A model generated the notes under the pieces. It worked only from the letters and a program-made list of their open reading frames with translations. It had not been told where the DNA came from and ran no database searches. The position numbers were made by a program, and so were the translations under genes. A stretch of 64,000 nucleotides of DNA from Methanoculleus frigidifontis (GTDB taxonomy: Archaea; Halobacteriota; Methanomicrobia; Methanomicrobiales; Methanoculleaceae): the NCBI RefSeq assembly GCF_030464345.1, contig NZ_VCYH01000003.1, positions 186,001 through 250,000 of the forward strand. Reading direction: 5' to 3'. Positions 1 to 64,000 of this stretch are shown piece after piece; positions within the stretch are counted from its first letter, which is position 1, and every line of letters starts with the position of its first letter.

Positions 1-1
1 C

Positions 2-115
2 ACATCCGTGAAATGCTCGAAGTGCGGGGAGATGGTTGCCGAATCCCGTGCGCGAGTGCAGAACGGGAGTTTCGTCTGCATCCCGTGTTTTGACGAGCAT
101 ACCCGCGGCCGGTGA
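2..115 (+). CDS. FmdE-type zinc-ribbon protein, C-terminal fragment cut by the window edge
   Basis: The reading frame is open from base 2 to a TGA at 113-115. The 37 visible residues contain CSKCGE followed 18 residues later by CIPC, the two-CxxC zinc ribbon that ends FmdE-family proteins (named after a protein of the molybdenum formylmethanofuran dehydrogenase operon). The rest of the gene lies outside the window. Only 53 nt separate it from the metal/peptide ABC binding-protein gene, with no clear promoter between, so the two are probably co-transcribed. FmdE-like proteins often sit beside metal transporters; the exact function is unknown. Confidence 0.7.
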
Positions 116-168
116 ACTGCAGGACGAAAATGCGTGCGACCGGTTCATTCGAAAGGAACGTGAACAGT

Positions 169-1821
169 ATGAAAAAGAACGGATTATTAGGACTTGCGCT
201 CGCCCTTGTGGTCTTTGCGCTGATAGCGGCAGGATGTGCATCGCAGAACACGACATCGCAGAGCACCGCCGGCAGTACGGACACGACGACCGCCGGCGCC
301 CTGGAGGCGGATGTCGTCCACCTGACCGGGGGAGACTACGGCTACCCGCAGCCGTTCTCGGTCTCTCCCCGGGGGCCTGCGTCGTCCAAGGTGAACATGA
401 TCTTTGACTGTCTGCTCGAACGGGACGAAAAAGGACTCATCCCATGGCTTGCCGAGAGCTGGACCGTCAGCCCGGACGGCACGGAGTACACGTTCGTGCT
501 CCGCAAGGGTGTCGTGTGGCAGGATGGTGTCGCCTTCACCGCAGATGACGTAAAGTTCACCTTCGACTACGAAAAGGACCACCCTCCCATAGCAGGGGGG
601 ATGGAGGACGGCGTCGTTGACCGCGTCGAGGTCATTGACGACCACACGGTGAAGTTCGTGCTTGTCGAGCCGATCTCCACGTTCCTGTACAAACTCAGCT
701 CGTTCATGATCATCCCGGAGCATATTTACAGCACGGTCTCCGATCCGGCGGCATTCCTTGCCCCCGAGGCTGTCACCGGCACCGGGCCTTACCTGCTTGA
801 CGAGTACAACAAAGAGCACGGGTCCTACCGCTTTGTGGCAAACGAAGCGTTCTGGGGGCCGAAACCGGCGGTACAAACGGTCGAGTTCATCCCGGTCAGC
901 GACGAGATGATCGCCTTTGAACAGGGGCAGATCGATTTCAGCAGCAGCATCAGCCCCGACGTGATGGACAGGTTCGCGAGCAATCCCGACATCCGGGTCG
1001 TGGCGCAGCCCGGGGTCTGGGCGTACGAGCTCCACTTCAATATGAAAAAGTGCCCCGGACTGGGCGACATGGCGGTGCGGCAGGCATTCGTGTATGCCAT
1101 CGACCGTAACGAACTCGTCGAGAAGATCCAGCGCGGCGCCGGGAAACCGGGCAACATGGGCATGCTGCCCGAGGAACACATCTGGTACAACCCCGACCAG
1201 CCCGCATACGCATTCGACGCAGAGAAGGCAAAGACGCTGCTCGACGAAGCCGGGTGGACCGATACCGATGGAGACGGGATCCGCGACAAGGACGGGAAGA
1301 AACTCTCCTTCACCCTCATCGTGGGAAGCGACGAAGTCAGGATAGGCGAGGTGCTCAAGGAACGTCTTGGAGACGTCGGCATAGAGATCCAGGTCAAGGC
1401 GCTCGAGAGCAAATCCCGTGACGCCAACCTGAAGAAAGGCGACTTCGAGCTGATCATAGCCGGCTACGGAGGCTGGGGCGGCGACGCCGACTTCCTGCGC
1501 ACGCGGTACACCGACGTCACGTCTACGACCAGCAGCCTTACCCCCCTGGCATCCGTCTACGGCTACCAGAGCGACGAACTCGATGCGCTTGCTGCCGCTG
1601 AAATGACGGAGATGGACGATGTAAAGCGAAAAGAGATCGTGTACGACATGCAGGAGATCCTCGCAGAGGACGTGCCGACGATCCCCCTGCTCTACACGAC
1701 CCGCCCCGATGTATGGTACAGTTCGCAGTACGACGGGTGGATGTGCCCGTTCAACCACCATTCACGGACGCAGGCCAAACTCTCATACCTGACGAGGGAA
1801 GGAATTGCAGCAGAGCGATAA
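169..1821 (+). CDS. ABC transporter substrate-binding lipoprotein, peptide/nickel (family 5) type
   Basis: Extracytoplasmic receptor of a Dpp/Nik-type importer. The start at 169 (MKKNGLLGLALALVVF) is preferred over in-frame upstream codons because it begins a typical lipoprotein signal ending in the lipobox IAAGC, after which the protein would be lipid-anchored; a weak AAAGGA lies upstream. At 550 residues it has the normal length for SBP family 5, and motifs such as YTFVLRKGVVWQDG and GTGPYLL are typical. It is the first gene of a five-gene operon (SBP, methyltransferase, two permeases, fused ATPase). The substrate could be nickel, a nickel or iron complex, or oligopeptides; the metal-related neighbours favour a metal complex, which is inference. 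Confidence 0.88.
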   Translation: MKKNGLLGLALALVVFALIAAGCASQNTTSQSTAGSTDTTTAGALEADVVHLTGGDYGYPQPFSVSPRGPASSKVNMIFDCLLERDEKGLIPWLAESWTVSPDGTEYTFVLRKGVVWQDGVAFTADDVKFTFDYEKDHPPIAGGMEDGVVDRVEVIDDHTVKFVLVEPISTFLYKLSSFMIIPEHIYSTVSDPAAFLAPEAVTGTGPYLLDEYNKEHGSYRFVANEAFWGPKPAVQTVEFIPVSDEMIAFEQGQIDFSSSISPDVMDRFASNPDIRVVAQPGVWAYELHFNMKKCPGLGDMAVRQAFVYAIDRNELVEKIQRGAGKPGNMGMLPEEHIWYNPDQPAYAFDAEKAKTLLDEAGWTDTDGDGIRDKDGKKLSFTLIVGSDEVRIGEVLKERLGDVGIEIQVKALESKSRDANLKKGDFELIIAGYGGWGGDADFLRTRYTDVTSTTSSLTPLASVYGYQSDELDALAAAEMTEMDDVKRKEIVYDMQEILAEDVPTIPLLYTTRPDVWYSSQYDGWMCPFNHHSRTQAKLSYLTREGIAAER

Positions 1822-2674
1822 CGTCCGCTACTGGGTCGACTACTGGAACGCATCGGCGCAGGAGATAGGCACGGTCACCGACGATGACGCCATCGCAGCG
1901 ATCTGGAACCGGCGATCGGGTCGCTTCATACGGGACATGGACGGTGAAAAACGGCAGAAACGAGTCGCCGACATGTTTGCGATCCTCGATGAGGCCGGGT
2001 TCTCTCCCCGGGGCACGAAAGTCCTCGACATCGGCTGCGGGCCGGGAACCCTCTCCCTCCCGCTTGCCCGCGCCGGGGCAGACGTCACGTCCCTCGACGT
2101 GTCAAAGGGAATGCTCGACCGGCTTGCCGAGACTGCACGAGAGGAAGGGCTGAAGATCACGCCGGTCGAGTGTTCGTGGTGGACGGCGGAGATCGACGCA
2201 CTCGGGTTTCGGAACGCCTTCGATCTCGTGATTGCATCCATGACCCCGAGCATCAGGGACGTGGCGACCTTCGACCGGATGGTGACCTGCTCGAAAGAGT
2301 ACTGCTATTACAGCGGCCACTTTATCAGAAGGGAGAAGGAAGGAGCGCACCAGGAGATCTGCCGGAAAATTTTGGGAGAAGAGCCTCGCGGCAATGCCCC
2401 CGGGCTCGGCATGCTGTACCCCTTCATGTACCTCTACACGCTTGGCTACCGCCCCATCGTGAAGTTCAGTCGCCAGTCGGGAAGCCGCGACCAGGACTGG
2501 ACCGTGGCAGCGGAGAGGGCGATCGACTTCCTCGCGGGCAACCGGGAGTTTTCCGACGACGTGAAGGAAAAGATCCGCGAATATTACCGGAACGCCGCCA
2601 CGCCGGACGGAACATACCGGTCTGAGTTCGAAACATTCAGCGGCACGATGGTCTGGACGGTTAACGGCAGATGA
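1805..2674 (+). CDS. Class I SAM-dependent methyltransferase embedded in the ABC importer operon
   Basis: A TTG start at 1805 sits just after a strong GAGGGAAGG site and overlaps the end of the binding-protein gene by 17 bp; the stop overlaps the next ATG (ATGA). The 289-residue protein carries the SAM-binding motif VLDIGCGPGTLSLPLARAGA and an acidic residue after the following strand (VTSLDVS). It ends in W-x-VNG. The methyltransferase at 14745-15590, inside the second importer cluster, ends in the same way and has similar spacing, so the two look like members of one transporter-associated family. The substrate is unknown; it may act on the imported ligand or on a metal-binding small molecule. 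Confidence 0.82.
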   Translation: MQQSDNVRYWVDYWNASAQEIGTVTDDDAIAAIWNRRSGRFIRDMDGEKRQKRVADMFAILDEAGFSPRGTKVLDIGCGPGTLSLPLARAGADVTSLDVSKGMLDRLAETAREEGLKITPVECSWWTAEIDALGFRNAFDLVIASMTPSIRDVATFDRMVTCSKEYCYYSGHFIRREKEGAHQEICRKILGEEPRGNAPGLGMLYPFMYLYTLGYRPIVKFSRQSGSRDQDWTVAAERAIDFLAGNREFSDDVKEKIREYYRNAATPDGTYRSEFETFSGTMVWTVNGR

Positions 2675-3657
2675 ACGAGAGAGACGGGCAGGCAATCATC
2701 TTCAGGTTTGTGGTAACCCTTCTGGTGATCCTTGCCCTCAACTTTATCCTCCCCCACATGATGCCGGGAGACCCGTTCTCGACCATGGCGTCGGATGTCC
2801 AGAGCGAGGACGTGATCGTCATGACGGAAGCGCAGCGGGAGTATTACTTCCAGTATTACGGTCTGGATCGCCCGTTGCCCGAGCAATTCTTTTCGTACCT
2901 GGCAAACCTGGCAAGAGGAGATCTCGGCCAGAGTATCTATTACAAAATGCCGGTGGCAGGGGTAATCCTTCTCCACCTGCCGTGGACTATCCTCATCGTT
3001 CTCGCTGCAACCGCTATCAGCACGGTTGTTGGTGTCGTGCTCGGCATCATCTCGGCACGGAACCGGAATAAGGGGTCGGATCGGCTCATGATGACCGGCC
3101 TGATCGCGTTCGCCGAGATTCCGTCCTTTCTGCTCGGGATTATCCTCCTGCTCATTTTCTGCGTACATCTCCGGCTCTTTCCTCTGGCGGGTGCCGTCAC
3201 CCCGTTTGCGCACTACACCGGCGTCCTGGATCAGATAGGGGATATTGCCCATCACGCGTTTCTTCCCGTCCTGACCCTTTCTCTCGCACAGCTCACCGGC
3301 GTCTATCTCCTCACCAGGAACACACTCATCACGGTCTCCACGAAGGACTACATCCGCACCGCACGTGCCAAAGGGCTGGGCGATCACATTGTCTGGAGCC
3401 GCCACGCACTCCGCAACGCCCTGCTACCAGTGGTAACCCGCACCGGATTCGTGATCGGTATGCTCATGGGCGGCGCCGTACTCGTCGAGACCGTCTTCAA
3501 CTATCCCGGGATAGGGCTGACTCTCAGAAACGCTGTCGTGGCCCGGGACTATCCGCTGATCCAGGGAATTCTGCTGGTCGTGGCGGTATCGATTCTGCTC
3601 TGCAACCTGCTTGCCGACCGCCTCTACCAGAAACTGGATCCCCGGGTCGTTGAATAG
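2671..3657 (+). CDS. ABC transporter permease, DppB/NikB-like
   Basis: Inner-membrane permease of the Dpp/Nik family, 328 residues, with about six hydrophobic segments. It starts MNERDGQAIIFRFVVTLLVILALNF, typical of DppB/NikB N-termini. The cytoplasmic EAA-type loop is visible as DYIRTARAKGLGDHIVWSRH, the site that contacts the ATPase. Its ATG overlaps the methyltransferase stop (ATGA), so it is translationally coupled. It should pair with the DppC-like permease that follows. Identity as a permease is certain from the fold; the substrate is not. Confidence 0.92.
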   Translation: MNERDGQAIIFRFVVTLLVILALNFILPHMMPGDPFSTMASDVQSEDVIVMTEAQREYYFQYYGLDRPLPEQFFSYLANLARGDLGQSIYYKMPVAGVILLHLPWTILIVLAATAISTVVGVVLGIISARNRNKGSDRLMMTGLIAFAEIPSFLLGIILLLIFCVHLRLFPLAGAVTPFAHYTGVLDQIGDIAHHAFLPVLTLSLAQLTGVYLLTRNTLITVSTKDYIRTARAKGLGDHIVWSRHALRNALLPVVTRTGFVIGMLMGGAVLVETVFNYPGIGLTLRNAVVARDYPLIQGILLVVAVSILLCNLLADRLYQKLDPRVVE

Positions 3658-3666
3658 GTGAACACG

Positions 3667-4584
3667 ATGTCTGTCGAACAAACCTCTGTCACACGAACGT
3701 TCCGGATGCCGCCGTACCTGCGGAATGCGGCCGACCGTTTCACGGCTACCGTGTCAAAGTTCAGCCTGGAAGGGAAGATCGGACTCTGCGGCATCGCCCT
3801 TATCGTCATGATGGCGGTCTTCGCCCCCCTGCTCTCCGCGTACCCGCCGGGAAAGATTACCGGGGGTTCCCTTGAACCACCGGGCGCAGATCACCCGCTC
3901 GGCACCGACGAGCTGGGGATGGACATCTGGTCCCAGATCTGCTACGGTGCACGGATGAGCCTCTTCATCGGTCTCGCCGTCGCCTGCATCGCGGGGCTGG
4001 GCGGGGGGGCGCTTGGGATCCTGGCCGGATACCTCGGGGGAGCGGCGGACCAGGTGGTGATGCGCACGGTCGATGTCCTCATGGCCCTGCCCAGTTTTCC
4101 GCTCCTCGTGGTCATCTCCGCCTTCATGGGACCGAGCGTCTTCAACGTGATCCTCATCCTTGTCCTGTTCAGCTGGGCGAAACCGGCGCGGATAGCCCGC
4201 TCGCAGACCCTTTCGATCAAGAACAATGTCTACATCACCGCCGCCCGGAACTACGGGGCGACACCGTTCTACCTGCTACGGCGGCACATCCTGCCGGAAG
4301 TGCTTCCCATTCTCTTCGTCCTCATCATCAGCATAACCTCGTATGCCATCATGGCCGAAACGGGGCTGGCGTTCCTCGGACTGGGCGATCCGACTTCAAA
4401 GAGCTGGGGGATGATGCTGTACTACGCAACCAATTTCCGGTCGATCTATTTCACGCCGTACTGGCAGTGGTGGCTCATTCCCCCGCTGGTGGCACTGATC
4501 GTCCTGCTGCTCTGCCTCGCGTTCATCGGCCGCGATCTGGAGCAGGTGCTGGATCCCCGGATGAGACAGAACCGAGGTGGATAA
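3667..4584 (+). CDS. ABC transporter permease, DppC/NikC-like
   Basis: Second permease of the importer, about 305 residues. I place the start at the ATG at 3667 because AGGTGA lies six bases upstream; an in-frame GTG at 3658 directly abuts the previous stop but lacks its own site. The N-terminal helix is followed by HPLGTDELGMDIWSQICYGAR, the signature preceding the transmembrane domain in DppC proteins, and the EAA loop appears as VYITAARNYGATPFYLLRRH. The stop overlaps the next start by one base (TAATG). Confidence 0.92.
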   Translation: MSVEQTSVTRTFRMPPYLRNAADRFTATVSKFSLEGKIGLCGIALIVMMAVFAPLLSAYPPGKITGGSLEPPGADHPLGTDELGMDIWSQICYGARMSLFIGLAVACIAGLGGGALGILAGYLGGAADQVVMRTVDVLMALPSFPLLVVISAFMGPSVFNVILILVLFSWAKPARIARSQTLSIKNNVYITAARNYGATPFYLLRRHILPEVLPILFVLIISITSYAIMAETGLAFLGLGDPTSKSWGMMLYYATNFRSIYFTPYWQWWLIPPLVALIVLLLCLAFIGRDLEQVLDPRMRQNRGG

Positions 4585-6362
4585 TGGCAGATCTGGAAGT
4601 CAAAGACCTGAAATGTCACTACAACACGGATACGAGCGTTGTACCGGCGGTCGACGGCATCTCGCTTTCGCTGGAGGCGGGCGAGATTGTCGGTGTAATC
4701 GGAGAGTCCGGCAGTGGGAAGACTACCCTTGGGCTCAGCATCATGCGGCTGCTCGACGGCCTGGCCTCCGTATCCGGCACGATCGTGTACAAGGGCACGG
4801 ATATCACCCATCTTCCCGAACCTGAGATAGACCGGATCCGGTGGAAGGATATTGCCATTGTGTTCCAGAACAATCTGGATATCCTAAACCCGGTAATGAC
4901 GGTCGGAAAGCAGGTCGTCGAACCCCTGCTGAAGCATGAGGAAATACCGGTACGAGAGGCGCAGGCACGCTGTGCGGACCTGTTCCGGACGGTCGGCCTC
5001 GACCCCGTCTGGATGGACGCGTATCCCCATCAGCTCTCGGGCGGCATGCGGCAGCGTGTCCTGCTTGCCATGGCGCTTTCCTGCGATCCGAAACTCCTGA
5101 TACTCGACGAAGTTACGTCGGCCCTCGACGCATTCACGCGAAAAGAGATCCGGGATCTGCTGATCGACCTGCAGAAGAAGAACGGGTACAGCATGATCCT
5201 GATCTCCCACGATCTTTCGTTCGTATCGTCCCTCGCTTCCCGGATGATCGTCCTGTACGCAGGCAGGGTGGTGGAGAGCGGGCCGACGGTCGATATCATC
5301 AACGCCCCGCGGCACCCCTACACGCGGGGCCTCGTCCATTCCACGCCGGACATCTTCGTCTACAAAGACCTCTGGGGGATTCCGGGAGAATCCGCCTCCG
5401 AAGACGGGCACGCGGGCTGCCCGTTCAGCCGGCGATGTACGCAGCCCATCGAGATCTGCAGAACGTCCCCTCCCCGCCTGCAGTCCTGCGGCGACGGCAG
5501 AGAGGTTGCCTGCCACCGGGGTGGGATCGCAACGCTCCTCAGAGCGGACGCCGTCCACTTCCGGTATCCCCTGCCGGGCAGGAAGACGCTGCATGCGGTC
5601 AATGGCGTGGACATGGACGTCTGCGAAGGGGAGGTGCTCGCGATCGTCGGTCAGACCGCCTCCGGCAAGTCTACCCTGGCGCACATCCTCGCCGGCATCC
5701 TCCGTCCGGAGTCGGGCGAGGTCAGGTTCATGGATGGAGCGGTTCACAGCGGGAACAACGGCCATAGGTTCGGGGGGATCCAGATCGTCTTCCAGGATCC
5801 GTTCAGCTCCACCAGCAACCGCTTCACGGTGCTCGATGCTGTCAGGGAGCCGTTCGACATCAACAGAATAGGGACAGCGGCCGAGCGGCTGGATATGACA
5901 CGGGAGGCCCTGAAACTGGTACGGCTCCCGCCGACCGACGAGTTTCTCGGGAAGTACTGCGGTGCGCTCTCCGGCGGCCAGAGGCAGCGGGTGGCGCTTG
6001 CGCGGGCCATGATTATGAAGCCCAGGCTCCTGATTGCAGACGAGATCACGTCGGCGCTCGACGTCTCGACCGCAGCCAACGTGCTGCGCCTCCTCAAGGG
6101 CCTGCAGAACCGGAGGGGTTTTGCGATGATCTACATCTCTCACGATCTCTCTCTGACCCTGAAGATTGCCGACAGGATCGCCGTGATGGATGCCGGGAGG
6201 ATCATAGAGATCGGCAACGCGCACGAGGTGATGCTGCATCCCCGGGACGACCGGACAAAACGACTGATCGGCACGAGGGTCGGCCACTGCTGCCACGATC
6301 ACAAACCCGTGGGAATGGCAGGCCGTCTCCAAACACGAGTGTCGGATTGCGGGGATGAATGA
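4584..6362 (+). CDS. Fused double ABC ATPase (DppD-DppF / NikD-NikE type) with His/Cys-rich tail
   Basis: A single 592-residue polypeptide carries both nucleotide-binding domains of the importer. Domain 1 has Walker A GESGSGKTT (residues 40-48), signature LSGGMRQR and Walker B LLILDEVTSALD. Domain 2 has Walker A GQTASGKST, signature LSGGQRQR and Walker B LLIADEITSALD. A Cys-containing oligopeptide-ABC C-terminal segment links them. The start follows GAGGTGG at 4574-4580. The extreme C-terminus holds GHCCHDHK, an unusual cluster that could bind nickel or another transition metal. That tail, together with the FmdE neighbour, favours a metal rather than a peptide substrate, but this is inference. 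Confidence 0.92.
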   Translation: MADLEVKDLKCHYNTDTSVVPAVDGISLSLEAGEIVGVIGESGSGKTTLGLSIMRLLDGLASVSGTIVYKGTDITHLPEPEIDRIRWKDIAIVFQNNLDILNPVMTVGKQVVEPLLKHEEIPVREAQARCADLFRTVGLDPVWMDAYPHQLSGGMRQRVLLAMALSCDPKLLILDEVTSALDAFTRKEIRDLLIDLQKKNGYSMILISHDLSFVSSLASRMIVLYAGRVVESGPTVDIINAPRHPYTRGLVHSTPDIFVYKDLWGIPGESASEDGHAGCPFSRRCTQPIEICRTSPPRLQSCGDGREVACHRGGIATLLRADAVHFRYPLPGRKTLHAVNGVDMDVCEGEVLAIVGQTASGKSTLAHILAGILRPESGEVRFMDGAVHSGNNGHRFGGIQIVFQDPFSSTSNRFTVLDAVREPFDINRIGTAAERLDMTREALKLVRLPPTDEFLGKYCGALSGGQRQRVALARAMIMKPRLLIADEITSALDVSTAANVLRLLKGLQNRRGFAMIYISHDLSLTLKIADRIAVMDAGRIIEIGNAHEVMLHPRDDRTKRLIGTRVGHCCHDHKPVGMAGRLQTRVSDCGDE

Positions 6363-6971
6363 ACACACTTCCACCGCCCTGGATTATACAGGTGCCTGCC
6401 CGGCCGCCGGTGCGGGAACGGCCAGAAGGGGTAGTCACTGCAGCGGCCGGGTGAACCGGAGGTGAGAGACCGCCTTCTCCGATCTCTATCGCCTCTCCCT
6501 TCGACGAAGAGTTTCGGGAGGGGCTGTACACTTTTTTCCTTCCTTTTCAGGCTCTCTCCCTGAAGAGATGCCGGCCAGCGACGATATGGTCGATACGGCC
6601 CCGGGTCTCTTCAGGGCAGCAAAGGACGCCGATGAAAGAGGCGAAGAGCCGCATGAGGGAGCACGCGAACTCTTTTCGGGAATGTGCATTTTGAACGGTG
6701 CTCGCCGACGGACGGCCATACCGGATCCCGGTTCGGAAGAATCGGGTTGGACACATACTTCTGGAGCGATCCTTCTCGGATCGCCTGGCATCGCCGTGAC
6801 CGTATCGGATAGGGGTTCGGGAACCCGGGCGCGCCCCTCCCCCGCACCCTCACGGAGGCGCACCGCCCATCTCACGTATCGCACGGGGAATGACCGGTTG
6901 TCTCCCGGAGCATCGCCGTTCAATCTCCCCGATAGAGAACGGCCGGTGTTTTGTGAACAGAGGTGTATCCC
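6363..6971. other. 609-bp intergenic region with a T-rich stretch and a long inverted repeat
   Basis: No convincing gene is visible. A T-run at 6532-6537 with further T-rich sequence to 6547 is a candidate archaeal terminator for the upstream importer operon. It is followed at 6558-6616 by a perfect 11-bp inverted repeat (CCCTGAAGAGA / TCTCTTCAGGG) separated by 37 nt, which could form a stem-loop. The rest is GC-rich sequence without a ribosome binding site or protein-like composition. The adjoining minus-strand permease gene ends at 6972, so the region lies between convergent operons. Confidence 0.5.
6558..6616. repeat. Perfect 11-bp inverted repeat (potential stem-loop)
   Basis: CCCTGAAGAGA at 6558-6568 is exactly complementary to TCTCTTCAGGG at 6606-6616. 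The loop contains further short complementary GGCC tracts. It lies between two convergent operons, so it may be a transcript-end structure or part of a small RNA; no T-tract follows it directly. Confidence 0.6.
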
Positions 6972-7727
6972 CTACTCCGTCCTGCCGAACGCATACGTCC
7001 CGAAGGAGAACATGACGATGTCGAAGAAGAGCAGCACGCCGATACTGACGTGCATCGGGAAGAGCGGCGTCCACGCATCGCCCATCATCACCGTTCTGAG
7101 CGCGTCGACCCCGTATGTCAGAGGGTTTGCGTAGCTCACTGTCCGGAGCCATGCCGGCACGTTCGAGAGCGGAAAGAGGGCGCCGCTCAGAAAGAACATC
7201 GGCAGGTTGATAAAGGTCTGGATCAGGCCAAAACCTTCGAAGCTCTTCATCAGGCTGGCAAAACTCAGCCCTATGCAGACGAGCCCGAACGTGATGAGAA
7301 GCATGATGGGAAGTGCCTGAAGAACCATACCGGGGTCTAACTGTACCCCGATCAGGAGTCCGAACGGAATGATGATGAGCCCCTGCAGCATGACGTCCGT
7401 GGAGATGCCGAACATCTTCCCAAGGAATATGCACGGCCGGCGGACCGGGGAGACGAGGATCTCTTTTAAAAAGCCGAACTCCCGGTCCCATATGACGGAG
7501 ACCCCCATGAACATCGCGGTGAAGAGCATCGCCTGGCAGACAAGCCCCGGGAAGATGAATTCCTGGTAGTTGTACCCTGCCATCGCCGGAGAAAATCGCA
7601 GTCCCGTCCCGAAGATAAAGAGCCACAACAGCGGCTGGCAGAACGCATTGAGCAGCCGCGGTTTTTCCCGCAGGAACTTTTTCACCTCCCTCTGCCAGAG
7701 GGTGCGGATTGCCCGGAGTTCGCTCAT
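6972..7727 (-). CDS. ABC-2 type permease, DrrB-like
   Basis: Membrane subunit of an exporter, 251 residues with about six hydrophobic segments. It begins MSELRAIRTLWQREVKKFLREKPRL and contains the ABC-2 features FGFLKEILVSPVRR and FPLSNVPAWLRTVSYANPLTYG. The ATG overlaps the stop of the upstream ATPase gene (ATGA), so the two form a bicistronic exporter. The family includes daunorubicin-resistance exporters, but in archaea the substrate is generally unknown and could be a lipid, glycan or drug-like compound. Confidence 0.9.
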   Translation of the reverse strand: MSELRAIRTLWQREVKKFLREKPRLLNAFCQPLLWLFIFGTGLRFSPAMAGYNYQEFIFPGLVCQAMLFTAMFMGVSVIWDREFGFLKEILVSPVRRPCIFLGKMFGISTDVMLQGLIIIPFGLLIGVQLDPGMVLQALPIMLLITFGLVCIGLSFASLMKSFEGFGLIQTFINLPMFFLSGALFPLSNVPAWLRTVSYANPLTYGVDALRTVMMGDAWTPLFPMHVSIGVLLFFDIVMFSFGTYAFGRTE

Positions 7728-8716
7728 CGGGATCGCCGTCGTTTCATCATGGCCAGCCGTCCGAACCGCTCCCTTGCTTCTTCCTGCCGGAGGTCTCTTC
7801 CGGTATAGTGGATGAAGACGTCGTTCATGTCGGGATGGCTGATATGGATGTATTCGATATGGATCCCCGCGCCTGCCGCCGCTTCGACGATCCGCGGGAG
7901 GAGGACGCTTGCGTTGCCGACAGCCGCCGTGATCTCGCCGTTCCGGATCTGCACGCTCTCCGCCATCCGGCTCTGGAGCAGCAGGTCGCGGAGCGCCTGA
8001 CCGTCACTCGTGCCGAATACGATGGTGTCTCCGCCGAGCCCTTTCTTCAGGTCTTGCGGTTTGTCGAGCGCCACGATCCTGCCGCGGTCGACGATGGCCA
8101 CGCGGTCGCAGAGCCGGTCGGCCTCCTCCATGTAATGGGTCGTCAGAATGATCGTCATATCTTCCCTTTTCTTCAGGTTGCGGATGTAGTCCCAGATGTG
8201 TTCTCGGCTCTGGGGGTCGAGGCCGATGGTCGGCTCGTCGAGGAACAGGACTTTCGGGTAATGGAGGAGACCCCGCGCGATTTCAAGCCTCCGTCTCATC
8301 CCCCCGGAATAGGTCGAGACGAAGGCGTCTGCCTTCTCTTCCAGCCGGACCAGCTCCAGCACCTCCTCGATCCGGGCCTTCTGCTCGGATACCGGAACAC
8401 TGTACAGGTCGGCGTGCATCCGGAGGTTCTCCAGAGCCGTCATGTCGGCGTCGACGCTCGGGTCCTGGAAGACGATGCCGATCGATCTGCGCACCAGGGA
8501 GTCCTGCCGGAGGATGTCGTATCCGTTCACGGTTGCAGTGCCCGAGGTGGGCCTGAGGATGGTGCAGAGCATCGACAGCATCGTGGTCTTGCCGGCGCCG
8601 TTCGGCCCGAGCAGCCCGAAGACCTCCCCTCTCTCTACGGTGAGATCGATGGCGTCGACCGCTGTATTCGATCCGTACTTTTTGGTTATCGCGAACGTCT
8701 CAATAATCGGGTCCAT
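7724..8716 (-). CDS. ABC exporter ATP-binding protein, DrrA-like
   Basis: Cytoplasmic ATPase, 330 residues, with Walker A GPNGAGKTT, signature YSGGMRRR, Walker B VLFLDEPTIGLDPQSR and the switch histidine in LTTHYMEEADRL. The C-terminal extension of about 80 residues is typical of the DrrA family, which pairs with an ABC-2 permease encoded immediately downstream. The start at 8716 is preceded by an AT-rich promoter region. It probably exports an unknown substrate. Confidence 0.92.
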   Translation of the reverse strand: MDPIIETFAITKKYGSNTAVDAIDLTVERGEVFGLLGPNGAGKTTMLSMLCTILRPTSGTATVNGYDILRQDSLVRRSIGIVFQDPSVDADMTALENLRMHADLYSVPVSEQKARIEEVLELVRLEEKADAFVSTYSGGMRRRLEIARGLLHYPKVLFLDEPTIGLDPQSREHIWDYIRNLKKREDMTIILTTHYMEEADRLCDRVAIVDRGRIVALDKPQDLKKGLGGDTIVFGTSDGQALRDLLLQSRMAESVQIRNGEITAAVGNASVLLPRIVEAAAGAGIHIEYIHISHPDMNDVFIHYTGRDLRQEEARERFGRLAMMKRRRSR

Positions 8717-8747
8717 TTCTGAATACCGGGATTGTCATATGAAAATA

Positions 8748-8766
8748 ACATCCATATCTTTTAATG
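8748..8766 (-). promoter_or_regulatory. Likely TATA region of the DrrAB-like exporter operon
   Basis: Read on the minus strand, an A/T-rich CATTAAAAGATATGG element lies about 35-45 nt before the ATG at 8716, in the only AT-rich stretch between the divergent exporter and trmO genes. Spacing fits an archaeal TATA box with a short leader. No mapped start site is available. Confidence 0.35.
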
Positions 8767-8964
8767 TGTTACGATTTATTACATTTTTATGTACCTGTTT
8801 CCGATGCGGAGGCGTCTTCGTGCACATGTCCCCGGCACCGTTCCAGTTATGGTGGAAAAACCGCATGAAATCACGAAAACCGATGTATTGCCGTTCGATA
8901 AAGGGGGGATCCGCTGCCACGGGCGCACCTGCCGTGCCGTCGCCGCTGCCGGGAGGGGAAACCG

Positions 8965-9369
8965 GTGAACGTCGACCTGAACCCAATTGGGTACGTTTCT
9001 TCGCCATACAAGAACAAAAGGGATGCCCCGCGGCAGGGCCGGCTGACCGACACCAAAGCGGAGATTCTCATCGACGAGCAGTATATCCCCGCTCTCTTCA
9101 GGATCGAGGAGAAGGAACACCTCTTCGTGCTCTGCTGGTTCGACCGGTCCGACAGGACCGTGCTCCGTGCGACACCCCCGCACAACCCGGTGGAGCACGG
9201 CGTGTTTGCAACCCGCTCCCCGAACCGGCCGAATCCGATCAGCCTGTCGCTCGTCGATGTCATCGATATCCAGGGTGGAAGAATACGGGTCCGGGGGCTG
9301 GATGCCCTCGACGGGACGCCGGTTCTTGATATCAAACCCTACTCGCCGGAGATCGACTGCCCGGAGTGA
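8965..9369 (+). CDS. trmO: TrmO / TsaA-like SAM-dependent tRNA (t6A) N6-methyltransferase
   Basis: A 134-residue single-domain protein of the UPF0066 (YaeB/TsaA/VirR) family, which methylates N6-threonylcarbamoyladenosine at position 37 of tRNA using SAM. Diagnostic segments are NPIGYVSSPYKNK near the N-terminus, the DAPRQG motif, and HGVFATRSPNRPNPISLS in the centre. A GTG start at 8965 is chosen because GGGAGGGG lies seven bases upstream. Bacterial TrmO carries an extra C-terminal domain that is absent here, as is normal for archaea. It is a single gene transcribed away from the exporter operon. Confidence 0.88.
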   Translation: MNVDLNPIGYVSSPYKNKRDAPRQGRLTDTKAEILIDEQYIPALFRIEEKEHLFVLCWFDRSDRTVLRATPPHNPVEHGVFATRSPNRPNPISLSLVDVIDIQGGRIRVRGLDALDGTPVLDIKPYSPEIDCPE

Positions 9370-9523
9370 CGGGATACGGCCGGAGACCCGGCCACCTGCG
9401 TGCCGGGATGGCAGTGCACCATTTTTCCGGGATTTCCTGTCCCGATGCGGTTTGTTGTTTCAAGGGTTTCCGCTGTCCCGGAGCGCCGGAATAAGAAATG
9501 AACGGGTCTTCATTTCAACCCGA

Positions 9524-9785
9524 TCAGGTGAGGATGGTAAGGGATACGGCAAGGACGAGAACTCCGACGGCAAAGATGAGGTTCTGCCGGATGATCCGGA
9601 GGGCTTTGCGCGAGATGCCGATGAGATGCGGGAGTTTGAGGAGCTCGTCGGATAAGAGCACCACATCGGCGGTTTCAATGGCGACGTCCGTGCCGGCATG
9701 GCCCATCGCCACTCCGACATCAGCGGCCGCAAGTGCCGGGCCGTCCGTTCACCCCGTCGCCGACAACAGCCACCCGGTGAGCACC
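9524..9785 (-). pseudogene. Remnant of a P1B-type heavy-metal ATPase (C-terminal hinge and helix)
   Basis: On the minus strand the sequence first reads VAVVGDGVN in one frame and then continues ALAAADVGVAMGHAGTDVAIETA (split here across a one-base shift), ADVVLLSDELLKLPHLIGIS and a hydrophobic helix, ending TILT-stop at 9524. This matches the hinge motif GDGVNDxPAL and the following region of Zn/Cd/Co-transporting P1B ATPases. An extra G near 9760 breaks the frame. The N-terminal 500 or more residues and the last transmembrane helix are missing. It is a decaying fragment next to other metal-related genes. Confidence 0.82.
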
Positions 9786-10111
9786 ACCGGGAGCGGCAGG
9801 ACGGTTTCCCGTTTGCGCGGTGACACCTGCATAGTTCACACACCGCTCTCATTCGGGGTTGTGGAAGTGTCCGGCAGGATGGCCGGGCCTGTCCCGTACC
9901 GATATGTCAGGTGTATTGCTGCCAACCTATCATGTCTTATCAGCACAAGATTAATTAATATTTATTATTACTTATCAAGAGCCTTGTGTTACCTAAGCCA
10001 TATCGTCCTGCAGATTCGATGTTTCATCAACATGCGTTGCCAATCCGAGAATGAGAACCGGACAAAAAAATTCGCCGGGTGTCGGTTTTTCAGATCGATG
10101 CCCGGCAGGTA
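9786..10111. other. Gene-free region with an AT-rich core
   Basis: The stretch between the dead metal ATPase and the CcdA-like gene contains no plausible gene. Positions about 9940-9985 are strikingly AT-rich (TTAATTAATATTTATTATT) compared with the surrounding GC-rich sequence and look like a promoter or a relic promoter, but no intact start codon with a matching frame follows in either direction. Confidence 0.4.
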
Positions 10112-11308
10112 TCACAGGACACCAAACAGCATCGCTCCTCCGAGACCCAACATGACACCCCCCATAGCGAAACGCACCCTCCTACTGGTCTCGACTCTCC
10201 ATGCGTCGACACGGCCGGGCGAAACTCCGTAGTATACGGCGAGCAGGATGATCGCAAGGGGAAGCACGAAGATGAGGTTGTACAGGACGAGGTAGAGAAG
10301 TCCGTCTGCGAACGTCATCCTGCTGCTGAGCAGGCTGAGGATTGCAAGGTAGATCCCCCCGGTGCACGGGAGTTCGACGACGCTGACGAGGCCGCCGAGT
10401 ACGACGGCTGAAGGGATCGAGGCCCGCCGGACATACCGGTCGATCCCGGCTTTCATCGATTCCGGGATGGAAAAGCTGAATCCATCGTATTTCCGGAGTG
10501 CCTCCCCGATCTGTATTAGACCCGCGACAACCGCGATGAGCCCGGCAAGAACGAACACAGTTTCTGAGATCCCGGATGCCTGGACGATTGTGAAAAAACC
10601 GATCCCCGAGAGGAGATACACGACAAACACTGTCCCGATATAGGCGACGCCGACCTGCAGTAGTCTCTTGCGGTCGGCAAGCGAGGTGAGATATGCAAGG
10701 AGGACGGCAAGAACGGCAACGGCGCATGGGTTGATGCTGTCGACCGCTGCTGCGACCAGAACCGAGGGCAGGGTGATCTCTGCTCCCCGGGACGAAGCGA
10801 CACCCGGAGGAGTTATATCGCTTCCGCAGGCTGCCTCGCCGGGTTTCGGAGCGTTCCCGGCAAAATGCATGAGAGACTGTCGGATGTCGGACTGGCTCAA
10901 GCTCGTACCTGTTGCGGGTGCAACATATGGTTTAAGACCGGCTCTGATCTCCTCCTCCCCTATCATGGCCGTCGTGCCGATGATGAGGAGAGGTATGGTT
11001 TCGGACTCGATGCCATAGCGATCGATGAAATCCCAGAACAGTTCGCGGTTTGTTGTGTTGAAGTAGACTTCGCGGTACTCGATGTGAATCTGCGGGTGCT
11101 CTTCGGCCAGTTCTTCGACGAGAGGTTTGACCCGTAGACAGTGCGAACACGCTGCACCGTAGAAAAAGTCTGCGTCTATTGCTGTGTCCCCGGCGTTCGG
11201 CACCGGCATGACCCTGTCGACGATCGCCGGAGTGCTGCCGGCGTCTGCGGAAGAGGAAAGAGATAATGCCAGAAGGAGGATCAGGACGAATGACCGCAAC
11301 CCGCTCAC
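10112..11308 (-). CDS. Thioredoxin-like domain fused to a CcdA/DsbD-type membrane protein
   Basis: A 398-residue protein. Residues 1-25 form a signal or anchor segment. A thioredoxin-like domain follows with the redox motif CSHC (FYGAACSHCLRVKP), predicted to lie outside the membrane. From about residue 180 a six-helix CcdA-like domain carries the two buried cysteines in DSINPCAVAVL and VELPCTGGIYL, which pass electrons across the membrane. It probably delivers reducing power to thiols outside the cytoplasm, perhaps for maturation of metal-binding or secreted proteins. The start is a GTG at 11308 without an obvious ribosome binding site. It lies downstream of the CooC-like gene on the same strand. 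Confidence 0.85.
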   Translation of the reverse strand: MSGLRSFVLILLLALSLSSSADAGSTPAIVDRVMPVPNAGDTAIDADFFYGAACSHCLRVKPLVEELAEEHPQIHIEYREVYFNTTNRELFWDFIDRYGIESETIPLLIIGTTAMIGEEEIRAGLKPYVAPATGTSLSQSDIRQSLMHFAGNAPKPGEAACGSDITPPGVASSRGAEITLPSVLVAAAVDSINPCAVAVLAVLLAYLTSLADRKRLLQVGVAYIGTVFVVYLLSGIGFFTIVQASGISETVFVLAGLIAVVAGLIQIGEALRKYDGFSFSIPESMKAGIDRYVRRASIPSAVVLGGLVSVVELPCTGGIYLAILSLLSSRMTFADGLLYLVLYNLIFVLPLAIILLAVYYGVSPGRVDAWRVETSRRVRFAMGGVMLGLGGAMLFGVL

Positions 11309-11435
11309 CGTGTCGTGGCTTATTCAAAGCAGGTGACCGGCAGCGGGGTGTTCGCCCGGGAACCGGCAACCTGCGGCCTTTGCATGCGGCGAAACCGGCC
11401 GGCGGCCGGGGATCTGATGCCCCGGCATGGTTTTC

Positions 11436-12200
11436 TTATTCGGCGTGTTCATCCAGCGCCTCGATCAGCGTTTTAACGGCCGGGTGCCCGTCCGTCAAAG
11501 CCTGCCCGCCGAGACCTGCTTCAAGGATGCCGGGTTCCTGCGGAATTTCGCAGATTATCCGGGACGGATCCGCAATTCCTTCGCGCATACGGGCAGCCAT
11601 AGCCGTATCAGCCTTGTTCAGCACGTAGTAGAGCGGGACGCCGATATTCCCTGCCATCTCCGCAATCTTTTCCGCGAGCCGTAGCGACTCAAACGAGGGG
11701 TCGAGCACCATGAGAATCACGTCGCCCTCCTGGTCGATCCCGCGGCCGAAGTGCTCGATCCCCGCTTCGGTGTCTGCAATGACGACATCATCGTCACCGA
11801 GGCGAAGACTGCCGAGAAACTGCCTGGCGAGTATTCCCATCGGGCACGCACACCCTTCTCCCGCATCGTGGATCTTGCCGATCGCGGCGAGCCGAACGCC
11901 GTGGTCTTCGGCGACGTAGTCCTTCGGAAGGCCGTCAAGCGTCCATGCCTCCTCTATCAGGTTGACGGATGCAAAATCAGGCATCGCTGCCATGATCTTC
12001 GCTCCCATGGCCTTCTTGCCCCCGAAGTAGTCCATCAGGTCGGGCGGTGCGTTCGTCCCGAGCAGGCGGTGCAGTCCGAGATTTGACTCGTCGGTATCGA
12101 CGACCAGCACGGGGCGGTTTCTCCGTGCATACTCACGTGCGAGCAGGGCGGTGAGCGTGCTCTTCCCGCTGCCTCCTTTTCCACAAATAGCGATCTTCAT
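11436..12200 (-). CDS. CooC-like MinD-family ATPase (metal-insertion accessory protein)
   Basis: A 254-residue SIMIBI ATPase with the deviant Walker A motif GKGGSGKST (residues 7-15), switch DTDESNLGLHRLLG and VIADTEAGIEHF. It has a CxC pair in GEGCACPMG, equivalent to the CxC that binds nickel or zinc at the dimer interface in CooC, the factor that helps load nickel into carbon monoxide dehydrogenase. GGAAGTGA lies eight bases before the ATG. No CODH genes are visible here; instead it follows a binding protein of a metal-type ABC importer, suggesting a link between uptake and insertion. Assignment to CooC rather than a general ParA relative rests on the CxC and overall pattern. Confidence 0.82.
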   Translation of the reverse strand: MKIAICGKGGSGKSTLTALLAREYARRNRPVLVVDTDESNLGLHRLLGTNAPPDLMDYFGGKKAMGAKIMAAMPDFASVNLIEEAWTLDGLPKDYVAEDHGVRLAAIGKIHDAGEGCACPMGILARQFLGSLRLGDDDVVIADTEAGIEHFGRGIDQEGDVILMVLDPSFESLRLAEKIAEMAGNIGVPLYYVLNKADTAMAARMREGIADPSRIICEIPQEPGILEAGLGGQALTDGHPAVKTLIEALDEHAE

Positions 12201-12267
12201 GTCGTTTTCACTTCCGTTCTGTTGTCTGGTTTTCGGTGTTTTGCTTGCGTTTTTTGGGGTTATGGGG

Positions 12268-13488
12268 TCAGATGATCTCCAGATACTCCAGCATCAGCGC
12301 GTCGACCACCTGATCCGTCGTGTTTTCATCGGTGCCGTAGAGCTCGACGATGTACTCCCGGATCCAGAGTTTTAGGTCGACATCTGAAAATCGGTCGGGA
12401 TAGACTGCCTTTGCCATGATCATCAGGTTGATCGGGAACTCGAGCCGTTCGGATTTGCAGGGTGTGGCCGCAAGCGAGTAGACCTCGCCCTCTTTGAGCG
12501 CTCGAAGGTCCTGGATTGCGCCGTACTGTTCGTCTTCGTAGAGCTGCCGCGGGGGATGGTACCCGCTCCAGGTGCAGAGGATGATCACGTCCGGGTCCAG
12601 AGCGAGCAACTGCTCTGCTGAGATCATATTCATGCCCGATTCGGTATATGCGCTCCGGACAGCGACGATATCCTCCATCATCGCCATCTCCGGGGTCCCG
12701 GAGCCGAATGCATAGCCCGAACCTCCTTTATCCTTTGCCCACGTCGGAGCTCCGAAGTAGAGTACGCGTTTCTGTTCTTCCTGCGGAATATCCTTCGTGC
12801 GGCTGCGGATAAACTCAACCCGCGAGTTGATCGTCTCCACGATCTGTTTCGCTTCGGCCTCCTTCCCGAATACCTCGCCGAGCACCAGAACCTCCTCGTA
12901 CATCGTGTCCACGCGGGGATTTTCATAGCAGGCGGGATACTTCAGGACGACTGCCGGAATCCCTGCAGACTCGATCTGCGTGAGGAACATCTCCGTGTTC
13001 TCCTGCTGATCGCCGAGATCGCGGAGGATGAGGAGATCGGGGTTTAAACCGGCAATAGTCTCCACGTTCGGAGGGCCGTAGGGGCCTCCGAATCCGCCGA
13101 CATTGGGCAGGTCGTCCAATCCGGGATTGAGGACTTTCCCTATCCAGGTGCTCACCGTGTAGTCTGTGCCGTTCCAGACGTACTCCCCTTCCTTTAGCGG
13201 TTTTTGATAAATACTCCCGCCCACGATGCTGTCTTCGACTCCGAAGATGTACATTGTGGTGTCGATGAGCGACCGGGAGATCGCTACAACCCGCTGCGGG
13301 TCTTCGGGAACCGTCACCTCGACGCCTCGCATGTCGGTTACCGTCCTCCAGCCGTTCCCGTCGCTCGTCTCCGTTTCATATACTCCCCCATCGGTGGTGG
13401 GGGCTGCCGCCGCGAAGAGGACGGCTGCGGCAAGTGCGATACAAATGCACGCCGCAATAACGATGATTACAATGTTCTGTGGTTTCAT
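12268..13488 (-). CDS. Fe3+/cobalamin-type ABC substrate-binding protein (paralogue 1)
   Basis: A periplasmic binding protein of the FecB/BtuF type (about 406 residues). An N-terminal hydrophobic segment anchors it, but unlike paralogue 2 no lipobox cysteine is seen. The core RTVTDMRGVEVTVPEDPQRVVAIS begins the ligand-binding fold and EQLLALDPDVIILCT is the second-lobe signature. The ATG at 13488 is chosen because AGGTGA overlapping the previous stop lies nine bases upstream; an in-frame GTG at 13497 has no site. It is more divergent than paralogues 2 and 3. The ligand is unknown. Confidence 0.87.
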   Translation of the reverse strand: MKPQNIVIIVIAACICIALAAAVLFAAAAPTTDGGVYETETSDGNGWRTVTDMRGVEVTVPEDPQRVVAISRSLIDTTMYIFGVEDSIVGGSIYQKPLKEGEYVWNGTDYTVSTWIGKVLNPGLDDLPNVGGFGGPYGPPNVETIAGLNPDLLILRDLGDQQENTEMFLTQIESAGIPAVVLKYPACYENPRVDTMYEEVLVLGEVFGKEAEAKQIVETINSRVEFIRSRTKDIPQEEQKRVLYFGAPTWAKDKGGSGYAFGSGTPEMAMMEDIVAVRSAYTESGMNMISAEQLLALDPDVIILCTWSGYHPPRQLYEDEQYGAIQDLRALKEGEVYSLAATPCKSERLEFPINLMIMAKAVYPDRFSDVDLKLWIREYIVELYGTDENTTDQVVDALMLEYLEII

Positions 13489-13497
13489 GTATCCCAC

Positions 13498-14754
13498 TCA
13501 CCTTGACCTCGGGCTTGTGTCGACGCACCAGTCCATCCACTGCGCCGATCTGAGAGCCTTTGCAGTGTCGTCGTCCACACCGTAGACGTTCTTGTAGAAG
13601 TCCAGCAGCCATTCCCCAAGATCGATGTCGGCAAACCGCTCCGGGTACGCCGCCTTGGCGATTACCATCACGTCGATCGGATACTCGAGGCGTTTGTCGC
13701 TGTTGCAGGGTGTCCAGGGAAGGGCATGGACACGGTGATCCTTTACCGCAGAGAGTTCTGCGACGTTCTGGTAGTAGGGTGCCGAGTAGAGCTCTTCAGG
13801 TGGGTGGTAGCCCCATGCAGTACAGAGCACGATGACGTCGGGGTCGAGTGCCAGAATCTGTTCCGTGCTGATGAGCTGGAATGTGCCTGACTCTGATCGG
13901 AAGGCGTTCTTCGCGTGCACGATATCCTCAATCATGTACGACTCGGTCGTTCTCAGACCGTGAGCGGTGCCTGCCGCTCCTTCTGCCCGGTGCTTGGGTG
14001 AGAGGCCGAAGACGAGTATGCTTGGGCGTTCGGATTCGGGTATGTCCAGAGTTCGTTCCTCCACCAGATTGACCTGCGATTCAAGGTAGTCGGAGAGCCG
14101 CTTCGCTTCGCGTTCTTTCCCGAAAACTTCGCCGAGAATGGCGATCTCATCCGATATGATCTCCAGTTCCGAATAGGCGTAACAGTTCGGGCTGTAGAGT
14201 ACGATAAGGGGAATGCCGAGCGATTCAATGGTCTGAATCGTCTTTTGCGTTTTTTCATCGTCTTTGCTCATGAGACTGCCGCTTCCGACCCGGAGAATGA
14301 CAACGTCGGGTTCGAGAGAGGCGACGGTCTCGTAGTTCATCGCTCCACCCCACTCCGCGACAAGTGGCAGGCTCATGATCCGGGGATTCAGGTAGGTGAC
14401 CGGGTTCATCCCGCCTCTGTATTCGTAGGTTCCTCCGTCGACGGTCGGATAGGTATAGTTATAGTTTTTCTGGATGCATTTCGATCCGACGCCGACGATC
14501 GTCTCCTGCTCTCCGAATACGGTCATGACGCTTTCGATGAGGCCGTCGGAGACGGCGACGACGCGCTCGATCTTTACAGGCACCTGCACCGCAATCCCGC
14601 GGGAGTCGATGACCGTCCGGTAGCCGTTTTCGGCAGTATTCTGGCCCGATGTGTCTGCGGACTGTTCCGCCCCGACGCATCCCGAACAGAGAACGAGCAG
14701 AAACGCCAGAAGCAGGGCGATACTTGCCTGGCCATAGATATCACTCACTCGCAT
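13498..14754 (-). CDS. Fe3+/cobalamin-type ABC substrate-binding lipoprotein (paralogue 2)
   Basis: About 418 residues with a signal peptide ending in the lipobox VLCSGC. Conserved FecB/BtuF motifs include RTVIDSRGIAVQVPVKIERVV and EQILALDPDVIVLCTAWGYH. It closely resembles the third paralogue at 17704-18933 (shared NGMNPV, YYQN and a C-terminal QW-x-DW). GGGAGGTGA precedes the ATG at 14754, and the gene overlaps the end of the methyltransferase gene by 10 bp. It is part of the same minus-strand operon as the permease and ATPase. Confidence 0.9.
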   Translation of the reverse strand: MRVSDIYGQASIALLLAFLLVLCSGCVGAEQSADTSGQNTAENGYRTVIDSRGIAVQVPVKIERVVAVSDGLIESVMTVFGEQETIVGVGSKCIQKNYNYTYPTVDGGTYEYRGGMNPVTYLNPRIMSLPLVAEWGGAMNYETVASLEPDVVILRVGSGSLMSKDDEKTQKTIQTIESLGIPLIVLYSPNCYAYSELEIISDEIAILGEVFGKEREAKRLSDYLESQVNLVEERTLDIPESERPSILVFGLSPKHRAEGAAGTAHGLRTTESYMIEDIVHAKNAFRSESGTFQLISTEQILALDPDVIVLCTAWGYHPPEELYSAPYYQNVAELSAVKDHRVHALPWTPCNSDKRLEYPIDVMVIAKAAYPERFADIDLGEWLLDFYKNVYGVDDDTAKALRSAQWMDWCVDTSPRSR

Positions 14755-15590
14755 CCGTTCACCTCCCACCAGAGTTTCACCCGCGTTGCCATCCCGGAGA
14801 GCAGGAGGTCGCCGCCGTTCTGTGAGAGCGCCCCGGCGAGGTAGTTTCTGAGCACCATCTCCTGCTCGGGTGTCGAAACCGCATACTGCTCCTTGAATTC
14901 GGCGACCGCCGCTTCGAGGTTCGGGAACCTGCGGACGTGTTCCATCCGTGTGGTCTCGACGTTCGGGCAGATCCCTATCGAATAGAGGACGTTGAAGAGA
15001 ACATCAGCCTTCGGCCCCCGCCGGTATTCCCTCCCGTGGAGGTGCGACCAGAGGTCGACCATCCCCTGCTCCCAGTTCGTCGTACCGGCAAACCAGAAGA
15101 GGTAGACCCATCGTGAGGATGCTTCGCACATCGCCTCGATCGCCGCCCTGATATCCGGCATCCCGAGTGAATACGACGCGACGACGATGTCGTACGGGCC
15201 TTCGAGATCGGCGGAGGGATCGATCTCCTCCCAGCGTTTCCGCACGATAGAGAGGTTCGATACGCCCTCTTCCGCAGCATATTCACCCATCACCTCGGTC
15301 ATGCCCGCCGCCGGTTCGACCGCGGTGACGTGGGCGGCGACGCCCGCGAGCGGCACCGCCAGGGTTCCCGGCCCGGCACCGATGTCGAGTACCCGTGATT
15401 CGGGCCCGATCGGCAGCCCCTCAATGACGTGACGGATTCTGTCGGGATTTTCACGCGATTGATTCAGAAAACCGCGTGCTTTCTCCCGTGATTCCCAGAT
15501 TGAAGCACATCCGCCGCAGCCGCGGCAGTGTATGTTCTCATCGTACTGTTCCTTCCAGACAGTGTTCCAGTCGATTTCGCTGTATGCCAT
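14745..15590 (-). CDS. Class I SAM-dependent methyltransferase with N-terminal CxxCxxC motif
   Basis: A 281-residue protein inside the FecCD-type transporter operon. The SAM-binding motif is VLDIGAGPGTLAVPLAGVAA followed by acidic VEP. An unusual cysteine triplet, CRGCGGC, occurs at residues 22-28, before the SAM fold, and could bind a metal or an iron-sulfur cluster. The C-terminal half and the final W-x-VNG resemble the methyltransferase at 1805-2674 in the other importer operon. The recurring association suggests a role in modifying a metal-binding ligand or its protein partner. The substrate is unknown. Confidence 0.83.
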   Translation of the reverse strand: MAYSEIDWNTVWKEQYDENIHCRGCGGCASIWESREKARGFLNQSRENPDRIRHVIEGLPIGPESRVLDIGAGPGTLAVPLAGVAAHVTAVEPAAGMTEVMGEYAAEEGVSNLSIVRKRWEEIDPSADLEGPYDIVVASYSLGMPDIRAAIEAMCEASSRWVYLFWFAGTTNWEQGMVDLWSHLHGREYRRGPKADVLFNVLYSIGICPNVETTRMEHVRRFPNLEAAVAEFKEQYAVSTPEQEMVLRNYLAGALSQNGGDLLLSGMATRVKLWWEVNGCE

Positions 15591-15617
15591 TGGTATTCTC
15601 CAATAATTACGACAATT

Positions 15618-16469
15618 TTACGATTCTGCATCTACGTCGGCTCTCATCCTTCCGGTAACGTTCTCGCCTACCGGTATCAGGATCTCCTGGGCTCCGCACC
15701 GCTCTGCAACACAGCGCGGCATTACCATCTGCACCCCTTTCAGCGTTCGAACAGCGCACGCATCCCGGTAGATCATCTCGAGGACACCTTCTGATATCAC
15801 GTCCTTCGGCTCGCCCTCGGCCACGATGGCTCCCTCTCCCACCACCACGACCCGGTCGCAGAACCAGGCAACGTGGTTCGGATCGTGGCTGCAGGCGAGG
15901 AGGGTCTTGCCGTCTTCGGCGACGTCACGCATGATCCGCCAGATCCGCATCTGATTCTGGAAATCGAGTGCGCTCGTCGGCTCGTCCAGGAAGAGTATCG
16001 GCGTATCCTGCGCAATGGCGCGAGCCATCAGAACCATCTGGCGCTGGCCGCCCGAGAGCTGGTTGTAGGGGCGGTCGGCGAATTCGGTGATATCGAGCGC
16101 GGCGAGTGCGTCCATCGCGATCTCCTTGTCGCGCCTTTTCACGCCGAAGAACCCCCCGAGGTGCGGCGTCCTGCCCATGAGAACGACCTCCCGCACGAGG
16201 TAGGGGAAGGGGGGTTTGTGCTCCTGCGGCACGTAGGCGATGAACCGTGCGAGCTGTTCGATCGAGTGCGCCGAGATGTCCTCGCCGCATATCCGCACCG
16301 TGCCTTTTTCGGCCCGCAGGAAGCGCAGGCAGCACTTGAACAGCGTTGTTTTTCCCGACCCGTTCGGACCGAAGAGACCACAGAGTTCACCTTCTCCCAC
16401 CGAGAAGGAAACTCCCGAAAGAACGGGGAAATCCCCGTATTTGAAATGGATATCCTGAACATGCAGCAT
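15618..16469 (-). CDS. FecE/FepC/BtuD-type ABC transporter ATP-binding protein
   Basis: An ATPase of about 283 residues with Walker A GPNGSGKTT, signature LSGGQRQM, Walker B ILFLDEPTSALD and the switch histidine in LACSHDPNHV. The N-terminus MLHVQDIHFKYG is typical of FepC proteins. I choose the ATG at 16469 since GGTGAG lies five bases upstream; a GTG at 16478 overlapping the permease stop is also possible. It energises the permease encoded immediately upstream. It probably imports an iron-, nickel- or cobalt-containing chelate. Confidence 0.93.
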   Translation of the reverse strand: MLHVQDIHFKYGDFPVLSGVSFSVGEGELCGLFGPNGSGKTTLFKCCLRFLRAEKGTVRICGEDISAHSIEQLARFIAYVPQEHKPPFPYLVREVVLMGRTPHLGGFFGVKRRDKEIAMDALAALDITEFADRPYNQLSGGQRQMVLMARAIAQDTPILFLDEPTSALDFQNQMRIWRIMRDVAEDGKTLLACSHDPNHVAWFCDRVVVVGEGAIVAEGEPKDVISEGVLEMIYRDACAVRTLKGVQMVMPRCVAERCGAQEILIPVGENVTGRMRADVDAES

Positions 16470-16474
16470 GGCAC

Positions 16475-17554
16475 TCACCCGAAGATCACTCTGCCCTTAT
16501 GGCGGAGCAGGTAGCAGAGGTAAGGAGCTCCGAGAATGGAAGTCAGAATTCCGACCGGGATCTCGGCCGTCGTCAGTGTCCGGGCGAGCGTATCGCAGAC
16601 GATCAGGTAGCACCCACCCATCATCAGCGACGCCGGGATCACGAACCTGTTGTCCGGCCCGAGGATCATCCTCGCTGCGTGAGGCATCATGAGCCCGACC
16701 CACGCAATGATCCCGACAAGCGAGACAGCGAATGCGGTGATGGCTGTTGCGAACGCAATGACGACAAATTTGTATTTTTCGGGATTCACCCCGAGCGTCC
16801 GGGCTTCCTCGTCGCCCATAGAGAGAATGTTGAGTTTCCACCCGAGCCCCCAGAGGACAGCAAAGCTCACGATGACCGCGGGAGTGAGGAGGAGGACATC
16901 GTTCCAGGTCGCGTAGTAGAATCCGCCCATCAGCCAGAAGACGATCTCTCGCAGTGCCGTGTCGTTTGCGATATATTTGAGGAGTGAGACAAGGGCGGCA
17001 AAGATCGATCCGATGATAACGCCGGCGAGGATGAGGGTGATGATGGGTGTCTCGCCCCGGACACGGGCGAGAATGTAGGCGAGCGTGACGGCAAGTGCGC
17101 CGAAGATGAACGCAGAGATCTGGATCGAGAAGAATACTGCGGGAAAAACGATCCCGAGTGCTGCACCGAAGGCTGCTCCCGACGAAACGCCGAGGATGTA
17201 GGGCTCGACAAGCGGGTTTCTGAAGACGCCCTGAAAGACGGCGCCCGCAATGGCAAGCGCCCCGCCGACCGAGATGGCAAGGATGATCCGCGGTACGCGG
17301 ATATCCCAGATGATTGTGTTGTGGAGTTTCGGCAGAGCGGCTACGTCGCCGAACGTAAGATGGACGAGAATCGTCCGGTAGACATCGGTGATCGTAATGT
17401 CGTACGCCCCCATGACGACGGCGATACAGGCCGTTACAAGGAGAAGGGCGGCAAGAGCAGCGAGAATGGCGATCTTCCTCCCCTCGCCGAATCCTTCGAC
17501 GGGATCATAACCGAGATTGATAAGGATCTGTTTGAAGCCTGTTGATTCTGTCAC
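16475..17554 (-). CDS. FecCD/BtuC-type ABC transporter permease
   Basis: A 359-residue membrane protein with about ten hydrophobic helices and the FecCD hallmarks RVPRIILAISVGGALAIAG, FRNPLVEPYILGVSSGAAFG and VGLMMPHAARMILG. A GTG start is preceded by GGGAGGA. It is the first gene of the minus-strand cluster (permease, ATPase, methyltransferase, binding proteins 2 and 1, CooC-like). A single permease gene must presumably form the homodimer served by all three binding proteins. Confidence 0.93.
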   Translation of the reverse strand: MTESTGFKQILINLGYDPVEGFGEGRKIAILAALAALLLVTACIAVVMGAYDITITDVYRTILVHLTFGDVAALPKLHNTIIWDIRVPRIILAISVGGALAIAGAVFQGVFRNPLVEPYILGVSSGAAFGAALGIVFPAVFFSIQISAFIFGALAVTLAYILARVRGETPIITLILAGVIIGSIFAALVSLLKYIANDTALREIVFWLMGGFYYATWNDVLLLTPAVIVSFAVLWGLGWKLNILSMGDEEARTLGVNPEKYKFVVIAFATAITAFAVSLVGIIAWVGLMMPHAARMILGPDNRFVIPASLMMGGCYLIVCDTLARTLTTAEIPVGILTSILGAPYLCYLLRHKGRVIFG

Positions 17555-17595
17555 GCGGAGTCCTCCCGCCTGTTTCGTGCGGATGTGTCTATGTG

Positions 17596-17626
17596 TGTAG
17601 CAATTTTATTTAAAATTGTAGCAATT
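17596..17626. promoter_or_regulatory. Candidate operator: 18-bp palindrome within direct repeats in the divergent transporter promoter
   Basis: CAATTTTA-TT-TAAAATTG at 17601-17618 is a perfect palindrome. The 10-mer TGTAGCAATT occurs at 17596-17605 and again at 17617-17626, exactly 21 bp or two helical turns apart. On the minus strand the palindrome contains a TTTTAAATA-like TATA box about 50-60 nt before the permease GTG, so a bound regulator would block it. This arrangement fits a metal-responsive repressor site shared by the divergent importer genes. Confidence 0.55.
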
Positions 17627-17673
17627 GATGTGATTAAATTTATTCGAGGTCTCTAATAGTGCAAATCTATCTG

Positions 17674-17683
17674 AATTAAATAC
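17674..17683 (+). promoter_or_regulatory. TATA-like box of binding-protein paralogue 3
   Basis: AATTAAATAC is centred about 26 nt before the second ATG (17704) of the downstream gene. No ribosome binding site is present, suggesting a leaderless transcript starting at or near that ATG. Confidence 0.5.
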
Positions 17684-17703
17684 TACTTGTTCGACATATG
17701 ATT

Positions 17704-18933
17704 ATGAAACGTAACAAGTATATTGCAGGGTTATCTCTGCTTCTCATCTGTCTTTTCGGTGCGATCCTTGTCTGTGGATGCACGGGAACGACTGCCGACG
17801 CATCTGCGGAAGATGCGACCGGTACACGCACAATCACTGATATGCGTGGACGGACGGTGGAGATTCCGGCGACGATCGAACGGGTCGTCTGCATCGACGA
17901 TGGGTTCGTCGAGGGCATTATGTACCGGTTCGGGATGCAGGATCGCGTTGTCGGGCTCGGCGGCGCGTGGATAAAGGACTATACATATTCCTTCGAGGCA
18001 ACGGACGGCGGGACGTATGAGTACAAGAATGGTATGAACCCGGTCAGGTACCTTATCCCCGGCCTTGCCGACCTTCCGGTGCTTGTTGAAAGCGGTACCG
18101 GGATGAACTACGAGACACTCGCCTCCCTCGATCCCGATGTCATCTTCCTCCGCGAGGGGGCGTGGGCGTTCAGCGCAGGATCCGACGAAAATCTTGAAAA
18201 AACGATCCAGACGATCGATTCGCTTGGTATTCCGCTCGTCATCCTCGTCGGTCCGCCATATCAGGAAAGCCCGACCGTGGACAACATCGGTGATGAGATC
18301 CGGCTTGTCGGCGAGGTCTTTTCACGCCAAAAAGATGCCGATCAGCTGGCCTCCTATCTTGACGGACAGATCGGAGAGATCCGAGCACGCACAAAGGATG
18401 TTCCAGAGGACAAAAAGATCCGGATGATACAGTTAGGCCTCTCGCCGCGGGCCCGGCAGGGCGGCGGTGCCGCCATGGCATGGGGTGGCGATACAATTGA
18501 GTCGTACTTCATCGAAGAGATAGCGAATGCAAAGAACGCGTATAAGGGCACCGGGGCGTTTGTCGTCATCTCGACCGAGCAGATCCTGACACTCGACCCG
18601 GATGTGATCGTTCTCCCGACGGCACAGGGCTACCACCCTGCAAGCGAGCTCTACACTGCGCCCTACTACCAGAACTTGCAAGAGCTCAAGGCGGTAAAGA
18701 ACCAGCGGGTCTATGCCCTCCCGTGGACGCCCTATAACTGGGCAAAGCGGCTCGAATACCCGATCGAGGCGATGGTGATCGCAAAGGCCGCGTATCCCGA
18801 CCGGTTTGCGGACATCGACGTCGGTGAGTGGACGCTCGACTTCTACCGGCAGGTCTACGGGGTCGATGAAGCGACGGCGAAAGAACTCCGGTCGGTCCAG
18901 TGGCTGGACTGGATGGAGGAAGAAAACTTCTGA
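17704..18933 (+). CDS. Fe3+/cobalamin-type ABC substrate-binding lipoprotein (paralogue 3)
   Basis: A binding protein of about 409 residues, divergently transcribed from the permease operon. The signal peptide ends in the lipobox LVCGC. RTITDMRGRTVEIPATIERVV opens the binding fold and EQILTLDPDVIVLPTAQGYH marks the second lobe. It is very similar to paralogue 2 along its whole length, indicating gene duplication. The ATG at 17704 matches a leaderless start 26 nt from the TATA box; an ATG at 17698 is the alternative. It has no permease of its own and probably feeds the divergent FecCD/FecE pair. Confidence 0.9.
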   Translation: MKRNKYIAGLSLLLICLFGAILVCGCTGTTADASAEDATGTRTITDMRGRTVEIPATIERVVCIDDGFVEGIMYRFGMQDRVVGLGGAWIKDYTYSFEATDGGTYEYKNGMNPVRYLIPGLADLPVLVESGTGMNYETLASLDPDVIFLREGAWAFSAGSDENLEKTIQTIDSLGIPLVILVGPPYQESPTVDNIGDEIRLVGEVFSRQKDADQLASYLDGQIGEIRARTKDVPEDKKIRMIQLGLSPRARQGGGAAMAWGGDTIESYFIEEIANAKNAYKGTGAFVVISTEQILTLDPDVIVLPTAQGYHPASELYTAPYYQNLQELKAVKNQRVYALPWTPYNWAKRLEYPIEAMVIAKAAYPDRFADIDVGEWTLDFYRQVYGVDEATAKELRSVQWLDWMEEENF

Positions 18934-20353
18934 TCTGTTCACAGACCGTGACTCTGACAACTCCCCATTTTTTCAATCCGAATTGGGCAGGGCAGCTTCG
19001 TCCAAAGACGAAGGAATCGTTCTGCCTCCTCCATGATCGCCCGATACGTCTTGCGTGATATGACTGCTTTCGTTCAGGTTCCAGTCACGGAACAAGGCTG
19101 TCCCTATCAGGTGATGGATCGGTCTCTGTGAGGATATGTTTCGGTACTCCCACCACTACCGGTGTAGCGAGTGCGCGATTGCGCGTACAGCGCTGAATCC
19201 AGACCTCGTCCGGCAGGGGAGGAGGGCTCTGTGCGGTATGGAGGGCGTTCTTCTGTAACATGTGGTTTTGCTGTCGACCTGGCCGGCATACGATCTCTAG
19301 ATCTCGACGGCGCTCCGGAACGGTATTATGGCGGTGCTGGTCGTCGTGCTGGCGTACGGCCTTGGCTGGGGGTGAGAGGGCGGCTGTTTCTGAATCGGCA
19401 TCTCCCCATGGATGAGGGAGGGGGCCTTCCGTGCCGTTTCGGTTAAGCACTCCTTAAATACCAGCAATTCCGGCCGAATCCGCCGAAAAAGCGACCCTCA
19501 CAGAAGCCCACAGAAGGCCGATCTCGGGCCGACCCATACCAGCCATCCTGCGAAAATTACTCAGCCGCATATCGCCGATACGGCCGTATGATCCTGCCGT
19601 TTTGCGGCAATCGGGGCGCGATATGACGATTATTTCCAGAACCCCAATCCGACATCTGCAACCTTCGTTCAAATCGAAAAATAACCCTGATTTACCCGTA
19701 TTTCAGGACGGAGAGAGGGCATGTCCTCTCACCCAAGCCCTGGCACGCCGTCCGCCGGAGGCGCTCGCACCGTGATCCGGATGGTGTCGCTCTGGCAGCT
19801 CGTGATCCGGACCCGCGCCGCGGCTGAACGTGACCGGAGGAGACCTCGCCGGACGGTTGGGCGACAAATCTCTTCCGGAGATCGGTGCCTCCGGTCTTTC
19901 TCCACGACCCGGCGGAGTAACTTTTAACGCGATGCGGGTAGAGATCATCACCAGCGCACCGGCAACGGCCTGCCGTATCCGTTGCCCGGAGAGTGTTCCG
20001 GACAGGAGGCATCCCGAATGCACACGGCAGAAATTCCCCGAAAAACCTGTTCCTTCAGGGTGTCACACCTGGCGGGATGTAAGACCCTTCGTCCCGGACG
20101 CTGCTGATCGCAGGGTATGCGTATCGGGCTATCGACATCTGGCTGCAGCCTTCTGCAGCAGCCGTCGGGTCACACCAGATCCTGCTGTTTTCGCGGAACA
20201 ACCAGGACCTTGGAAGCACGCATGCACCGCACGTTCCGCACGGTGACGGGTCGTACGAAATCGGGCGCCTGCCGGCAGACGACGCTCTCCGGCGTGCGCG
20301 GAAAACCGGTGCACGATGTGATTATCAGAGACCGCTTTCCCGGAGAGAGAGCC
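18934..20353. other. 1.4-kb gene-free region with palindromes
   Basis: No frame shows a convincing protein. A T-run at about 18968-18974 is a probable terminator of the binding-protein gene. At 19578-19589 there is a perfect palindrome ATACGGCCGTAT, followed at 19595-19609 by a TGCCG/CGGCA stem-loop. Several overlapping open frames exist on both strands, as expected at this GC content, but none has a ribosome binding site combined with recognisable protein character. It may be eroded coding sequence or carry an untranslated RNA. Confidence 0.5.
18966..18976 (+). terminator. Poly-T terminator after binding-protein paralogue 3
   Basis: The tract CATTTTTTCAA lies about 35 nt after the stop codon. 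T-tracts are the usual archaeal intrinsic termination signal; there is no clear hairpin. Confidence 0.45.
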
Positions 20354-22966
20354 ATGCGACGACTCAAGCCCCACGAGAGAGAGTACCTCTCGGACCCCGA
20401 TCGGTATACGTTTGATTCCTTCCGCACCCGCGTCCTCGACCCGCTCCCGCCAGCCGCCGCGCTCGGTATAGCGGACGAAGAACTGCTGAACTACTACGAA
20501 AACTCCCTCCGCCGGGACGGCCTTTTCGTGCTCCGGCTCGACCAGAGTGGGGATCACTACGAACGCCTGGAGCGCTACGTCGCAGAGACCGCACAGATAC
20601 TCTTCACCGGCCGCCATGCCGATGCCAACCTCGCTGATTTTACCCGGTTCCGCCACGCCTGCTACCGGGCGCTCCACCCCTTCACGGAGAGCCAGAAGAT
20701 CGCTATCCTCAAGAAGATCTGCCTCGAGACCGGGTGCGCCCCGGCGACGGTGGACGAGGCAGCGACCCTCTTTGCGGTCGGAAGCGGCCTCTTTGCGATG
20801 GAACTTTTTACCCGGCTTCGGGATGCGGGCACTGCGGACGCGTTCGCCGCGCGGCTCGGGGAGAGCGATCTCCTTGCCGACCTCGCCGCACGGCCGGTCC
20901 TTCTCTACCCCCTCTGGCCGCACCAGCAGCAGGCGCTCGAGGCCTGGCTGCGTGCCGGCGGCAGAGGTATCCTCGAGATGGCGACGGCGACCGGCAAAAC
21001 GCTCGTGGGTCTCGCCGCCGCCCTGAAACTCTATGGGGTGCACGGCCGCCTCGAGGTGCTGGTGCTCGCCCATTCCCGCGCCCTGCTGAACCAGTGGCGG
21101 CGGGAGGCGATCGAAAAACTCGGGGTATCCGGCAGCACCGACACCGACTATACGGTGCCGCTCTCCTACGGCGACCGGTTCACGATCCGGTTCGAGACGC
21201 TCCAGAAGGTCTATCGCGCCCCGCACCGCTATCCGGCAGACCTCCTGATCGTCGACGAGGTGCACCACAGCGCCGGACTGGCGTTCCGAAAGGCTCTCTC
21301 CATCCCCGTGAAGTGGAAGATGGGTCTTTCTGCGACGGTCGAGGGAGCGGAACGCCGCCAGCCGCTCGATCGCGCCCTCGGCCCGACCGCCTACACGTTC
21401 ACCCTCAAAGATGCCCGGGAGGGTGCGGTTATTCCGTCGTTTTCACTCCGCCTCCATACGACCTACCTGGACGTCCGGGAGAACGATGAGTTCCGCGAAC
21501 TATCCGAGCAGATCGCCCGCGATCTCAGCCATATCAACAGCCGCCACTGCGAGATCGTCCGGCGGCTCTCGAACGGCCGCTTCGACCGGTTCGAGAGTCT
21601 CGGGGATTTCGTTGGCCTGATGCGGCAGCTCCGGTACCGGACGAGCGAGGTGCCGGAGGCGTGGTACCGGCTCGTCGGCCTCGTTTACCAGCGGCGCATG
21701 ATCGTCCACCGGTCGGCGCCGAAGACAAGCCGGGCGATCGCCCTCGCCCGCCGCCTCGGGGCAACGAAGAAGTGCATTGTTTTTTCGATGGATATCGCAA
21801 CCTGCGACGCCATCTACACCGCCCTCAAAGGTACGGTGGACGCCTACCGCGTCCACTCCGGGATACCGCGAAACGAGGTGCAGCGTTCCCTCGACCGGTT
21901 CCGGAAGGCGAAAGCCGGTGTCCTGATCGCACCGAAGATGCTCGACGAGGGTATCGACGTTCCGGATGCAGAGATCGGGATCAACGTCGCATCCGCGAAG
22001 ACACGGCTGCAACTTGTGCAGCGGATGGGCAGGATCCTCCGGAAACGGCCGGGAAAAGAGCCGATCTTCCACCACTTCGTCGCCCTGCCGCAGGCCTACG
22101 TCGACGCGGAAGATGCGTTCGCCTACCAGAGCGATCTCGCCTGGATCCGGGACACCGCCCTCCTGCTGGAGGTGCCGGTTCTGCAGGCGCCGGACGAAGA
22201 GGAGGAAGAGGGCGTCGCCGGGCTCTGCCTGCGGAGCGAGGCGACCGTCCGCGACTACCTCAAAAGCCGCCGCTCCGTTGCGACGGACGACTTCGGCACT
22301 GTCCGGGTCGACGCGATCCTCGATGCTATCCCGGAGCGCCTCCGCCGCGATCTCGCCGGTTCGCTCGCATCCTGCACCGCGCCGCTCACCGACGAGGCAT
22401 GGTATGCGCTGGCGAAGAGCGCCTGCCGGACCGGCGAGGCGGCGTGCCTGCCCGGCATGTACTGGCTCCTCGTCCTTGCCGCCCGCGACCCACAGGCTCT
22501 CCGTGACGTGCTCCTGACCGGCCTCGCTACGGCCGCTCCACAGAACGCGGTGCCTGCAGAACTCCCCGCAGATCGGGACGACAGAACGTTCCCTGTGGAG
22601 AAGCACGTCAGGGCGCTGGAACGGGCGGCGACCCCGGCGCAGGAGCGGGCTGCCCGCCGGCGGCTCACGGAGATCGGGTCGCCAGCCGTCCCGCTGCTGG
22701 TTCCCCTGATCACGTCGCCCCGCGACCAGGCGGCTGCCCGTGCCATCGAGGTGTTGGGGGCGATCGGCGATACACGGGCTGTCGACCCGCTCCTCCGCAG
22801 CCTCGCCGACCGCCGCCGCCCGGAGATCCGTGCCCGGGCCGCTCTCGCGCTCGGGAGGATCGGCGATCCGCGTGCCCGCCTCTCCCTGACGCGGGTGCTT
22901 AAAGACCGCGAGCCCGCCGTGCGGAAGGCCGCCCGGACTGCGCTCGACGCGATGAAGGGCAGTTAG
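20354..22966 (+). CDS. Superfamily II (XPB/Res-like) helicase with C-terminal HEAT repeats
   Basis: An 870-residue protein. An N-terminal region of about 190 residues has no recognised domain. The helicase core follows with motif I EMATATGKT (about residue 208), motif II DEVHH (about 301), motif III SATVEG, and motif VI QRMGRILRKRPGK (about 556). From about residue 770 there are at least three HEAT/PBS-lyase-like repeats (EIGSPAVPLLVPLI, AIEVLGAIGDTRAVDPLL, ALALGRIGDPRARLSL). The start at 20354 follows GGAGAGAGA. The combination suggests a DNA or RNA remodelling ATPase with a protein-binding tail. It is convergent with the SulP gene, with 2 bp between stops. Confidence 0.85.
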   Translation: MRRLKPHEREYLSDPDRYTFDSFRTRVLDPLPPAAALGIADEELLNYYENSLRRDGLFVLRLDQSGDHYERLERYVAETAQILFTGRHADANLADFTRFRHACYRALHPFTESQKIAILKKICLETGCAPATVDEAATLFAVGSGLFAMELFTRLRDAGTADAFAARLGESDLLADLAARPVLLYPLWPHQQQALEAWLRAGGRGILEMATATGKTLVGLAAALKLYGVHGRLEVLVLAHSRALLNQWRREAIEKLGVSGSTDTDYTVPLSYGDRFTIRFETLQKVYRAPHRYPADLLIVDEVHHSAGLAFRKALSIPVKWKMGLSATVEGAERRQPLDRALGPTAYTFTLKDAREGAVIPSFSLRLHTTYLDVRENDEFRELSEQIARDLSHINSRHCEIVRRLSNGRFDRFESLGDFVGLMRQLRYRTSEVPEAWYRLVGLVYQRRMIVHRSAPKTSRAIALARRLGATKKCIVFSMDIATCDAIYTALKGTVDAYRVHSGIPRNEVQRSLDRFRKAKAGVLIAPKMLDEGIDVPDAEIGINVASAKTRLQLVQRMGRILRKRPGKEPIFHHFVALPQAYVDAEDAFAYQSDLAWIRDTALLLEVPVLQAPDEEEEEGVAGLCLRSEATVRDYLKSRRSVATDDFGTVRVDAILDAIPERLRRDLAGSLASCTAPLTDEAWYALAKSACRTGEAACLPGMYWLLVLAARDPQALRDVLLTGLATAAPQNAVPAELPADRDDRTFPVEKHVRALERAATPAQERAARRRLTEIGSPAVPLLVPLITSPRDQAAARAIEVLGAIGDTRAVDPLLRSLADRRRPEIRARAALALGRIGDPRARLSLTRVLKDREPAVRKAARTALDAMKGS

Positions 22967-22968
22967 GG

Positions 22969-24423
22969 TTACGAAAACCCCTTATCCAGCGTCTCCTGGC
23001 TCTCCGGGTTTAAGCCGATGACGTACACCGATTTGCCCTGCTGCTGGTACTTGTGGACGACGCGGGCGATCGCCTCGACGGCCGAGTGGTCCCAGACGTG
23101 GGAGTGGCTGAAGTCGATCCGCACCCGTTCCGGGTCGCCGGCGTAGTCGAAGAGCCCGATGAACGCCCGCATCGTGCCGAAGAAGAGCTGCCCTCTCACG
23201 GTGTAGACCTTGACGCCGTCGTCCCGGATACTGGCCGGCGCCGCGATGACCGATATCTTCCACCCGAAGATCAGGGCGGCGAGAACGACGCCGGCGAGAA
23301 CCCCTTTTGCGAGATCGTGCGTGGCGACGACGATCGCGATCGTCAGAAGCATCACGGCAGCGTCGCCCGCCGGGATCTTGCGGATGTCCCGGATCGACTG
23401 CCATTCGAACGTCCCGATAGCAACGACGATCATGACGCCGACGAGCGCCGCCATCGGTATCTGCGCGACGATATCACCGAGCGCGATGATGAGAAAGATC
23501 AAAAAAAGCCCGGCGACGAGGGTCGAGAGCCTGCCGGTCCCACCGGACCTGACGTTGATGACCGACTGGCCGATCATCGCGCAGCCCGCCATCCCGCCGA
23601 AGAACCCGGCGACGCAGTTTGCAAGCCCCTGCCCCCGGACCTCGCGGTCTTTGTCGCTCTCCGTGTCGGTCATCTCGTCGACGATCGATGCCGTCAGGAG
23701 CGACTCGAGCAGCCCGACAATGACGAGCGTCAGGGAGTAGGGGAGGATGATCAGCAGCGTATCGAGGGTGAGCGGCACGGCGGGAAGGTGGAAGATGGGG
23801 AGCGCCCGGGTGATCGACCCGAGGTCACCGACGGTGAGGACCTCGACGCCGGAGGCGATGGCGGCGGCCGTGAGCACGACGATGGCGACGAGCGACGACG
23901 GGACGGCCTTCGTCAGCCGGGGGAGGAGATAGATGATGGCGAGCGTTGCCCCGACCATCGCGTACACCGCGAGCGGTGCGCCGATGAGGAACGGCACCTG
24001 GGCGAGGAAGATCAGGATGGCCAGGGAGTTGACGAATCCGAGGACGACGGAGTAGGGGACGAACGATATGAACCGGCCGACGTTGAAGAGGCCGAGGGCG
24101 AACTGGAGGACGCCGGTGAGGATCGTCGCCGCCAGGAGGTATTCGAGCCCGTGGTCGCGGACGAGCACGACCATGACAAGCGCCATCGCCCCGGTGGCGG
24201 CGGAGATCATCCCGGGCCTGCCGCCGGCAAACGCGATCACGACGGCGATGCAGAACGAGGCGTAGAGCCCGACCATGGGATCGACGCCGGCGATGATGGA
24301 GAAGGCGATCGCCTCCGGGATGAGGGCGAGGGCTACGGTCATCCCGGCGAGGGTGTCGCCCCGGACGTTGGAGAGCCACGCTTTCTTCAGCGCGTCCATA
24401 TCTAACTGCACGTTCAAATTCAC
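22969..24423 (-). CDS. SulP-family inorganic anion transporter with STAS domain
   Basis: A protein of about 484 residues: ten to twelve hydrophobic helices with the SulP entry motif ([22 protein letters not shown]), then a C-terminal STAS domain ([20 protein letters not shown] and [19 protein letters not shown]). The STAS part regulates transport in this family. It probably moves sulfate, bicarbonate or another oxyanion. I place the start at the GTG at 24423 because GAGGA lies upstream; a TTG at 24441 would add six residues. It stands alone. Confidence 0.92.
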
Positions 24424-24673
24424 AAGAGATCCTCGAGTCAACGTAGTCGGAGGGGAGAAGCGTGCGGCGGGTGCCGCGAGTGGTTATTCATTTCTCCGGC
24501 CGGGAACTTGAAGGTTTTCCCAAGAAGCAGGCAGGCGGTGCGCCTCAGCCATCGGCATGCCTATATTGTGTGAGCGTAAACCATTGGGGGAACCCGCGTC
24601 TGCGGTGTCGTACCGCTTCCGGCAGATGCCGGATGTGTATGGTAGGCACGCCGGTTTATTGGAGGATTCTGGT

Positions 24674-25102
24674 ATGTTTCGCACGATTCTGCTCGCTACT
24701 GACGGTTCGGAGAACGCCCGCCGGGCAACGGAGGCCGCAGTCGACCTTGTGGGGGAACTCGCCCACCCGGCGACGGTCGTGGTGGTGCACGTCGCCACCG
24801 CGCCGCCGGCGCAGTCCCGGCTGGTCCGGGCGAACTTCGACGTCCATACCCTCCTCGAGGAGGATGCCCGGCAGGCGGTGTCCGGGACGCTCGACCGGCT
24901 CGAGGCGGCGGGGCTTTCCTATACCCTGAAGGTCGCGCTCGGCGAGCCGGTCGCGGAGATCCTCGCTGCCGCGAAAAAAGAGAACGCCGACCTGATCGTC
25001 ATCGGGAGCCGGGGGCTCGGCGCCATCCGCGGGGCGGTGATGGGCAGCGTCAGCCAGAAGATCGCCCAGACCGCCGACTGCCCGGTGATGATCGTCCGGT
25101 AG
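24674..25102 (+). CDS. Universal stress protein, UspA family
   Basis: A 142-residue single UspA domain. It starts MFRTILLATDGSENARRA and ends with the nucleotide-binding signature GSRGLGAIRGAVMGSVSQKI (Gx2Gx9GS), so it is an ATP-binding class member. GGAGGAT precedes the ATG at 24674. Its role is probably stress or energy-state sensing. It is divergent from the SulP gene. Confidence 0.92.
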   Translation: MFRTILLATDGSENARRATEAAVDLVGELAHPATVVVVHVATAPPAQSRLVRANFDVHTLLEEDARQAVSGTLDRLEAAGLSYTLKVALGEPVAEILAAAKKENADLIVIGSRGLGAIRGAVMGSVSQKIAQTADCPVMIVR

Positions 25103-25211
25103 AGAGGCGTCTCTTTTTCCGCTGTGCCCGATCCGGACGCGGCGGTGGCCGGAATGACAATGTCCGCAATGTTGCCATGGTGTCAACCGGCATATCCGCC
25201 GGGCCCGGCGT

Positions 25212-25857
25212 ATGGCGTTCTGCCTGGACGATATCAACTACCTGCAGGACGCGGAGACCTTGAACGGCGTGCTCTACACTCTGATCCGGACGTACGAGGA
25301 GTATCCGGGCACCCGGATGGGCGTGATCGCGACGCTCTCGGATGTGCACCGCGACCTGAAGGCGGAGCTCGACGCCTGCGTGACGTCGGTCTTCCAGCCG
25401 GCGGAGATCTCCTTCGACCCCTACACGGCCGGAGAAATGTGCGCCATCCTGAAGGAGCGGGCGGTGCAGGGCCTCTACCCGGGTGTGCTCTCCGCGGAGA
25501 TGCTCGACTTCGTGGTGACGCAGACGATTGCGCCCTGGGACCTCCGGGTGGGGCTCGACCTGATCAAGTGGTCGGTGCTGCTCGCGGAGGCGGTCGGCAG
25601 GAAGGAGGTCCGCCGCGAGGACGTCTGCGCCGCGTACGAGCATTCGCGTTACGTGCACCTCGCCTGCACGGTGCGGACGCTCTCGGCGGCCGAGAAGCGG
25701 CTGCTCCGGCGAGGTCTTCCGGTCGGCGAAGGAGCGGATGCAGCTCTCGTATTCGAGTTTCTTTAACCGGCTTAAGAAGCTCGACGAGATGCGGCTGATC
25801 GATATGCAGCACCGGAACGAAGGGGGGATGGACGCGGGATATCGTGCTCTGGCATGA
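25212..25857 (+). pseudogene. Broken Orc1/Cdc6 replication initiator
   Basis: The frame opening at 25212 reads FCLDDINYLQ (Walker B region), GVIATLSDVHRDLKAELDA (sensor I region) and the AAA+ lid (APWDLRVGLDLIKWS), typical of archaeal Orc1/Cdc6. The Walker A half of the ATPase is missing. Near 25707 the frame shifts, and the winged-helix C-terminus continues in another frame as SYSSFFNRLKKLDEMRLIDM to a TGA at 25855-25857. The gene is therefore both truncated and frameshifted, about 215 residues against a normal 370-420. It may mark an inactive or former replication origin or an extrachromosomal insertion. Confidence 0.85.
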
Positions 25858-26010
25858 GAGGGCGTTGGTGGTGGCGGTGTGTGGGGGAGAGGGAGCCTTG
25901 CGGGTTTGAACCCGCGTTGTAACCTTTTCAAGGGTGGTGCGATGATCGCCGGGATATGTTTCGGTCAGTAGTATCACCCCGAAGAGAGATGCTATTCTAT
26001 TGGTGAGATC

Positions 26011-26223
26011 ATGAGGACGTTCACGGCCGTGCTCTACATGGAAGAGGATATGTACGTAGCGGAGTGCCCGGAGGTCGGCACCGTCAGCCAGGGCCGGACG
26101 GTGGAGGAGGCGGTGGCCAACCTCAAGGAAGCAACGGAGCTCTACCTGGAAGAATTCCCGCTGGATGGCGGAAGGAGGCCGATCATCACGACGTTTGAGG
26201 TGGCCGAGGGTGCCGCGGGCTGA
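26011..26223 (+). CDS. hicB: HicB-family antitoxin
   Basis: A 70-residue protein with the partial RNase-H-like HicB fold: FTAVLYMEEDMYVAECPEVGT then GRTVEEAVANLKEATELYLEE. It would neutralise the HicA mRNA interferase. It lacks a C-terminal DNA-binding domain, so it belongs to the short class. The gene precedes hicA, in the same frame and separated from it only by the TGA at 26221-26223. Confidence 0.88.
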   Translation: MRTFTAVLYMEEDMYVAECPEVGTVSQGRTVEEAVANLKEATELYLEEFPLDGGRRPIITTFEVAEGAAG

Positions 26224-26244
26224 AAACCCGTCTCGGGCGAGACG

Positions 26245-26442
26245 GTGATAAAGATACTCTCAAAACGGTACGGGTTTGTCGTGACCGGGCAATCGGGGAG
26301 CCATGTGCGCCTTTCAAAGACGACGCCCGACGGGAAGGTGGGCACGGTCGTCCCGCTGCACAATGAATTGAAGATCGGCACACTTCGCAGCGTCCTGAAA
26401 CTGGCGAGGATCGATCCCGACGATTTTGCCCGGTATCTTTGA
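26245..26442 (+). CDS. hicA: HicA-family mRNA interferase toxin, probably damaged at its start
   Basis: The double-stranded-RNA-binding-like HicA fold is clear: ILSKRYGFVVTGQSGSHVRL with the catalytic histidine in GSH, then PLHNELKIGTLRSVLKLA. The typical HicA N-terminus PVSGETVIKIL is present in frame but directly after the hicB stop codon, so the only usual start is the GTG at 26245, which removes seven conserved residues. Adding one A to the AAAA run at 26223-26226 would join it to a GTG at 26210 overlapping hicB, the normal layout. So hicA is probably frameshifted or the sequence has a homopolymer error. Confidence 0.75.
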   Translation: MIKILSKRYGFVVTGQSGSHVRLSKTTPDGKVGTVVPLHNELKIGTLRSVLKLARIDPDDFARYL

Positions 26443-26535
26443 AGGGGTAACAAGGGGGAGTCTTCGCGTCGGCCGCAAGCCACGCCACGGACTCGGTTCT
26501 CGTGCCGGTGGACGGTGTATCAAAGACCATCCGCT

Positions 26536-26702
26536 TCAGTTCCGTTTTACGATTTTTCCGTAGCCCTTTTGCTCAAACTCTATCGCATCATCCTTGTCGA
26601 TACTCCATGTACATCCCCATGGATTCTGGTATTTCATCCCCCGTTGAGATTCGAGGATGAGTGTGGGCAGCACGTTCAAAAACTCGAATTCAACTGTATC
26701 CG
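26536..26702 (-). pseudogene. C-terminal fragment of an unidentified AT-richer gene
   Basis: On the minus strand a frame ending at a TGA at 26536-26538 reads EFEFLNVLPTLILESQRGMK, then YQNPWGCTWSIDKDDAIEFE and QKGYGKIVKRN. It is protein-like and lower in GC than its surroundings. It has no start codon context and is abutted at about 26705 by the restriction-type fragment, so it is the tail of a gene whose front was lost at a recombination junction. I do not recognise the family. Confidence 0.45.
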
Positions 26703-27040
26703 ATTGCTTTCCGGCGCACCTGGTAGGCCGGCTCCGGGTTTTCCTTGAGGTTCACGGCAGGTTTCTTCGCCTCGACGAAGAACTTCCGCATCCCGCCGAT
26801 CCGGAATGAGTAGTCCGGTGCTTTGGTGGACTTCTCCACCTGGACGGTATCCTCGTGGATCACGTCCTTGTAGCGCTCGTCGAGCCCCGAGCGGTTGTTC
26901 ACGTCCCGGCCAAGGGCCTCGAAGAAGCGATCGATGAACTCTTTCCTGACCTGGAACTCGTTGTAGGAGGGAGACGTATACTTTGCAGAGTACTGGTCAA
27001 ACCGCTTGACCAGATCGACGATCTCGGGCGGGGCGGGCAT
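26690..27040 (-). pseudogene. N-terminal fragment of a restriction-modification-type protein (copy 1)
   Basis: Begins MPAPPEIVDLVKRFDQYS at 27040 and continues FQVRKEFIDRFFEALG and RKFFVEAKKPAVNLKENPEP, the nuclease-like N-terminal region (FxVEAKKP) of type I/IIG restriction-modification proteins. After YQVRR it runs into unrelated sequence and stops at 26690, leaving about 116 of an expected 900-1100 residues. Most of the fragment is repeated almost exactly at 32217-32528. Confidence 0.72.
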
Positions 27041-27391
27041 GGTGTCACGTGAATATGGAAAACAGCCCGGCAAAAAGGTTAGCATTTATCCCCGCGGGCT
27101 GGAGGGGCGGGATATGGATTCTGTCGCCTGCCGGAGGGCGCATTAAGCAGACACTGGCTATACCTCTGGCTGCAGCCCTGTCCGGGAGCCGGCGAATGAT
27201 CGTCTGGAAAGCCGTCACTGACGCCAAACTCCGGCTCCGGGAGGCCTGCCTCGGTGCACCGGCGGATCATGTCCCGCGTCCCCGTGCCCATCCGCTCGAT
27301 GTAGCCGGTCAGGTACATCGGCTCGGCGAGGAGCGGGTTGCCCGGCACCGACCCGTGGGCCTGCCGGAGTTTCTCGAGCGTCAGGGACGGC
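26755..27391. repeat. 637-bp direct duplication, copy 1
   Basis: Bases 26755-27391 recur at 32243-32879 at a constant offset of 5488 bp, differing at only a handful of sites (for example a G/A at 26908/32396 changing Arg to Trp). The segment spans the restriction-type fragment and part of the COG2865-like fragment. Flanking sequences differ completely at both ends. Both copies are in the same orientation. Confidence 0.93.
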
Positions 27392-27945
27392 GGGAGCCTG
27401 CCGGGGTTCCAGACCTCCAGACGGTCCGAAAAGAGAGCACCTGCACGCTGCCGGTGCTTGTGTAGTCGCGGTGGGCGACGGCGTTGACGACTGCCTCCGC
27501 CACCACCTCCTTTGGGATCTCGCAAGCGTACCGGCGCCTGCGGCCCGGCCTCGCGGGTGCAGACCGAGAGGGCGATCTTGCTGAGGACGAAGTCCACCGC
27601 CGCGTTCGTCACCTGTCCGTCATCGAGCAGGTTCAGGTGCTCCAGCAGTTCGGTGGGAGAGGCATCCTCGGCGAGGGGGAACCGGCGAGTCCTCCTGGCC
27701 GTGCGGATGAACCATGCCATCCGCTCCGGGTCAAGGTGGTCGGGCGCCGCCTTCGTGCACGAGGCCGCGTCGAAGGGGCCGGAGCGGATGAGCTGCTTCT
27801 CCTCGAGGTACCCGACGAGCGCCGCATAGAGTCCGGCGACCAGCTCCAACGGGGCGGTAAACCGCTTCCGGATCAGCCCCGCCTCCGCCCTGCCGATGAG
27901 GGCACGCATCTTCGGGTGGCTATCGAGGTGGTCGTGGATAACCAC
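27079..27945 (-). pseudogene. Decayed COG2865-type (AlbA_2/HATPase) transcriptional regulator
   Basis: Recognisable parts are LDPERMAWFIRTARRTRRFP, then LLDDGQVTNAAV, and later LFSDRLEVWNPGRLPPSLTL and YIERMGTGTRDMIRRC, as in COG2865 ATP-binding regulators. Between NAAV and DFVLSK about 40-45 residues are missing. The ATPase stretch EIPKEVVAEAVVNAVAHRDY is out of frame, bounded by two compensating shifts near 27527 and 27432. The N-terminal AlbA_2 domain and the C-terminal winged helix are missing or replaced. It is non-functional. Confidence 0.72.
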
Positions 27946-28391
27946 CTACAGCATGTGATGGAAGATCAAAGGGAACTTCTCCGGCATCAAACGGATCTTC
28001 GGGGAAGGAGTGTGGGCAACGTCACGAGAGCATGTTCCGGGAGGTCATGATAAAAATGAACTGCTACAACATGCTGGTTACCATGGCGGTCTGAGCAGCT
28101 GCACAACGGTAATACGGGTACTGTTATCCGCTGATGGAATTGTGCAACACAGTAGTGCAACGCCGGAAGTGGACACTTCGATGCCGTAGTATGCCATCCG
28201 TCTGCCCATGCAGGTTTCTCAAACCTGAAGACCACACCCCCGGCGCGATATCCAGGTATACTTCTGCCCCCGGGGTATCGGCACAAACACCATCTGGCGA
28301 GATCTCCTCCGCTAAAAATGTCCATATTCAAGCCTGTTTCGGTTATACATCTCAATACCTTTATATTTCCAGCATTGAAACAGTACTAATT
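27946..28391. other. Intergenic region upstream of htpX
   Basis: 446 bp with no gene I can support. The last 40 bases hold the htpX promoter. The rest contains short unrelated frames and two nearby GTGCAAC motifs (about 28140-28160) of unknown meaning. Confidence 0.4.
28360..28368 (+). promoter_or_regulatory. TATA box of htpX
   Basis: TTTATATTT is centred 28 nt before the htpX ATG at 28392. No ribosome binding site is seen, so the mRNA is probably leaderless. Confidence 0.6.
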
Positions 28392-29276
28392 ATGGAATGG
28401 AAACGTGACTGGGGCCTTACGGGTAGAGTATGGCTGACGATGTTCTTGCTGTTCATCCTCTACCTTGTGCTTATGACAGTGCTGCTGGCATTCGGCGCCG
28501 GTTACTGGCTGATCGTTCTCTTAGCCGTGGGCATGGGATTAGTCCAGTACTTCTTCTCGGATAAGCTGGTGCTCTGGTCGACCGGGGCACGTATCCTCGA
28601 AGATGGCGAGTATCCCGACCTCCACCGGACCGTAGAGAAGCTCTGCAGAGAAGCAGACCTCCCCAAGCCGAGGATTGCGATCATGCAGAGCCCGGTACCG
28701 AACGCGTTTGCTACCGGCAGGAGCCCGAAACATGCAGTCGTTGCCTGCACGGATTCGATCATGCAGCTGCTCAACAAGGATGAGTTAGAAGCAGTCCTTG
28801 CGCACGAGCTCGCCCACGTAAAGAACCGCGATATCCTGACCCTGACCATGGCCAGTTTCATTGCGATGATCACGTCGCTGATCATGCAGAGTTTCTTCTT
28901 CTCTGCATTATTCGGCGGGCATGATAGCGAAGAAGGGAACAGCGGGATGATTGTCTGGATAGTGTCGATCGCTGTCTATGCGATCAGTACGCTGCTCATC
29001 CTTGCACTCTCACGATACCGCGAGTTTGCAGCAGATCGCGGCAGCGCACTCATCACGAAGAATCCGCGAGCACTGATAGCCGCCCTCAACAAAATAAGCG
29101 GACGGATGGATGTGGTACCTGCGCAGTACAAGGCACAGGTCGAGGGAGCGAATGCATTCTTCATTATTCCCGCAGTCTCGAAAAACTCCCTACTGGAGCT
29201 CCTCTCAACCCACCCCCCGCTCGAAAAGCGGATCGCAAACCTTGAACGCGTGGAGGCGGAACTCCGCCGAAAATAA
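28392..29276 (+). CDS. htpX: HtpX-like M48 family membrane zinc metalloprotease
   Basis: A 294-residue protein. Two N-terminal transmembrane helices (residues about 12-55) are followed by the protease domain with the zinc motif HELAH (VLAHELAHVKNRD), a second pair of hydrophobic segments, and the downstream third ligand in SRYREFAADRGSA. It degrades misfolded membrane proteins in the heat-shock response of its family. The ATG at 28392 suits the leaderless promoter. The C-terminal STHPPLEKRIANL is typical. Confidence 0.93.
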   Translation: MEWKRDWGLTGRVWLTMFLLFILYLVLMTVLLAFGAGYWLIVLLAVGMGLVQYFFSDKLVLWSTGARILEDGEYPDLHRTVEKLCREADLPKPRIAIMQSPVPNAFATGRSPKHAVVACTDSIMQLLNKDELEAVLAHELAHVKNRDILTLTMASFIAMITSLIMQSFFFSALFGGHDSEEGNSGMIVWIVSIAVYAISTLLILALSRYREFAADRGSALITKNPRALIAALNKISGRMDVVPAQYKAQVEGANAFFIIPAVSKNSLLELLSTHPPLEKRIANLERVEAELRRK

Positions 29277-29371
29277 CCTCTTTTTGCTGTTCCTGCATTG
29301 TGAATTTTTAAAAAGTGAGCGGTAGTGGGAGAAACGGCGTCCCTTCGAATCTGCCGTTACCACCAGGAGGG

Positions 29372-29392
29372 TATACTTCACGGTGAAGTATA
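29372..29392. promoter_or_regulatory. Perfect 21-bp palindrome, candidate operator
   Basis: Ten-base arms around a single G. It lies about 320 bp before the next gene and 96 bp after htpX. Symmetry and arm length suit a dimeric regulator or a short RNA hairpin. No neighbouring start codon explains it. Confidence 0.5.
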
Positions 29393-29677
29393 TTCTCTGA
29401 CCAAACATGCTCCCTCTTCACCCCGGAACGTCCCGGTGTTTGTTTGCAGGAGTTTCATCCTCAAGGGTGGCGAAGGGAATCGTGAAACCCTCTTTCTGCA
29501 GAGCATCGCTCCAGGTGTGGCACCCAGAAGTCGCAGATCATCGTGCCGGGTCACAGGGGCAACCGCAACGGTGTATCAGTGCGAAGGAATACTCATCTTT
29601 TTGGGAGCCCCTTAAGTCCCAAATCCCTGTTTAACCCCCATAATAACAAGATATCAGGATGAGATCTGAGCAGCAAC

Positions 29678-29687
29678 TTTAAATTTT
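29678..29687 (+). promoter_or_regulatory. TATA box of the CBS/CorC-type gene
   Basis: TTTAAATTTT is centred about 30 nt before the ATG at 29713, with no ribosome binding site, consistent with a leaderless or very short-leader transcript. Confidence 0.55.
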
Positions 29688-29712
29688 AACCGCGAGATAC
29701 TCTATCCGTTAA

Positions 29713-31011
29713 ATGTCGTATATCGTTGAGATCATCATCGTCCTCGTTCTGATCGTGCTGAACGGCATCTTTGCCATGTCAGAATTTGCTATCGTTTCTG
29801 CCAAAAAGACCCGTCTCCAGCAACGGGCAGGCGAAGGAGATACGCGGGCAGCAGCCGCACTTGAACTGATGGATGAACCAACACCGTTTCTCTCGACAAT
29901 ACAGATCGGGATTACCCTTGTAGGTATCTTTGCCGGCGCATTCGGAGGAGCAACGGTAGCAGCAAGCCTCACGGGCTACCTCAATCAATTCCCGGCACTT
30001 GCACCTTACAGCGGTCTCTTGGGCATCGCCCTTGTGGTTCTCGTGATCACCTACCTGACCTTAATCTTCGGAGAACTCGTCCCAAAACGCCTTGCGCTCA
30101 ATAAAGCTGATGAGATTGCCTCCATCGTCGCAAAACCGATGCGGCTCCTTTCTCGCATAGCAGCGCCGCTGGTGATCATTCTTACGTATTCAACCGAAAC
30201 CATTCTCCGGGTCATGCGGGTCAAGGAGTCTGCTGAACCCCCGGTAACAGAAGAGGAGATTAAGATTCTGCTCACGAGAGGTACGGAAGCCGGGATCTTC
30301 GAGAAGGCCGAACTGAGCATGGTCGAAGGTGTGTTCGATCTCGATGACCGCCGTGTCGAATCCCTGATGATACACCGCTCCGATCTAATCGCACTTGATC
30401 TGGATGATTCCGCTGAGGAGAATCTTCGGAAAATGATTGATAGCGGTCGATCAAACTTTCCGGCATTCAAGGGGAACCTGGATACGATTGTTGGCATGGT
30501 CTCTGTAAAGGATGTTCTGGCGAAGATGGTGGACAGCGGCATCCCGGATATCAATGCATCGGTAACAAAACCGCTCTTCGTCCCGGAAGCGATCACAGTC
30601 TTAAAACTCCTCGAATTATTCAAGGAAACCGGCGTGCATATTGCCCTGGTCACGGATGAATACGGGTGCATACAGGGTATCATTTCCCTGCACGATATCC
30701 TTGAAGCGATCGTGGGCGATGTCCGAACTCTTGGCGAGCCGGCGGATATACCGGTTGTCGTGCGGGAGGATGGTTCCTGGCTTATCAACGGGGACGTTCC
30801 TGTTGAGGATCTCAAGGATACCCTGTCCGTGGACTCTTTTCCGGGAGAGGAAGAAGGACACTACCGGACTATTGCCGGGCTGATTATGCTCATCATGCAG
30901 AGAATACCAAAAACGGGTGATCGCATCGAAGCCGATGGATTGCGCTATGAAGTCGTGGATATGGATGGCAGCCGGATCGACAAGGTGCTGGTACGAAGGA
31001 TTAATCAGTGA
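29713..31011 (+). CDS. CNNM/CorC-family membrane protein (DUF21, two CBS, CorC_HlyC)
   Basis: A 432-residue protein of the hemolysin-C/CorC family. An N-terminal DUF21 membrane domain (residues about 1-190, with MSEFAIVSAKKTRL and FGELVPKRLAL) is followed by paired CBS domains (VESLMIHRSDLIALDLDD and HIALVTDEYGCIQGIIS) and a C-terminal CorC_HlyC domain (INGDVPVEDL). Family members act in Mg2+/Co2+ export or resistance. The start is fixed by the promoter spacing. It follows htpX on the same strand but has its own promoter. Confidence 0.92.
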   Translation: MSYIVEIIIVLVLIVLNGIFAMSEFAIVSAKKTRLQQRAGEGDTRAAAALELMDEPTPFLSTIQIGITLVGIFAGAFGGATVAASLTGYLNQFPALAPYSGLLGIALVVLVITYLTLIFGELVPKRLALNKADEIASIVAKPMRLLSRIAAPLVIILTYSTETILRVMRVKESAEPPVTEEEIKILLTRGTEAGIFEKAELSMVEGVFDLDDRRVESLMIHRSDLIALDLDDSAEENLRKMIDSGRSNFPAFKGNLDTIVGMVSVKDVLAKMVDSGIPDINASVTKPLFVPEAITVLKLLELFKETGVHIALVTDEYGCIQGIISLHDILEAIVGDVRTLGEPADIPVVVREDGSWLINGDVPVEDLKDTLSVDSFPGEEEGHYRTIAGLIMLIMQRIPKTGDRIEADGLRYEVVDMDGSRIDKVLVRRINQ

Positions 31012-31632
31012 GCGTTAGAGACGTGATCCGTGCACAGCGGCGGAGATCTCGCGAAGCGGGAAGATACTCGCCGCTGACACCGGAACATCGCGACGGGTCT
31101 GGAGCAGATACGCATCTTAAACAGAAACCGAACGGGAAAAGAAGGGAGGCATGTGAGGCAGACCGGAGTGCAATGAGCGAGAAACGAGCGGAACGCGGAC
31201 GAGTGAACGTGAACGGGTGTTCATCGAACCAGACAAACAAGTCCTCGCTCGTAAAGCCCACGCTGGCTGTGGAGCGGGCTTCGCAGAATAACCGCATCCG
31301 GATCTTACCATCTGCTGCACACACGCTTGCACCGCCGCCCGCATCGCATCAGGCCCCGCGACCGGCTTCCCTCGCTTCGATCGAGCGTCTTTTACGGAGT
31401 TCGGCGACAATGCGCTTGAGGTCTTCGATCGTTGATAAGAACCGGGATATCCGCAGCCGGGGTATCGGCGGGAGCAATCACTCGCACGGTCCGATCTGGC
31501 AGGGGATGTCTTCAGCCGCGAACTTCTATCAGGTCGCCATACTGCACTGATCTTCTGCAAGATCTGAGCAGTTCCATAGGGCATTATGCCGGAAGGTGCG
31601 ATACCGCTCATACGCCGGTCACAAGAGCAGAG
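31012..31632. other. Gene-free, probably eroded region
   Basis: 621 bp. Frames overlap on both strands. On the minus strand a stretch around 31430-31340 reads FLSTIEDLKRIVAELRKRRS followed by a stop, and nearby VCAADGKIRMRLFCEARS in the same direction, which look like pieces of a small decayed gene. No intact start, ribosome site or known family is visible. Confidence 0.4.
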
Positions 31633-32112
31633 TCATCCTGCCTGACCCCGCTTCACGACCATCACCGGCTGTGAGGCGTGCTTGATCACGTAGTCGGAGA
31701 CGGATCCCAGCAGCACCTTCTGGATGTTGCTCTTTCCGTGCGATCCGATGACGATGAGGGAGACGTGTTCTTCATCGGCGATGCTGACGATCTGCTCTCC
31801 GGGCGAACCGACAGGCATTCTGATCGATACCTGCAGTCTCGCCTGTTTGGCCTTCTTCTGGACTGCCCGCATGTTCTCGCCCAGATCTTCTCGAAGCCAC
31901 TTCTGCGGCTTTTTCTCATAGGTGGACACCGATCCGAGGTAGGCGGATCCTCCGCGTGCTATCGTAATAGTGTCCCGCTCGTCAATGACGTGCATGATGA
32001 TAACGTCCATTGTCCCGCAATGACGCAGTCGCGTAACCAGTTCAAATGTTTTTTCTGATAACGCCGAGAAATCCGTCGGAAAGAGAACCCGCTCAAACAA
32101 CGTCTTTGCCAT
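31633..32112 (-). CDS. Universal stress protein, UspA family
   Basis: A 159-residue UspA domain starting MAKTLFERVLFPTDFSALSE, with the C-terminal signature GSHGKSNIQKVLLGSVSDYV. Long-insert UspA proteins of this kind are common in methanogens. It lies between the decayed region and copy 2 of the 637-bp duplication, and is divergent from the remnants beyond. Confidence 0.92.
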   Translation of the reverse strand: MAKTLFERVLFPTDFSALSEKTFELVTRLRHCGTMDVIIMHVIDERDTITIARGGSAYLGSVSTYEKKPQKWLREDLGENMRAVQKKAKQARLQVSIRMPVGSPGEQIVSIADEEHVSLIVIGSHGKSNIQKVLLGSVSDYVIKHASQPVMVVKRGQAG

Positions 32113-32216
32113 CCTACAGTATCCCTCTTACCCCTACTGTATTAAGAGCTGCCCTCGCGTCGGGGAAAGCCGGGTCGCCGGGCAGACCTGCCTCAATCCC
32201 CGGTTATCGGTCTCCC

Positions 32217-32528
32217 TCAAGCAGGGGGCGTCCTTGTGATCCCGGCAGGCTTCTTTGCCTCGACGAAGAACTTCCGCATCCCGCCGATCCGGAACGAGTA
32301 GTCCGGTGCTTTGGTGGACTTCTCCACCTGGACGGTATCCTCGTGGATCACGTCCTTGTAGCGCTCGTCGAGCCCCGAGCGGTTGTTCACGTCCCAGCCA
32401 AGGGCCTCGAAGAAGCGATCGATGAACTCTTTCCTGACCTGGAACTCGTTGTAGGAGGGAGACGTATACTTTGCAGAGTACTGGTCAAACCGCTTGACCA
32501 GATCGACGATCTCGGGCGGGGCGGGCAT
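32217..32528 (-). pseudogene. N-terminal fragment of a restriction-modification-type protein (copy 2)
   Basis: Same start and sequence as the fragment at 26690-27040 (MPAPPEIVDLVKRFDQYS), with Trp in place of Arg at the FEALG-W-DVNNR position, which is the more usual residue. It leaves the shared sequence after FFVEAKKPAG and stops at 32217. It is therefore truncated slightly earlier than copy 1. Confidence 0.72.
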
Positions 32529-32879
32529 GGTGTCACGTGAATATGGAAAACAGCCCGGCAAAAAGGTTAGCATTTATCCCCGCGGGCTGGAGGGGCGGGA
32601 TATGGATTCTGTCGCCTGCCGGAGGGCGCATTAAGCAGACACTGGCTATACCTCTGGCTGCAGCCCTGTCCGGGAGCCGGCGAATGATCGTCTGGAAAGC
32701 CGTCACTGACGCCAAACTCCGGCTCCGGGAGGCCTGCCTCGGTGCACCGGCGGATCATGTCCCGCGTCCCCGTGCCCATCCGCTCGATGTAGCCGGTCAG
32801 GTACATCGGCTCGGCGAGGAGCGGGTTGCCCGGCACCGACCCGTGGGCCTGCCGGAGTTTCTCGAGCGTCAGGGACGGC
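32243..32879. repeat. 637-bp direct duplication, copy 2
   Basis: Second copy of 26755-27391, same orientation. Left of it the sequence reads into the UspA promoter side, and right of it into the 12-bp-repeat region. Neither flank matches copy 1. Confidence 0.93.
32567..32879 (-). pseudogene. C-terminal fragment of a COG2865-type regulator (copy 2)
   Basis: The frame reads SLTLEKLRQAHGSVPGNPLL then YLTGYIERMGTGTRDMIRRC and EPEFGVSDGF, identical to copy 1. Upstream of SLTLE the sequence changes at the duplication boundary (32879), so the ATPase part seen in copy 1 is absent. Confidence 0.65.
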
Positions 32880-32987
32880 AGGGGCGATAGATTGCCTTCC
32901 CGTATCGCAGACCGTGCACCGGCCGAGCTCCACGCGCGCCCGCTCGAAGGTCCGGTGATCGAGCAGCCCGGGCAGCGGCCGGATGCC

Positions 32988-33046
32988 GGTTGCAACATGG
33001 TTGTACATAGGGTTGCAAAGGGGGTTGCAAACATGGTTGCAAACAC
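32988..33046. repeat. 12-bp tandem repeat array A (GGTTGCAA core), five units
   Basis: Units start at 32988, 32999, 33011, 33023 and 33035: GGTTGCAACAT, GGTTGTACATAG, GGTTGCAAAGGG, GGTTGCAAACAT and GGTTGCAAACAC. Read on the minus strand they encode a (V/L)-C-N-x tetrapeptide repeat in one frame. Confidence 0.85.
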
Positions 33047-33320
33047 TTTTCGCGATCGAACTCTTCGATACGTCAGGGAATTTCAGATCTCTCGATACAT
33101 TTCCATTTTCGATTTTTTCGTTTGCAACCGATCCGAAAACGCACGGTTCACTCCGATTGTGCACGCGATCCGGGTGCCCTTCCGGTGGAGTCGGATCGGG
33201 TGAACTGTGCGATCCGGAAAAAGTTGCAAACGACCTCGGATCGCCGCGACCAATCTCTTCTGGATCTTCCCCATTTTCCGAATAATCGCAGGAATGCCGC
33301 GAACACTCCTCCTCGATCTC

Positions 33321-33377
33321 TTTGCAACCACTATTGCAACCCCGTTTGCAACCCTGTTTGCAACCGGTGTTGCAGCC
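33321..33377. repeat. 12-bp tandem repeat array B (TTGCAACC core), five units, inverted relative to A
   Basis: Units start at 33321, 33333, 33345, 33357 and 33369: TTTGCAACCACT, ATTGCAACCCCG, TTTGCAACCCTG, TTTGCAACCGGT and GTTGCAGCC. The unit is the reverse complement of array A's. On the minus strand it encodes G-C-(K/N)-x repeats in one frame and V-A-N-x repeats in another. Confidence 0.85.
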
Positions 33378-33725
33378 ATCGTCCGGCGGCGGCGGGGAGG
33401 AGGACTCCCCCGCACCTTCATCCTCGTCCTCCACCAGACCGCGAGCTCTGCCATCCACTCCCGGTAGCGCTCGATGTCGAACTGGAAGTTCTCGAGCAGG
33501 AACCCGGGCGGGTTGCCCTGGCGGAGGATCGCCCCCCGCCCGGCAGCGGTGCTCATCTTCGGGCGGAAGACGAGGAGGGGCGGGGCGGCCCTCCTTCCTT
33601 TTCGGTACCAATGTCCGCTTCTCCCGGAGGCGGTAGCTGCCCCATAGGTAAGCGATCAGGGAACGGGGGTATATGAACGTGCGGTGGGGGATTGAACGTG
33701 AAAAGGGGTTGAGACCGCCAGGTAA

Positions 33726-33905
33726 TTACTGGCGTCTGATTTTCAGATATGCCCACTCTACCGCTGCAATGAACTGCTGATAGTTCGCCTCATCTGCCCG
33801 GACTTTGAGCGGGGTTCTGGGGAGACGGTGCATTCCATCTTCGGGTATCTGGACTCCGGGGATTGCGTTGAGCATACGGAAGATATCTCGAAGTGCATCC
33901 TCACC
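33726..33905 (-). pseudogene. C-terminal remnant of an unidentified protein
   Basis: The frame reads LRDIFRMLNAIPGVQIPEDG, then MHRLPRTPLKVRADEANYQQ and FIAAVEWAYLKIRRQ to a TAA at 33726-33728. It is protein-like but has no start; upstream the frame runs into the tRNA terminator and tRNA gene. It is probably a gene tail left beside the tRNA, as often happens at integration sites. Family unknown. Confidence 0.5.
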
Positions 33906-33946
33906 CGCGAATGCAGGGCATTCGTGTAGTCCGCGAGAGTGTAGAC

Positions 33947-33957
33947 TCAAAAAAACG
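33947..33957 (-). terminator. Poly-T terminator of tRNA-Met
   Basis: On the minus strand a run of seven T (33949-33955), preceded by AAAAAAGCG, lies about 40 nt after the tRNA 3' end. Confidence 0.55.
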
Positions 33958-33993
33958 CTTTTTTCGAAATTGGGACGCGGAGAACTGAAATTA

Positions 33994-34104
33994 TGCTGCG
34001 GGTGGGATCCGAACCCACGATCTCCAGATGTCCCAGGTCTGGACGCTCCGTTTCTGCTCAAAACCCTATGAGTCTGGCGCCCTTACCAACTAGGCCACCG
34101 CAGC
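33994..34104 (-). tRNA. tRNA-Met (CAT, elongator) with a 37-nt intron
   Basis: The gene folds fully: acceptor GCTGCGG/CCGCAGC with discriminator A, D-stem GCCT/GGGC, anticodon stem CCAGA/TCTGG with loop CTCATA-A, variable AGATC, and T-arm GTGGG-TTCGGAT-CCCAC. The 37-nt intron (34030-34066) interrupts between positions 37 and 38, the canonical archaeal site. No CCA is encoded. The anticodon CAT with a non-GGG/CCC anticodon stem favours elongator tRNA-Met over the initiator; tRNA-Ile2 with a modified C cannot be fully excluded. Confidence 0.93.
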
Positions 34105-34175
34105 ACAGAAAGTGCAGTATAACAATGCTGCCCGGACAGATAAAGGTTCTGATTTTCCGGGCAGAAAATGGGGTG

Positions 34176-35651
34176 TTATCTTCTGGCGTTTCGGACGTAC
34201 ACGTTCACGGCCGCCGCGATGGCCGCGACCTCCTTGCCCTGCCGGAGCGATGCCGCGAGCGTCTGCATCCGTGTCTCCTCTTCGAGAAGGTAGCGCCGCA
34301 GGCTTTTGACGATATGCTCCTCCTGCAGAAAGTGCGTATGCGTATCGCCGGCGACGAAGTGGCGGTTGTTCATGATGGCGTGGTGCAGGGGCAGCGTCGT
34401 CCTGACTCCCAGGATGACGTACTCGTAGATGGCGCGGCGCATCCGCTCGATCGCCTCCTGGCGATTCGAACCCCAGGCGCAGAGCTTCGAGATCATCGAG
34501 TCGTAGTGGGCGGGGATGGTGTAGCCCATGTGGATGCCGGAATCGACCCGGATGCCCGGGCCGCCCGGGGAGCGGTAGCGGACGATCTTGCCCGGATCGG
34601 CGGTGAAGTTGTTCAGCGGGTCCTCCGCATTGATCCGGCATTCGATCGCGTGGCCGCGGATGCTGATATCCTCCTGGCCGAAGGCCAGGGGTTCGCCAGC
34701 GGCGATGGCGATCTGCTGTTTGACGAGATCGATCCCGGTGATGAACTCGGTGATGGTGTGCTCCACCTGCAGCCGGGTGTTCATCTCCATGAAGTAGTAC
34801 TCCCCGTTCGCGTACAGGAACTCGACCGTCCCGGCGTTTGCGTAGCCGGCCGTCTTCGCCACCGTCACCGCCGAGTCCGCCATCCGCTCGCGGAGCTGCG
34901 GCGTCATAATCGGGCAGGGCGCCTCTTCGACGAGCTTCTGGTGGCGCCGCTGGATGGAGCACTCCCGGTCGTAGAGGTGCACGGTCCGCCCGTCCGCATC
35001 GGCGAGGATCTGGAACTCGATGTGGCGCGGTTTCTGCAGGTACTTCTCGATGAAGATCGTCGCATCGCCGAAGGCCGACTCCGCGATCCGCATACCTTTG
35101 TCGATCGCCTCCTCGAGTCCCGCCTCGTCCTCGACGATCTGCATCCCGATACCGCCGCCGCCGGCGCTCGCCTTCACGATCACGGGGTAGCCGATCTCAG
35201 CGGCGATCTCTTTCGCGTCGTCGACGCAGGTGACGCCGCCCTCGGTGCCCGGCAGCACCGGGACGCCGGCTTCGCGCATCATCCGTTTACAGCCGATCTT
35301 CGAGCCCATCGCATGGATCGTCTCTGCCGACGGGCCGATGAAGATGATGCCCTCCTTCTCGCAGAGATCCGCAAACTCACTGTTCTCGGCGAGGAACCCG
35401 TAGCCGGGGTGGATGGCTTCTGCACCCGATTTCGCGGCGATGTCGCAGATCCGCGCCATATTGAGGTAGCTCTGCGAGGGGTGGGCGTCGCCGACACAGA
35501 ACCCTTCGTCTGCGTATTTGACGTGAAGCGCGTTCTTGTCCGGTTTTGAGTAGATCGCCACCGTCTCGATGCCGATCTCCCTGCAGGCCCGCATCACCCG
35601 GATCGCGATCTCGCCGCGGTTTGCGATCAGAATCTTATCGAAGTATTTCAT
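34176..35651 (-). CDS. pycA: Pyruvate carboxylase subunit A (biotin carboxylase)
   Basis: A 491-residue biotin carboxylase starting [23 protein letters not shown]-grasp features include [12 protein letters not shown] (glycine-rich loop), [15 protein letters not shown] and [11 protein letters not shown]. It carboxylates the biotin carried by PycB using bicarbonate and ATP, supplying oxaloacetate for the incomplete TCA pathway of methanogens. The C-terminal tail is slightly longer than bacterial AccC, as in other archaeal PycA. It lies 24 bp downstream of pycB in the same operon. Confidence 0.95.
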
Positions 35652-35675
35652 CTCGGATCGAGTCTCCGCATACTG

Positions 35676-37418
35676 TCACTCCACGATCATCAGGACGTCG
35701 CCGTTCTGCACGACGTCACCGGTGTCGACGAAGATATCGACGACCTTGCCGTCACGCGGGCTGTGGATGGGGTTCTCCATCTTCATCGCCTCGAGGATGA
35801 TCAGCGTCTCGCCCTTCTTCACCGCGGCGCCCCGCTGCACCGGCACCTTCAGCACCATGCCCTGCATGTTGCTCTTCACGCCGCCGGCGACGTCGCCCCG
35901 CGGGATCTTCTCCTTTGCCACGATGGCGGGCACGCTCTCGACCGCACTCCCCTCGACCGAGACGATCCGCACCGCGAAGATCTCGCCGTCGACCTCAACC
36001 TCCATGGCCGTCGGGAACTCCGTGCCCGCCGCCGGTTCGGGAACCTTCTTCGGGATCTCCTCGCGTTTTCTCTCCCCCTTCAGGAACGACGGCGCAATGC
36101 TCGGGTAGAGGATGTAGGTGAGCACGTCCTCCTCTTTGCGGATAAGCCCGGCATCCTCTGCCTGCTGCTTCATCTTCTGGTACATCGGTTCGAGGAGGTT
36201 GGCGGGTCTGACCGTTACCGGCTCATCGTCGCCGATGATGTGCCTCTGTATCGCCGGGTCGATCTGCGCCGGGGGCTTCCCGTAGAGGCCGCGGACGTAA
36301 TCCTTCACCTCGGTCGTGACGTTCTTGTAGCGCTCGCCGAGGAGGACGTTGAGCACCGCCTGGGTGCCGACGATCTGGCTCGTCGGGGTGACGAGCGGGG
36401 GGTAGCCGAGGTCTTCGCGCACCCGGGGAACCTCCGCCAGCACCTCCTCGTGGCGGTCGAGGGCGTCCTGCTCTTTGAGCTGGGAGATGAGGTTTGAGAT
36501 CATGCCGCCCGGCAGCTGGTAGATCAGCACGTCCGAGTCGACGCGTTCCGATATCGGGTCGACGAGCGGACCGTACTTCTCGCGGAGTTCCAGGCAGATG
36601 TTGCGCACCCTGCGGAGGGCGACGAGGTCGATCTCGGTGTCGCGGGGCGAGCCCCGGAGCGCCGCGACCACGCTCTCGGTCGGGGGCTGCGACGTGCCGA
36701 GAGCGAAGGGCGACATCGCGGTATCGAGGATATCGACGCCGGCGCCGACCGCCGCCTGGTAACTTAAGGAAGCCACCCCGCTCGTCGAATGCGAGTGGAG
36801 GCAGACTTTGACGTCCATCTCCTCCTTGATGCCGGAGATGAGGTCGTGCGCCGCCTCGGGCATGATCAGCCCGGCCATGTCCTTGATGCAGATCGAGTCG
36901 CAGTCCAGAGCGTAGAGCTCGCGAGCCATGGCGATGAACGACTCCGTGCTGTGAACCGGGCTCGTGGTATAAGAGATCGCACCCTGGAGGTGGGAACCGG
37001 TGTTCTTCACCTCCTTCATCGCTTTCTGCATATTCCTGATATCGTTGAGTGCGTCGAAGATGCGGAAGATCGCCACCCCGTTCTCGGCGGCGGCGGCGAC
37101 GAACCGCTCGACGACGTCGTCGGGGTAGTGGCGGTACCCGACAAGGTTCTGGCCCCGCAGAAGCATCTGGATGGGAGTGTTTACAAGTTCCGATTTGAGT
37201 TTTTGCAGCCGCTCCCAGGGATCTTCGTTGAGGAATCTGATGCAGCTGTCAAATGTCGCACCCCCCCATGCTTCCACGGAGAAAAAGCCCACGGTATCGA
37301 TTGCTCGCGCAAGAGGGAGCATATCTTCGGTGCGCAGCCGTGTCGCGATCAGCGACTGGTGCGCGTCCCGGAGCGTGGTATCGGTTATAAGGATCCTATC
37401 TGAACTGGCAGCACACAT
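35676..37418 (-). CDS. pycB: Pyruvate carboxylase subunit B (carboxyltransferase with biotin carrier)
   Basis: A 580-residue protein. The N-terminal carboxyltransferase TIM barrel begins ITDTTLRDAHQSLIATR, with metal ligands in DTTLRD and HSHSTSG. A conserved linker follows, then the C-terminal biotinyl domain with the attachment lysine in EAMKMENP at about residue 544. It transfers CO2 from carboxybiotin to pyruvate. GAGGTGT lies eight bases before the ATG. It sits 51 bp after the biotin ECF transporter genes and is probably the main or only biotin protein of the cell. Confidence 0.95.
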   Translation of the reverse strand: MCAASSDRILITDTTLRDAHQSLIATRLRTEDMLPLARAIDTVGFFSVEAWGGATFDSCIRFLNEDPWERLQKLKSELVNTPIQMLLRGQNLVGYRHYPDDVVERFVAAAAENGVAIFRIFDALNDIRNMQKAMKEVKNTGSHLQGAISYTTSPVHSTESFIAMARELYALDCDSICIKDMAGLIMPEAAHDLISGIKEEMDVKVCLHSHSTSGVASLSYQAAVGAGVDILDTAMSPFALGTSQPPTESVVAALRGSPRDTEIDLVALRRVRNICLELREKYGPLVDPISERVDSDVLIYQLPGGMISNLISQLKEQDALDRHEEVLAEVPRVREDLGYPPLVTPTSQIVGTQAVLNVLLGERYKNVTTEVKDYVRGLYGKPPAQIDPAIQRHIIGDDEPVTVRPANLLEPMYQKMKQQAEDAGLIRKEEDVLTYILYPSIAPSFLKGERKREEIPKKVPEPAAGTEFPTAMEVEVDGEIFAVRIVSVEGSAVESVPAIVAKEKIPRGDVAGGVKSNMQGMVLKVPVQRGAAVKKGETLIILEAMKMENPIHSPRDGKVVDIFVDTGDVVQNGDVLMIVE

Positions 37419-37469
37419 CGAAAGTACACCTCGGGGCTGAGGAATGAATCAGTAAAGCCTCTCAAAAAT

Positions 37470-38123
37470 TCACTGTACAACTATAAAAACATCACGAACA
37501 GGAATGTATGCGAAAAATGCGATTATTAGAGCCAGGATTGCCGCCGCTGTGTCGTACCGTCCCGTCGTAAATGTCGGACAGATATGCCCTCCGTGGCGGT
37601 ATCCCCTGACATCCAGGAGTTTTGCCTGATCCCGTGTGCGCCGGAGCTGGTTGACGACGATGCTCGTGGCCAGAGGCACGATTGTCCGGATGGACGGGTG
37701 CATACCCTTGATCGCCATCGCACGCCGGATCTGGGCAACGTCCCGTTCGATGGTGTGCAGGTTCTGCAGCCCCATCTCCGCGACGAGCCCGATCTCGAAC
37801 CCGGTGCGGGTGCCGAGCAGCCAGACCGCGCCGTCGAGGAGTTCGCCGTCCTGCCGGTCCGCATATGCCCAGGCGGCGATGACCAGAATCACCGACATCC
37901 GGATGAGGTAGGAGAGGCCGTCGCCGCCGGAGACGGCGGAGAGGGCGGCAGTGGCAGCGATCATGGCGATCACCCCTGCAAGCGCTTTCGGGTGCGGAAG
38001 CGCCCGCCACCGGGGGGTGAAGAGCGCCCACCAGGCAAGTGCCGCCACTGCTCCGGCCACGCTGACGAATGCGGCGACGGAGAGCGCCACGGTGGCGAGG
38101 ATCCTCAGTCGCGGATCCTGCAT
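37470..38123 (-). CDS. ECF transporter T component (biotin uptake)
   Basis: A CbiQ/EcfT-like membrane protein of 217 residues with about five hydrophobic segments and the two Ala-Arg-Gly-type coupling motifs (RAMAIKG and LDVRGYR) that contact the ATPases. GGGAGG precedes the ATG at 38123, which overlaps the end of the ATPase gene by 19 bp. With bioY and the two ATPases it completes an energy-coupling-factor biotin importer (BioN equivalent). Confidence 0.9.
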   Translation of the reverse strand: MQDPRLRILATVALSVAAFVSVAGAVAALAWWALFTPRWRALPHPKALAGVIAMIAATAALSAVSGGDGLSYLIRMSVILVIAAWAYADRQDGELLDGAVWLLGTRTGFEIGLVAEMGLQNLHTIERDVAQIRRAMAIKGMHPSIRTIVPLATSIVVNQLRRTRDQAKLLDVRGYRHGGHICPTFTTGRYDTAAAILALIIAFFAYIPVRDVFIVVQ

Positions 38124-38803
38124 ACGGCCTCCCGTGCGTCCGCGAGGGTGATGTTCGCGGGCCGCCCTCCCGCTGCGAGGGCATGGCGAAGGTACGGGGG
38201 TGCACCCTGCCAGCGTGCGATGGCGCCCGGGACCCGGCCGCAGATGACCAGCCTGCCGTCCTCCATCTCCGCGATGGTGGTCACGCGGGGCAGGACGGAG
38301 CGCTCGTGGGAGAAGATGATGGTGATCCCGCTTGCCCGCTCTTCGATCATCCTGCATGCGCGTACCTTCGCCGCACAGTCCAGCGACCCGAACGGTTCGT
38401 CCAGCAGGAGCAGGTCGGGATTCTTCGCAAGCACGCAGGCGAGGTTCAGCCGCTTGAGCTGCCCGCGGCTGAGCTGGAGGGGATCGGCGCCGTCCCGCCC
38501 GTCGAGACCCGCCTGCAGGAGGATCTCGCCCGGGTCAAGCCCCCATGACCGGATCTCCGCCTCCACGGTGGCGCAGGTGACGTGGTACTCCGGGAACTGC
38601 AGCGAAAGAAGCGTGGTGTCGATGCCTTCGCGATGGATGCTGCCCCGCCCGGGCGCGGCCAGGGAGGCGAGGATGAGAGCAAGGGTCGATTTTCCGCTCC
38701 CGACCGGGCCGCTGATCAGGTGGATTCCTTCTCTGAATGCCCCGGTGCACCGGAGGGTGAAGCCGCCCTGCCGGAGCTCGACGTCGTCGAGGCGGATCAG
38801 CAC
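38105..38803 (-). CDS. ECF transporter ATP-binding protein (second)
   Basis: A 232-residue ATPase with Walker A GPVGSGKST and Walker B LLLLDEPFGSLD. The signature is LSRGQ rather than LSGGQ, which implies an asymmetric ATPase pair with the other EcfA. A GTG start overlaps the preceding gene's stop by 7 bp. It is part of the bioY-ecfA-ecfA-ecfT unit. Confidence 0.9.
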   Translation of the reverse strand: MLIRLDDVELRQGGFTLRCTGAFREGIHLISGPVGSGKSTLALILASLAAPGRGSIHREGIDTTLLSLQFPEYHVTCATVEAEIRSWGLDPGEILLQAGLDGRDGADPLQLSRGQLKRLNLACVLAKNPDLLLLDEPFGSLDCAAKVRACRMIEERASGITIIFSHERSVLPRVTTIAEMEDGRLVICGRVPGAIARWQGAPPYLRHALAAGGRPANITLADAREAVCRIRD

Positions 38804-39474
38804 CCTTCCATCCTCCAGAGCGTCGGGTAGAAACAGGTCGCTTTGAGTTCTGCAAAGACCTCCTTCGGCGTTCCGGAGAGGAGAACCCGCCCGCCTTCGA
38901 GGTAGAGCAGGTGATCGGCCTCTGCCGCCGCGTCCATGTTCTGCGTGCAGAGGACGACCGTTGTCTCCGGGCGGCTCCGGAGCGCCCGGGTGACCCGGTC
39001 CGCCGCCGCCTCGTCGAGGTGCGTATCCACTTCATCCAGGATGAGGATCTCCGGGCCCGGGGCGAGCGCCGCTGCAAAGGCTACGAGAACCTTCTCGCCG
39101 CCGGAGAGCGTCTCGGTCGCCTTCGGGAGAAGGTGCGCGATCCCGAGCAGGGCGGCGATCTCGTGCACCTTCGCGTCGATATCGCGGCAGGGGGCGTGGC
39201 CGAACCGGAGCGGCGAGGCTATCTCGTCATGCACCCGGGAAAAAAGCATCGTCCGGTCCGGAAACTCGCCGACCCAGCCGACCCGCATCTTTGCAGGCAG
39301 TCTATCGGCGAGCGTGACCTCTCCTGCCTCCGGCTCCTCCATACCTGCCAGGAGTTCAAGGAGCGTCGTCTTTCCGCTGCCGTTCGGCCCGATCACCGCG
39401 ACGATCCGCGCATCCGTCCGGAGCACCGGAATGTCCAGGAGGCGGTGGTGAACCTGGTTTAAGAGGATCCTCAT
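38797..39474 (-). CDS. ECF transporter ATP-binding protein (first)
   Basis: A 225-residue ATPase starting MRILLNQVHHRLLD at 39474, where the ATG overlaps the bioY stop (ATGA). It has Walker A GPNGSGKTT, signature LSGGEK and Walker B ILILDEVDTHLD. The ATPase is compact, without a C-terminal extension. It couples ATP hydrolysis to biotin uptake through the T component. Confidence 0.92.
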   Translation of the reverse strand: MRILLNQVHHRLLDIPVLRTDARIVAVIGPNGSGKTTLLELLAGMEEPEAGEVTLADRLPAKMRVGWVGEFPDRTMLFSRVHDEIASPLRFGHAPCRDIDAKVHEIAALLGIAHLLPKATETLSGGEKVLVAFAAALAPGPEILILDEVDTHLDEAAADRVTRALRSRPETTVVLCTQNMDAAAEADHLLYLEGGRVLLSGTPKEVFAELKATCFYPTLWRMEGC

Positions 39475-39968
39475 AACCGTTTTCCGATAGAGTATGCTGC
39501 CGCGATCTTTACCGCGTCTCCGGGGATGAATGGTGCCACCCCGAGGAGCGCCGCCTGCAGGAGGGGCAGCGATGCGGAGTAGGAGAGCCAGGCAGTCCCG
39601 AAGAGATAGATCACGCCGCTCGCCGCTGCGAGGCCGGCGATGCGCAGGTATTCGTTCTTCTGCTCGTACGCAAGCCCCGCGACCAGGGCGGCAGCGATAA
39701 AGCCGATCAGAAACCCGCCGGTCGGGCCGAGGAGCATGCCGAGGCCAGCCGTTCCGTTGTGGAAGACCGGGAGGCCGAGGGCGCCGAGGAGGACGTACCC
39801 GGCGACCGGGATGACGGCATATCGCCGCATCGTGATGCCTGCCAGCATGACAAAGAGCGTCTGGAGCGTCAGGGGAACGGGAATGAAGGGGATGGAGATC
39901 CAGCTTCCTGCGGCGATGAGGGCAATGAACGTGCCGCTGTAGGCGAGGATCTCTGAACGCTGTTTCAT
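39471..39968 (-). CDS. bioY: BioY, biotin-binding S component of the ECF transporter
   Basis: A membrane protein of 165 residues with six hydrophobic helices and BioY signatures IPVPLTLQTLFVMLAG, GALGLPVFHNGTAGLG and GPTGGFLIGF, which line the biotin site. I choose the ATG at 39968, since GGAGG lies six bases upstream; a TTG at 39974 would overlap the ribosome site. A BirA-type operator covers the region just before the start, so expression probably drops when biotin is plentiful. Confidence 0.94.
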   Translation of the reverse strand: MKQRSEILAYSGTFIALIAAGSWISIPFIPVPLTLQTLFVMLAGITMRRYAVIPVAGYVLLGALGLPVFHNGTAGLGMLLGPTGGFLIGFIAAALVAGLAYEQKNEYLRIAGLAAASGVIYLFGTAWLSYSASLPLLQAALLGVAPFIPGDAVKIAAAYSIGKRL

Positions 39969-39999
39969 CGTCAACCTCCTGATCGTTTGGTGGTTGACG
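39969..39999 (-). promoter_or_regulatory. Predicted BirA (biotin repressor) operator before bioY
   Basis: CGTCAACC at 39969-39976 and GGTTGACG at 39992-39999 form a perfect inverted repeat with a 15-nt spacer. BirA operators are two half-sites ending in AACC and beginning GGTT, separated by 14-16 nt. The site spans the bioY ribosome binding site and lies just downstream of an A/T-rich promoter-like tract (about 40000-40013). Confidence 0.7.
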
Positions 40000-40409
40000 A
40001 AAAAAGATTTTCTCCTTCACATCTCTGATGTATGAAAAATGGGGAGGAATCGGATTGTAGTGCCGATCTCTCCTTCTCCTGCACCCGCCTCCCGGTGCGA
40101 TACCCCGGGGCTGACTGTGCCTGTGAGGCAGCATCGCCGAAAACCCTAGGCATCTGCCCTGGCGAAACCGTATCGTGGGGGCGTCTCCCTGGCGGTCTCC
40201 CCCCTCTCCCCAGGTACGATAGTCCGGAACGGACTACTGCTTGCCGGTCAGTAATATCATGCGGCTCTCACGCATCTGCTCTCCGGGAGCCCTGATCGTG
40301 GGAAGTAAAACTGCCTGCCGTCCTGGAGCGTCCGGCATCGGGAGACGAGCTCCGTTTGCAGGTCGAAGATCCGTTCCCAGCACAAAAACCGGAGCAGACA
40401 AAAAAAGTT
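40000..40409. other. Intergenic region between bioY and birA
   Basis: 410 bp without a supported gene. The bioY end is A/T-rich and probably contains its promoter. A short perfect hairpin TAGTCCG-GAA-CGGACTA lies at 40220-40236. An A-rich tract (T-rich on the minus strand) at about 40400-40408, just after birA, may terminate the birA transcript. Confidence 0.45.
40220..40236. repeat. Perfect 7-bp stem hairpin
   Basis: TAGTCCG-GAA-CGGACTA forms a tight stem with a three-base loop, midway between birA and bioY. It may be a transcript-processing or termination structure. Confidence 0.5.
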
Positions 40410-41390
40410 TCAGAGCTGGTGGCAGTCGCCGGCGATGACGCGCTCGATCCTGCCGTTGTCCTTTCTGATGATGAGCGCACCATGCTCGTCGATGTCGATC
40501 GCCTCGCCGTCAAAGGACCTGCGCAGGGTCTTGATCTGCACCCGGTGATCGAGCGTCAGCGACATGCTCTTCCACTCCCGCACAATCGTCTCGTACTCCT
40601 CGCTCTCGAGCAGCAGATAGCGCTGTTCGAACTCCTTGAGCATCCGGGCGAGGAGCGACACCCGGTCGACGTCGCCGCCGGTCTCGGCCTTGAGCGAGGT
40701 GACCGTCTCCTTGAGGTCGGGGGAGAGCTCGTCGAGCAGAATGTTTGCATCGATCCCGATGCTGAGCAGGCAGTGGTGGACGGTATCTGCTTCTGCGGAG
40801 AGCTCGAGCAGCAGGCCGGCGACCTTTTTATCCCCGATATAGATGTCGTTCGGCCATTTGATCAGCGCTCCGATGTCGTACTCCTTCCGGATGGCACGGA
40901 CGATCGCGATGGAGCCGGCCATGGTGATCATGAAGAGCCGGTCAAGCGGTATCCCGGGCTTTAAGACGATAGTGCACCAGATGCCGCCTGCGGGCGACGC
41001 CCACGACCTGCCGAGACGCCCGACGCCGCCGGTCTGCTCCTCGGCGAGAACCACCATGCCGTGGAGGTCTTCGGGTTTGCATTCGTCCGCGAGTTTCTTC
41101 CCGACCCAGATCGTCGACGCGGTCCGGTCAAAGTAGCGGATCTTCTTACCGATGAACTTTGTCCGCAGTTTCTTGTGGATCTCATGGGGAAGCATCCTGG
41201 TCGTCGACCCTTTCAGTCGGTACCCGGCTTTCTGCGACGAGGTAATCTCATATCCCATCTTCCGCAGTTCCCGGATCTGCTTCCAGACCGCAGAACGCGT
41301 AATTCCCAGGCGTTCGGCGATTATCTCCCCCGATAGAGCGCTGTCCGTTTCCTCGAGAATTCTCAGTACATTGAGTGCCGTATCCTTCAT
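40410..41390 (-). CDS. birA: BirA: biotin-protein ligase with N-terminal DNA-binding domain
   Basis: A bifunctional BirA of 326 residues. Residues about 1-60 form a winged helix-turn-helix (SGEIIAERLGITRSAVWKQI), and the rest is the ligase with GRLGRSWASPAGGIW, KWPNDIYIGDKKVAGLL and a C-terminal SH3-like domain. It makes biotinyl-AMP, attaches biotin to PycB and, through the N-terminal domain, can repress biotin genes. The ATG at 41390 lies 5 bp after the stop of the DUF2111 gene and follows AAAGGTAA. A predicted target operator is at 39969-39999. Confidence 0.93.
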   Translation of the reverse strand: MKDTALNVLRILEETDSALSGEIIAERLGITRSAVWKQIRELRKMGYEITSSQKAGYRLKGSTTRMLPHEIHKKLRTKFIGKKIRYFDRTASTIWVGKKLADECKPEDLHGMVVLAEEQTGGVGRLGRSWASPAGGIWCTIVLKPGIPLDRLFMITMAGSIAIVRAIRKEYDIGALIKWPNDIYIGDKKVAGLLLELSAEADTVHHCLLSIGIDANILLDELSPDLKETVTSLKAETGGDVDRVSLLARMLKEFEQRYLLLESEEYETIVREWKSMSLTLDHRVQIKTLRRSFDGEAIDIDEHGALIIRKDNGRIERVIAGDCHQL

Positions 41391-41395
41391 GTCGA

Positions 41396-41824
41396 TTACC
41401 TTTTCGCCGCCGTCGACTCTGTCGGGAGTGGACACGGATCTGTTCCGCAGACCTGTTTTTTGATCGTGGTATACTGCTCCATAAGACCGGCGATATCGAA
41501 GATCCCCGTGACGTCGACGATCCCGATAGCCGCTATCGCCTCGCCGCTCTCGTTCCTGACCGGCGCGACGACGACCGGGGTTCCCCGGTACGGACCTGCC
41601 GAAGGTGTGACCTTCTGTATGACATTCCCGGCAAGGACATCCTCCAGAACAGGGCCTGAATAGGCTTCATCGACGATCTTTCCCTCTTCGATACGGATCC
41701 CCGGATGCTCGCGCGAGCGTGCCGTCACCGGCAGCCGGCCGACCAACTCGTGGAGACAGTACATAACAGGCGCAAGATCACGTGCTGTGGACACAGCAGA
41801 GATGATATATTGATCCACGGCCAT
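41396..41824 (-). CDS. DUF2111 family protein
   Basis: A 142-residue cytoplasmic protein. The conserved core LHELVGRLPVTARSREHPGI and GKIVDEAYSGPVLEDVL, then GTPVVVAPVRNESGEAIAAIGIVD, matches a methanogen family of unknown function (DUF2111). The second half resembles a small-ligand sensory fold. The gene sits directly before birA with a 5-bp gap, so it is co-transcribed. Function unknown. Confidence 0.7.
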   Translation of the reverse strand: MAVDQYIISAVSTARDLAPVMYCLHELVGRLPVTARSREHPGIRIEEGKIVDEAYSGPVLEDVLAGNVIQKVTPSAGPYRGTPVVVAPVRNESGEAIAAIGIVDVTGIFDIAGLMEQYTTIKKQVCGTDPCPLPTESTAAKR

Positions 41825-41850
41825 TCCCCATAATTCCCATAAATTTTAAC

Positions 41851-42432
41851 CTAAAATAAGGTTTCCCTATCGGCGCAGGAGAATGATGCCAGAAACGCTC
41901 TCGAGGGGTATTCGTGAATACTGGTTACGAGGACTGTTCCTGCTTGAATAGTCTTTTCCAGGACAATTGCGCAGCCTCCATCGTCGGTTGCGATCGCCTC
42001 CGCATCGTACCCGGTGAAGGAGCCGTCGCACTCGATGGCGCGAGGGTCGTAGCCCTGGATGATGGAAGCATACCGGGAATCTTCCTCCCGGAACCGGACC
42101 GGACGCGGGCCGTAGGTGTGATGATAGCGAAGATCGAACGGCAGCCAGTCGTAGGCGTCCGGCCGATCGGTTCCGGCACCGAAGATGAGCAGATTCCCAC
42201 CGTTCTCGACAAACCGGCGGATACGCCCCTGTGATGCACGGAGAGCGGGCAGGAGGTTTGAGTAGTCGGCGTTGCCAAACCCGGTCGGGATGATGAGAGA
42301 GACGAACCGGCCGCGGTAGAAGGGCGATGCCAGCATGTGGGGGGTGATCGCCTCGCAGCAGGTGCCGCAGTCCTCGATCAGCCGTGCAAACATGAGCGGG
42401 CTGTCCCAGATCAGCCCGGCCTTGCAGATCAC
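41851..42432 (-). CDS. Conserved protein with glutamine-amidotransferase-like fold
   Basis: A 193-residue protein. The segment LIIPTGFGNADYSNLLPALR followed by RRFVENGGNLLIFGAG resembles the nucleophile-elbow side of class I amidotransferase-like (ThuA/DJ-1 superfamily) folds, but the catalytic cysteine is not evident. The GTG start overlaps the rtcB stop (GTGA), giving tight coupling to the RNA ligase gene. No specific function can be given. Confidence 0.65.
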   Translation of the reverse strand: MICKAGLIWDSPLMFARLIEDCGTCCEAITPHMLASPFYRGRFVSLIIPTGFGNADYSNLLPALRASQGRIRRFVENGGNLLIFGAGTDRPDAYDWLPFDLRYHHTYGPRPVRFREEDSRYASIIQGYDPRAIECDGSFTGYDAEAIATDDGGCAIVLEKTIQAGTVLVTSIHEYPSRAFLASFSCADRETLF

Positions 42433-43865
42433 CCCTTGATCACTCCCTGCGGTTCGAGCCGTGCGACGAGGGTCGAGAGACCGACGCGGTCGACCACCCT
42501 GACGACCTCGTCGCTCGGTTTGTATGCCCCGGGAGCCTCTTCGGCGAGGACGGAGTCATGGTGAGCCCGGACATAGATCCCCTCCTTTGCGAGCTGCTCC
42601 CGGAGTTCCTTTCCCGTGACCTCCTTCTTTGCCTGCGAGCGGGAGAGGACCCTTCCGGCACCGTGGCAGGTGCTGCCGAACGAACGGTTCATGGCGATCT
42701 CGGTGCCGCGGAGCAGGTACGAACTCGTCCCCATGCTGCCCGGGATGATCACCGGCTGGCCTACGGCCGCGTAGGCCTGCGGGATATCCGGGGCGCCGGG
42801 GCCGAATGCACGGGTCGCCCCTTTCCGGTGGACGCAGACCTCCTGCTGTCGGCCGTCGACCTGGTGCGTCTCGTACTTGGCGACGTTATGGGCGACGTCG
42901 TAGACCAGTTTCAGGTCTTCATATGCGACATCGAAGATCGTTGTCAGGACACGCCGGACCTCATGCATGATGATCTGCCGGTTCGCCCAGGCGTAGTTGG
43001 CGGCGCAGGCCATCGCCCCGAAGTAGGAGCGCCCTTCGGGCGAGTCAACCGGAGCGCAGGCAAGCTGCCGGTCAGGGAGGGAGATGCCGTACTTCTTCGT
43101 CGCCTTCTCGAGGACCTTGAGGTGATCGGTGCAGACCTGGTGGCCGAGGCCGCGGGAGCCGCAGTGGATCATGAAGCAGACCTGGCCTTCGGTGATGCCC
43201 ATCGCCGCCGCCGCCGCCGGGTCCAGGATCTCCCGGACGACCTGGATCTCCAGAAAGTGGTTGCCGGCCCCGAGCGTTCCCGCCTGGGGGAGCCCCCGCT
43301 GCCGTGCCTTTGCACTGACCGCGTCCGGGTCGGCGTTCTCCATCGCTCCCCCCTCCTCGGAGTGGGCGAGGTCGGACTCCATGCCGTAGCCGTGATCGAC
43401 GCACCACCGGGTGCCGTCTGTCATCATCCCGGTCAGGTCTTTGTTCGAGAGTCTGATGCTGCTTCTGGCACCGACACCCGTCGGCACGGCCTGGAAGATC
43501 TCCTCGATGAGCCTGCGTTTGGTTCCCGCAAGGTCGTCCGCCGTCAGGGGCGACGCCACCAGGCGGACCCCGCAGTTGATGTCGAACCCGACGCCGCCGG
43601 GCGAGATGACGCCTTCGGTCATGTCGAATGCCGCAACGCCCCCGATAGGAAAGCCGTAGCCCCAGTGAATATCCGGCATGGCAAGTGCATTCTTCACGAT
43701 ACCAGGCAGCGTGGCCACGTTTGCCAGCTGCTGCACCGCGCCGGCCTCCAGGGTATTCCCGAGGTCTTCGGAGAGGAAGAACCGTCCGGGCACCCGCATA
43801 TTCGGGACGAAACCGACCGGCACCTCCCACTCATATGTTCCTGCTCGTAGTACACCTTCAATCAT
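42429..43865 (-). CDS. rtcB: RtcB: tRNA-splicing / 3'-phosphate RNA ligase
   Basis: A 478-residue GTP- and Mn2+-dependent ligase that joins 2',3'-cyclic phosphate and 5'-OH ends, for example tRNA halves after intron removal. Diagnostic parts are GGVGFDINCGVRLVASPL (metal-binding Cys), GAGNHFLEIQ, MIHCGSRGLGHQ and CHGAGRVLSRSQAKK with the guanylylated histidine. There is no intein. It is followed by overlapping genes and preceded by its activator archease. It would process the intron-containing tRNA-Met at 33994-34104. Confidence 0.95.
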   Translation of the reverse strand: MIEGVLRAGTYEWEVPVGFVPNMRVPGRFFLSEDLGNTLEAGAVQQLANVATLPGIVKNALAMPDIHWGYGFPIGGVAAFDMTEGVISPGGVGFDINCGVRLVASPLTADDLAGTKRRLIEEIFQAVPTGVGARSSIRLSNKDLTGMMTDGTRWCVDHGYGMESDLAHSEEGGAMENADPDAVSAKARQRGLPQAGTLGAGNHFLEIQVVREILDPAAAAAMGITEGQVCFMIHCGSRGLGHQVCTDHLKVLEKATKKYGISLPDRQLACAPVDSPEGRSYFGAMACAANYAWANRQIIMHEVRRVLTTIFDVAYEDLKLVYDVAHNVAKYETHQVDGRQQEVCVHRKGATRAFGPGAPDIPQAYAAVGQPVIIPGSMGTSSYLLRGTEIAMNRSFGSTCHGAGRVLSRSQAKKEVTGKELREQLAKEGIYVRAHHDSVLAEEAPGAYKPSDEVVRVVDRVGLSTLVARLEPQGVIKG

Positions 43866-43874
43866 AGCGATCCC

Positions 43875-44282
43875 TCACACGTCGAAGAGTACGTCGACTT
43901 CATAGGTTTCATCGTCTTTAACGATTTGCAGACCCGAATAGGAGATCCCCTTGACGATCGTCCCGCCGCTGTGCTTCTCATGCTCGAACGGTTCGCCCCG
44001 CATGACGACGGAGAGGTCGCCGTCCCGGACCTCCACATCGAACGAGCAGAAGACGACATTCTCCACATCGGTGATGAAGAGGAGTTCGGAGAGGAAGTCG
44101 TGGAGCAGTGATTCACGGTCATCCGCCTCGAGCGTAAGCGTCTGCACGATCCCGCCGTCTTCGCAGTCTCCGTACATCACCGAGAAGAGAGCGCGGGCTG
44201 CATCCGCGAAGACCTCGTTGATGCTTGCGCCCCGTACCCGCACCAGGACGTCGGCGGTATGGTACAGCTCCTCGAATGTCAT
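43875..44282 (-). CDS. Archease, RtcB activator
   Basis: A 135-residue protein with the archease fold: MTFEELYHTADVLVRVRG (metal-binding Asp), ALFSVMYGD, and LLHDFLSELLFITDVENVVF. It accelerates guanylylation and turnover of RtcB. It ends 9 bp before rtcB. Length and sequence fit the archaeal family well. Confidence 0.93.
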   Translation of the reverse strand: MTFEELYHTADVLVRVRGASINEVFADAARALFSVMYGDCEDGGIVQTLTLEADDRESLLHDFLSELLFITDVENVVFCSFDVEVRDGDLSVVMRGEPFEHEKHSGGTIVKGISYSGLQIVKDDETYEVDVLFDV

Positions 44283-44285
44283 GCT

Positions 44286-44564
44286 TCAGAAGTCGTCGAA
44301 GAAGATGGGGATCATGCCCTTGTGGATGGTATCGAGGTAACGTGCCTGATATTTGGAGATATATATGGTATAGTCGCCGACCATGACCCGCAGGTCAGTC
44401 ATCTTCGGTGGTTTGACCGATGTTGGAAGAAGAATCGGGCCGCTGCAGGATGTACTCACCCGGAAATCGCGTTTCCGCGCGAGGATATACGTCCTGACAT
44501 CCTCGGTGATGAATACCGTGTGCTCTGACGGGTGGCTGTCGGTGTCGCTGTGCATAATGCTCAT
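44286..44564 (-). CDS. Small conserved methanogen protein of unknown function
   Basis: A 92-residue soluble protein. The middle and end, RVMVGDYTIYISKYQARYLD and GMIPIFFDDF, are well-formed and the gene ends 3 bp before archease, so it is surely translated. It contains STSCSGPILLPTSVK, with one cysteine. I recognise no domain. Its position suggests a role in RNA repair or in regulating the archease-rtcB unit. Confidence 0.72.
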   Translation of the reverse strand: MSIMHSDTDSHPSEHTVFITEDVRTYILARKRDFRVSTSCSGPILLPTSVKPPKMTDLRVMVGDYTIYISKYQARYLDTIHKGMIPIFFDDF

Positions 44565-44611
44565 TAAATCTGGTAGCCCGGATAAAAAATGGTTGTGGTT
44601 TTGGGGAACCG

Positions 44612-44926
44612 CTATGCGGTTCTGAGAATGTGCGTTACGACTTCGAGATACTGATCTTTTATCTCATAAATGGTGTTTGTTCCGTCGGCATTCCGTTTTA
44701 CATGCAGGATTCCGATTCTGGATGCAATAATGCCGACCATCGATGCAACGGAGTGGTAACTGATACTGAACTGTTCGTGCAGTTTCTCATAAATCTGGGG
44801 AATCGTCAGCGACCTCACCTTTACGAAGAGGTTGAGGAGCTCGTGCCTGATTCCGTCCCGGTCCCGCGAGAGATAGCCTTTGAGTCGCGACTCAATCTCT
44901 TTTTTGAGCTCGGCGGGCGATCGCAT
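44612..44926 (-). CDS. DUF2551-type winged-helix protein
   Basis: A 104-residue protein with a winged-helix pattern (LTIPQIYEKLHEQFSISYHS then VASMVGIIASRIGILHVKR), matching the archaeal DUF2551 family. It is a likely DNA-binding regulator. The ATG coincides with the predicted transcription start 26 nt from a strong TATA box, so it is leaderless. It heads the minus-strand block that includes archease and rtcB. Confidence 0.8.
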   Translation of the reverse strand: MRSPAELKKEIESRLKGYLSRDRDGIRHELLNLFVKVRSLTIPQIYEKLHEQFSISYHSVASMVGIIASRIGILHVKRNADGTNTIYEIKDQYLEVVTHILRTA

Positions 44927-44945
44927 ATGTGCTTGTGTTTCTGTA

Positions 44946-44958
44946 TTTTATATATAAC
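44946..44958 (-). promoter_or_regulatory. Strong TATA box of the DUF2551 gene
   Basis: On the minus strand TTATATATAAAA is centred 26 nt before the ATG at 44926, the standard archaeal spacing for a leaderless transcript. Confidence 0.65.
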
Positions 44959-45190
44959 TTTTGATTTTAATCGTATCGGCGCGGAACGGTCGGAAGGTGC
45001 CGTCTCTGTCGGACAATGGAATGGTTGCGCGAAGATGTGCGGAAAATGCCGAGCCCGCTACCGGCATTTTCCCGTGGAAGGATCGGCGCGGAACGCTCTC
45101 CCAGCGCCGATTGTAAACAGCAGGAGATGAATCCGGGAATATCTGCGACAACTAACCCTTTAACCTTTCATCACCCACTACTACACCAGT

Positions 45191-46045
45191 ATGGAAATTG
45201 TCAGATATGACATCAACCGATATTCCCCCGGGCAGATGGTGGTCCTGCCCCTGGTTCTTCTGCTCATCGCCGGGATGGTGCTCGCCGCGAGCACGTTCAT
45301 GACCGGCACGCCGGTGGAACTCGGGATCGATTTTGCAGGGGGAACGGCCGTCACGGTCTTTACGCCGGACAGCGTCGCGGAGATCGAAGCCTACTTTGCG
45401 GATTATCCGCTGCTGTCGATCGATGAAAGCGTAAACAACGGCAAGTACATCAAGTTCGGCCCGATGGAGGACGACCAGTTCCGCGCCCTCTCCGAAGCCG
45501 TGGTTGACCGGTATCCCAACGCCGGGATAGACCAGATCGGCGAGACCTTCGGCAAGACGCTCCAGCAGCAGGCGCTGCTCGCACTGATCTTCTCCTTCAT
45601 CGGGATGTCGATCGTCGTCTTCATTGCATTCCGGAGCGCCGTCCCGTCGATTGCCGTCGTGCTCTCGGCCTTCTCCGATATCGCCATCACCGCAGCGGCC
45701 ATGAGTATCCTCGGGATGCCTCTCTCTCTCGGGACGACTGCCGCGCTTCTGATGCTGATCGGCTACTCCGTGGACAGCGACATCCTGCTGACGTCCCGGG
45801 TGCTGAAGCGGAAAGGCAAACTCGCCGAGAAGCTCGGCGGGGCATTCCGGACCGGGTTTATCATGACGACGACGACGCTCTCGGCGCTCGTGGCCATGTG
45901 GGTCGTCGCGGTCGCCGGGCAGGTCCAGATCATCGCGGCGATAGCAAGCGTCCTGATCATCGGCCTTGTCATCGACCTGATGAACACGTGGCTCCTGAAC
46001 GCCGGGATCATCAAGTGGTACGTGCAGAAGGGTGGTAACCGATGA
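45191..46045 (+). CDS. secF: SecF preprotein translocase subunit
   Basis: A 284-residue membrane protein: one N-terminal helix, an external domain with GIDFAGGTAVTVF, and five C-terminal helices including the SecF motif LIGYSVDSDILLTSRVL. With SecD it uses the ion gradient to assist protein export across the membrane. A TATA-like CTTTAACC about 26-30 nt before the ATG suggests leaderless transcription. The stop overlaps secD. Confidence 0.95.
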   Translation: MEIVRYDINRYSPGQMVVLPLVLLLIAGMVLAASTFMTGTPVELGIDFAGGTAVTVFTPDSVAEIEAYFADYPLLSIDESVNNGKYIKFGPMEDDQFRALSEAVVDRYPNAGIDQIGETFGKTLQQQALLALIFSFIGMSIVVFIAFRSAVPSIAVVLSAFSDIAITAAAMSILGMPLSLGTTAALLMLIGYSVDSDILLTSRVLKRKGKLAEKLGGAFRTGFIMTTTTLSALVAMWVVAVAGQVQIIAAIASVLIIGLVIDLMNTWLLNAGIIKWYVQKGGNR

Positions 46046-47502
46046 ACCGCGATACACTCAAGAAACTGGTCACTGACTGGCAGGTAGCGCTGGTGCTGGT
46101 GCTGGTGGCCGCATCCCTGATAGGCATCTACCTCGCACCCCCGGCCTTCCAGAACGGCATCGAGGGCAACCTCCAGTTCGGGCTCGACCTTGAGGGCGGT
46201 TCGTGGCTGCAGCTTGAGTTCCAGTCGGCGATTGTCGGGTTTACCACCGACCGGCCGATGAACGAGGTGATTCCGGAGCTTGAGCAGCAGCTCGATACCC
46301 AGGTCCTCCTGATAGACGAGAATACCGTCGAGATCCAGAAGCTGTATACCCGGGCCGAGCTCGAACCGGTCTTTGCAGCGGCCGGGGCGCAGATCGTCTC
46401 CTACCAGCAGGGCGTCTCGCAGGAGACGGCAGATACCGTGAAGCGGACGCTTGAGGAGAAGGTCAACAGCCTCGGGACGATGGACGCGAAGATCAACGTC
46501 CTGACTCCGACCGGGAGCGACTATCCGCAGTACGTGCGGGTCGAGCTCGCGGGTGTCGATATGGCCACGGCCCAGGAGATCGTGGGCAAGCAGGGCGTCT
46601 TCGAGATACGGATCCAGACCACCGGCAACGAAAGCGTCCATGTCGTCTACGGCGATGCGATCAGCAGTGTCTCCCCGCCGAGCCGTGAGTCGATGAACGG
46701 CGCCTGGGGCGTCCCCTTCACCCTCAACGATGCGGGCGCCGAGGCGTTCCGGCAGGCCGCGCTCACCTACGGCGCGGTGGACAACCCCGAAGCCCACCAC
46801 CTGGTCATGCTCCTCGACGGCGAGGAGGTCTTCAACGGGGCGCTGAACCCGAGCCTTGCAAACCAGCTGCGGTCGCAGCCGGTGCGGAGTCTGCAGGCGA
46901 CCACCGGCACGGGTGAGGAGGGCCTTGAGGACGCAAAGTCGCTTGAGATCCACCTCCGCGCCGGCGCGCTGCCGGTGGGCGTCCAGATCGTCGGATCCGG
47001 TTCGGTTCCGGCCGCGCTCGGCGAGCAGTTCAAGACCATGAGCATCCTCGCCGGGCTGCTTGCCCTCGTCGCGGTCGGCGTCGTCGTCTACTACCGCTAC
47101 CGTGAGCCGTTCATCGTCGTGCCGATGCTCGCGATCAATCTCGCCGAGATCATCATCCTGCTCGGCATCGCCCGGTACATCCAGCAGCTCGACCTCGCCG
47201 CGATCGCCGGCCTGATCGCGGTGCTCGGAACCGGCATCGACCAGCTGGTCATCATCACCGACGAGGTGCTCCACGAGGGGCGGGTGCCTTCGCCGAACCT
47301 GTACATGAAGCGTTACGGGCGGGCGCTCGGCATCATCGCGGTCGCCGCGTCGACGATGTTCATCGCGATGCTCCCGCTGGCACTGATGGATCTCTCCACC
47401 CTGCGAGGGTTCGCCATCATCACGATCCTGGGCGTAGTCATCGGCGTGCTCGTCACCCGGCCTGCCTATGGGAAGATTATCATGGCAATCCTCTCCAAAT
47501 AA
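46042..47502 (+). CDS. secD: SecD preprotein translocase subunit
   Basis: A 486-residue partner of SecF, with the D1 motif LQFGLDLEGGSWLQLEFQ, a long external P1 domain and six C-terminal helices containing VLGTGIDQLVIITDEVLHEG (equivalent to the conserved GxGVDxxI motif). The ATG overlaps the secF stop (ATGA), so the two are translationally coupled. Archaeal order secF-secD. Confidence 0.95.
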   Translation: MNRDTLKKLVTDWQVALVLVLVAASLIGIYLAPPAFQNGIEGNLQFGLDLEGGSWLQLEFQSAIVGFTTDRPMNEVIPELEQQLDTQVLLIDENTVEIQKLYTRAELEPVFAAAGAQIVSYQQGVSQETADTVKRTLEEKVNSLGTMDAKINVLTPTGSDYPQYVRVELAGVDMATAQEIVGKQGVFEIRIQTTGNESVHVVYGDAISSVSPPSRESMNGAWGVPFTLNDAGAEAFRQAALTYGAVDNPEAHHLVMLLDGEEVFNGALNPSLANQLRSQPVRSLQATTGTGEEGLEDAKSLEIHLRAGALPVGVQIVGSGSVPAALGEQFKTMSILAGLLALVAVGVVVYYRYREPFIVVPMLAINLAEIIILLGIARYIQQLDLAAIAGLIAVLGTGIDQLVIITDEVLHEGRVPSPNLYMKRYGRALGIIAVAASTMFIAMLPLALMDLSTLRGFAIITILGVVIGVLVTRPAYGKIIMAILSK

Positions 47503-47563
47503 CCCAATACAACAAACTTTATGTACCCCTTCAGCACCAAGCTGTGTGAAAGGGGTACTGAAT

Positions 47564-47851
47564 ATGGCTAAACCTGTTTTGATGGACTTTTTCGCAGAAT
47601 GGTGCGGCCCATGCCGCCAGCAGACGCCTATCCTCAACCAGCTCAAAGAGCGGATGGGCGACCAGGTAGAGATCCGGAAGATCGATGTCGGTGTCGATAC
47701 GGCCGAGACACGGCAGTATGCCGCGAAATATGATATCCAGTTTGTCCCGACTATCGTCATCGAGAAGGATGGCGTCCTGATCCAGAAACTGGTTGGCGTT
47801 CAGGACCTGGAGAGACTTGAGGGCATCCTGCGGCCGCTGGTGGAAGCGTGA
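47564..47851 (+). CDS. Thioredoxin
   Basis: A 95-residue thioredoxin with active site WCGPC (FFAEWCGPCRQQ) and the cis-proline in FVPTIVI. The ATG at 47564 is used; a TATA-like CTTTATG at about 47517-47523 and a GAAAGG site precede it. The stop overlaps the GTG of the F420-dependent NADP reductase gene, linking thiol redox control with NADPH supply. Confidence 0.93.
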   Translation: MAKPVLMDFFAEWCGPCRQQTPILNQLKERMGDQVEIRKIDVGVDTAETRQYAAKYDIQFVPTIVIEKDGVLIQKLVGVQDLERLEGILRPLVEA

Positions 47852-48498
47852 GGATCGGCATCGTCGGGGGAACCGGGGATATCGGGGAAGGCATGGCACT
47901 GCGCCTCTCCTCCACCCACGAGGTCATCGTCGGGTCGCGTGAAGCTGAAAAAGCCATTGCGTCCTGCACCGCCTGCGAGGAGATGCTCAGCGAGCGCGGG
48001 CTTGAGTGCAGCCTCCTCGGCGTCGGCAACCAGGCTGCCGTCGATGCGGCGGATGTCGTCGTGCTCGCCCTTCCGTTCAAGCACGTCGCCGGAACGCTTC
48101 AGTCGCTCTGCGGGTTTGAGGACAAGATCGTCATCACGCCCGTCAACCCGATCGAGCGGTCGACCTACTTCTACTATGCGCCGCCGCCGGAGGGCTCCGC
48201 CGCCATGCTGGTGAAGAAACTGCTCCCGGAGAGTGCCACGGTCTGCGCTGCATTCAACAACATCGCCGCGAAGAAGTGGAAGATCCTCGATGAGGTGCTC
48301 GACTACTCGGTCGCTGTCTGCTGCGATGATGAATCGGCAAAACGCCAGGTGATGGATCTCGTCAACGGGATTTCAGAGCTCAAAGCCTACGATGCAGGCC
48401 CGCTCGCGGCAGCATCGATGGTCGAGAGCGTCACACCCCTGCTGCTCAACGTCGGACGGCTGAATAAGCTGCGAGACGCCGGTGTCCGGTTCGTATAA
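47848..48498 (+). CDS. npdG: F420-dependent NADP oxidoreductase (reduced coenzyme F420:NADP+ oxidoreductase)
   Basis: A 216-residue enzyme that moves hydride between F420H2 and NADP+. The Rossmann start MRIGIVGGTGDIGEGMALRL binds NADP, and VIVGSRE supplies the phosphate-binding residues. NPIERSTYFYYAPPPEGSAA and AFNNIAAKKW are typical of archaeal Fno. The GTG start overlaps the thioredoxin stop (GTGA), so it is coupled to it. It is diagnostic of a methanogen or another F420 user. Confidence 0.94.
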   Translation: MRIGIVGGTGDIGEGMALRLSSTHEVIVGSREAEKAIASCTACEEMLSERGLECSLLGVGNQAAVDAADVVVLALPFKHVAGTLQSLCGFEDKIVITPVNPIERSTYFYYAPPPEGSAAMLVKKLLPESATVCAAFNNIAAKKWKILDEVLDYSVAVCCDDESAKRQVMDLVNGISELKAYDAGPLAAASMVESVTPLLLNVGRLNKLRDAGVRFV

Positions 48499-48592
48499 CC
48501 CACCGCCTTTTTTTCGGCTCACTCATCGGCCCTGCAGCGGCGTGCCGGAATGAAATGCCATAAGACCTTCTGCGCTGTATTGTAGGCAAGGT

Positions 48593-49138
48593 ATGACGAT
48601 ACTGGATCGTGAGTTTGAGCGGATCGGGCAACGGCTCTTTGCAGAGCACCTGGTGGGCGGCAGTTTCGGGAACATGAGCGTTCTGGGCGAGGGCGGGTTC
48701 TTCATCACCCGGAGCGGGTCGTACCTCGACGCCTGCGGTGCCCCGGTCTTCGTGCCGGATGAGGGCGCCGTCCCGGAGGAGGCGTCGAGCGAGTACCGTG
48801 TGCACCGGGAGGTCTACCGCCGGACTCGCGCCCGCGCCCTTGTCCATGCCCATCCCGTCCACGCGGTTGCGGCATCCTTCGATACCGATACCATCCGGCC
48901 GGTGGACAGCGAAGGGCAGATGCTCTGCCCGGCGATCCCGGTGGTCGGGGGCAGCCCGGGCAGCGATGCGATCGCAGCAAACGTCGCGGCGGCGCTGGCG
49001 GGCGCGCCGGTCGTCGTCGTCAGGGGACATGGCACGTTTGCCGTCGGAAAAACGCTCGACGAGGCATATCTCTACACCTCGGTTGCAGAGTATGCCACGC
49101 GGATTCTTCTCTTATCGGGGAGGCTTGGGGGGGCGTAG
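48593..49138 (+). CDS. Class II aldolase (fuculose-1-phosphate aldolase-like)
   Basis: A 181-residue zinc aldolase: GGSFGNMSVL, the catalytic glutamate in SSEYRVH, zinc ligands in HAHPVHA and a third in RGHGTFAVG. In methanogens this enzyme yields dihydroxyacetone phosphate and lactaldehyde, the latter leading to lactate for coenzyme F420 synthesis. The 3' end overlaps the end of the convergent glycosyltransferase gene by 27 bp. Confidence 0.88.
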   Translation: MTILDREFERIGQRLFAEHLVGGSFGNMSVLGEGGFFITRSGSYLDACGAPVFVPDEGAVPEEASSEYRVHREVYRRTRARALVHAHPVHAVAASFDTDTIRPVDSEGQMLCPAIPVVGGSPGSDAIAANVAAALAGAPVVVVRGHGTFAVGKTLDEAYLYTSVAEYATRILLLSGRLGGA

Positions 49139-50035
49139 GAGCTCGATCTCCCGGATGACCTCGCGGTGGAACCCGAGGATCATGTCGCTGATCACGCCGA
49201 ACATGAATATCTGGAAACCGATGGTGATCAGCAGCACCGTCAGTACCGTCAGCGGCAGGTGCTCGATGTTCTGCAGCCACTCGTAGACGACGTAGATCCC
49301 GGTGATCCCGCCGAGGAGCGCTATGACAAGGCCGATCATGCCGAAGTAGAAGATCGGGTTGTTCATCTTTGCAAGCCGGTATATCGTGGAAAAAATCCGA
49401 AAGCCGTCCTGAAGCGGGTTGAGCTTCGTCTCGGTCCCGGGGCGTTTGCCGTAGGTGATCGGGACGACCATGATCCGGTGGCCGTTCCGCACCGCCTCGA
49501 CGGCCATCTCGGTCTCTATCTCAAAGCCCGACTCGGTGAGGTTCATCTGCCGTGCGGACTCCAGCGAAAAGCCGCGATATCCCGAGAGGATGTCGCGGAG
49601 ATCCCGTCCGTGGGCGAGCCGGAACATCAGGTTGAGGAGGTGGTTTCCGAGGAGGTTTAACCGGGTGAGCGCTCCCTTCTCGGGGTTGGCGAGCCTATCG
49701 CCGATGACGTGGTCGAATCCGAGAAAGAGCGGGCGGAGCATCTTCTCGGCGTCGGCGGGTGCGTAGGTGCCGTCGCCGTCGAGCATCAGGGCGTAGGGTG
49801 TATCGATATATTCCAGCGCCTCGATGATGGCGTTTCCCTTCCCCTTCCCTGACTGCGTCCTGACGGTTGCACCGGCTTTCTCTGCGATAGCCCGGGTGCC
49901 GTCTGCGCTGTTGCCGTCCATGACGAAGATGTGGTGGAAACCCTTCTTTTGGAACGCCTCAACGAGTTCTCCTATCGTCGGAGCCTCGTTCAGCGTGGGG
50001 ATGAAGATGCAGACCTCATCTTTGTTGATTCTCAT
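49112..50035 (-). CDS. Membrane-anchored family 2 glycosyltransferase (dolichyl-phosphate sugar synthase-like)
   Basis: A 307-residue GT2 enzyme. It starts MRINKDEVCIFIPTLNEAPT, has the DxD motif in LMLDGDGTYAP and the acceptor motif DILSGYRGFS. Two C-terminal helices (about residues 225-285) anchor it. It resembles AglD/Dpm1-type enzymes that transfer a sugar to a polyprenyl phosphate for surface glycans. The ATG at 50035 is favoured because the upstream extension would overlap the divergent DUF99 gene. Confidence 0.9.
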   Translation of the reverse strand: MRINKDEVCIFIPTLNEAPTIGELVEAFQKKGFHHIFVMDGNSADGTRAIAEKAGATVRTQSGKGKGNAIIEALEYIDTPYALMLDGDGTYAPADAEKMLRPLFLGFDHVIGDRLANPEKGALTRLNLLGNHLLNLMFRLAHGRDLRDILSGYRGFSLESARQMNLTESGFEIETEMAVEAVRNGHRIMVVPITYGKRPGTETKLNPLQDGFRIFSTIYRLAKMNNPIFYFGMIGLVIALLGGITGIYVVYEWLQNIEHLPLTVLTVLLITIGFQIFMFGVISDMILGFHREVIREIELLRPPKPPR

Positions 50036-50074
50036 CGGTATAGTAATAATGAATTCAGTATCATAAGGGCTTGC

Positions 50075-50641
50075 ATGCACGTCGCCAAAAAAGGCCTCCG
50101 GGTGCTCGGCATTGCCGAGAGTTATTCCGGGCGCGAACACTCCACTCTTGCGGGCATCGTGATGCGCAAGGATCTCCGGATCGACGGAGCGGCTTTCTCA
50201 CAGGTGACCGTCGGCGGGACGGACGCGACCGGTGCCGTCGTGAGGATCGTGGACTGCCTCTCGCGGCGCGACATCAACCTCGTCATGATCAGCGGCAGCG
50301 TCATCGCCTGGTTCAACATCATCGACCCGGAGGCGGTCGCGGCGGCGACGGGGCTGCCGGCGATCGCGGTGACCTACGAGGCATCGGAGGGGATCGAGGA
50401 GGATATCCGGCACCACTTCCCGGGCGATGAGGGGCGGCTTCTGGCGTACCAACGGCTCGGGGAGCGGATACCGGTGAGGCTCCGCACCGGGCACGAGATT
50501 TACATCCGGCCGCACGGGATCGGGGAGAGCGATGCGGCACGCCTCTGCGACGATTTCACGCTCGACGGCAAGGTTCCCGAACCCCTCCGGGTGGCCAGGC
50601 TCGTTGCGAGGGGGGCGATGCGGTCGGGGATGGGTGGGTGA
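50075..50641 (+). CDS. DUF99 family protein (endonuclease V-like archaeal protein)
   Basis: A 188-residue archaeal protein with RVLGIAESYSGREHSTLAGI, VTVGGTDATGAVVRIVDCLS and YIRPHGIGESDAARL, matching DUF99, which is structurally related to endonuclease V and proposed as a dU endonuclease in DNA repair. The catalytic acidic residues are consistent with the fold (IAES near the start, GGTDAT). It is divergent from the glycosyltransferase; a TATA-like TAGTAATAAT lies about 30 nt upstream. Confidence 0.88.
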   Translation: MHVAKKGLRVLGIAESYSGREHSTLAGIVMRKDLRIDGAAFSQVTVGGTDATGAVVRIVDCLSRRDINLVMISGSVIAWFNIIDPEAVAAATGLPAIAVTYEASEGIEEDIRHHFPGDEGRLLAYQRLGERIPVRLRTGHEIYIRPHGIGESDAARLCDDFTLDGKVPEPLRVARLVARGAMRSGMGG

Positions 50642-50862
50642 ACCTGCACGGTTTTTCTTCTGTTTTACGGCTTGGATTTTCTGCACGTATGTTTCCGGGC
50701 GGGTCGGAGTGCTGGTCTGCCGGGATGGTCAGGTGACCACGGTGATGCTCCACCGACGCGATTGCCGCCTCGGCCTCAAGTGTGCCTGTCTGCGTTATCC
50801 ATCTGGTATCCTTTAAGACATGGCGCAGAGCCAAAAAGAAGTGGGAATGGGCGCTGACCAGC

Positions 50863-51693
50863 CTACCCATCCGTCGTGAACTGCCAGACCGGGCCGGAGA
50901 CATAATACATATCCCCGTCGGTGGCGACGACCTGCCAGGAGTAGGTCGTCCCCGGCTGCAGCGCCTCCGGCTGATACGCTGTTTCGGACGTTCCGTTCAG
51001 TACCGGAGTGAGGGAATCGGGCGACGTCCCGAGATAGATGTCGTAGAGCAGGGGGTACTGGCCTGAGTTCGAGCTGCTCCAGGTGAGCGTCGCATCAGGG
51101 GGGACGCCCACTGCTCCGTCGGCCGGAGCCGGCGAGCCCGGCGGGAAGGGGGGCTCGATGATCGATCCCGGGCCCGGGGAGTCGCCGGAGATGCCGCTCC
51201 CGTTTTCCTGGACGGTGAAGTTCCAGACATCGCCGGGGATGTAGTACATGTCCCCGTCGGTCGTGTAGACCTGCCAGTAGTAGGTTCCCGCCTCAAGGTC
51301 GCCGGGGTCGTACGCGGGCTCGGTGAGGTTTTGTGCGGTCGCCTCCTGTGGCGGAGCGTCTGCAGCGATGCCGACGTCGTAGCGGAGCGGGTACTGGCCC
51401 GCATCGCGGGCAGCCCACCGGAGGGTGGTATCGCCGGGTGCTACTGCGGCTCCCGAGGGGGGGGCGGGGGACGTGGGCGGGAAGGGCGGCTCGACGATCG
51501 ACGAGGCGTCCGGCTCGGAGAGGTCGTTCTGCTCCTCGGGGAGGAGCGGGACGGTGATCGCGGTGGGCGCCTGCGCCAGGGCCGGGACGGTCATGCCGAG
51601 GATCAGGATCCCTGCAGAGAGCAGGGCGATGAAGAAGCGTCTGTATGTGTGCGCTGCTGCACCGCGGGCGGTGCTGTGAGTTCTGGTCGTCAT
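50863..51693 (-). CDS. Secreted protein with two Ig/fibronectin-like repeats
   Basis: A 276-residue protein with a signal peptide (residues about 18-42, FFIALLSAGILILG). Two tandem repeats of about 95 residues follow, each starting PPFPP-x-SPAP, then TLRWAARDAGQYPLRYDVGI or TLTWSSSNSGQYPLLYDIYL, and ending in YYWQVYTTDGDMYYIPGDVW or SWQVVATDGDMYYVSGPVW. This is a fibronectin-III-like pattern used in archaeal surface adhesins or S-layer associated proteins. It has no enzymatic domain and no C-terminal anchor. Confidence 0.82.
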   Translation of the reverse strand: MTTRTHSTARGAAAHTYRRFFIALLSAGILILGMTVPALAQAPTAITVPLLPEEQNDLSEPDASSIVEPPFPPTSPAPPSGAAVAPGDTTLRWAARDAGQYPLRYDVGIAADAPPQEATAQNLTEPAYDPGDLEAGTYYWQVYTTDGDMYYIPGDVWNFTVQENGSGISGDSPGPGSIIEPPFPPGSPAPADGAVGVPPDATLTWSSSNSGQYPLLYDIYLGTSPDSLTPVLNGTSETAYQPEALQPGTTYSWQVVATDGDMYYVSGPVWQFTTDG

Positions 51694-52058
51694 TGGTATA
51701 TTCCTCCATCTTCACGATCTGAGATGATCTCAGACAGACGCCCATACACCGCTGAAGATATATAATTTTTGGATTTTTATAAAAGAATTATTATGAGTCT
51801 TTGGCGCTCTGTTTTCACAGATCGCACGTTTTCCCGGTTCTTGAGAGGATGCCCGGAGCAGAGGATGGCTGACGGCGGTTGCCGGGGTGGCGGTGTTTTG
51901 ATGGAGGCTATCACGCGTGAAAAACGGTGAAACTGCAGGATTTTGGGCAAAATCCATTTTTACGGGCTGTATAGTGGGCGGAACCCGACTCCGGCGCACT
52001 GCGGATGGAACTCTGTATACGGGAGGCCGACGGGTCTGTGCCCCTGCACCGCCGAACC
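51694..52058. other. Intergenic region with an AT-rich promoter for the secreted-protein gene
   Basis: 365 bp. Positions about 51755-51795 are AT-rich (TATAATTTTTGGATTTTTAT) and probably contain the promoter of the minus-strand secreted protein. The remainder shows no protein and no known RNA. Confidence 0.45.
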
Positions 52059-52517
52059 CTACGCCCGGATCACCAGGGTCGCGACCGGGCTGCGCTCGAT
52101 GACGAACGAGCTGACGCTGCCGAGGAAGAACCGGTCGATCCCGCTCTTGCCCCGCGACCCGACGATGATGAGGTCGGCACCGACCTCTTCGGCGAGGGCG
52201 ACGATCTCGGATCCCGGATCCCCGAACTGCCGGTGGGTCGTGATCCTGACGCCTGCGGCGGCTGCCAGGTCCGCTGCCCGGGCGAGGATCTCCTCTGCTT
52301 CACGCTCGAGCATCTCGTACACCGCCTGCTGTGCGGGATCGGCCGGGATGCCGGGCGATATGATATTGTCCATGAAGAGCGAGGGATACAGCCCCGCCTG
52401 GATCACGTGTACAACGTGAAGGTCTGCATCGAGTTTCCCTGCGAGATCGATCGCGTCGGTGAGCGCCCTGTCCCCCACCTCCGATCCGTCGGTTGCGACA
52501 ACGAGTGTTTTCAGCAT
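52059..52517 (-). CDS. Universal stress protein, UspA family
   Basis: A 152-residue UspA domain starting MLKTLVVATDGSEVGDRALT and ending with GSRGKSGIDRFFLGSVSSFV, the ATP-binding class signature. It has a helical insert around YPSLFMDNIISPG. This is the third UspA gene of the window and differs from the other two by this insert. Confidence 0.92.
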   Translation of the reverse strand: MLKTLVVATDGSEVGDRALTDAIDLAGKLDADLHVVHVIQAGLYPSLFMDNIISPGIPADPAQQAVYEMLEREAEEILARAADLAAAAGVRITTHRQFGDPGSEIVALAEEVGADLIIVGSRGKSGIDRFFLGSVSSFVIERSPVATLVIRA

Positions 52518-52582
52518 ATGCCTCTCCGTCTCTACAGAGAATGGTCTTACCCGGAATAAAAAGCAGACCGTTTTATCCTCGC

Positions 52583-53116
52583 CTACGCGGCATACGAGTG
52601 CCGGGACAGCCGCTCGCCGGTATCGCGGTCGAAGATCTCGACGGTGACCAGATCCCCGGGGATGAACGTTCTGTCGGTGAAATCGATCGCGATCTTCTCT
52701 CCCGGATTCCAGTAATCTTCCCGGCACCCGCTTCCTCCCATCGTCTGCACGCCGTAGTGGTGTGTCGGGATGAAGCTTGCACCATGCAGGGTCTTGATGA
52801 TGCACGGCGTGATCGCCGCGCCGTTCCGGAAGAACCGTGCCGTCAGGCGGTCGTTCTCGTAGCGCTCCGTGCCGTTGTGGTAGAGGACAACCCGGGAGTC
52901 GTAGTTCATCGGGTAGGGGGCTACGTCGCTCTCGTGAAAGACCGCGGATATGATGAGCGGGGGTGGCGGCGGCGGAACGGGCGGCCATTCGAAATTCGGA
53001 ATGAGGCCGAGCAGAATAACCAGCAGGATCGCGGCGAGAATGATCGCGACGGCGATGAGAATGAGCACGCCGTGGACCTGCGATACGGCACGATCGTTCC
53101 ACTCCGGCGGTTTCAC
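52583..53116 (-). CDS. Archaeal type IV pilin-like protein
   Basis: A 177-residue protein with a class III signal: short charged N-terminus MKPPEWNDRAVSQ followed by a hydrophobic helix VHGVLILIAVAIILAAILLV, as in archaeal type IV pilins (DUF1628-type N-terminus). A proline-rich hinge (PPVPPPPPP) leads to a beta-rich external domain with two cysteines. It is probably cleaved by a prepilin peptidase and assembled or membrane-anchored. Confidence 0.78.
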   Translation of the reverse strand: MKPPEWNDRAVSQVHGVLILIAVAIILAAILLVILLGLIPNFEWPPVPPPPPPLIISAVFHESDVAPYPMNYDSRVVLYHNGTERYENDRLTARFFRNGAAITPCIIKTLHGASFIPTHHYGVQTMGGSGCREDYWNPGEKIAIDFTDRTFIPGDLVTVEIFDRDTGERLSRHSYAA

Positions 53117-53192
53117 AGAAGAGTTTTTTCAGAACCGCTGGAAATAAGCGTTGCGATCGGCGGCCGCGGTTCTGCCGGGAAAAAGTGAGGGT

Positions 53193-53534
53193 TTACTCCT
53201 GGTATTCCTCAAGAGCAAGCTGGTATATCCAGTCAAGGAGCTGCGGGCACTCTTCGGGCGTGCACTCCTGGTCGCAGCCTATGCAGGGCAGAATCTCCGT
53301 GCCGGCAAGGATCACCGACGGGTCGATCGCACGTTTTTTGGCGCGCAGCAGATAGGTCTTGATGCCGTCGCTCCGAAACTCAATGCGCTCGATCAGGCCG
53401 GCATCGATCAGCCGCTTGACGATGCGGGAACACTTGCGGCTGTCGATATCCAGCAGTTTCCAGAGCTCGCTCTGGAGAACCCCCTGCCGGTGGGATTGGA
53501 TGAGATTGAGTGCTTCTTCCTCCTGGTCGGTCAT
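53193..53534 (-). CDS. Winged-helix regulator with C-terminal four-cysteine motif
   Basis: A protein of about 113 residues. The N-terminal MarR/Lrp-like winged helix reads LNLIQSHRQGVLQSELWKLL and RIVKRLIDAGLIERIEF. The C-terminus has C-x2-C-x3-C-x4-C (CIGCDQECTPEEC), a likely zinc or iron-sulfur site that could sense metal or redox state. It starts 7 bp after the LSm gene stop, so the pair is co-transcribed; an in-frame TTG at 53540 is the alternative start. Confidence 0.78.
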   Translation of the reverse strand: MTDQEEEALNLIQSHRQGVLQSELWKLLDIDSRKCSRIVKRLIDAGLIERIEFRSDGIKTYLLRAKKRAIDPSVILAGTEILPCIGCDQECTPEECPQLLDWIYQLALEEYQE

Positions 53535-53540
53535 ACGCAA

Positions 53541-53777
53541 TCAGATCAGGGGTGCAATGGTCAGGATGTTATTGCCGCGGATAACGACGGTGCCGAGTGT
53601 GCGCCCCCTCTGTTCTCCCGAATACTCGATGGTTTCGTCCATATGGATGTTCAGGTGCTCGTCGACTGCCATCAGGCGGCCCTGGAGTTTGCGGCCGTCA
53701 TCCTTAATTTCAACGACAACTTTGGAATCAACAAGCGAAAAAACTTTTTTAACTGGAAGTACAATGCCGTTAACCAT
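53541..53777 (-). CDS. Archaeal LSm (Sm-like) RNA-binding protein
   Basis: A 78-residue Sm protein. Sm1 is visible as VEIKDDGRKLQGRLMAVDEHL-type sequence with NIHMDETIEY, and Sm2 as LGTVVIRGNNILTIAPL. Such proteins form heptameric rings that bind U-rich RNA. A TATA-like CTTAATTAC at about 53800-53808 lies 26 nt before the ATG, giving a leaderless transcript that also includes the winged-helix gene. Confidence 0.93.
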   Translation of the reverse strand: MVNGIVLPVKKVFSLVDSKVVVEIKDDGRKLQGRLMAVDEHLNIHMDETIEYSGEQRGRTLGTVVIRGNNILTIAPLI

Positions 53778-53916
53778 CCGTTCTAATGTGGTTATTGTCT
53801 GTAATTAAGGTTTCCATGAGCTGCAGCGGCCGCCGATCCGGGCGGCACCGCGTGCGCGCCGGACGCGGTGCCGCGTATTTAGACAAACTTAATTGCGCAA
53901 ACATCGAACTGTTTGC

Positions 53917-54813
53917 ATGATGAGAACCGCCCTGTTCTGTGTTACTCTTGTTCTTCTCCTCACCACGGCGGGCTGTCTGCAGGCCACCGACGATGCGGCA
54001 GCCACCCTGGCGGTTACCGACGACACCGGCGTGCAGGCCGTGCTCTCGACCCCGGTTGCACGGGTCGTGTCGCTTGCCCCGAGCGAGACCGAGGTCGTCT
54101 GTGCTCTCGGGATGGACGCTCTGCTCGTCGGAAAGACTGATTACTGCAACTACCCGCCGAAGATCGAAGGCGCGCAGTCGGTCGGCGGGCCGAAGACGCT
54201 CAATGTCGAGAAGATCATCGGGCTGCAGCCCGATCTCGTTCTCGCCACCACGGTGACCGATACCACAAAGATCGAAGGGATACGGGCGATGGGGATCCCG
54301 GTCCTCATCTTCAGGCTCGAATCGCTGGAAGACATCCATCGCAACATCGAAACCGTCGGTACGGTGCTGGACTGTCCGGACGCGGCGGCGGCCCTGGTCG
54401 GCAGGATGCAGGAGCGGGAAGCAAACGTATCCGCCGCCCGGCACCCTGCAGAACCGGCGGCGGTGCTCTACGTCCTCTGGGACGACCCGCTCTACGTGGC
54501 AGGGAACAATACGCTGCAGGACGACCTGATCCGCCGGGCCGGCGGTGTCAACATCATGGCCGATGCTGAGGGCTACGTCGTCGCATCCGATGAAGCGGTG
54601 CTCACCCGGGCGCCGGATGTCATCATCGCCTCCACGTCGCACACGGCCGGTACGGCACCGATCAAGGACCGCCTCCTCGCCAGGTCTGTATTCGCGGATG
54701 TTCCGGCATTCCGGAACGGCCACATCGTCACCATCGACGCCGACCTGGCCAACCGCCCCGGACCGCGGATGGTCGATACGCTGGAGCTCTTCGCCGCATG
54801 CATCAACGCATAA
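53917..54813 (+). CDS. BtuF-like ABC substrate-binding lipoprotein
   Basis: A cobalamin/iron-type binding protein of about 298 residues. Signal peptide MMRTALFCVTLVLLLTTAGC ends in a lipobox. RVVSLAPSETEVVCALGMDA is the typical BtuF N-lobe and FADVPAFRNGHIVTIDADL the C-lobe. A CTTAATT box 26 nt before the ATG at 53917 indicates a leaderless start. It is followed by the permease and a fused ATPase. The context does not decide between cobamide and another chelate; cobamide import is plausible. Confidence 0.9.
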   Translation: MMRTALFCVTLVLLLTTAGCLQATDDAAATLAVTDDTGVQAVLSTPVARVVSLAPSETEVVCALGMDALLVGKTDYCNYPPKIEGAQSVGGPKTLNVEKIIGLQPDLVLATTVTDTTKIEGIRAMGIPVLIFRLESLEDIHRNIETVGTVLDCPDAAAALVGRMQEREANVSAARHPAEPAAVLYVLWDDPLYVAGNNTLQDDLIRRAGGVNIMADAEGYVVASDEAVLTRAPDVIIASTSHTAGTAPIKDRLLARSVFADVPAFRNGHIVTIDADLANRPGPRMVDTLELFAACINA

Positions 54814-55820
54814 ATCCCCTGTGGATGTATCTCGGCTGTTCTGTGCTCCTTCTGGCCAGCGCGGTTCTTGCGGTCTGCATCGGGGAGTCGCCGATAGACT
54901 GCCGGACGGTGTTTGCGATCGTCGCCGCCCACCTGCTGGACCCCGGAGCCGGATATGCCACAGCGGACGAGACGATCATCATGCTCATCCGGATCCCGCG
55001 GGTGATTCTCGCCGCGTTCGTCGGGGCGAGCCTCGCCGTATCCGGCGCGGTGCTTCAGAGCCTCTTCCGCAATCCCATGGCCGATCCGTTCATCCTCGGC
55101 ATCTCGAACGGTGCCGCGCTCGGCGCCTCTGCAGTCCTGCTCTACGGTGTTTCGTTCGGCCTCGGCCTCTTCAACCTGCCGCTGGCGGCGTTCGTCTCCG
55201 GGACAGTGACGATCCTGCTGGTCTACGAGCTGGCGCGGACCGGGAACCGGGTGGCGACGAATACCCTCCTCCTTTCCGGGATAGCCGCATCGGCGTTTAT
55301 GTCCGCCTGCACTTCTTTTCTGCTCTTCGTGTCGAACGAAAACCTCCACCAGGTCATATTCTGGATGATGGGCGGCTTTGCCGGCCGGACCTGGGAGCAC
55401 GTCGTCATGCTGCTGCCGTTTACCCTGCTCGGCGTCGGCGTCTTCCTGACTCTTGCCCGTCCCCTGAACGCGCTGATGTTCGGGGAGGAGTCGGCGCTCT
55501 ACCTCGGCGTGCGGGTCGAGCGGCTGAAGAAGATCCTGCTCGTCGTATCGGCGGTCGTCACCGGAGCAGCGGTTGCGGTGAGCGGGATCATCGGGTTTGT
55601 GGGGCTGATCGTCCCGCACATCGTCCGGCTCATCGCCGGATCCGACCATCGCGTCCTGCTGCCGCTCTCGGTCCTCATCGGTGCGACGTTCCTCATCCTC
55701 GCCGATCTCCTGGCGCGGCTCGTCATCGCTCCGGCGGAACTTCCTATCGGCGTCATCACCGCGCTCTGCGGTGCCCCGTTCTTTGTCTACCTCCTGCGGT
55801 CGCGGCGGGGTGCGGCATGA
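54798..55820 (+). CDS. BtuC/FecD-type ABC permease
   Basis: A 340-residue permease with about ten helices and FecCD motifs RIPRVILAAFVGASLAVSGA, LFRNPMADPFILGISNGAAL and VGLIVPHIVRLIAG. It begins 16 bp before the binding-protein stop. The stop overlaps the ATPase ATG (ATGA). It forms the homodimeric channel of the importer. Confidence 0.93.
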   Translation: MHQRINPLWMYLGCSVLLLASAVLAVCIGESPIDCRTVFAIVAAHLLDPGAGYATADETIIMLIRIPRVILAAFVGASLAVSGAVLQSLFRNPMADPFILGISNGAALGASAVLLYGVSFGLGLFNLPLAAFVSGTVTILLVYELARTGNRVATNTLLLSGIAASAFMSACTSFLLFVSNENLHQVIFWMMGGFAGRTWEHVVMLLPFTLLGVGVFLTLARPLNALMFGEESALYLGVRVERLKKILLVVSAVVTGAAVAVSGIIGFVGLIVPHIVRLIAGSDHRVLLPLSVLIGATFLILADLLARLVIAPAELPIGVITALCGAPFFVYLLRSRRGAA

Positions 55821-57094
55821 ACCGGCTCGACGTGAACGCCGTCGGGTATGCCTTCGGCAGCAAGACCGTTCTCGACGGCGTCAGCATGACCTGCGCCGAG
55901 GGGGAACTCGTCGGTGTCGTGGGGCCGAACGGCTGCGGGAAGACGACGCTGATGCGGTGCATGGCGGGGTATCTTGTTCCGGATGCCGGCTCGATCGCGT
56001 ACAACGGCCGCCCGCTCCGGGATCTCCCGCCGCGTGAGTGCGCCCGGATACGGGCGGTCGTGGAGCAGCAGCTCGTAACGCCGTTCGACTTCTCGGTCTA
56101 CGAGTACGTGATGCTCGGCAGGACACCGTATCTCGGCCGGTTCGGCTCGGAGACTACGGAGGATCACCGCTATGTCGAGGATGCGCTCGGTCTGACCGGG
56201 AGTTCTCCTTTCCGCGACCGGCTGATAGGCACCCTCTCCGGCGGCGAACTGCAGCGGGTGATGATCGCCCGGGCGCTTGCCCAACGCCCCGGGATTCTCC
56301 TGCTGGACGAGCCGACATCGCACCTCGATGTCCGGTACCGGCTTGAGATCATGCACCTGCTCCGCGACCTCGGCGGTGAGCGGGCCGTCGTCGCGGTTCT
56401 CCACGACATCAATGATGCCTATGCCTTCTGCGACCGCGTGCTGCTCCTGCGGCAGGCGAAAGCGGTCGCGTTCGGGCCGCCTGCAGAAGTCCTCACGGCC
56501 GGTGCGCTCAGCGATGTCTTCGGTGTCGTCGCACACCCGCTGGAGCATCCCGGGACGCCTGCTCCTGTGCTGTCGTTCACCCTGCCGACGCCCGTCCGCC
56601 GCAGACGGGCAGGACGCATCGTCGTCATCGCCGGGGGCGGCTCTGGGCGGCATGTCATCGCGTCGCTGGTGCACGAAGGCTATGATCTGCGGGTGGGCGT
56701 TCTGAACGAGGGCGACCGCGACCTCGAGCTTGCCCGTTCACTTGGGTGCCCGGCGCTGACGGAACCGCCGTTCTCCCGGATTGGGCAGGGCAGCCTGGAT
56801 GCGCTCCGGGACTGGTGCATGGATGCCGACGCGATCGTGCTCGCGGCGATGCCGGTCGGCGAGGGAAACCTCGGCAACCTCGTCGTCGCGGAGGAGCTGC
56901 TCGGCACAAAGCCCCTGGTGCTCTTCGCCCGCGATCAGACCTTCGGGTGCCTCGATTTCACCGGGGGCCGCGGCGAAGAGGCATACCGGTCCGTTGCACA
57001 GGGCGCTCCGGTCGCATCGTCGGTCGGGGAGCTGCTCGGGCTGCTCGAACGGGAGATCCCAAAGGCGCCTTCGCTCTCCGGTGCGGAGGAGTGA
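55817..57094 (+). CDS. BtuD/FecE-type ATPase fused to a C-terminal Rossmann-like domain
   Basis: A 425-residue protein. Residues 1-255 are a normal importer ATPase: Walker A GPNGCGKTT (36-44), signature LSGGELQR, Walker B ILLLDEPTSHLD and VLHDINDAYAF. From about residue 258 a second domain starts RIVVIAGGGSGRHVIASLVH and GYDLRVGVLNEGDRDLELAR, then VLAAMPVGEGNLGNLVVAEE, a nucleotide-binding-like alpha/beta fold not found in standard BtuD. It may sense or modify the imported ligand or couple import to metabolism. The ATG overlaps the permease stop. Confidence 0.88.
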   Translation: MNRLDVNAVGYAFGSKTVLDGVSMTCAEGELVGVVGPNGCGKTTLMRCMAGYLVPDAGSIAYNGRPLRDLPPRECARIRAVVEQQLVTPFDFSVYEYVMLGRTPYLGRFGSETTEDHRYVEDALGLTGSSPFRDRLIGTLSGGELQRVMIARALAQRPGILLLDEPTSHLDVRYRLEIMHLLRDLGGERAVVAVLHDINDAYAFCDRVLLLRQAKAVAFGPPAEVLTAGALSDVFGVVAHPLEHPGTPAPVLSFTLPTPVRRRRAGRIVVIAGGGSGRHVIASLVHEGYDLRVGVLNEGDRDLELARSLGCPALTEPPFSRIGQGSLDALRDWCMDADAIVLAAMPVGEGNLGNLVVAEELLGTKPLVLFARDQTFGCLDFTGGRGEEAYRSVAQGAPVASSVGELLGLLEREIPKAPSLSGAEE

Positions 57095-57238
57095 GGGGCG
57101 CCGCTTCACCGGGCGGGGACAACAATTGCGCCGGTCACCCCTTATGGGGTTTTTCGAAGATCCGGCCAGGATGCGGCTTTGTCAGTCGCGATACGCGGGA
57201 CTGTCTGAAGAAGAGAACGGGCTCGGAAAGAAAAGAGA

Positions 57239-58336
57239 TTATTCGGGGAGGGGTCCCCATCTGTCCTTCAGCTGCTCTTCGACACCGGGAAGGGTCGTGT
57301 ACTCCATCTCGTCGAGTGAGAGGCGGTGGGGCTCGAACGGCCCGTGGTTCCGCATAATCTCCGAGATCTCGCAGCATTTGTTGCGGACGAGGTCGAACGC
57401 CGGGTCGTCGAACATATCGGCGGGGCCGATGAGCTTGCCGTCCGAGACCTGGAACCCGAGACAGATCACGCGGGGCGGTCCGTCGAACTGGGTGCAGTTG
57501 GCATCGCAGACGCCGACCGGCATGAACGGCCCGTGGTGCGACCCGCGCATCCAGCCTGCAACCAGGATCGGCGTCCGGAAGGGATCGATGACCTCGCCGA
57601 CGGAGGGGAACCCGCTCTGGGCGCGGACGACCATGACCGGGTCGTCCTTGCCGACGTAGCGTCCGGCCATCATGTTCAGGCGCTGCGTGCTCGTCGACGC
57701 GGCGATCTCGCCGTTCTTCTTCCAGACGTACTTGATGACGTAGCGGGACGGCGCACCGATATACGCGAGCAGACTGTAGATGTCCTCCGGGGTGTGGAAG
57801 TGGATCTTCCGCTTCTCAATAAGGTCGTGGACCTCGAAGGTAAAGCCGTCGTGCATCGACGGGTCGATGACGAGACCCGACGTGTTGAAGGGGTCTGCAA
57901 ACATCTTGTAGAGGAAGAAGTTCCATGCACCGGGCTCGGTCTTGTCTGCCATGAAGACGAGAAGCGGATCGCTGCCCCGCTCCTCAAACTCCATCTCCGC
58001 AACGCCGGGTCCCATGCCCTTGACGTTGCCGCTGAAGGCGTCGCCGAGGAGGTCCTGTCCGGCGCCGTAGAGTTTCATCTCTTTTGCCATCTTGGCGCAT
58101 TCCATGAAGATGTTCCACGCGAGTTCGTGGATCTCGGCGTTGTCTTCACCCTTGGTGTGGGTTATGATGAGCTCGAGATCGTCGCCGCAGTGGGTCACAA
58201 AAGAGTCGGTAATGATCGTCCCTTCGACCTCTTTCAGCATCTGGGCTGCTTTTTCAAGAAGTTTCGGGTGGGTGCGGGAGTGTCCGGGGAAGCTCCCTAC
58301 ATCTGCCTTGATAACCGAGACGGTGGTCTTTGCCAT
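57239..58336 (-). CDS. fbp: Class V fructose-1,6-bisphosphate aldolase/phosphatase
   Basis: A 365-residue bifunctional gluconeogenic enzyme that condenses triose phosphates and dephosphorylates the product. MAKTTVSVIKADVGSFPGHS starts the protein; metal-binding acidic residues are in KADVGS and LGDAFSGN, and the conserved YVWKKNGEIAAS and GFPSVGEVIDPFRTPI are present. The ATG at 58336 is chosen because GGTGAT lies just upstream and the N-terminus fits the family. A TATA-like ACCTATATGG lies near 58375. Confidence 0.94.
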   Translation of the reverse strand: MAKTTVSVIKADVGSFPGHSRTHPKLLEKAAQMLKEVEGTIITDSFVTHCGDDLELIITHTKGEDNAEIHELAWNIFMECAKMAKEMKLYGAGQDLLGDAFSGNVKGMGPGVAEMEFEERGSDPLLVFMADKTEPGAWNFFLYKMFADPFNTSGLVIDPSMHDGFTFEVHDLIEKRKIHFHTPEDIYSLLAYIGAPSRYVIKYVWKKNGEIAASTSTQRLNMMAGRYVGKDDPVMVVRAQSGFPSVGEVIDPFRTPILVAGWMRGSHHGPFMPVGVCDANCTQFDGPPRVICLGFQVSDGKLIGPADMFDDPAFDLVRNKCCEISEIMRNHGPFEPHRLSLDEMEYTTLPGVEEQLKDRWGPLPE

Positions 58337-58438
58337 AGTATCACCAATAGTACCATGGGCATAGCTCCTATCCATATAGGTTTTGCCCTATAGGTACATG
58401 CGTCCAAGACGAAAAAAGGTTGGTGAACCGTTAACGGC

Positions 58439-58894
58439 TCAGTCGATCTGTATCGCCTTGCCCCGCTTGAATTTGACTTCCAGAACGCCGTTTTTATATG
58501 AGGATTGCATTGATTCGGCATCGACGGCCGGAAGGTCGACCGAGGTCAACTGGTTGCCTTCGGCGATGACGGTCAGCGTCCCGGCGATGGTTGAGAGGTT
58601 GATCTTGTCCTTCTCGACGCCCGGCAGGTCGATTGCCACCGTCACTTCGTCGTCGGTCAGGTATACTTCGGCGATAGGTTCGATGGAGCCCTCGGATGTA
58701 GACTGGGCTTCGACATCATGAGCTCCGCTCTCCGAAGCAAGTTCGGCCTTCGCTGCGTCCATATCGGTGATGACGATCTTGAAACCGTAGGCAAAGGGTC
58801 TGTTTGTGTCCCCCTGCTCTTTCATCCCCTGTTCCATGAGGCGTTTCATCAGTTCGTTGAGTTGCTGGAAGATGTCTGCTGGGCTGTCGGTCAT
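58439..58894 (-). CDS. Small heat shock protein (Hsp20/alpha-crystallin family)
   Basis: A protein of about 151 residues. The N-terminal half is rich in Met, Gln and Lys, and the alpha-crystallin domain begins VYLTDDEVTVAIDLPGVEKD and ends in SSYKNGVLEVKFKRG (G-V-L motif). It holds unfolding proteins during stress. MTDSPADIFQQL at 58894 is taken as the start; two earlier in-frame codons exist within 9 bp. It lies just downstream of cdc48 on the same strand, forming a proteostasis pair. Confidence 0.88.
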   Translation of the reverse strand: MTDSPADIFQQLNELMKRLMEQGMKEQGDTNRPFAYGFKIVITDMDAAKAELASESGAHDVEAQSTSEGSIEPIAEVYLTDDEVTVAIDLPGVEKDKINLSTIAGTLTVIAEGNQLTSVDLPAVDAESMQSSYKNGVLEVKFKRGKAIQID

Positions 58895-58951
58895 ATGCAT
58901 CACTGTCGCTTGCTGTTGCTGCTGTGGGGCGGATGGTCGTACCGCCCTCCA

Positions 58952-58971
58952 AGAGAAGAGCCCTCTCTTCT
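58952..58971 (-). repeat. 8-bp hairpin between cdc48 and hsp20
   Basis: GAGAAGAG and CTCTTCTC are perfect complements around a 4-nt loop, between the cdc48 stop and the hsp20 start. No T-tract follows, so it may be an mRNA-processing or stability element rather than a terminator. Confidence 0.45.
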
Positions 58972-58999
58972 CCCCTTTCGGAAAAAGATGGGATCTTCG

Positions 59000-61420
59000 T
59001 TAGAACGCCGTTCCTGCCACCGGCAGGGGCCGCTCTATTCTGGATTTCAGTTCCTGGGTGAGGCGCTTGATATCGCTGAAATTCTTCTTCCTCTTGTAGA
59101 CCTCGGCCTTGAGAGCCCTGACAAGATCCTTGATTTCAGCCTCTCCTTTCCCTGTCTCCCGCATCTCGGCGCGCCTGATCGTCGAGACAGCCTCTTCGAG
59201 CGTCGAACGCTGCTCCTGGTTGTAGATGATCTCCCAGGAATGGCGTTCGTGCTCCTCCAGCTTGTCCATGTCAAGCGTGCCTTTCACGCGGGAGAGGGCT
59301 TCTTCGAAGTCGCTGCGGGTGACCTGGATGTTGCGGGCTGCGTTGCGCCGCTCCTCCTCGGTCTTGTCAGCCATCGATGCGATAAACTTGCGCATGGCCG
59401 CGATCTTTGCCTCGCGGACCACCGCTTCGATATCGGCACCGACGTAGCCTTCGGTCCTCTCGACCATGTCGTCGATGCTGACATCGCCGGCAAGGATCTC
59501 TTTCTCCCGAAGGTAGACTTCGAAGATCTTTCTTCTGCCTTCCCGGTCAGGCGGCGGAACGTAGATGATCCGGTCTAACCTTCCCGGGCGCAGCAGCGCC
59601 TCGTCCAACATGTCCGGGCGGTTGGTAGCGCCGAGTACCATGACATTGTTGAGCTCCTCGAGGCCGTCGAGCTCTGTCAAGATCTGGCTTACCACACTCT
59701 CAGTTACGTGGGATGATCCTATATAAGTACCGCGTTTTGGTATGAGCGCATCAATTTCATCAAAGAAGATAATTGACGGCGCAGCCTGCCGCGCTTTCCT
59801 GAATACCTCACGTACGCCCTTTTCTGACTCTCCAACCCACTTCGACAGCAGTTCAGGGCCCTTTATAGAGATGAAATTGCTTTCGCTTTCGTTAGCGACC
59901 GCCTTTGCAAGGAGGGTCTTGCCCGTACCGGGGGGGCCGAAGAGCAGGATCCCGCGGGGCGGTGCGGTGGCCAGCTGGTCGAAGACCTCCGGATATTTGA
60001 GCGGCCACTCAACGGCCTCGGTGAGTTCGCTCTTCACCTCTTCAAGGCCGCCAACGTCCTCCCAGGAGACATCGGGTATCTCCACGAGCACCTCGCGCAT
60101 CGCGCTCGGTTCGACATGTTTCAGCGCTTCGATAAAGTCGTCGTTCGAAACGCGCAGCTCCTCGATGATCTCGGCAGGGATCTCCTCCTCGATGTTGATC
60201 CGCGGAATGACCTCGCGGAGCGCATGCATCGCCGCTTCTTTTGCGAGCAGCGATATGTCGGCGCCGACGAAGCCGTGCGTCGAGCGTGCATACTCGTCGA
60301 GGTTCACATCCTCTCCAAGCGGCATGCCGCGCGTGTGGATCTGGAAGATCTCCTGCCGTCCTTTCGTGTCCGGGATGCCGATCTCGATCTCACGGTCGAA
60401 CCGGCCGCCGCGCCGGAGCGCCGGGTCGATTACGTCCGGGATGTTCGTCGCCGCGATGACCACGACCTGTCCGCGTGCCTTCAGCCCGTCCATCAGCGCC
60501 AGGAGCTGGGCGACGATGCGCCGCTCGACCTCGCCCTTCACCTCTTCGCGCTTCGGGGCGATGGAGTCGATCTCGTCGATGAAGATGATCGCGGGCGCGT
60601 TCTCCTGCGCCTCCTCGAAGACCTCACGGAGGCGCTCCTCGGACTCACCGTAGTACTTGCTCATGATCTCGGGGCCCGAGAGGGTGATGAAGTGCGCGTC
60701 GACCTCGTTTGCAACCGCCTTTGCGATCAGCGTCTTGCCGGTGCCCGGCGGGCCGTAGAGCAGCACGCCCTTCGGGGGCTCGATGCCGAGGCGCTCGAAG
60801 AGTTCGGGGTGCCGCAGCGGCAGCTCGATCATCTCGCGGACGAGCTGGAGTTCGCGCCCGAGGCCGCCGATGTCCTCGTAGTGGACGTCCGCCAGTTCTT
60901 TGCGTCCTTTCTCCGGCTCGTAGGGAGTCTCTTTGAGCTCCACCTCTGTGCTGTCGGTGACGATGACGATGCCTTTCGGGGCGACCTTGGAAATGACGAA
61001 CGTCAGGGCGTTTCCGAGGATGTTCACCCGGATGCTCTGCCCCTCGGCGACCGGTCTTCCCCGGAGCAGCCGGCCGAGGTACTGCTCTCCGCCGACAAGC
61101 CTGATCGGCTGGGTCGGCTGGATGGTGATCTTCTTTGCGTAGCCTGCTTCGGACTTCCGGATCCGCACCTTGTCGTCGATGCCTGCCTGGACGTTGCTCC
61201 GGGTGCTTCCGTCGATCCTGAGAATGCCTTTGCCGGTGTCCTGCGGGAATCCCGGCCAGACGAGTGTTGCGGCCTTGGCTCGCCCCTCGATCTCGATCAC
61301 ATCCCCGCTCACGAGATTGAGAGCCTTCATCAGATCGATGCTTAAGCGGGCAATACCACGACCGGCGTCCTCGTGAGCCGCTTCTTTGATGGTAACTTCA
61401 ACATAATTGGTATCTGCCAT
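59000..61420 (-). CDS. Cdc48/VCP-type AAA ATPase
   Basis: An 806-residue archaeal Cdc48 (VAT): N-domain (residues 1 to about 185, double-psi barrel plus CDC48_2), D1 with GPPGTGKT at about residue 222, and D2 with GPPGTGKT at about 493. Each has a Walker B ([12 protein letters not shown] and [12 protein letters not shown]). The hexamer unfolds proteins, often with the proteasome. The start follows GAGGAGG. A palindrome overlaps the presumed TATA box upstream. Confidence 0.96.
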
Positions 61421-61460
61421 ATGATTGGCCTCCTCGCGTATGTTTACCCAAGGTGAGTGC

Positions 61461-61482
61461 CAATAATATATAAATATTATTG
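61461..61482 (-). promoter_or_regulatory. cdc48 TATA box inside a perfect inverted repeat
   Basis: CAATAATAT-ATAA-ATATTATTG at 61461-61482 is a perfect 9-bp inverted repeat. Its centre contains TTTATATATT on the minus strand, about 50 nt before the ATG at 61420, placing a start site near 61444 and leaving a short leader with a GAGGAGG site. A repressor bound here would block TBP access. Confidence 0.6.
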
Positions 61483-61484
61483 TG

Positions 61485-62063
61485 TCAGGAGCGATGGTTG
61501 CAGTCGATGATACCTTTTTCGGTGACGATATAGTCCATGGTAACGTCGTTTGGCTCCGCCGGGAGGAGCGCGACCTCCTGGCAGGAATATGCGATGCCGA
61601 TGGTCACTGGGTGCGGACAGCGTTCGAGGAACCGATCGTAGTAGCCGGCACCGTATCCCAGGCGGTTGCCGCTTTTGTCGTAGGCGAGCATCGGCACGAC
61701 GACGACCTCCACATCGGCCGCCCGGGCCGGGATCTCGTGGCCGATCGGCTCGGGGACGCTGAAGGTGCTCGGCACCAGGACCGAGAGGTCTTCGAGGTAC
61801 GAGAGCCGGAGGGTGCAGGTCTCCCGCTCGATGATCGGAACGATGACCCGCTTTCCTGCTGCGAGGAGATCGGCGATGATCCCCTCTGTCTCGACCTCGG
61901 GGTCTTTGGAGGCATAGACCATGATCTCCGTGTGCCCATCGAAGAGGTCGCGGAGCCGGTCCCGGATCGCCCGGCTTTTTCGGGATGCTTCGGCCGCCGG
62001 GATGGCGCTCCGTGCCGTCTTCGCCTGCTCGCGGAGGTACTGTTTCGTCCGGCTCATTTTCAT
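61485..62063 (-). CDS. 5-formyltetrahydrofolate cyclo-ligase family protein
   Basis: A protein of about 192 residues: basic N-terminal helix [19 protein letters not shown], substrate region [13 protein letters not shown], and the family signature [18 protein letters not shown]. In bacteria it converts 5-formyl-THF to methenyl-THF. Methanogens mainly use tetrahydromethanopterin, so the natural substrate here is uncertain. The start at 62063 is chosen because the upstream codons lack family similarity. It is on the minus strand after the AhpD-like gene. Confidence 0.88.
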
Positions 62064-62114
62064 CAGGATCTCGACCGGAATGCTCTTAAGGTTTGCACAG
62101 CGGCGGTGCAAAGG

Positions 62115-62522
62115 TCACCGGCCTTCCGTCCCGCAGGCGTCGCGAAACTCCCGCAGGGCCGTCGCGAGGATCTTTGTTTTGCCGATGAGCCCGGCTATCT
62201 GGAGGGTGTCGAGGATCTCGTCGCGGCTGGATCCCGCACGGAGGGCCGCCCGGATATGCACCTTCAGGCATTTGTCGGCGCCTGCACCGGCGGCAGCGGC
62301 GACGGCAACGAGTTCTGCGGTCCGTGCGTCCAGGCTCTCGGGGCGGGCGGTTTTGTAGTCCGCGAGAGCAGCGAGGACGAACGCTTCGGGGCGCTCCTGC
62401 AGAATGGGGAAGATGAACGGCACCGTGCCCAGCATCGCTTCGGTGTCGGCGACGATGTCGTCGCCGATCTCCTCCGCGTGGCTGAGAAATGCATCGAGTA
62501 TGCGGGTATTTTCCGGATTCAT
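62115..62522 (-). CDS. Carboxymuconolactone decarboxylase (AhpD-like) family protein
   Basis: A 135-residue helical protein: MNPENTRILDAFLSHAEEIG, LDARTAELVAVAAAAGAGAD, then KCLKVHIRAALRAGSSRDEI. The usual AhpD active site CxxC is here AxxC (ADKC), with only the second cysteine and the following histidine kept, so peroxide-reducing activity is doubtful. Methanogens have several such proteins of unknown role. The start at 62522 is the only one consistent with the family length. Confidence 0.85.
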   Translation of the reverse strand: MNPENTRILDAFLSHAEEIGDDIVADTEAMLGTVPFIFPILQERPEAFVLAALADYKTARPESLDARTAELVAVAAAAGAGADKCLKVHIRAALRAGSSRDEILDTLQIAGLIGKTKILATALREFRDACGTEGR

Positions 62523-63058
62523 TGCTCTCGGTATGCAGTATGCCGCTCTTCTGCTGAAAAGGTGTTGTTTTGATCGGGCACGGCCGGTTCCTGACCGCCG
62601 TACCCTGCGTTCATTTAACATGAAAGAGCCCCTCTGCTTTCGGTTCTTGCACGTGCCCGCAGAACCGGTCACGAAGAGCGGTATGAAATGCCGGATCCGT
62701 GAATACGGTTTTTCGTTGGATTACCGCTCCCCCTGCTGCATTTCTCGGCACGCTTTCACAAGTGTCGCGGTCGGGTTCCAGAGCACCGCAAGGAATACTC
62801 ATCAATGAGCAGTGTCCGTCCCGGACTATCGCATCGGGGTGGGGACAGGGGAGGGGGCCCGGCCCCTTCCCCTGGTACCCCTCCCCCATGAAGATACTCC
62901 CCACGGTACGGTTGTCAGTGAAAGTGTTGCAGAGAGCAGACCTCGTAATGTTGTACAATGTGCTGAGCCCTTACTCAGTGAGCGTTTGATAGAGAGTCCC
63001 TGCAGCCACCGCCACGGGCGACCCGCCTGCAGCCCCGAAAAAAAGGAGTATCCGGTAT
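62523..63058. other. 536-bp gene-free region with a strong GC-rich hairpin
   Basis: Between thiC (3' end) and the AhpD-like gene, both on the minus strand. At 62846-62874 a 14-bp stem (one G-T wobble) around a single base is formed by CAGGGGAGGGGGCC and GGCCCCTTCCCCTG. Short frames overlapping it lack ribosome sites and family similarity. Confidence 0.5.
62846..62874. repeat. 14-bp GC-rich inverted repeat downstream of thiC
   Basis: Near-perfect symmetry centred on the C at 62860. It lies about 185 nt after the thiC stop. The structure could end or stabilise the thiC transcript; no T-tract is adjacent. Confidence 0.55.
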
Positions 63059-64000
63059 TTAGAAGTTGAAGTGCCGGGAGACGATCTTGAGTGCGCAGAA
63101 GTCGCCGCACATTGTGCAGGCATCGGCATCGGCGGGCGAGCGCTCGTCGCGGATGGCTTTTGCGCGCTCCGGGTTGATCGCGACGGCAAACTGGCGGCCC
63201 CAGTCGAGGTCGCGGCGGGCGTGCCCCATCTCGAGATCGGCGTCGCGCTTCTTGAGTTTGATCATGTCGCCGACGTGAGCGGCGATCCGGGAACTGATGA
63301 CGCCCTCGTAGACCTCCTCCGGAGTGGGGAGCGCCAGGTGCTCGGCCGGGGTGACGTAGCAGATGAAGTCCGCGCCGTACGACGAGGAGAGTGAGGCGCC
63401 GATTGCGGCGACGCGGTCGTCGTAGCCGGGAGCGATGTCGGTGACGAGCGGGCCGAGCATATAGAACGGCTTTCTGTTCGTGACGCGCTTCTGCAGGACG
63501 ACGTTCGTCTCGATCTCGTCGATCGGGATGTGGCCGGGCCCTTCGACGATGACCTGCACGCCGGCGGCATGCGCCTTGTCCGCAAGCTCGGCGTTGATCA
63601 GGAGTTCCTGGATCTGGGCGCGGTCGGTCGCGTCGTGGCATGCGCCGGCACGCATGCCGTTCCCGAACGAGAGTGTCACCTCGTGCTCCTTGAGGATCTC
63701 AAGGAGGTAATCGAACTCGGCGTAGAGTGGGTTCTCCTTCTCGTTATGGATCATCCACGCGGTCATGAACGCGCCGCCGCGGGAGACCAGGCCGCCGTGG
63801 CGCCCCTGGTTCTGCAGGCGTTTCATGGTCTCGTAGTTGATGCCGGTGTGGATCGCCATGAAGTTGGTGCCGAGCTTCGCCTGCTCGGCGGTGATCCGGA
63901 AGAGGTCGTCCTCCTCCATATTGACGACCGCGCCGTCTTTTCGGGCGGCCTCGATGAACGCCTGGTAGAGGGGGACCGACCCGACCGAGAGATCCGTCGC
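63059..64000 (-). CDS. thiC: Phosphomethylpyrimidine synthase ThiC, C-terminal portion (5' end outside window)
   Basis: The frame is open to the window edge. Visible parts include [67 protein letters not shown] and the C-terminal iron-sulfur motif CTMCGDFC. ThiC is a radical SAM enzyme that rearranges aminoimidazole ribotide to the thiamine pyrimidine. About 314 of an expected 430 residues are present. The front of the gene and any thiamine riboswitch lie beyond the window. Confidence 0.95.

Follow-up and report, generated by a model that had tools for sequence, protein, structure and literature searches.

Inverted repeat arrays in a Methanoculleus rep pseudogene as the likely remnant of a replication origin embedded in its initiator gene

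The arrays and the dead rep gene

The window analyzed here is a whole stretch of 64,000 nucleotides from Methanoculleus frigidifontis (contig NZ_VCYH01000003.1, positions 186,001–250,000). Two inverted arrays of period 12 lie within it at 32988–33377. Array A, on the plus strand (32988..33044), has units at 32988, 32999, 33011, 33023, and 33035; array B, on the minus strand (33320..33377), has units ending at 33377, 33365, 33353, 33341, and 33329. The best pair of arms is 84% complementary and 277 nt apart. On the minus, coding strand, array B forms the left site cluster, with five units of the GGTTGCAAACnn type, and array A forms the right cluster, with five units in the opposite orientation. 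Between the clusters are two single copies, the inner left site AGTTGCAAAC at 33222–33231 (plus strand, opposite orientation) and the inner right site GGTTGCAAAC at 33120–33129 (minus strand). With at most one mismatch, GGTTGCAAAC occurs 12 times in the 64 kb against 2.03 expected, a count reached in 0 of 100 shuffles, and 8 of these 12 matches fall in 33011–33365. The coordinates and counts confirm the two inverted arrays of five units each, with isolated copies, that the initial annotation had described. The tetrapeptides that it named, of the GCKx and VCNx kinds, are likewise present on the coding strand, with GCNT-GCKQ-GCKR-GCNS-GCK encoded by array B and VCNH-VCNP-LCNP-MYNH by array A. 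Two further features were absent from it: a 34-bp imperfect inverted repeat that contains both single copies, and an A+T-rich stretch at 33046..33118, between the inner right site and the right cluster. Its sequence and its homology with the GC minimum of intact genes make this stretch a candidate unwinding element.

Sequence alignment places both arrays in the 3' part of one dead, deleted gene on the minus strand, encoding a predicted primase-helicase (Rep), because the window copy aligns piecemeal to intact paralogues, with losses and a frameshift. The largest piece, at 32892..33434 (minus strand), corresponds to aa 749–929 of the Rep protein P0001 and covers the site-bearing region and the first part of the zinc ribbon (E 2e-85 and 75% in the protein match; DNA 81–85% to three intact paralogues). 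Protein matches identify two further minus-strand fragments, aa 730–765 in a different frame at 33392..33490 and aa 326–361 at 33534..33641. Compared with the intact paralogues, ~1.06 kb is deleted internally, and split matches locate the deletion junction at 33484..33490. The window copy has thus lost aa 1–325 as well as this middle portion and carries a frameshift, with the sites kept. When the same genome was searched with a 681-bp query around the arrays, five other large matches appeared, at 76–85% identity. Three of these lie inside intact genes, L009:4043–6922 (959 aa), L010:3288–6167 (959 aa), and L011:5730–8594 (954 aa), and in each of the three the arrays fall within one open frame.

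Two remnants of other genes lie near the arrays on the minus strand. One, at 32708..32881 and outside the arrays, is of the COG2865 type (HATPase_c_4, Pfam 1.2e-9), and COG2865 genes also occur beside intact relatives of rep. The other, at 32349..32453, is the N-terminus of a type I restriction HsdR protein (HSDR_N, 3.4e-8). Both were probably cargo of the same dead element as rep. Some COG2865-type proteins carry in-frame tetrapeptides of their own, as seen by eye at L013:6639–7040 and L009:9457–9984 (ARVTARVT, SGKTSGK).

Among 50 rep loci, two small genes upstream of rep, orfA and orfB, were found in 35 and 38, respectively. A tyrosine integrase gene was near rep in only 15 loci, an Orc1/Cdc6 gene in 16, and a COG2865 gene in 11. 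Locus L046 contains an integrated element of ~10.6 kb that extends from the end of a tRNA-Leu to a 29-bp copy (att repeat 1114–1142 and 11679–11707, 27/29 identical) and carries an integrase (1075–2361), rep, and COG2865. There is no tRNA in the window, and no integrase was seen by eye among the frames of 28000–38000. The Orc1/Cdc6-type genes (L054:4332–5498, L056:6873–7997, and 14 other loci) are mostly in different loci from the integrase genes, and the two kinds of loci perhaps represent two element classes. A protein of ~168 aa beginning MADFVQTTVNRTAVRDLAVPIAN, with no Pfam or PHROG match, is encoded at L054:1597–2103 and in 15 other loci (16 of 50), often together with Orc1/Cdc6. A single-gene transposon was considered as well, the DNA similarity among L009, L010, and L011 extending over ~3.3–3.6 kb and ending ~32 bp past the stop codon, but the integrase, tRNA, and cargo of the relatives point to larger elements.

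Rep proteins, their sites, and the recognition helix

Of 150 related genomes, 89 contain relatives of Rep, as do 80 contigs titled either as members of Methanomicrobiales or simply as "Euryarchaeota archaeon". A draw of 392 genomes from the phylum gave 78 with a match; in the 22 of these that lie outside the order, the match was limited to the primase or helicase part. Two phage records match Rep in the primase part only, and the peptide patterns used detected no relative in IMG/VR.

Intact Rep (~955 aa) is predicted to consist of a primase, an MCM-like helicase, a winged helix, a disordered stretch, and a zinc ribbon. The model of the whole protein has a pLDDT of 74.1, and that of the N-terminal domain modeled alone has a pLDDT of 90.7. 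In a Foldseek search with this domain, the first 29 rows were primases, PrimPols, or LigD-type polymerase domains, the best being RepB' at a modest E of 1.2e-3. If the domain is an archaeo-eukaryotic primase (AEP), D99, D101, and H147 may be its catalytic residues. Residues 353–648 of the model show an MCM-type AAA+ fold (archaeal MCM 6mii_A, Z 22.0, rmsd 3.4, 271 aligned). They are followed by a winged-helix-like part with a helix at 681–689. We tentatively assign the domain at ~649–700 as a winged helix from a weak MarR_2 match (E 0.022), the predicted order of helices, and the C-terminal position after the MCM core. The pLDDT falls below 50 in aa 754–903, and four invariant cysteines (C921, C924, C941, and C944) lie in the C-terminal part. 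No family exceeded its cutoff in a Pfam scan of Rep, no Phage_rep_O domain was found up to E 1 in P0001 and P0002, and a sequence search with Rep returned no solved structure up to E 1.

The DNA that encodes the disordered stretch was searched for repeats in 65 distinct genes, all having both anchors. Forty-eight of these genes have a strong motif; in them, the sites are 8–9 bp long, occur in 9–17 copies per gene, and surround an A+T-rich stretch. They lie on both strands in all 48 genes and in all three frames in 47, so no repeated peptide accounts for them. In L071, TGCTGTAAA occurs in the site region (strand and position) at -54, -62, -73, -84, and +95, at -182, at +260, and at -334, +345, +356, and +386. 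The positions of TGCTGAAAA in L077 and TGCGGAAGG in L109 are almost the same, and the units of other lineages include TGCTGCCA in L037 and GGTTGCAAA in L016. Other lineages have a site spacing of 8–11 bp and encode other peptides (FTA, SAEN, PAEG). In the A+T-rich core of L109 and L071 (~140–175 of the site region), further short palindromes were noticed by eye (ACACACATATGTGTGT; TGTACA, TGTAC).

When codons were shuffled synonymously so that the protein was preserved, the count of the top 8-mer was reached in 0 of 500 shuffles for 33 of the 65 genes and in at most 5 of 500 for 42; the other 23 gave more than 5 of 500. Several genes (e.g., L025, L042, L060, L074, L079, L088, and L096) have no repeated 8-mer, some of them with a degenerate motif. 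Because exact 8-mers by themselves set too strict a test for such degenerate site types, PWM motifs were added, in a search that omits three overlong regions (L059, L061, and L070). In the same shuffle test, 6 of 257 gene-body control windows were at or below 1 of 100, compared with 43 of 65 site regions. For the 37 genes whose top 8-mer occurs at least five times, the density of a gene's own site is 13.96 per kb in the region, and only 0.033 per kb elsewhere in the locus. A 7-mer drawn from the initial 150 nt is predictive of the right part of its own gene and not of others, with 125 copies against a permutation mean of 17.1 (sd 7.4; largest of 2000, 46) in the 42 of 62 genes that were usable. 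Each gene thus has its own site sequence, common to all of its copies beyond the needs of the protein.

An example of concerted site change is found in L011, whose unit GTTGTAAAC is present in several copies in both arrays. The base change is silent in one array (TGC to TGT, Cys, with GCK kept) and converts VCN to VYN in the other, opposite-strand array. Tandem amplification of a 153-bp block seems to have occurred in the site regions of L059 and L061, with 14 and 17 copies of TGACAGCA. These two proteins differ in length by 51 aa, and the copy number of the origin may vary between strains.

Residues of the putative winged helix covary with the sites. Protein columns (784, with the site-bearing stretch removed from the alignment) were ranked in 43 genes by the corrected mutual information that they share with the sixth site base. 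The ranking omits six genes with an uncertain site frame (the "SN" type of recognition helix) and motifs scoring below 115, and the base T of L055 was assigned by hand, after its sister gene. Q683 ranked first (0.739) and H682 second (0.591), the next column reaching 0.445; in P0001 these are adjacent residues of the predicted recognition helix. Residue pair and sixth base are associated as HQ-C in 13 of 14 genes, YQ-C in 9 of 9, SS-C in 4 of 4, MG-T in 5 of 5, and QK-T in 3 of 3. The code is incomplete, as QR pairs with T and with A and one HQ gene has T. The tree implies at least 11 changes of the sixth base. In a test on independent pairs, 5.7 of 6 agreed on average, with the HQ/YQ/SS grouping picked after the data had been seen.

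A hold-out set came from genes not used before. Starting from 69 new genes, 40 were not identical to the first set, 23 of them had both anchors, and nine had a coded pair and passed the limits on score and frame. The sixth base was predicted in eight of these nine, the exception being L159 (YQ), and in 12 of 15 (read from the table) when the score and frame limits were lifted. The sites are therefore most likely binding sites of the gene's own Rep, as far as sequence comparison can tell. Protein and start site likely change together, the recognition residues and all sites having shifted jointly in each lineage.

The origin reading and its alternatives

The layout resembles that of an origin. 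In 64 of 65 genes, the 70-bp GC minimum of the site region is lower than any in the gene body, and it lies between the first and the last site in 48 of 48. In L009 the GC content drops to 41%, compared with mostly 60–75% elsewhere in the gene.

We propose, with considerable confidence, that the arrays are Rep-binding iterons and belong to a replication origin that lies within the coding sequence for its own initiator. The winged helix of Rep would read the 8–9 bp site, and Rep would load on the two site clusters. The clusters and the inner single sites, located in the DNA for the disordered linker, would flank the A+T-rich stretch, which the MCM-like ring of Rep could then open. The primase domain would prime new strands, and the excised element would replicate. 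Binding, unwinding, priming, and origin activity are what we infer from the computed sites, their common specificity, the covariation, the predicted architecture, and the context. The arrays of the window are then likely the remnant of such an initiator-embedded iteron origin.

It is conceivable, though we consider it improbable, that Rep binds these sites for another purpose, such as autoregulation, partition, or packaging, rather than for initiation of replication. The DNA-level evidence is that of binding-site behavior throughout and of initiation in none, and the two small genes orfA and orfB accompany rep in most loci. However, the sites are located more than 2 kb downstream of the gene start and are no more frequent than chance elsewhere in the locus, an A+T-rich stretch lies between the clusters, and Rep has predicted helicase and primase domains, all of which speak against this alternative.

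Repetition at the protein level offers a much less probable explanation, in which the Cys-rich tetrapeptides form a linker that is flexible or binds metal, and unequal crossing over produced the DNA repeats as a by-product. In its favor, the type found in the window has an in-frame 12-bp period, GCKx and VCNx both contain Cys, and the site-bearing region is predicted to be disordered. Nevertheless, the occurrence of sites on both strands and in all frames, the different spacing and peptides of other lineages, the loss of the signal in protein-preserving shuffles, and the L011 change that is silent in one array and residue-changing in the other all argue against it. The suggestion of the initial annotation that the arrays are linkers of two decayed COG2865-type proteins, to which the adjacent COG2865 remnant and the in-frame tetrapeptides of such proteins lend some color, is almost certainly wrong, as both arrays lie in one Rep-type pseudogene, and the three intact paralogues in this genome, like relatives elsewhere, have them within the Rep frame, with the COG2865 remnant a mere neighbor.

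The embedded iteron origin agrees in substance with the other suggestion of that annotation, iteron-like sites of a former mobile replicon. This agreement rests on the use of both strands, the specificity within each gene, the covariation with the recognition helix, the A+T-rich stretch, and the integrase and att repeat of relatives. The accompanying rule, that copies always inside intact genes would count against iterons, fails here because the proposed origin sits within the initiator gene, so that an intact gene is the normal place for the iterons.

Other remnants consist of little more than the site region. The remnant at G000:C4:202883–203329 (L012:5913–6307) retains only aa 759–908, with two in-frame stops and little beyond the site region. 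Nine sites within one mismatch of GGTTGCAAA are at the expected places, and a tenth is just outside. The window copy is near this solo-origin state. Of 20 orphan stretches fetched from relatives, seven have arrays that exceed the null expectation (reached in 0 of 60 draws). Orphan fragments come preferentially from the 3' end of the gene: among the matches listed, 23 of 27 center beyond aa 600 (p 4.6e-7), and 15 of 19 do so when pieces with only the zinc ribbon, which may derive from other proteins, are left out (p 2.8e-4). These fragments were read by hand in genomes of at most 60 contigs, with two broken full-length genes excluded. Comparison of the live gene L016 with remnants of the same site type (the window, L012, and L209) gave a divergence of 3–7% at sites and 23–31% elsewhere, which does not demonstrate selection on the sites after gene death, since the divergence may predate it. 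In live genes, too, the sites are mostly less divergent than other positions.

Ectopic lambda origins arrest lambda, according to the available text of PMC4488673, so a decoy role for solo origins is conceivable. Hosts might retain them to titrate or misdirect the Rep of related invaders, as a form of origin-based immunity or incompatibility in archaea, a possibility that we regard as improbable.

If the embedded origin is confirmed, these elements have several uses. In ~60 initiator genes the binding protein and its sites are contained in one gene, and matched pairs can be read from the sequence. From such pairs, a recognition code for a winged helix would be directly available, and the diversification of replication specificity could be tested directly. 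A likely replication system can be named for widespread, apparently undescribed integrated elements of Methanomicrobiales, and a small Rep-origin cassette could serve as a vector. More generally, a coding sequence can hold a second, DNA-level message within the DNA for a disordered protein stretch.

Relation to known replication systems

Two of the initiators considered here differ in kind from Rep. Lambda O is neither a primase nor a helicase, and the geminivirus Rep is of the HUH rolling-circle type and unrelated to Rep here. In ori-lambda of lambdoid phages, the central part of the initiator gene O contains initiator-bound iterons together with an A+T-rich tract, as described in the available text of PMC7466680 and PMC6022878. 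The arrangement, with sites and an A+T-rich tract inside the initiator gene, is alike and not homologous. Ori-lambda has 4–6 iterons, whereas 9–17 sites, clustered on both strands, are present here, with many more site types. Unlike lambda O, Rep is archaeal, and P0001 and P0002 have no Phage_rep_O match.

The SaPI Rep and SCCmec Cch2 proteins are initiator helicases that read iterons via a C-terminal domain (PMC7581432, from the text available). In the SaPI and SCC systems, as presented there, the origin is downstream of the gene or operon, whereas here it would lie inside the gene, and outside the site region the locus contains the top 8-mer no more often than chance predicts. Unlike SaPI Rep and Cch2, the protein here has a predicted primase fused to the helicase. 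ORF904 of pRN1 combines primase, helicase, and winged helix in one archaeal replication protein (accessible part of PMC4234260), as is predicted for Rep. In contrast, the pRN1 origin is described there as a stem-loop 3' of the gene without iterons, and the helicase of ORF904 belongs to superfamily 3 instead of being MCM-like. Geminivirus iterons are upstream of the gene, by the available text of PMC12548392, whereas the sites here are inside rep. A partial homolog is the Rep of pMTBMA4 and pMTB1 (Methanothermobacter type), in which part of the helicase and winged-helix region is homologous (~23% over aa 373–704). For this more distant protein, the search listed no primase match, and the same test gave no in-gene arrays.

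A literature search, its scope leaving aside most subscription papers and all bioRxiv preprints, returned nothing on an in-gene origin in Methanomicrobiales. From the parts of the sources available, the in-gene origin is already known from lambdoid phages, and iteron-reading initiator helicases are known from SaPI and SCC elements. The literature searched gave no precedent for an archaeal primase-MCM fusion combined with ~60 diversified in-gene site sets and a readable recognition code.

Follow-up and report, generated by a model that had tools for sequence, protein, structure and literature searches.

When the ATPase of an ABC importer continues far beyond the end of its nucleotide-binding domain, the question arises of what the additional part is and whether it plays a role in transport. 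Such a protein is encoded in the window, the 64,000-nucleotide stretch of Methanoculleus frigidifontis DNA analysed here, where a stop-free open reading frame on the forward strand (55817-57094) translates into 425 amino acids between an ATG at 55817 and a stop codon at 57092-57094. This ATG shares bases with the stop codon of a FecCD permease gene (54798-55820), and the permease start (54798) in turn lies within the tail of a binding-protein gene (53893-54813). The layout of the three genes, and of the ATPase itself, is as follows.

53893-54813, + strand: BtuF-like periplasmic binding protein of 306 aa (Pfam Peripla_BP_2, PF01497, 7.6e-42)
54798-55820, + strand: BtuC-like FecCD permease of 340 aa (Pfam FecCD, PF01032, 1.2e-97)
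55817-56581, + strand: ABC ATPase (nucleotide-binding) domain, residues 1-255 (Pfam ABC_tran, PF00005, 7e-31, over residues 19-168)
56582-56614, + strand: short basic, Arg-rich linker LPTPVRRRRAG, residues 256-266, between the ABC match and the extension-profile match
56615-57091, + strand: C-terminal domain, predicted to be Rossmann-like, residues 267-425, ordered to about residue 413 (extension profile, 1.5e-54)
56621-56623, + strand: V269 at the start of the extension's first strand, a His in 99% of relatives (alignment of 107 relatives)
56633-56647, + strand: glycine loop G273-G277 following strand 1, with G273, G275 and G277 conserved at 98-100% (alignment)
56705-56722, + strand: N297-x-x-D300-x-D302 motif after strand 2, conserved at 96-100% (alignment)
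56858-56878, + strand: G348-x-G350-N351-L-x-N354 after strand 4, with Gly and Asn conserved at 97-100% (alignment)

The ABC domain is complete, with the Walker A (GPNGCGKT), signature (LSGGE), Walker B (LLLDEP) and H-loop (LHD) motifs all readable in the sequence, and, as its neighbouring genes encode a FecCD permease together with a binding protein, the protein is an importer ATPase of the FecE/BtuD type. The binding protein and the permease also match the NCBIfam models for BtuF (NF002894, 5.5e-29) and BtuC (NF007081, 1.3e-96), in both cases under the model's cut-off. The preliminary description had likewise recognised a complete BtuD/FecE-type ATPase ahead of an extra domain, and residues 1-255 bear this out. 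The extra domain also exists, although its start had been placed at base 56590, which is about 8 codons early because RIVVIAGGGSGRHVIASLVH begins at residue 267, corresponding to base 56615.

Both alignment and structure prediction indicate that the extension is a domain in its own right. It can be aligned across 107 homologous fused proteins, in which its mean pairwise identity is 45.9% compared with 51.7% for the ATPase domain, and the divergence of the two parts is correlated (r = 0.86); to judge from these alignments, the extension is under constraint and is not a chance tail of the open reading frame. AlphaFold2 predicts one compact alpha/beta domain for the window extension (mean pLDDT 91.4, pTM 0.86) and models the extension of a relative with a mean pLDDT of 94.9, strands and helices alternating in both models and Rossmann-like proteins appearing among the top fold matches of each. 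The predicted fold is Rossmann-like, and the extra domain that had been proposed after the ATPase, here placed at about 159 residues, can be regarded as real. Ten positions, namely G273, G275, G277, N297, D300, D302, P318, G348, N351 and N354, are invariant in the alignment, and in the predicted model such residues are concentrated in strand-end loops, the usual position of ligand sites in Rossmann-like proteins. What had been read as a glycine-rich dinucleotide-binding pattern is indeed a glycine-rich loop, but the classical GxGxxG spacing is not kept, as the sixth position of G273-G-G275-S-G277-R278 is an Arg. By the same alignment the window copy is a divergent member, lacking the His conserved in 99% of its relatives.

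Constant fusion to the ATPase, together with divergence in step with it, would also suit a purely structural part that stabilises the ATPase dimer or the whole complex without any ligand. Such a role is considered quite unlikely, given that invariant residues in strand-end loops are typical of Rossmann ligand sites, whereas a mere scaffold would need none.

Fold searches with the two models returned many Rossmann-like proteins at TM-scores near 0.5 and pointed to no single family. A glycosyltransferase, SDRs, KtrA, DprA and biliverdin reductase were among the matches of the second search; the structural neighbours include proteins that bind nucleotides or NAD(P), one of them being the regulatory domain of KtrA with a TM-score of 0.63 by target length. 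Several more specific assignments were rejected. For the first model, the FtsZ/tubulin GTPase domain ranked highest in the fold search (1.9e-4), yet its hhalign probability is 0.1%, and that of a UbiX-type flavoprotein is 1.8%. A fusion with CbiZ was discarded, the extension having no PF01955 match and the genome's CbiZ being located elsewhere. Diacylglycerol kinase (PF00781) was matched by only 2 of 15 members at E 0.02-0.2, under the cut-off, while the matches to shikimate dehydrogenase and ketol-acid reductoisomerase (E 0.003-0.08) covered the first strand-helix-strand only and were lost with a deeper profile. A viral fold library searched with the extension yielded nothing at E<=0.001, no Pfam model covers the domain of about 155 residues, and no solved structure was found for it.

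The best sequence lead, and a weak one, is SLOG cluster 4 (PF18306), the Pfam family with the most member matches (4/75, best 7e-5). It has been considered whether the extension could be a remote SLOG (LOG/DprA/Moco-carrier-like) superfamily protein that binds a nucleotide or an NAD-derived ligand, a proposal about ancestry and type of ligand that does not conflict with a sensory role. In a pairwise hhalign comparison with cluster 4 (P=0.0012), the two are collinear via the CGGxxG, GVL and GxG(T/N)L motifs, and DprA occurs at rank 41 in the second fold search. However, the hhalign probability is only 19%, SLOG proteins are not ranked first by the fold searches, and the extension lacks the strand and helix with which the SLOG fold begins. 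Kinship of this sort is judged improbable.

The distribution of the extension shows that the window ATPase is far from singular. NCBIfam model NF007082 (PRK09536, corrinoid ABC transporter ATPase), which is 402 positions long, aligns with window residues 3-349 across the domain boundary (E=1.9e-88), matches the extension part alone (E=2.7e-12) and matches 75/75 extension sequences of one alignment (A3). The window ATPase scores 297.3 bits against a curated equivalog cut-off of 537 bits and is therefore not a strict equivalog of this model; in a sample of 295 genomes from the window's phylum, only 4 pass this cut-off. The extension is present in 181 of these 295 genomes, and a scan of GTDB contigs recovered 80 loci from Bathyarchaeota, Methanophagales, Thermoplasmatota, Nitrososphaeria, other archaea and a few bacteria (Actinomycetota, Armatimonadota and Aerophobetes). 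The extension lies in one frame with the ABC domain in 78 of the 80 loci, with BtuC mostly and BtuF often just upstream, the two exceptions being L095, which lies at a contig edge, and L059, where the frame is broken. No natural free-standing extension was found among the 295 phylum genomes and the 80 GTDB loci. Two candidates were set aside, namely L059, in which the frame break falls between the ABC domain and the extension, and G157, in which the gene is interrupted by N and adapter-like sequence and the candidate does not represent a natural gene; in the latter assembly (L195:1669-2820), the N and the adapter-like sequence (reading LSLIHIS) are situated exactly between the two domains. A plasmid search with the extension produced a single weak match, itself an annotated ABC ATPase.

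The statement in the preliminary description that no standard importer ATPase has such a domain is thus wrong, since the fused architecture, which is part of NF007082, is common across archaea and some bacteria. The possibility had also been raised there that the domain is a known, common C-terminal extension with an assigned function. Known and common it is, but no function was found for it in Pfam, PHROGs, NCBIfam or the searched literature, apart from the original publication on the corrinoid transporter of Halobacterium. The window ATPase adds a somewhat divergent member to an architecture that is known and widespread but functionally unexplained.

Within the window's genome, only one of six FecCD-type importers carries the extension. 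A second FecBCD-type importer, in which the extension is absent, is located in the window itself (13498-18933), in a region that also has two binding proteins and includes the following features.

14745-15590: methyltransferase-like gene
15618-16478: ordinary ATPase of 286 aa, extension absent
16475-17554: permease

In a tree of ATPase domains, the window ATPase belongs to a small divergent group with L003, L004 and L011 (four rows, support 100/100) and stands apart from the extension-bearing ATPases found in its own family among the sampled genomes (L005, L009 and L022). Because of this grouping outside its own family, and because another genome (G145) has two extension-bearing copies, two paralogous lineages of extension-bearing ATPase may exist. 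The tree, in which extension-less rows are few, requires four label changes, one of them being the frame-broken L059, so that the fusion may have arisen once or several times.

The genomic surroundings of the relatives point to the substrate. One or more cobamide-type genes are found nearby in 48 of the 80 loci, as counted by membership in clusters of which some (e.g., DUF71 and aminotransferases) are broader than cobamide metabolism. The neighbours include CobT, CobZ, CobS, CobY, CobQ, CobD, CobU and DUF71/COG2102, a family that has been linked to B12 salvage (PMC3541065). In four Actinomycetota loci, a cobalamin riboswitch precedes btuF by approximately 100-180 bases. The CobA/BtuR adenosyltransferase gene directly adjoins the ATPase gene in L011 (seen in L202), a member of the window's subclade, as well as in its near relative L013 (seen in L204), and CbiK lies near the ATPase in one of the two. 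Around the window operon itself, neither a recognised cobamide gene nor an Rfam riboswitch match was found, so the substrate of this copy is inferred from its relatives. Its flanks are like those of L004 (seen in L201), both with FBP aldolase/phosphatase-like, small winged-helix-type and cyclo-ligase-like genes, names that were read from the sequence, with a Pfam match for the small gene alone. Since relatives adjoin cobamide genes, including CobA/BtuR, and riboswitches occur in four Actinomycetota operons, the importer is very probably one for corrinoids and the window ATPase a corrinoid-type BtuD; the link to cobamide salvage suggested at the outset is plausible on the same grounds.

Other elements were also observed near extension-bearing importers. 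Xylose-isomerase-like TIM-barrel genes (PF01261) occur at L203:7919-8662, where the gene sits between the ATPase gene and a binding-protein gene, and at L200:14768-15478. In addition, a c-di-GMP-II riboswitch (L081:84-167) is located near a corrinoid importer operon on an Actinomycetota contig.

The adjacency of CobA/BtuR in two relatives bears on the main rival to a sensory role, namely enzymatic processing of the incoming corrinoid. The extension would then be an enzyme, or part of one, that couples import to salvage, for example through NAD(P)H- or nucleotide-dependent reduction or through hand-over to the adenosyltransferase, CobA/BtuR being an enzyme that requires a reduced corrinoid. A Rossmann-like fold with NAD(P)-dependent reductases (biliverdin reductase and SDRs) among its structural neighbours is consistent with catalysis, as are the invariant polar residues N297, D300, D302, N351 and N354. 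Nevertheless, the absence of GxGxxG spacing argues against it, as do dehydrogenase-family profiles, which gave no match above noise, and the failure to find a natural free-standing version such as might be expected of an enzyme. Processing of this kind therefore appears unlikely.

The reading preferred here, with a probability of roughly 50%, is that the protein is the BtuD of a corrinoid importer and that the extension is a ligand-binding domain regulating import. A sensory role is favoured because the extension invariably forms one covalent chain with the ATPase, because its genomic company is cobamide synthesis and salvage, and because importers with extra ATPase domains use those for feedback, as documented for the regulatory C-terminal domains of the ATPases of MetNI and ModABC (PMC10710835). 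It is envisaged that the C-terminal Rossmann-like domain of this BtuD, which is encoded with its binding protein and permease, would bind a small ligand in a predicted cleft lined by the invariant glycine loop and the N-x-x-D-x-D and GxGNLxN motifs, the ligand probably being a nucleotide, a compound that bears one, or a corrinoid. Occupancy by the cytoplasmic ligand would then slow or permit ATP-driven import, as in the C-terminal domains of MetN and ModC. Regulation by ligand occupancy is proposed by analogy with these transporters, at slightly less than even odds. A wider proposal, more tentative and on the whole rather doubtful, is that the extension represents an undescribed ligand-sensing family, possibly a distant branch of SLOG, through which the B12 importers of archaea and some bacteria might detect a cobamide, a precursor or a nucleotide in the cytoplasm and directly control uptake.

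If sensing is true, B12 import would be subject to post-translational feedback beside the riboswitch where one is present, and ligand binding by the extension would give many archaea a point at which corrinoid import is controlled directly. Among these archaea are methanogens and anaerobic methane oxidisers, both of which depend on corrinoid methyltransferases. As a conserved domain of about 155 residues without a Pfam model, the extension merits an entry of its own as a family, along with biochemical testing.

Comparison with known systems places the window ATPase among several partly similar arrangements. The genome's five remaining FecCD-type importers have a permease of the same family and a homologous ABC ATPase, but lack the extension. 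Enterobacterial BtuD (NF002981, vitamin B12 ABC transporter ATPase) shares the ABC domain and the inferred role in corrinoid import, whereas its model of 253 positions covers only window residues 16-243 and the protein has no C-terminal domain. SLOG proteins (PF18306 and kin) show a weak, collinear likeness in motifs, although the extension is without their first strand and helix. The MetN C2 and ModC C-terminal regulatory domains are likewise fused after an importer's ATPase domain (PMC10710835), with no Pfam match to them in the window extension. In the case of NF007082/PRK09536, the alignment ends at window residue 349 and leaves the end of the extension unmatched, yet the two-part architecture is common to the model and the window ATPase.
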